Shown: positions 1 to 11,689 of the stretch, one piece after another
Position numbering within the stretch: position 1 is the first letter of the stretch
Layout of the letters: each line of letters begins with the position of its first letter
Translations under genes and position numbers: made by a program
NCBI GenBank assembly: GCA_022710815.1
Contig: JAKLGF010000010.1
Span: 1 to 11,689, forward strand
Direction of reading: 5' to 3'
DNA length: 11,689 nt
Source: Patescibacteria group bacterium
GTDB lineage: Bacteria > Patescibacteriota > Minisyncoccia > Minisyncoccales > JAGOPM01
Notes under the pieces: generated by a model
The model's database searches: none
The model's input: the letters and a program-made list of their open reading frames with translations, nothing else
Told to the model about the DNA's origin: nothing

Positions 1-170
1 CTATTGGTCTATGTATTAATGTTACAGCCTTTCACATTGTCATTAATGTAATTAGGCCTCAATTTGGATTGAGTGTTCAAGAATGGTCTTTGATTGGAAC
101 CATTATTGCTGCCCTAGTATCAGCAGTCTGGAATTTCTTGGCATACAAGATTGTAGTATTTAAGAAATAA
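1..170 (+). CDS. GtrA-like membrane protein, C-terminal end (partial)
   Basis: Only the last 55 codons are in the window, open from the left edge in the frame starting at base 3 and ending in TAA at 168-170. Two hydrophobic segments are visible: one near the edge (VTAFHIVINVI) and one before the end (IGTIIAALVSAVWNFLAYKIVVF). They are separated by a short polar stretch (RPQFGLSVQEW), and the chain ends in a short basic tail (FKK). The W-N-F-x-x-Y/R-x-x-V-F ending is characteristic of the GtrA family of small four-helix membrane proteins, which are linked to moving lipid-linked sugars during cell-surface polysaccharide synthesis. Family assignment rests on this C-terminal pattern only. The stop is four bases before the dnaX start, so the two genes may be cotranscribed. 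The substrate cannot be told. Confidence 0.6.
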   Translation, partial: IGLCINVTAFHIVINVIRPQFGLSVQEWSLIGTIIAALVSAVWNFLAYKIVVFKK

Positions 171-174
171 CATT

Positions 175-1278
175 ATGGAAAATTTAGCGCTTTACCGCAA
201 ATACAGGCCTCAGACCTTTTCTGAAGTAACTGGTCAGGATGATATTGTTAAAACACTATCTAATGCTTTGGCTACCAACAGAGTAGCTCATGCTTATCTT
301 TTTTGTGGTCCGCGCGGAGTGGGAAAAACAACTACAGCCAGAGTTTTAGCCAGAGCAGTTAATTGTTTAGATCGCAAAGGAGCTGAGCCTTGTAACAAGT
401 GCGCTAATTGTCTTGCTATTAGCGAGAATAGGGCCATGGATATTATTGAAATAGACGCGGCTTCTAATCGTGGAATTGATGAGGCTAGGGAATTAAGAGA
501 GGGAATTAAGTTTGCTCCTAGCCAATTGAAATACAAAGTGATAATTATTGATGAATGCCATCAATTAACCAAAGATGCTGCTAATGCTTTGCTTAAAACC
601 CTAGAAGAACCGCCCAAGCATGCTATTTTCATTTTAGCTACTACTGAATTTCATAAAATGATTTCTACTATTACTTCCCGCTGTCAGAGATTTGATTTCA
701 AAAAACCAACAGTAGCAGAGATTTCTGCTAAATTAGAAAGGATTGCTAAAGCAGAAAAGGTGAAAGTAGAAAAAGACGCCCTTAACCTTATTGCAGCTAA
801 CGCTAGTGGAGCAGTCAGAGATGCTGAAGTGTTTTTAAACCAAGTTATTATCTTTGATAAGGATAAGACAATAACAGCTGATGAAGTTAGGGAAATTTTG
901 GGCCTGATTGATGTAAGAGTTTTGGAACAGTTTGCTGGCTATTTGGTTAAAAAAGACACCAAAGGAGCCATTGGCTACCTTAATGAAGTATTAGATAAAG
1001 GCTATGATCCCCATGAGTTTGCCAAGGATGTTATTAACTATTTCAGGCAGATGATGTTGCTTAAAATTGATGAAAGATTGATTAATCCCTTGTTTGCCAA
1101 TCTGACCCGAGAAGACCTTGAAAAAATCAAGGAATATGTTTATGCTTTAGAAGAAAAAGACATTCATAGGGGCTTGGAATTGTTTCTGGAAGCCCAGAAT
1201 GCCATTCGTTATTCGCCTATACCCCAATTGCCAATTGAGTTGGCAATAGTTGAATTTTTGGACTTGGGGGAGAAGTGA
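175..1278 (+). CDS. dnaX: DNA polymerase III subunit gamma/tau, short form
   Basis: Clamp-loader ATPase that loads the sliding clamp during chromosome replication. All core motifs are present: the opening LYRKYRPQTFSEVTGQ; Walker A GPRGVGKT (residues 45-52); a four-cysteine zinc module (C64, C73, C76, C79); Walker B ending IIIDE (about 123-127); LEEPP (143-147); sensor-1 ATTE (155-158); and the SRC arginine-finger motif (168-170). The protein ends at 367 residues, just after the clamp-loader oligomerisation (domain III) region, so it lacks the long tau extension that binds DnaB and Pol III alpha. This short form is usual in CPR genomes and is not a truncation: the reading frame ends cleanly in TGA. 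The start at 175 is the natural N terminus. No clear Shine-Dalgarno precedes it, and the upstream stop is only four bases away, suggesting translational coupling or cotranscription with the GtrA-like gene. Confidence 0.96.
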   Translation: MENLALYRKYRPQTFSEVTGQDDIVKTLSNALATNRVAHAYLFCGPRGVGKTTTARVLARAVNCLDRKGAEPCNKCANCLAISENRAMDIIEIDAASNRGIDEARELREGIKFAPSQLKYKVIIIDECHQLTKDAANALLKTLEEPPKHAIFILATTEFHKMISTITSRCQRFDFKKPTVAEISAKLERIAKAEKVKVEKDALNLIAANASGAVRDAEVFLNQVIIFDKDKTITADEVREILGLIDVRVLEQFAGYLVKKDTKGAIGYLNEVLDKGYDPHEFAKDVINYFRQMMLLKIDERLINPLFANLTREDLEKIKEYVYALEEKDIHRGLELFLEAQNAIRYSPIPQLPIELAIVEFLDLGEK

Positions 1279-1299
1279 ATAAGTAGATCTTTCAAAGAA

Positions 1300-1340
1300 G
1301 AACTAGCTATGTTACTATTAGTTCAATGATAGCTTGGTTC
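1300..1340. repeat. Imperfect inverted repeat between dnaX and the HTH/LAGLIDADG-like ORF
   Basis: GAACTAGCTAT (1300-1310) can pair with ATAGCTTGGTTC (1329-1340), giving 11 base pairs with one G-T pair and one bulged T around an 18-base loop. No T-run follows, so it is not a classical terminator. It ends four bases before the ATG at 1345 and could affect translation of that ORF. Its loop (AGTTCAATGATAG) resembles the D-arm of a tRNA, but no other tRNA arm is present. Confidence 0.4.
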
Positions 1341-1344
1341 TATT

Positions 1345-2028
1345 ATGTCAAAAAACATTTTAAAGCAAGAAGCAATTAAGCTGAGGAAGAAAGGATTGTC
1401 GTACAAAGAGATTTATGAGAAAGTTAGAGTTTCTAAATCTACATTGTCTTTGTGGCTAAGAGATATTCAGCTTGAGCAGAAATTAATTCAAGAATTAGAA
1501 ACTAAACAAAAAGAAGGCGCACAAAGAGGGGCTTTAGCTAGAAAAGAAAAAAGAATTAAAGAATCTTTGATTATTGAGAAAGAAGCTCAAGAGCAAATAA
1601 TCTCATTCTCAAAAAGAGATTTGCTAATTGCAGGAACAGCCCTATATTGGGCAGAGGGAGCAAAAGAAAAAGAACATCGAGTTGGACAGATGGTTTATTT
1701 GGCCAATTCTGATTCAAGAATGATAGTGTTTTTTGTAAGGTGGTTGAAAGAAATATTTGGAGTTGACGAGAATGAATTGATTTATGAATTATATATTCAT
1801 AAGAACAAAGGATGGGAAAGATCTATTGGATATTGGGCAGAAATAGTTAAAATAAATAAAGATCGATTAAGGGTTTATTTTAAAAAGGATAATCCACAAA
1901 CAAAAAGAAAGAATGTGGGAGAAAATTATCATGGTCTTTTGAGAGTTAAGGTTAAAAGAAGTATTAGTCTTAATAGGAGAATTTCTTTTATGATTAATAC
2001 TATGTGCAGTTATTGCGGGATCGTCTAA
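1345..2028 (+). CDS. HTH plus LAGLIDADG-like protein (putative homing-endonuclease-type)
   Basis: 227 residues. Residues 7-41 form a resolvase/transposase-type helix-turn-helix (GLSYKEIYEKVRVSKSTLSLWL), followed by a charged, probably coiled-coil linker (about 42-85). Residues 97-105 read GTALYWAEG, which matches LAGLIDADG spacing with L100, A103, an acidic E104 and G105. An NSD motif (121-123) and a hydrophobic 'FFVRWLKEIFGV' helix follow, as in the second structural element of LAGLIDADG folds. The C-terminal half (GYWAEIVKINKD..., then ...GLLRVKV) keeps the beta-rich basic character of a DNA-binding endonuclease. The same architecture recurs in CPR genomes, where it is usually annotated as hypothetical. 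The stop codon (2026-2028) lies inside the tRNA-Gln D loop, so the residues CGIV are read from the tRNA acceptor and D stem. Nuclease activity is inferred. A purely regulatory DNA-binding role is possible. Confidence 0.7.
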   Translation: MSKNILKQEAIKLRKKGLSYKEIYEKVRVSKSTLSLWLRDIQLEQKLIQELETKQKEGAQRGALARKEKRIKESLIIEKEAQEQIISFSKRDLLIAGTALYWAEGAKEKEHRVGQMVYLANSDSRMIVFFVRWLKEIFGVDENELIYELYIHKNKGWERSIGYWAEIVKINKDRLRVYFKKDNPQTKRKNVGENYHGLLRVKVKRSISLNRRISFMINTMCSYCGIV

Positions 2029-2084
2029 TGGTAGGACGCCGCCCTTTGAAGGCGGCTATTATGGTTCGAATCCATATCCCGCAA
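2014..2084 (+). tRNA. tRNA-Gln (anticodon UUG)
   Basis: A complete cloverleaf can be drawn. The acceptor is TGCGGGA (2014-2020) paired with TCCCGCA (2077-2083), seven perfect pairs, with discriminator A2084. The D arm is GTC/GAC (2023-2025 with 2035-2037) and contains GG in the loop. The anticodon stem is CCGCC/GGCGG (2039-2043 with 2051-2055) with loop CTTTGAA and anticodon TTG at 2046-2048. The variable region is four bases, and the T stem TATGG/CCATA carries loop TTCGAAT (2065-2071). CCA is not encoded. The first 15 bases overlap the 3' end of the upstream ORF. A terminator follows directly. Confidence 0.95.
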
Positions 2085-2092
2085 CATAAAAC

Positions 2093-2121
2093 AAAGAATC
2101 CCTTTATGGGATTTTTTGTTT
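2093..2121 (+). terminator. Rho-independent terminator after tRNA-Gln
   Basis: AATCCC (2097-2102) pairs with GGGATT (2108-2113) around the loop TTTAT. An A-rich 5' flank extends the stem, and a T-run starts at 2112. It closes the HTH/LAGLIDADG-like-tRNA unit. Confidence 0.85.
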
Positions 2122-2191
2122 ATATGAAATCTTGGCTTTATAGCAAGAAAATATACCAGATATTTAAGTAATAGATTATTGATTAGAAAAG

Positions 2192-2210
2192 TGATAAAAT
2201 ATTATATAAT
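2192..2210 (+). promoter_or_regulatory. Putative promoter -10 region for the methyltransferase
   Basis: Two -10-like boxes lie close to the ATG at 2216: an extended one, TG-A-TAAAAT (2192-2200), and a consensus TATAAT (2205-2210). The second ends five bases before the start codon and would give an essentially leaderless mRNA. The first would give a leader of about nine bases. No good -35 box is seen at canonical distance, and no Shine-Dalgarno is present. Confidence 0.55.
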
Positions 2211-2215
2211 ACAAT

Positions 2216-2842
2216 ATGGATGAAAAAAACAAGAAAGCTGTAGAAATTTATAACAAAATAGCTCAGGACTATGCTGCAAACTATGATTCTATTGATAGTG
2301 AGGAAGATCTGGTTTTCTTAAAAACATTCATTTCTTATCTTACTCCAAAAGCACACATAGTTGATATTGGGTGTGGCACTGGCTTTTCTGCTGGATGGTT
2401 TTTTAACCAAGGATTTGACGCAGAAGGATCAGATCTTTCATCAACAATGATTGATATTGCTGAAAGGAATTATCCCAATCTTTCATTTGTAATCGCAGAC
2501 ATGAGAGTATTTGTCCCCAAGCATCAAGCTGATGCTGTTTGGGCTGGATATTCAATGTTTCATTTTGATCAGAATGATTTCGAGAAAACAATCGTTAATA
2601 TAAAGACATATTTAAAAGATGGGGGAATTTTTGGTCTTGTTATGCAAGAGGGTCAAGGAGAAGTTAATATGCCTGAGCCATTTTTGCCCGAGGAAACAAT
2701 ATACATTAAACTTTATTCCGAGTCAGAGCTTACGAATATCCTAACTAAGCACGGATTTAAAGTATTAGAAGTGAAAAGAAAGAAAGCTCAGCATCCTAAT
2801 GAATTTTCATATAACAAGATATTGCTTATTGCGCAAAGATAA
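2216..2842 (+). CDS. Class I SAM-dependent methyltransferase
   Basis: 208 residues with a Rossmann methyltransferase fold. Motif I, IVDIGCGTG (48-56), binds S-adenosylmethionine. The acidic residue of motif II is in EGSDLS (D73), motif III lies near VIADM (92-96), and the motif IV/V region reads AVWAGYSMFHF, followed by a 'LKDGGIFGLVM' strand-turn. The N terminus (YNKIAQDYAANYDS) is the usual entry helix of the Methyltransf_11/25 group (UbiE/SmtA-like small-molecule methyltransferases). The substrate cannot be inferred: neighbours are a tRNA upstream and a convergent amidase downstream. It appears to be a single-gene transcript, with a putative promoter immediately upstream and a strong bidirectional terminator downstream. 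Confidence 0.88.
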   Translation: MDEKNKKAVEIYNKIAQDYAANYDSIDSEEDLVFLKTFISYLTPKAHIVDIGCGTGFSAGWFFNQGFDAEGSDLSSTMIDIAERNYPNLSFVIADMRVFVPKHQADAVWAGYSMFHFDQNDFEKTIVNIKTYLKDGGIFGLVMQEGQGEVNMPEPFLPEETIYIKLYSESELTNILTKHGFKVLEVKRKKAQHPNEFSYNKILLIAQR

Positions 2843-2855
2843 ATTTAAACATATT

Positions 2856-2884
2856 AAAAGCCCCTTATCACTAAGGGGCTTTTT
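2856..2884. terminator. Bidirectional terminator between convergent methyltransferase and amidase genes
   Basis: AAAAGCCCCTTA (2856-2867) pairs perfectly with TAAGGGGCTTTT (2872-2883) around the loop TCAC. The T-run on the right serves the plus-strand gene ending at 2842. The A-run on the left becomes a T-run on the minus strand and can stop the amidase gene ending at 2899. Confidence 0.92.
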
Positions 2885-2898
2885 GTTTGCAAAAAGAA

Positions 2899-3813
2899 CT
2901 AGTTTTCGAAGTCCGCCTTCATTAGGTCATAGACTCCGGCTTTGATAGCATCCTCTTTGATCAGCTCTTTGGCTGGTTTCCATTCAGGATTAAGAGCCTG
3001 ATCCCAACGGCCAAGGTTCTTGGCCAGCTTGATGTCTGCTCTAATAAGCGCAATATTGCGCTCGATCGTGAAGTTGTCCCAATCCATGAGCATGTCAAAC
3101 TTTTCTCTGTCAAAGACTTCTGGGTCTGTTTTTCTTCCCGGAGAAACTTCTTTATGGCAGTAGATCAATTTTTTTCTGAGATAGGGCTGGCGCAACATGA
3201 TGTCTTTGATCAAGTTGGTTAAAGCCAGATAATCAGCATCAGTGGCATCTTTGTTGAGAATGGCAATGCCAATTGTCACTTCATTGATTCCTGATGTCAA
3301 TCCATTGACAATGTCTGGGAATTGGCTTGGTCCGGCATGATAAGTAACAACACCTTCAGGAGTTAATTTCCAAATAGCTCCGCCATAGATGAGGAAGTGA
3401 TAAGCTAAGCCATACCATTCTCCTTGACTAGGTTGGCGTAGGGCATGAATAATGCTGTTTATATTCCCCTCAAATCCATGGATTACAATTCCATAAATTC
3501 TTCTCATGAAATCATATCCGAAATTGATAGGGAGATTGTAAACAGGTGTGCCCTTGATTGGTTCTCCAACAACAATTTCTTCTTTGAGTGGCGGAACCTC
3601 ATCATTGGATTTTGACTGAGCCCTGTTTTGAGAAGAAACAGTTTGAGGACTGTTGTAGTTCTCCAACTTCTCAGGTGCATCATAGAGGTCTCTTTTAGCC
3701 CTCAGTTCTGCATAGTCCTGATACTTTTCTTGAGTGGGCGGGGAATCAGAACCATAGGTTATGGTTATTCCCATGAATAGGCAAGCTATCAGCAATACGA
3801 TTATTTTTTTCAA
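2899..3813 (-). CDS. Secreted N-acetylmuramoyl-L-alanine amidase (Amidase_2/PGRP fold)
   Basis: 304 residues. The enzyme family cleaves the bond between N-acetylmuramic acid and the stem peptide in peptidoglycan, using zinc. An N-terminal signal peptide is visible (MKK, then a hydrophobic stretch to about residue 20, then GSDS), followed by a low-complexity charged linker (about 25-80) and the catalytic domain (about 100-250). Family landmarks are IVIHG (H112), AYHFLIYGGAIWKL (H139), TYHAG (H159), the strand TIGIAILN (180-187), and CHKEVSPGRKTDP with H220, K228 and D230. By analogy with AmpD/T7 lysozyme, H112, H220 and D230 would be the zinc ligands and K228 a catalytic helper. The start codon is TTG at 3811-3813, chosen because GGAG lies six bases upstream and no in-frame ATG is near. 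Probably acts on the envelope in growth or division, or on other bacteria; the sequence does not separate these. Confidence 0.85.
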   Translation of the reverse strand: MKKIIVLLIACLFMGITITYGSDSPPTQEKYQDYAELRAKRDLYDAPEKLENYNSPQTVSSQNRAQSKSNDEVPPLKEEIVVGEPIKGTPVYNLPINFGYDFMRRIYGIVIHGFEGNINSIIHALRQPSQGEWYGLAYHFLIYGGAIWKLTPEGVVTYHAGPSQFPDIVNGLTSGINEVTIGIAILNKDATDADYLALTNLIKDIMLRQPYLRKKLIYCHKEVSPGRKTDPEVFDREKFDMLMDWDNFTIERNIALIRADIKLAKNLGRWDQALNPEWKPAKELIKEDAIKAGVYDLMKADFEN

Positions 3814-3818
3814 TGTTC

Positions 3819-3826
3819 TCTCCTTT
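3819..3826 (-). promoter_or_regulatory. Shine-Dalgarno deciding the TTG start of the amidase
   Basis: On the minus strand the sequence reads AAAGGAGA, then five bases, then TTG AAA AAA. Spacing from the GGAG core to the start codon is six bases, which is ideal. This supports a TTG initiation codon and differs from most neighbouring genes, which lack a Shine-Dalgarno. Confidence 0.75.
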
Positions 3827-3861
3827 TTATGCCTTTAATTAGGCAGTTTGTTTCCAATAAT

Positions 3862-3890
3862 ATTTAACCATTATAATCTAATGAAGTCAA
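3862..3890 (-). promoter_or_regulatory. Possible promoter of the amidase gene
   Basis: On the minus strand TTGACT (3890-3885) is followed after 17 bases by TTAAAT (3867-3862). A better -10 box, TATAAT (3875-3870), lies only 9 bases from TTGACT and would need another -35. Either gives a leader of about 40-50 bases carrying a small hairpin (TGCCT/AGGCA, 3830-3845) just upstream of the Shine-Dalgarno. Confidence 0.35.
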
Positions 3891-3913
3891 GACTAAAGAA
3901 TTCTTAATTTTTA

Positions 3914-3922
3914 TGCTATCAT
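3914..3922 (+). promoter_or_regulatory. Extended -10 promoter of the DUF2090 gene
   Basis: TG-C-TATCAT lies 15 bases before the ATG at 3938, predicting a leader of about nine bases without a Shine-Dalgarno. No clear -35 box is seen at 16-18 bases. It is divergent from the amidase promoter in the same 124-base gap. Confidence 0.5.
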
Positions 3923-3937
3923 CAGATTAATAAAACT

Positions 3938-4816
3938 ATGCAAAATCAGCTTTTAATTTTACCTTTTGATCATCGCAGTTCTTTTGTCAAAAATCTCTTA
4001 GGATTTAGCACTCCTCTAGATGAGGAACAAAAGCAGAAAGTAAAAGAATTGAAACAGATTGTTTTTAATGGCTTCCGAGAGGCAGTGGTTAATTACGAAA
4101 ACAAGGAATGGTTTGGGATTTTGGTTGATGAGGAGTTTGGATTTGAAATTGGACAGCAAGCCAAAAGAATGGGAGTTAAGCTTTCTATTCCAGTAGAAAA
4201 GAGTGGTCAGGATGTTTTTGACTTTGAATATGGGGCTAATTTCGGAGAACATATTAAAAAGATGGATCCTGACTATGTTAAAGTTTTGGTCAGATACAAT
4301 CCTGAGAATGTAGAGAATAACAAAATTCAGATAGAAAGATTGAAATCTTTAAGCAATTATTGCCAGAACAATAATTACAAATTGTTGTTTGAATTGTTAG
4401 TTCCTCCCACTGCTAAAGATTTAGAAATTGCTGGAAACAAGGAAGAGTATGAAAAGAATTACAGAGCCGAAAAAACAGCCCGAGCTATTAGTGAAATTAA
4501 AGAACAGATTAAAGTAGATATTTGGAAAATAGAGGGATTTTCCAAATCCCAATGGAAGGAAGTAATTGAAGCTGTTGGGCCAGAAGCTCAAATAATATTC
4601 TTGGGCCGAGGAGAAAGCCAGGAGTTTGTAGAAAAGTGGCTTCAGGAAGCTGGAGAATATCAAGAAATAATTGGCTTTGCTATTGGCAGAACAATATTCT
4701 ATGATCCGCTCAAAGGATATTTGTCAGGAGCTATTAGCCAAGATAGGGCCAGAGACTTAATAGCTGACAATTTCAAACATTTTGTAGACATGTGGATAAA
4801 TCAGAAGGGCTTGTAA
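3938..4816 (+). CDS. DUF2090 aldolase-like TIM-barrel protein (IolC C-terminal domain type)
   Basis: 292 residues, resembling the DUF2090 domain that elsewhere forms the C-terminal half of IolC (5-dehydro-2-deoxygluconokinase fusions) and is related to LacD-type class I aldolases. Recognisable strand-end motifs run in barrel order: LLILPFDHRSSF (6-16), GILVDEEFG (60-68), VKVLVRYNP (114-122), LLFELLVPPT (149-158), IWKIEG (195-200), IIFLGRG (219-225) and GFAIGRTIFYDPL (246-258). The last motif, a phosphate-binding-like GRT-x-F-x-DP-L, is the strongest family marker. K115 or K197 could be a Schiff-base lysine. The kinase half is absent here. The true substrate is unknown; a phosphorylated sugar aldolase role is inference. 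The final codons and stop are part of a terminator hairpin. Confidence 0.75.
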   Translation: MQNQLLILPFDHRSSFVKNLLGFSTPLDEEQKQKVKELKQIVFNGFREAVVNYENKEWFGILVDEEFGFEIGQQAKRMGVKLSIPVEKSGQDVFDFEYGANFGEHIKKMDPDYVKVLVRYNPENVENNKIQIERLKSLSNYCQNNNYKLLFELLVPPTAKDLEIAGNKEEYEKNYRAEKTARAISEIKEQIKVDIWKIEGFSKSQWKEVIEAVGPEAQIIFLGRGESQEFVEKWLQEAGEYQEIIGFAIGRTIFYDPLKGYLSGAISQDRARDLIADNFKHFVDMWINQKGL

Positions 4817-4825
4817 AGCCCTTTT
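4805..4825 (+). terminator. Terminator formed from the end of the DUF2090 coding sequence
   Basis: AAGGGCTT (4805-4812) pairs perfectly with AAGCCCTT (4816-4823) around a three-base loop, and Ts continue to 4825. The stop codon TAA (4814-4816) lies in the loop and the first base of the right arm. Confidence 0.8.
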
Positions 4826-4826
4826 G

Positions 4827-4835
4827 TGGTATAAT
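4827..4835 (+). promoter_or_regulatory. Extended -10 promoter of the TM1266-like gene
   Basis: TGG-TATAAT is a consensus extended -10 element beginning two bases after the preceding terminator. The predicted start of transcription is near 4842, about ten bases before the ATG at 4852. No -35 is visible, since that position is occupied by the hairpin. Confidence 0.65.
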
Positions 4836-4851
4836 GAAAACAATAAATAAT

Positions 4852-5136
4852 ATGGAAGAATCAAAAATGGATTTGGCAACCATTACTATTTTGGTTACCA
4901 GTCGTCAAACACATTCTCCAGAGTTAAATAAGATATTAAGCGACAATGGCCATTTGATCATGTCGCGTTTGGGAGTGAATGTTCAACCCAAATGCATTCA
5001 AGATTGTGTTGGTTTAATTGTTGTTGTAGCTAAAGGGCATAAAGATGATATTCAGAAATTGAATGCAGACATTGATGCAATAGATGGAATATCCTCCCAT
5101 TTAGTTTTAGCTACACAAGATTTTATCTTTGATTAA
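4852..5136 (+). CDS. TM1266-like ACT/ferredoxin-fold putative regulator
   Basis: 94 residues from the ATG at 4852. The pattern (ITILVTSRQ..., ELNKILSDNGHLIMSRLGV, a central VGLIVVVAKG strand, DIQKLNADIDAIDGISSHLVL) matches the TM1266 family of small ACT/NikR-C-like proteins, annotated elsewhere as 'iron-only hydrogenase system regulator'. That family has a beta-alpha-beta-beta-alpha-beta fold that oligomerises and may bind a small ligand; it has no DNA-binding domain of its own. The start at 4852 is preferred because the TATAAT box at 4830-4835 places the transcript start near 4842, making upstream in-frame ATGs (4792, 4834) untranslatable from this promoter. ATG 4867 is an alternative. Two cysteines (PKCIQDC) are unusual and could be redox- or metal-sensitive. 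The gene is followed after four bases by the S8 peptidase, so the two are probably cotranscribed. Confidence 0.65.
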   Translation: MEESKMDLATITILVTSRQTHSPELNKILSDNGHLIMSRLGVNVQPKCIQDCVGLIVVVAKGHKDDIQKLNADIDAIDGISSHLVLATQDFIFD

Positions 5137-5140
5137 TTTT

Positions 5141-7402
5141 ATGAAAAAAATCATCGGGCTAATTTTTCTATTTGCCCTGATACCATTTTTAATTCTGGCC
5201 CAGGCTGGATTTAATGTCACTAGCCAACCAGCTAGTAACATTACTGAAACTAGCGCTACTCTCAATGCTAGTCTTTCGGGCATTGATGATTTCTATGTTG
5301 ATACTTGGTTTGTCTGGGGCCAAAGCCCAGGTGACTTAAGCAATGCTACTCCTAATTTTGGGAAACTAACTAGTGGCAGTTTTTCTGCTCAAATTAGTGG
5401 ATTGCAACCCGGAACCACCTATTACTACCAGGGAGTAACTAGAAAAGGGAATATCACTGTTTATGGTTTGCCATTGATAAATTTCACTACGCAAGGCAAT
5501 AGTACGCCTCCACCTACACCACCCACACCTCCCGTGCCTCCCACTCCAGAAGATAGTAATATTGGAAACCTAGTAGAAGGAAAAGATTTTGCCACTGGGG
5601 AAATCCTAGTTAAATTCTATTCTAATCAAATAGATTTAAGACAGGATTATGGCAATGAGAGGACATATAGCTTTGGAGCAGATAATAATTTGGATTTAAA
5701 AGAAGCAATTAAAGAAAGCAATATTGCTGTTTACAGGACTAGGCAGAACGAAACAGTGAAATCTGCCATTAGAAGATTGGGTCATAGTTATGGAGCAGAA
5801 TATGTTGAACCCAACTATATCCGCAGAGCAGCTGTTGTTCCTAATGATCCTGACTTTATTAATCTCTGGGGTCTTCAAAATTCTGGCCAATCAGTCTTTG
5901 GCTATCGCGGGCAAGCTGGAGCAGATATTAATGCTGTAGGAGCCTGGGATATTTATTCTGGTTCAAAAGCAATCAAAGTAGCTGTTGTTGATACTGGAAT
6001 TGATTACAATCATTCTGATCTTAGGGACAATATGTGGGACGGAGCTAATTGCAGAGATGAAAACAACAAACAAGCCTCTTGTCCTAATCATGGTTGGGAT
6101 TTTGTAAACAGAGACAATAATCCAATGGATGATTACAGCCATGGAACCCATATTGCTGGAACTATTGGAGCTAAGGGAAATAATGGAATTGGAATTGCTG
6201 GTATTAATTGGAATGTGAGCTTAGTAGCTCTTAAAGCTGGAAACTCCAACAACCAATTCTATATCAGCGACATTGTTAAAGCCATTAATTTTGCCACATT
6301 TAATAATATTAAGATTATTAATGCTAGTTTTTCTTCTAGCGGCTCATCAGAATCTGAAAAAGCTGCTATTGCAAAATTCAGAGATGCTGGTGGTTTGTTT
6401 GTGGCTGCTGCTGGTAATAGGGGAATTAATGTTGAAAGCAACCCAGCCTATCCTTGCTCATATAGCTTAGATAATATTATTTGTGTTGCTGCTACAGACT
6501 ATTTTGATCGTAAAGCATCCTTTTCCAATTATGGATTAGTGAGTGTTGATGTAGGAGCCCCAGGAGATAATATTTACAGTACTCTGCCAGGAAGTTATGG
6601 AATTAAAGATGGAACATCAATGGCTGCTCCTCATGTAGCTGGATTGGCTGCTTTGGTTTGGGGTTACAAACCTAATTTGAGCTACGATCAAGTTAAAAGA
6701 TATATTTTAGATAATGGAGATTCTTTGTCAGGTTTAGAAGGCAGAACTGTTACTGGCAAGAGAATTAATGCCTACAAAACTCTTAAGGCTTTAGGAGGAG
6801 TTCAGCCTCCTCAAGAGAAAAAGAGATATCTTTTTTGCGAGCCTTCTGTTAAGACTTGCTTGGGAACAGGAAACATGTATGCCAGTTCTTTAGAATGCCA
6901 GAATGCTATTGGCAAGAAATGTTTTCCCAATACAGACCAAGATGCAGATATCTGTAGTCGAGAATGCAATCCTACTACTCCAGAACAAAAAACATGCTAC
7001 AGAAAGATGTGGATATATCTAACATACAATTCGCAAGTTGGAAGTTCTTTCTGGATTAAAGGATTTAATCCCTTAAATCCTAATGCCGCTACAGGATTTT
7101 CTAACTTGCCAGAAGCGAAAAATATAGTAGACATTTTGTGGCAAGTTGGATTTACTTACAATCAGTGTTCTGAGAATCAAGCTCAACCTCAGCCCCCTGG
7201 CCAATCCCAACAATTATGGGAATGCTACAAAGGAGCTAAGATCTATACCAGCCTTAATGGAAAATTAGGAAAATCTGTTTGGAGTCAGGGAATAGGGTCA
7301 AGCGATGCCTATTCTCAGCAAGGATATGAGACAGTGGCTCAGGTAAAAGGATATGTAGACTTGCTTTCAGAGTTTGGATACCAATACAGCCAATGTAGAT
7401 AA
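5141..7402 (+). CDS. Secreted subtilisin-family (S8) serine peptidase with FN3-like N terminus and C-terminal 58-residue repeats
   Basis: 753 residues from ATG 5141, chosen because it starts a clean signal peptide (MKKIIGLIFLFALIPFLILAQ). In order: signal peptide (1-21); an FN3-like domain (about 24-115, with TSATLNASL and LQPGTTYYYQ); a Pro/Thr-rich linker (about 122-136); a subtilase propeptide-like domain (about 150-232, GEILVKF ... YVEPNY); and the catalytic domain (about 240-550). The catalytic triad is complete: D284 in VVDTGID, H334 in HGTHIAG and S493 in GTSMAAPHVAG, with oxyanion N426 in AAAGN. It is therefore a probable active extracellular protease. A Cys-rich segment (about 560-612) follows, then two repeats of exactly 58 residues (619-676 and 695-752), each starting C-Y and ending Q-C. 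No LPxTG or C-terminal membrane helix is seen, so the protein is probably secreted or held by the repeats. A terminator follows. Confidence 0.92.
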   Translation: MKKIIGLIFLFALIPFLILAQAGFNVTSQPASNITETSATLNASLSGIDDFYVDTWFVWGQSPGDLSNATPNFGKLTSGSFSAQISGLQPGTTYYYQGVTRKGNITVYGLPLINFTTQGNSTPPPTPPTPPVPPTPEDSNIGNLVEGKDFATGEILVKFYSNQIDLRQDYGNERTYSFGADNNLDLKEAIKESNIAVYRTRQNETVKSAIRRLGHSYGAEYVEPNYIRRAAVVPNDPDFINLWGLQNSGQSVFGYRGQAGADINAVGAWDIYSGSKAIKVAVVDTGIDYNHSDLRDNMWDGANCRDENNKQASCPNHGWDFVNRDNNPMDDYSHGTHIAGTIGAKGNNGIGIAGINWNVSLVALKAGNSNNQFYISDIVKAINFATFNNIKIINASFSSSGSSESEKAAIAKFRDAGGLFVAAAGNRGINVESNPAYPCSYSLDNIICVAATDYFDRKASFSNYGLVSVDVGAPGDNIYSTLPGSYGIKDGTSMAAPHVAGLAALVWGYKPNLSYDQVKRYILDNGDSLSGLEGRTVTGKRINAYKTLKALGGVQPPQEKKRYLFCEPSVKTCLGTGNMYASSLECQNAIGKKCFPNTDQDADICSRECNPTTPEQKTCYRKMWIYLTYNSQVGSSFWIKGFNPLNPNAATGFSNLPEAKNIVDILWQVGFTYNQCSENQAQPQPPGQSQQLWECYKGAKIYTSLNGKLGKSVWSQGIGSSDAYSQQGYETVAQVKGYVDLLSEFGYQYSQCR

Positions 7403-7405
7403 TTC

Positions 7406-7431
7406 AAAGAACCGCCCGAAAGGGCGGTTTT
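7406..7431 (+). terminator. Terminator after the S8 peptidase
   Basis: AACCGCCC (7410-7417) pairs with GGGCGGTT (7422-7429) around a GAAA tetraloop, followed by TT. The 5' flank is A-rich. Confidence 0.9.
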
Positions 7432-7444
7432 GAGTTATTCACAG

Positions 7445-7472
7445 TTGACCATTATCTTAATAGTAGTAAAAT
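7445..7472 (+). promoter_or_regulatory. Promoter of the PerR/Fur-type regulator
   Basis: TTGACC (7445-7450) and TAAAAT (7467-7472) are separated by 16 bases, one of the two best -35/-10 pairs in the window. Predicted transcription start is near 7479, giving a leader of about 22 bases that is almost entirely the 7477-7496 palindrome. Confidence 0.7.
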
Positions 7473-7476
7473 TTAA

Positions 7477-7496
7477 TTAATAATAATTATTATTAA
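7477..7496. promoter_or_regulatory. Perfect 20-bp palindrome, putative Fur/PerR-family operator
   Basis: TTAATAATAA joined directly to its exact reverse complement TTATTATTAA. It covers roughly +1 to +18 of the predicted transcript, where a bound repressor would block initiation. AT-rich dyads of this sort are typical Fur-superfamily boxes, although the classical PerR/Fur box has a central unpaired base and this one does not. Autoregulation of the downstream gene is inferred from position. Confidence 0.6.
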
Positions 7497-7500
7497 CGTT

Positions 7501-7884
7501 ATGGTTCGAATGACAAGTCAGAAAAAAATAATAATGGATTATCTGGCTGGAGTTAAAACTCATCCTACTGCTCAACAAGTATATGATGATGTTAAAAAAC
7601 AACTTCCGCAGATAAGCTTGGCAACTGTTTACAGGATTTTAAAGAATTTCCGGGATAAAGGACAAGTTCTAGAAATCCAAGAAGGCCAAACAGCCCATTA
7701 TGATGCCGATACATCTAATCATGTCCATTTTGTCTGCGATAGATGTGCCAAGATTTATGATATTCATCATGCAGACTGTATACCAGAAATTAAATGTACA
7801 AAGGTCGGTAAAATAAGGAGATATAATTTATATGTCTATGGAGAATGCAAACAATGTTCAAACAGAAAAACTTCTTTGTCATGA
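7501..7884 (+). CDS. Fur-superfamily metal-dependent regulator, PerR-like
   Basis: 127 residues. The N-terminal winged helix runs from about 4 to 65 (TSQKKIIMDYL, HPTAQQVYDDV, then the recognition helix SLATVYRILKNF). The C-terminal dimerisation/metal domain holds two CxxC pairs, CDRC (C79, C82) and CKQC (C116, C119), as in the structural zinc site of PerR/Fur. Residues matching the PerR regulatory site are all present: H21 (HPTA), D68 (HYD), H74 and H76 (NHVHF) and D87 (IYDI). PerR proteins use this site to sense peroxide through Fe(II)-catalysed histidine oxidation. PerR over Fur/Zur is suggested by the aspartate at 68 but not proven. The 3' end overlaps the next gene by 53 bases, and the overlap includes the functional CKQC pair, so the full length is real. 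It likely controls itself and the overlapping gene through the palindrome at 7477-7496. Confidence 0.88.
   Translation: MVRMTSQKKIIMDYLAGVKTHPTAQQVYDDVKKQLPQISLATVYRILKNFRDKGQVLEIQEGQTAHYDADTSNHVHFVCDRCAKIYDIHHADCIPEIKCTKVGKIRRYNLYVYGECKQCSNRKTSLS
7815..7820 (+). promoter_or_regulatory. Shine-Dalgarno for the NrdD-like ORF inside the regulator gene
   Basis: AAGGAG ends 11 bases before ATG 7832 and 17 bases before ATG 7838, so 7832 is the better start. It is inside the regulator's coding sequence, consistent with cotranscription and internal initiation. Confidence 0.55.
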
Positions 7885-8146
7885 TTGTCAGGCAGAAATA
7901 GAAGTTAAGGGAGAAGAATTAGTGGGGGGAAAGGTCTTAGTTTTCAAGGAAGCAGGAAAGACTTATGAAATTGCCAAATGTGATGCTTGCTATCAGAAAG
8001 ATCCCAGCTTAGCCAATTTCCAAAAATGCGAAGTCTATTCTAGAATTGTGGGATATATCAGACCAGTCAGCCAATGGAATGATGCCAAACAGCACGAATT
8101 CCAAGATAGAGTTACTTACAAAGTGGGAGGGTGCGCTTGCGATTAG
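7832..8146 (+). CDS. Small freestanding NrdD-like C-terminal (zinc plus glycyl-radical) domain protein
   Basis: 104 residues. Two CxxC pairs (C16/C19 in CHDC; C50/C53 in CDAC) precede the block CEVYSRIVGYIRPV then QWNDAKQHEFQDR (66-93). That block matches the C-terminal glycyl-radical region of anaerobic (class III) ribonucleotide reductase NrdD: R-x-x-G-Y with the radical glycine (here G74), followed by a W-N-x-x-K-x-x-E-F-x-x-R helix. In NrdD the same order holds, zinc CxxC...CxxC and then the glycine loop. The ten-stranded catalytic barrel and ATP cone are missing, and the frame is intact with its own stop and terminator, so it reads as a small independent gene rather than a fragment. A CxC occurs at the end (C101, C103). 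By analogy with GrcA/YfiD it could act as a replacement glycyl-radical part, but this is inference; a zinc-ribbon with another role is possible. Confidence 0.65.
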   Translation: MSMENANNVQTEKLLCHDCQAEIEVKGEELVGGKVLVFKEAGKTYEIAKCDACYQKDPSLANFQKCEVYSRIVGYIRPVSQWNDAKQHEFQDRVTYKVGGCACD

Positions 8147-8152
8147 TACATT

Positions 8153-8177
8153 AAAAAAGGGGGACGCCCCTTTTTTT
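8153..8177 (+). terminator. Terminator after the NrdD-like gene
   Basis: AAAAAAGGGG (8153-8162) pairs perfectly with CCCCTTTTTT (8167-8176) around GACG and ends in a run of seven Ts. Confidence 0.92.
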
Positions 8178-8190
8178 GATTGGATTTTGA

Positions 8191-8199
8191 TGGTATAAC
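8191..8199 (+). promoter_or_regulatory. Extended -10 promoter of pepA (leaderless)
   Basis: TGG-TATAAC ends six bases before the ATG at 8206, placing the expected transcription start on or next to the start codon. No Shine-Dalgarno is present. The preceding terminator ends 14 bases upstream. Confidence 0.65.
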
Positions 8200-8205
8200 G
8201 AGTTT

Positions 8206-9576
8206 ATGAAAATATCTATTTTAAACAAGAAGCCATTACCCAGAAATACTGTCCTGGTCAGAATATCTAAAGATATTTCTGTTTCTCATTTAGAGAAAGA
8301 TAATGGTCAAAATATTTTGTTAATTAAAAGCCAAAAGGAAATTAATTTAAGGAAATTCATTCTTTTGGTTAGAAGTATTATTGCCTATGCTAGGCAATAC
8401 AAGCTCAAAGATATTAGTTTGGATTTTTCTGAACTAGATTTTAAATTAGATGATTATTCTAAAGCCAGAATCACAGCTGAGAACTTCATAATGGCTAATT
8501 TTGAATTCATTGAATACAAAACAGATAAAAAGGATATTATCTTTGTGGAAAATGTATATATTATTGGCGATGTAAGCAAAGAAGCTCAAAAAGGATTCAA
8601 TGATGGAACCTTAATTGGTCAATCAGTTAATGATGCTAGAATTCTAGCCAATACTAATGGTGGAGCAATGACCCCAGCTATTTTAGCTGATTATGCTAAG
8701 AAAATATCTTCTAGGAACAAAAAGATTAAAATCACTGTTTTAGAGAAAAAGGATATGCAAAAATTGGGCATGGGAGGAATTTTGGGAGTAGCCCAAGGAT
8801 CTAATCAAGATCCCAAATTCATTATCATGGAATTTCTTAATGGGAAATCTAAAGATGCTCCCATTGTTTTGATTGGAAAGGGAATTACCTTTGATAGTGG
8901 AGGAATTAATATTAAGCCAGCTGATGCTTGCTCAGACATGTATATGGATATGGCTGGAGGAGCAGCAGTTATGGAAGCAGTTGAAGCAGCCGGACTTTTA
9001 GATATTAAGAAAAATATTATTGGTATTGTTCCAGCAGCAGAAAATATGCCTTCAGGAACAAGCTATAGACCAGGAGATGTTTTGAAAATGATGTCTGGAG
9101 TAACAGTTGAAGTCAATAATACTGATGCTGAAGGAAGAATCTTGTTAGCTGATGCCCTAACCTATTGCCAGAAATACAATCCTAAAGTAGTTATTGATGT
9201 AGCTACTTTAACCGGAGCAGCTTTGAGTGCTTTGGGCCAGAGAGCTAGCGCCATATTTGCTAATAATCCTGGGTTAATAGAAATTCTTCAAGACTTAGGA
9301 GAGAAAACAGGAGACTATGTTTGGCCCCTGCCTTTATGGGAAGAATTCGAAGAGGAGATTCGCGGCCAGTTTGCGGATTTGACCAACACGGCTAAAACCC
9401 GCCGGGGCGGTGCCTGCACGGCCGCAGCCTTTTTATGGCAGTTTGCCAAAGATTATCCTTGGGCCCATGTCGATATCGCGCCAAGAATGTTGCCCGCTGA
9501 TGATGAATATTTGGCCAAGGGAGCCACGGGAGCGCCGGTAAGAATGTTAGTACGGCTATTGGAAAACCATAAATAA
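8206..9576 (+). CDS. pepA: M17 leucyl aminopeptidase
   Basis: 456 residues. Cytosolic, two-metal aminopeptidase that removes N-terminal residues from peptides. The catalytic signature is complete: KGITFDSGGINIKP with K225, D230 and K237; D248 in DMAGG; and NTDAEGR with D307, E309 and R311. TLTGAALSALG follows. The C-terminal end (VWPLPLWEEF, FADLTN, TAAAFLWQF, WAHVDIA, KGATGAPVRML) is typical of the family. The N-terminal domain (about 1-130) is short and divergent, as is common for M17. Base and codon use change sharply within the gene near 9320-9361, while the protein stays continuous and family-like. It sits alone between its own promoter and a CAAAT-rich dyad. It may help an amino-acid-scavenging cell use peptides, possibly including those released by the secreted S8 peptidase upstream; this link is conjecture. 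Confidence 0.95.
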   Translation: MKISILNKKPLPRNTVLVRISKDISVSHLEKDNGQNILLIKSQKEINLRKFILLVRSIIAYARQYKLKDISLDFSELDFKLDDYSKARITAENFIMANFEFIEYKTDKKDIIFVENVYIIGDVSKEAQKGFNDGTLIGQSVNDARILANTNGGAMTPAILADYAKKISSRNKKIKITVLEKKDMQKLGMGGILGVAQGSNQDPKFIIMEFLNGKSKDAPIVLIGKGITFDSGGINIKPADACSDMYMDMAGGAAVMEAVEAAGLLDIKKNIIGIVPAAENMPSGTSYRPGDVLKMMSGVTVEVNNTDAEGRILLADALTYCQKYNPKVVIDVATLTGAALSALGQRASAIFANNPGLIEILQDLGEKTGDYVWPLPLWEEFEEEIRGQFADLTNTAKTRRGGACTAAAFLWQFAKDYPWAHVDIAPRMLPADDEYLAKGATGAPVRMLVRLLENHK

Positions 9577-9584
9577 ACGAAAAT

Positions 9585-9647
9585 CAAATTGCAAATGTCA
9601 AAACAAAAGGGAATAATTTGAAATTTGGACTTTGTCATTTGAATTTG
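9585..9647. repeat. CAAAT-rich inverted repeat upstream of ybaB
   Basis: The left arm (9585-9602, CAAATTGCAAATGTCAAA) pairs with the right arm (9631-9647, TTTGTCATTTGAATTTG) with one unpaired base and one mismatch. The 28-base spacer carries another related word (AATTTGAAATTTGG). It shares its words with the dyad at 9938-9990. Such CAAATTTCAAATG-type palindromes recur between genes in some CPR and other bacterial genomes and look like REP/MITE-type elements. Confidence 0.6.
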
Positions 9648-9654
9648 GTATTAT
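9625..9654 (+). promoter_or_regulatory. Promoter of ybaB
   Basis: TTGGAC (9625-9630), 18 bases, then TATTAT (9649-9654) preceded by TGG (extended -10). The start codon is ten bases after the box, predicting a leader of only about three bases. The promoter overlaps the right arm of the inverted repeat. Confidence 0.55.
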
Positions 9655-9663
9655 CAAAAAACT

Positions 9664-9924
9664 ATGTTCGATCAAATCAAACAAATGAAACAGGCTCTGG
9701 ACCTGCAAAGCCAGCTCAAGAAAGAAAAGATTGAAGTGGACAAAGAGGGCGTTAAAGTTGTTATCAACGGCCTGATGGAAATTGAGGATATCAAGCTTAA
9801 TCCGGCCCACGATACGGCTAAATTAGAAAAGCTTCTCAAAGAAGCAATTTCTGAAGCTAACAAGCAGCTGCAAATGCGCCTGATGCAAATGGCCCCAATG
9901 CTCAAGGGCAAGATGGGAATGTAA
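9664..9924 (+). CDS. ybaB: YbaB/EbfC family nucleoid-associated protein
   Basis: 86 residues, slightly shorter than the usual 100-110. It begins MFDQIKQMKQALDLQSQLKK, an amphipathic helix. A beta-sheet core (KIEVDKEGVKVVINGLMEIEDIKLNP, about 21-47) follows, and then a second long helix (AKLEKLLKEAISEANKQLQ) and a Met-rich tail (MRLMQMAPMLKGKMGM), as in YbaB. These proteins form dimers shaped like tweezers that bind DNA without strong sequence preference. In many genomes ybaB lies directly after dnaX and before recR; here it is about 8.4 kb downstream of dnaX, with unrelated genes between and no recR in view. Confidence 0.9.
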   Translation: MFDQIKQMKQALDLQSQLKKEKIEVDKEGVKVVINGLMEIEDIKLNPAHDTAKLEKLLKEAISEANKQLQMRLMQMAPMLKGKMGM

Positions 9925-9937
9925 TTTAAGGCCGATG

Positions 9938-9990
9938 TCAAATGCCAAATTTCAAACTTTTATTTTAATTGGTTTGCATTTGTAATTTGA
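9938..9990. repeat. CAAAT-rich inverted repeat between ybaB and prmC
   Basis: The left arm (9938-9957, TCAAATGCCAAATTTCAAAC) pairs imperfectly with the right arm (9972-9990, GTTTGCATTTGTAATTTGA) across a 14-base AT-rich spacer. The arms reuse the CAAATG, CAAATT and TCAAA words seen at 9585-9647, so the two gaps around ybaB carry copies of one element family. No ordinary terminator is seen in this gap. Confidence 0.55.
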
Positions 9991-10001
9991 TATTTGGATT
10001 T

Positions 10002-10757
10002 ATGAAACCCAAAATCTCGACAATCGAGCGCGACATATCCATTCTTCTTCGGGAGAAATATAAAGGGAAGCAGTCCCAGGCTTTTTGGAAGGATGTTGCG
10101 CTTTTGATGAAGGGCGAGCTTTTGGATTATGTTATCGGTTGGCGGCCATTTTTGGGCAATAAAATCGATTTAGAATTTAGGCCGCTTATCCCTCGGGATG
10201 AAACCGAGTTTTGGGTAGAAAAGATCTTGGCGGATTTGCCTCAGGGAAAAGAGCTTTTTATTTTGGATGTTTTTTGCGGCTCGGGTTGCATTGGCATTGC
10301 GGCACTAAAAAAATTAAAAAAGGCCAAAGTGATTTTTGCCGACCTTGATCCTTTTTGCCTGATGCAGACGGCTAAAAATATCAAACTCAACAAGATCGGG
10401 CTTTCCCGCGCCACTATCAAACAAAGCGATATCTTGGAGGATTTGGAAGGCGGTTTTGATTATATTTTTGCCAACCCGCCTTACATTCCGGAAATATTTG
10501 CCAAAGACGTGCAAGATTCTGTTTTGCGCCATGAGAGCGGTTCATTTTTATTCGGGGGCAAGGATGGCCTGCGATATATCCGCAAGCTGCTTACGCAAGC
10601 CAAAAAGCATCTCAAGCCCGGCGGAAAACTATTTTGCGAATTTGATTCGCGCACGGCCAAAGCTTTGCGGGTCTTGCTTAAAAAAGAAGGCTACAAGGCA
10701 GAAATTTGCAAAGATCAATTCAAAAAACCCCGCTATTTTATCGCTTCATATAAATAA
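10002..10757 (+). CDS. prmC: Peptide chain release factor N5-glutamine methyltransferase (PrmC/HemK)
   Basis: 251 residues. The family methylates the glutamine of the GGQ motif in release factors RF1/RF2. Visible are PLIPRDETEFWVE (61-73, the family's 'PRxETE' segment), SAM motif I with ILDVFCGSGCIGI (87-99), acidic FADLDP (112-117), the catalytic FANPPYIP (156-163, NPPY at 158-161), and HESGSFLFGGKDGL (177-190), equivalent to the 'EPxxALxGGxDGL' block. The N-terminal helical domain is shorter than in E. coli PrmC. ATG 10002 is taken as the start because it begins the helical domain directly; an upstream TTG would add residues encoded by the intergenic repeat. Arginine codons are almost all CGN (11 of 12 counted), unlike genes left of 9320. 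Confidence 0.88.
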   Translation: MKPKISTIERDISILLREKYKGKQSQAFWKDVALLMKGELLDYVIGWRPFLGNKIDLEFRPLIPRDETEFWVEKILADLPQGKELFILDVFCGSGCIGIAALKKLKKAKVIFADLDPFCLMQTAKNIKLNKIGLSRATIKQSDILEDLEGGFDYIFANPPYIPEIFAKDVQDSVLRHESGSFLFGGKDGLRYIRKLLTQAKKHLKPGGKLFCEFDSRTAKALRVLLKKEGYKAEICKDQFKKPRYFIASYK

Positions 10758-10780
10758 CCCGCCCAGGGAGGCGGGTTTTT
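10757..10780 (+). terminator. Terminator after prmC
   Basis: ACCCGCC (10757-10763) pairs with GGCGGGT (10770-10776) around a six-base loop, followed by TTTT. The left arm begins at the last base of the prmC stop codon. Confidence 0.85.
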
Positions 10781-10822
10781 GGATAAAAAAATCCCTTACC
10801 ACAGCCGGGGAATAAATAATTG

Positions 10823-10828
10823 TTGACA
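10823..10828 (+). promoter_or_regulatory. Consensus -35 box (TTGACA) upstream of the unrecognised gene
   Basis: A perfect TTGACA lies 52 bases before the ATG at 10881. No convincing -10 box is found at 16-18 bases (CAAGCT is there), so this is a tentative promoter. A leader of about 25-30 bases with a strong Shine-Dalgarno would follow. Confidence 0.35.
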
Positions 10829-10866
10829 GGGTTAATTTTGTTTGGCAAGCTCAGTTATTACCTTAA

Positions 10867-10878
10867 AAAAGGAGGTGA
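10867..10878 (+). promoter_or_regulatory. Strong Shine-Dalgarno deciding the start at 10881
   Basis: AAAAGGAGGTGA, nearly the full anti-16S complement. The GGAGG core (10871-10875) ends five bases before ATG 10881. It rules out the upstream TTG at 10842 as the start of this reading frame. Confidence 0.85.
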
Positions 10879-10880
10879 AA

Positions 10881-11447
10881 ATGGGAGTAGTAAAAGATAG
10901 AGAAATCGTTTCCACGGTCGCTGAATTTTTCGCTCCCCAAAAGATTGCTGATTTGCCAGAATTAGAGGGCAGAAGTGTGGTGTTATTCCGGGTCAGCGAT
11001 GCGCACACTTCGCATGTCCGCTATGCTTCGTTGCATAAGCCTTGCATCTTGTCTTTTAATTCAATCTTTGGCGAAAAGCAGTGGTTGCTTGCGCAGCTTA
11101 GTGCCTGCCCCAAAACTTTGGTCAACGGCGCCTTGGCGGCATTTTTGCTTGAAGATAAGGACAAGAAAAATGTCGGCCAAGCCATTTCAGCTAAAGGGGA
11201 AATGCTGCGGCATTCAGTTTTTTGGGTTAAGAATGACTGTCCGCCGGAGATTATCTCGGTTTGGTCACGGGATATCAAGCATTTTGATTGCGGAAAGATT
11301 GAGGAGATTATCAGCGATCTCAACAAAAACGTAACCCTAAGTAAAGAAGGAAACGACCCGCTTTACAATTTTCCGTCAGAACAAGTCAATGATCTTTGCT
11401 CTGCCCTCGAGGATGCTTTCTTGCACGGCGAAACGCCTCAAGATTAG
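10881..11447 (+). CDS. Protein of unknown function, 188 residues
   Basis: I do not recognise this protein. It has no signal peptide or membrane segment, so it is probably cytosolic. The first part (about 1-115) looks mixed alpha/beta: RSVVLFRVSDAHTSHVRYASLHKPCILSF (31-59) contains hydrophobic strands, and FGEKQWLLAQLSACPKTLVNGALAAFLLEDKDKK (63-96) is helical. A further strand, HSVFWVKNDC (111-120), and a helix, KIEEIISDLNKN (139-150), follow. It has five cysteines (C55, C76, C120, C137, C173) but no CxxC. The start is fixed by the strong Shine-Dalgarno ten bases upstream. It has its own terminator and lies between prmC and a helicase gene, which says little about function. Arg codons are mixed, with two AGA and four CGN. 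Confidence 0.75.
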   Translation: MGVVKDREIVSTVAEFFAPQKIADLPELEGRSVVLFRVSDAHTSHVRYASLHKPCILSFNSIFGEKQWLLAQLSACPKTLVNGALAAFLLEDKDKKNVGQAISAKGEMLRHSVFWVKNDCPPEIISVWSRDIKHFDCGKIEEIISDLNKNVTLSKEGNDPLYNFPSEQVNDLCSALEDAFLHGETPQD

Positions 11448-11452
11448 CGCAT

Positions 11453-11477
11453 AAATCCCAGAAATTGGGATTTTTTT
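11453..11477 (+). terminator. Terminator after the unknown gene
   Basis: AAATCCCA (11453-11460) pairs with TGGGATTT (11466-11473) around a five-base loop, followed by TTTT. Confidence 0.9.
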
Positions 11478-11481
11478 AATT

Positions 11482-11510
11482 TTGAAAAGAGGCTTTGTTT
11501 ATGCCATAAT
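11482..11510 (+). promoter_or_regulatory. Promoter of the UvrD/Rep-like helicase gene (leaderless)
   Basis: TTGAAA (11482-11487), exactly 17 bases, then CATAAT (11505-11510) preceded by TGC (extended -10). The ATG at 11518 is seven bases after the -10 box, so transcription should start at or within one base of the start codon. This is the clearest leaderless arrangement in the window. Confidence 0.75.
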
Positions 11511-11517
11511 CTAATAC

Positions 11518-11689
11518 ATGAGCAGTCCAAATTTGGAGCAAAAAAAAGCAATCGAACATGGGCAGGGCCCCCTCTTGATCGTGGCCGGAGCCGGAACGGG
11601 CAAAACAACGGTGCTAAAGGAACGGTTTAAGTATTTGGTTAATTCGGGAAAAGCCAAGCCGGAAGAAATTCTCTGCCTTGTGTTCAATG
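11518..11689 (+). CDS. UvrD/Rep-family (SF1A) DNA helicase, N-terminal part
   Basis: Only the first 57 codons are present and the gene runs off the right edge. The opening is the canonical SF1A N terminus: an N-L-E-Q-K-K-A-I Q-motif (residues 5-12), then LLIVAGAGTGKTT, where AGAGTGKT is Walker A, followed by VLKERFKYLV and a P-E-E-I-L-x-L-V-F-N stretch that corresponds to motif Ia. The family members UvrD, PcrA and Rep unwind DNA 3' to 5' in repair and replication restart. Which of them this is cannot be told from the N terminus. AddA/RecB-like relatives share the same opening. Confidence 0.88.
   Translation, partial: MSSPNLEQKKAIEHGQGPLLIVAGAGTGKTTVLKERFKYLVNSGKAKPEEILCLVFN

Follow-up and report, generated by a model that had tools for sequence, protein, structure and literature searches.

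The locus described here raises the question why a protein of 104 residues, resembling only the last part of the anaerobic (class III) ribonucleotide reductase NrdD, is encoded by a gene of its own in overlap with the gene of a PerR-type metal sensor. A precedent for such proteins is GrcA/YfiD, a spare glycyl-radical domain that rescues pyruvate formate-lyase (PFL) after cleavage by oxygen. An earlier note on the same DNA had proposed an equivalent spare part for NrdD under control of the regulator. That reading is supported overall by the data presented below: comparisons of profile, radical glycine, coexistence with NrdD and pairing with the regulator all failed to refute it. The window (the whole stretch of 11,689 nucleotides that was analyzed) lies on contig C2 of an assembly of 619,744 bases in 123 contigs, with a completeness of 87%.

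The Fur-type gene pair and its surroundings

Two open reading frames on the plus strand, 7501-7884 (127 residues) and 7832-8146 (104 residues), overlap by 53 bases. The following features were recognized in and around them:

7412 to 7427, no strand assigned: GC-rich hairpin separating the operon from the subtilase gene ahead of it; the scan shows it as terminator-like on the minus strand (7429-7410)
7445 to 7472, plus strand: sigma-70-like promoter TTGACC-16-TAAAAT, 10 of 12 positions, by consensus match only
7477 to 7496, no strand assigned: perfect 20-bp palindrome just downstream of the -10, candidate operator of a Fur/PerR-type regulator
7501 to 7884, plus strand: Fur-family, PerR-type metal-dependent regulator, 127 residues (PF01475, best PDB match PerR 2fe3)
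7817 to 7820, plus strand: GGAG within the Fur gene, by eye a possible ribosome-binding site for the small protein
7832 to 8146, plus strand: freestanding NrdD-type glycyl-radical protein, 104 residues (Pfam match and homologues)
7877 to 7990, plus strand: zinc-ribbon-like half, C16xxC19 ... C50xxC53, with cysteines conserved in 49 aligned sequences and metal binding predicted
8027 to 8110, plus strand: glycyl-radical loop CEVYSRIVGYIRPVSQWNDAKQHEFQDR (C66-R93), recognized by its invariant columns, with the codon of Gly74 at 8051-8053
8150 to 8180, plus strand: intrinsic-terminator-like hairpin with a T run, after the small gene

Framed by the promoter, the palindrome and the terminator-like hairpin, the pair appears to form a separate unit of two genes, and the description of the small gene as intact and equipped with its own terminator stands. 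Judging from the homologues, a start at 7838 (102 residues) is possible as well. The promoter scan returned nine sigma-70-like sites versus 3.7 in shuffled sequences; four terminator-like sites were found in the region versus 0.4 expected from shuffles. A related palindrome, TTATTANTAATAA, matches at 11 or more of 12 positions ahead of 17 of the 26 Fur loci (on average 0.445 in shuffled sequences and at most 3 in 200 shuffles), a count that is not an independent test as the consensus was picked from the same 26 loci on which it was scored. At these loci the palindrome is frequently located just behind TTGAC, and in 24 of the 26 the best palindrome has TTGAC or TTGAT no more than 45 bases ahead of it (a raw count). 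The arrangement of palindrome and promoter would fit autorepression of the pair, and known PerR biology would then have the pair derepressed by peroxide.

Three further genes were noticed upstream of the operon. Directly adjacent (5129-7402) lies the gene of a 757-residue S8 subtilase with a fervidolysin-like prodomain. It is preceded by a gene (4792-5136) for a small protein with a match to PF21699 (36.5 bits, above cut-off), the family of TM1266-like regulators of the iron-only hydrogenase system, and with one below cut-off to TIGR03959, and by a gene (3938-4816) for a DUF2090/DeoC-like aldolase family protein.

The assignment of the first gene product as a peroxide-type metal sensor, as had been suggested together with the overlap, is supported by its sequence on several grounds. 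The protein scores 82.5 bits against PF01475 (cut-off 23.1) and its best match in the PDB is PerR of B. subtilis (2fe3, E 1.6e-23). The five regulatory metal ligands of PerR (H37, D85, H91, H93 and D104) and its four structural cysteines (C96, C99, C136 and C139), numbered after a PerR reference sequence that agrees with the 2fe3 alignment, are all present in each of 25 intact regulators, that of the window included; 27 Fur genes were found beside a loop gene, and the two broken ones were left out of this count. In difference to PerR itself, the regulator does not reach the cut-offs of the NCBIfam PerR equivalog models (85.7 bits versus 180 and 82.9 versus 200), and its gene overlaps a glycyl-radical gene. 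The latter is the rule: the two genes overlap at 24 of the 25 loci with an intact Fur gene, with start codons as set by the ORF caller.

The small protein matches the Pfam family NRDD (PF13597; E 8.8e-13, 48.2 bits, cut-off 26.2) with residues 41-96, which correspond to model positions 514-562 of 562, that is, to the last 49 positions at the C terminus only. Seven NCBIfam models of NrdD match it as well, each far below the whole-protein cut-off. PF13597 was the sole Pfam family reported at E<=1, so that a Gly_radical domain of the PFL type (PF01228) is absent. A profile of 49 sequences searched against the PDB aligned Gly74 with Gly621 of T. maritima NrdD (E 0.007, the loop being short; two unrelated entries followed at E 0.4), a residue given as the glycyl radical site of that enzyme in PMC4493059. 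With the 104-residue sequence alone, the PDB search returned chance matches only. In the 49 aligned sequences C16, C50, C53, E67-R71 and V73-Y75 are invariant, among others, and C19 is nearly so. The loop motif with GY is found at all 69 loci of the window's order and CxxC...CxxC at 68 of them. Thus the radical glycine, the conservation of which had been in question, is kept at every one of these loci.

The claim that the protein carries the zinc and radical pattern of the NrdD C terminus without the barrel held, with one correction. The loop with the radical glycine is that of NrdD, as both the profile and the alignment with Gly621 indicate, and both the ATP cone and the ten-stranded catalytic barrel with its finger-loop cysteine are absent. 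The zinc half has a spacing of its own: from the last cysteine of the second CxxC to EVYSR there are 13 residues, versus about 6 in NrdD of Patescibacteria. Because of this spacing, which is unlike that of the C-terminal zinc site of NrdD, the zinc half, as read from the sequence, does not simply repeat the zinc finger of NrdD. The possibility of an unrelated zinc ribbon was ruled out by the profile match and the loop alignment, in line with the HMM comparison that the earlier note had proposed.

In nine compared pairs of the small gene, dN ranged from 0.05 to 0.22 and dS from 0.56 to saturated; dN/dS was 0.05-0.17 in the six pairs with a finite dS, the other three being saturated. The small gene is under purifying selection. 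These values, together with a loop motif that is kept at all 69 loci in the 68 carrier genomes of the order, make it hardly credible that the protein is a decaying, functionless remnant of an nrdD duplication, even though the barrel is missing from the assembly of the window's genome, as such a remnant would have it. A fragment of a frameshifted nrdD was likewise ruled out, both by the selection on the small gene and by the coexistence of NrdD with an intact loop, which is encoded adjacently or on other contigs.

Distribution and genomic partners

A protein search returned 130 homologues at E<=1e-3, of which 120 were listed; it admits only proteins of about 57-182 residues, hence full-length NrdD could not appear. 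A scan of genomes yielded 583 loci, and among the best 80 of these 31 (L032-L062) were of the zinc-ribbon type, the remainder being either NrdD proper or short, ribbon-less loop genes. The hosts of the 31 include Patescibacteria, Desulfobacterales, other Deltaproteobacteria, a member of the Smithellaceae, an archaeon of the Methanophagales and records whose title gives no more than 'bacterium'.

In the window's order, the zinc-ribbon type was present in 68 of 247 genomes (matches at E<=3.3e-20), at 69 loci in total as one genome (G447) has two. The pairing with the regulator, for which a survey had been suggested, recurs at 27 of these loci; another 27 are located directly behind nrdD, with gaps of at most 66 bases and three overlaps by the ORF caller, and 15 have neither partner. 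The generalization that every freestanding locus overlaps a Fur gene was thereby ruled out. No Fur gene was detected in the fetched stretches of the Deltaproteobacteria, Methanophagales and virus loci.

Several individual loci deviate from the common layout. The two freestanding loop genes of G447 (L166 and L176) each have an adjoining Fur-family gene of their own, and at L144 and L203 the Fur gene is broken while the adjoining loop gene is intact. At L167 the loop gene is preceded by a gene of the ArsR HTH type (assigned by eye) instead of Fur, and other regulators may be coupled as well. Finally, a protein of 171 residues (P0014) has both FUR and NRDD domains and represents a fusion or, as seen by eye, a frame change at the overlap.

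The presence of the small gene is associated with that of its presumed partner. Among the other genomes reached via zinc-type loci (the genome of L057 left out) all 30 have the NrdD barrel. In the window's order an NRDD match beyond the loop was found in 65 of 68 carriers versus 113 of 179 non-carriers (Fisher P 3e-8, uncorrected for kinship). The survey for a full-length nrdD, as advocated earlier, thus revealed the barrel in nearly all carriers of the order, though not in the window's own assembly. The activase NrdG2 scored above cut-off in all 34 genomes given, i.e. that of the window, the 30 reached via zinc-type loci and three with the short loop kind; only matches above cut-off were counted, since the model also scores below cut-off in most controls. 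Many NrdD proteins of the order lie in open frames of 1000-1500 residues and match the model in pieces, which suggests inteins or insertions.

In the 87% complete assembly of the window, no NrdD barrel was found although NrdG2 is present on contig C78, where no NrdD is located next to it (L174, 1112-1837, away from any nrdD and followed by a gene that by eye is adenylate kinase-like). No class I/II reductase was found in this genome (PF02867) or in four further Fur-type genomes, and over the order such reductases occur in just 4 of 26 Fur-type genomes. Class III is therefore usually their sole reductase. Most simply, the missing NrdD of the window's genome reflects a gap in the assembly. In two other Fur-type genomes, G330 (99% complete) and G441 (93%), no NrdD, no NrdG2 above cut-off and no class I/II reductase were found, while the regulator and loop genes are intact. 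Either an nrdD-nrdG operon has fallen into a gap in both assemblies, or the pair is able to persist once NrdD is gone.

The sequence of the freestanding loop follows that of the NrdD with which it shares a genome. In 28 genomes with the two at separate loci, its identity to its own NrdD was 0.81 versus 0.72 to those of others; for 20 adjacent pairs the values were 0.913 and 0.79. None of 10,000 permutations attained either difference. The loop had its best match, or a tie for it, in its own NrdD for 10 of the 28 separate and 17 of the 20 adjacent cases. Moreover, a change from W-N to W-H is common to both proteins: of the 28 separate pairs nine are H-H and 17 N-N, and in both discordant pairs it is the small protein that has N and NrdD that has H, with none the reverse. 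The comparison left out genomes in which NrdD was eroded, masked, loop-less, unfetched or absent. Shared ancestry or gene conversion may partly cause the resemblance, as several pairs are of one genus.

These data bear on the view that the small protein is a redox sensor or a partner of the Fur-family regulator, with a glycyl loop that serves signalling and not catalysis by NrdD. The gene overlap at 24 of 25 intact-Fur loci is in line with that view, as is the intact pair that G330 and G441 have kept without any detected reductase. We nevertheless consider it very improbable, given the 27 loci behind nrdD, the Fur-less stretches in Deltaproteobacteria, Methanophagales and viruses, and the way in which the loop tracks NrdD.

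NrdD with and without an intact loop of its own

Three of the 26 Fur-type genomes (G000, G330 and G441) lack the barrel and one (G342) was left out, so that 22 NrdD ends could be inspected. Of these, 21 have an intact loop (17 of 18 in one set and 4 of 4 in another), among them that of G351/G239 from the window's family; G352 gave no match in its fetched stretch. Because NrdD keeps its own loop there, the small protein of the Fur-type genomes would be an extra copy, as expected from a spare part.

A different situation is encountered in the Deltaproteobacteria. Nine NrdD proteins were compared, eight from Desulfobacterales or records titled Deltaproteobacteria or Delta 3 and one from Smithellaceae, and all nine have kept the MCCR finger loop. 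The radical glycine has been lost in three (L132, L136 and L138; two Desulfobacteraceae), where the freestanding loop is intact. Of the other six, two (L122 and L124) are altered around the glycine but have kept GY, three are intact and one is masked. Between L136 and L138 the barrel is 94% identical and the loop 30%; the corresponding dN and dS values are 0.033 and 0.405 for the barrel (dN/dS about 0.08) and 0.692 and 1.288 for the loop (about 0.54). The freestanding genes of the same two genomes (L038 and L041) are 91% identical, with a dN/dS near 0.07. On the simplest reading of these sequences, it is the freestanding loop that functions in both genomes. In L122 and L124 the altered loops are still constrained (0.04 and 0.24) and so need not be dead.

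In Patescibacteria the built-in loop may be missing altogether. At seven loci (L035, L040, L044, L050, L053, L058 and L062) a loop-less NrdD adjoins a zinc-type gene, and in other members of the phylum it adjoins a ribbon-less loop gene of 40-60 residues. In a sample of the phylum, 62 of 239 genomes had an NRDD match and 60 the barrel (G000 has the loop only and G011 a weak match). As read from coordinates, the loop match is detached from the barrel, or a stop precedes the loop, in 34 of these 60; for 13 of them (L018, L019 and L021-L031) the ends of the ORFs were checked. The short loop kind was also found beside or near a loop-less NrdD in Micrarchaeota, in a record of Nanoarchaeia, in Hippea (where NrdD is partial) and in Acetothermia, and in Halanaerobium saccharolyticum at a distance of about 0.8 kb. 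In G157 some 31 kb separate the loop match from the loop-less NrdD, and in G109 the two are on different contigs, indicating that a split pair need not adjoin. In some lineages the freestanding loop thus seems to be the sole glycyl domain of NrdD, which goes beyond what the earlier note had envisaged.

It could be argued from these splits that NrdD is divided in all lineages and has the small protein as its obligate second subunit, without any role in repair, and that the link to Fur represents iron or redox control of the whole of ribonucleotide reduction. The loop-less barrels with a separate loop gene in the 34 Patescibacteria and the glycine-less NrdD of the three Deltaproteobacteria are in agreement with such a subunit. 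We regard the argument as unlikely to hold in its general form, as the intact loop in 21 of 22 inspected Fur-type genomes makes a second one unneeded for basal activity there.

Viral copies, proposed mechanism and meaning

Freestanding loops are also carried by viruses. In ANMV-1, the host of which is an uncultured archaeon, a loop gene of the CHDC type is annotated as anaerobic ribonucleoside triphosphate reductase, and the ANMV-1 paper mentions an oxygen-sensitive ribonucleotide reductase (PMC4372165). The best 80 of 339 virus loci, chosen by likeness to the window protein, were scanned together with ANMV-1; of these 81, 73 are freestanding, seven are NrdD and one had no ORF match. The ribbon pattern fits 32 of the 73, and some of the other 41 also have a ribbon; a few are located at contig ends. 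For 50 of the 73 the whole record was searched, and in every one the loop was the sole NRDD match and the barrel was absent; many of these records are fragments, and none is rated at least 90% complete. Phage T4 carries a PFL spare part, Y06I (PMC8683613), to which the viral carriage of the loop is a telling parallel.

Taken together, we think it quite probable that the small protein is a separately made glycyl-radical domain that acts in trans with the NrdD barrel and that, in the window's clade, is probably a PerR-paired and peroxide-inducible spare. Of its two parts, a trans-acting radical domain for class III ribonucleotide reductase is likely, and the PerR-controlled role as spare part in this clade is probable. 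The process could proceed as follows. The C-terminal loop of NrdD itself would be cut by oxygen, or be lost as in some lineages. The small protein would then dock, perhaps via the zinc ribbon, and insert its RIVGY loop into the barrel, after which the radical-SAM activase of the NrdG2 type would generate the radical on Gly74. From there the radical would move, in the usual way, to the cysteine of the finger loop. The small gene and that of the PerR-type repressor are, in the window's clade, probably transcribed together from a promoter with the palindromic operator. Because of this proposed co-transcription, peroxide or metal stress would lift the repression and supply the spares. Docking, radical installation, repair, co-transcription and control by peroxide are all steps that we infer.

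Several observations count against this explanation. These are the NrdD-less assembly of the window, the genomes G330 and G441, the 42 of 69 loci without an adjacent Fur gene and the 15 with neither partner, the spacing of the zinc half that is unlike NrdD, and the scores of the regulator far below the cut-offs of the NCBIfam PerR models. YfiD is moreover described as constitutively expressed in PMC8683613, so that stress control is not, by that account, a feature of the known spare part.

The resemblance to known systems is nevertheless considerable. Like E. coli GrcA/YfiD and T4 Y06I, the protein is a small freestanding glycyl-radical domain that copies the C-terminal end of a glycyl radical enzyme, viral copies exist, and it would replace a loop cut by oxygen. 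It differs from GrcA/YfiD in that the loop is of the NrdD and not the PFL type, that a zinc ribbon has been added, and that the partner would be a ribonucleotide reductase. With NrdD it shares the C-terminal loop with the radical glycine and an activase of the same family in the same genomes; it lacks the barrel and the ATP cone, and its zinc ribbon is spaced otherwise. The regulator resembles PerR in its nine ligands and in its closest structure. The class II reductases are not known to have a glycyl-radical domain, unlike the small protein. They do offer a likeness in that a reductase can be expressed in two parts, as reported for the split class II enzyme of Pseudomonas aeruginosa (PMC4520616).

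In E. coli NrdD the chain is cut at the radical glycine. Class III enzymes are destroyed by oxygen through cleavage of the backbone (PMC2795772). According to PMC8683613, validated spare parts are limited to PFL, and its authors consider it a tempting speculation that other glycyl radical enzymes have spare parts as well. In the open-access literature we found no description of a freestanding NrdD loop or of a spare part for NrdD.

The small protein is a candidate spare part for an enzyme that makes the precursors of DNA, and it occurs in bacteria, archaea and viruses. The natural losses of the built-in NrdD loop make the idea of a spare part directly testable. On balance we lean, by a little, towards a class III reductase with a detachable and exchangeable glycyl-radical subunit, which would be a peroxide-inducible spare in one setting, the sole radical domain in another and, when carried by a virus, a piece that sustains the NrdD of the host, whether or not cut by oxygen, for viral DNA synthesis. 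Several short proteins that are named 'anaerobic ribonucleoside-triphosphate reductase' consist of the loop piece only, and so does the product of the gene behind the 'oxygen-sensitive ribonucleotide reductase' of ANMV-1. If the proposal is true, the way in which class III reductases are counted and annotated would change.
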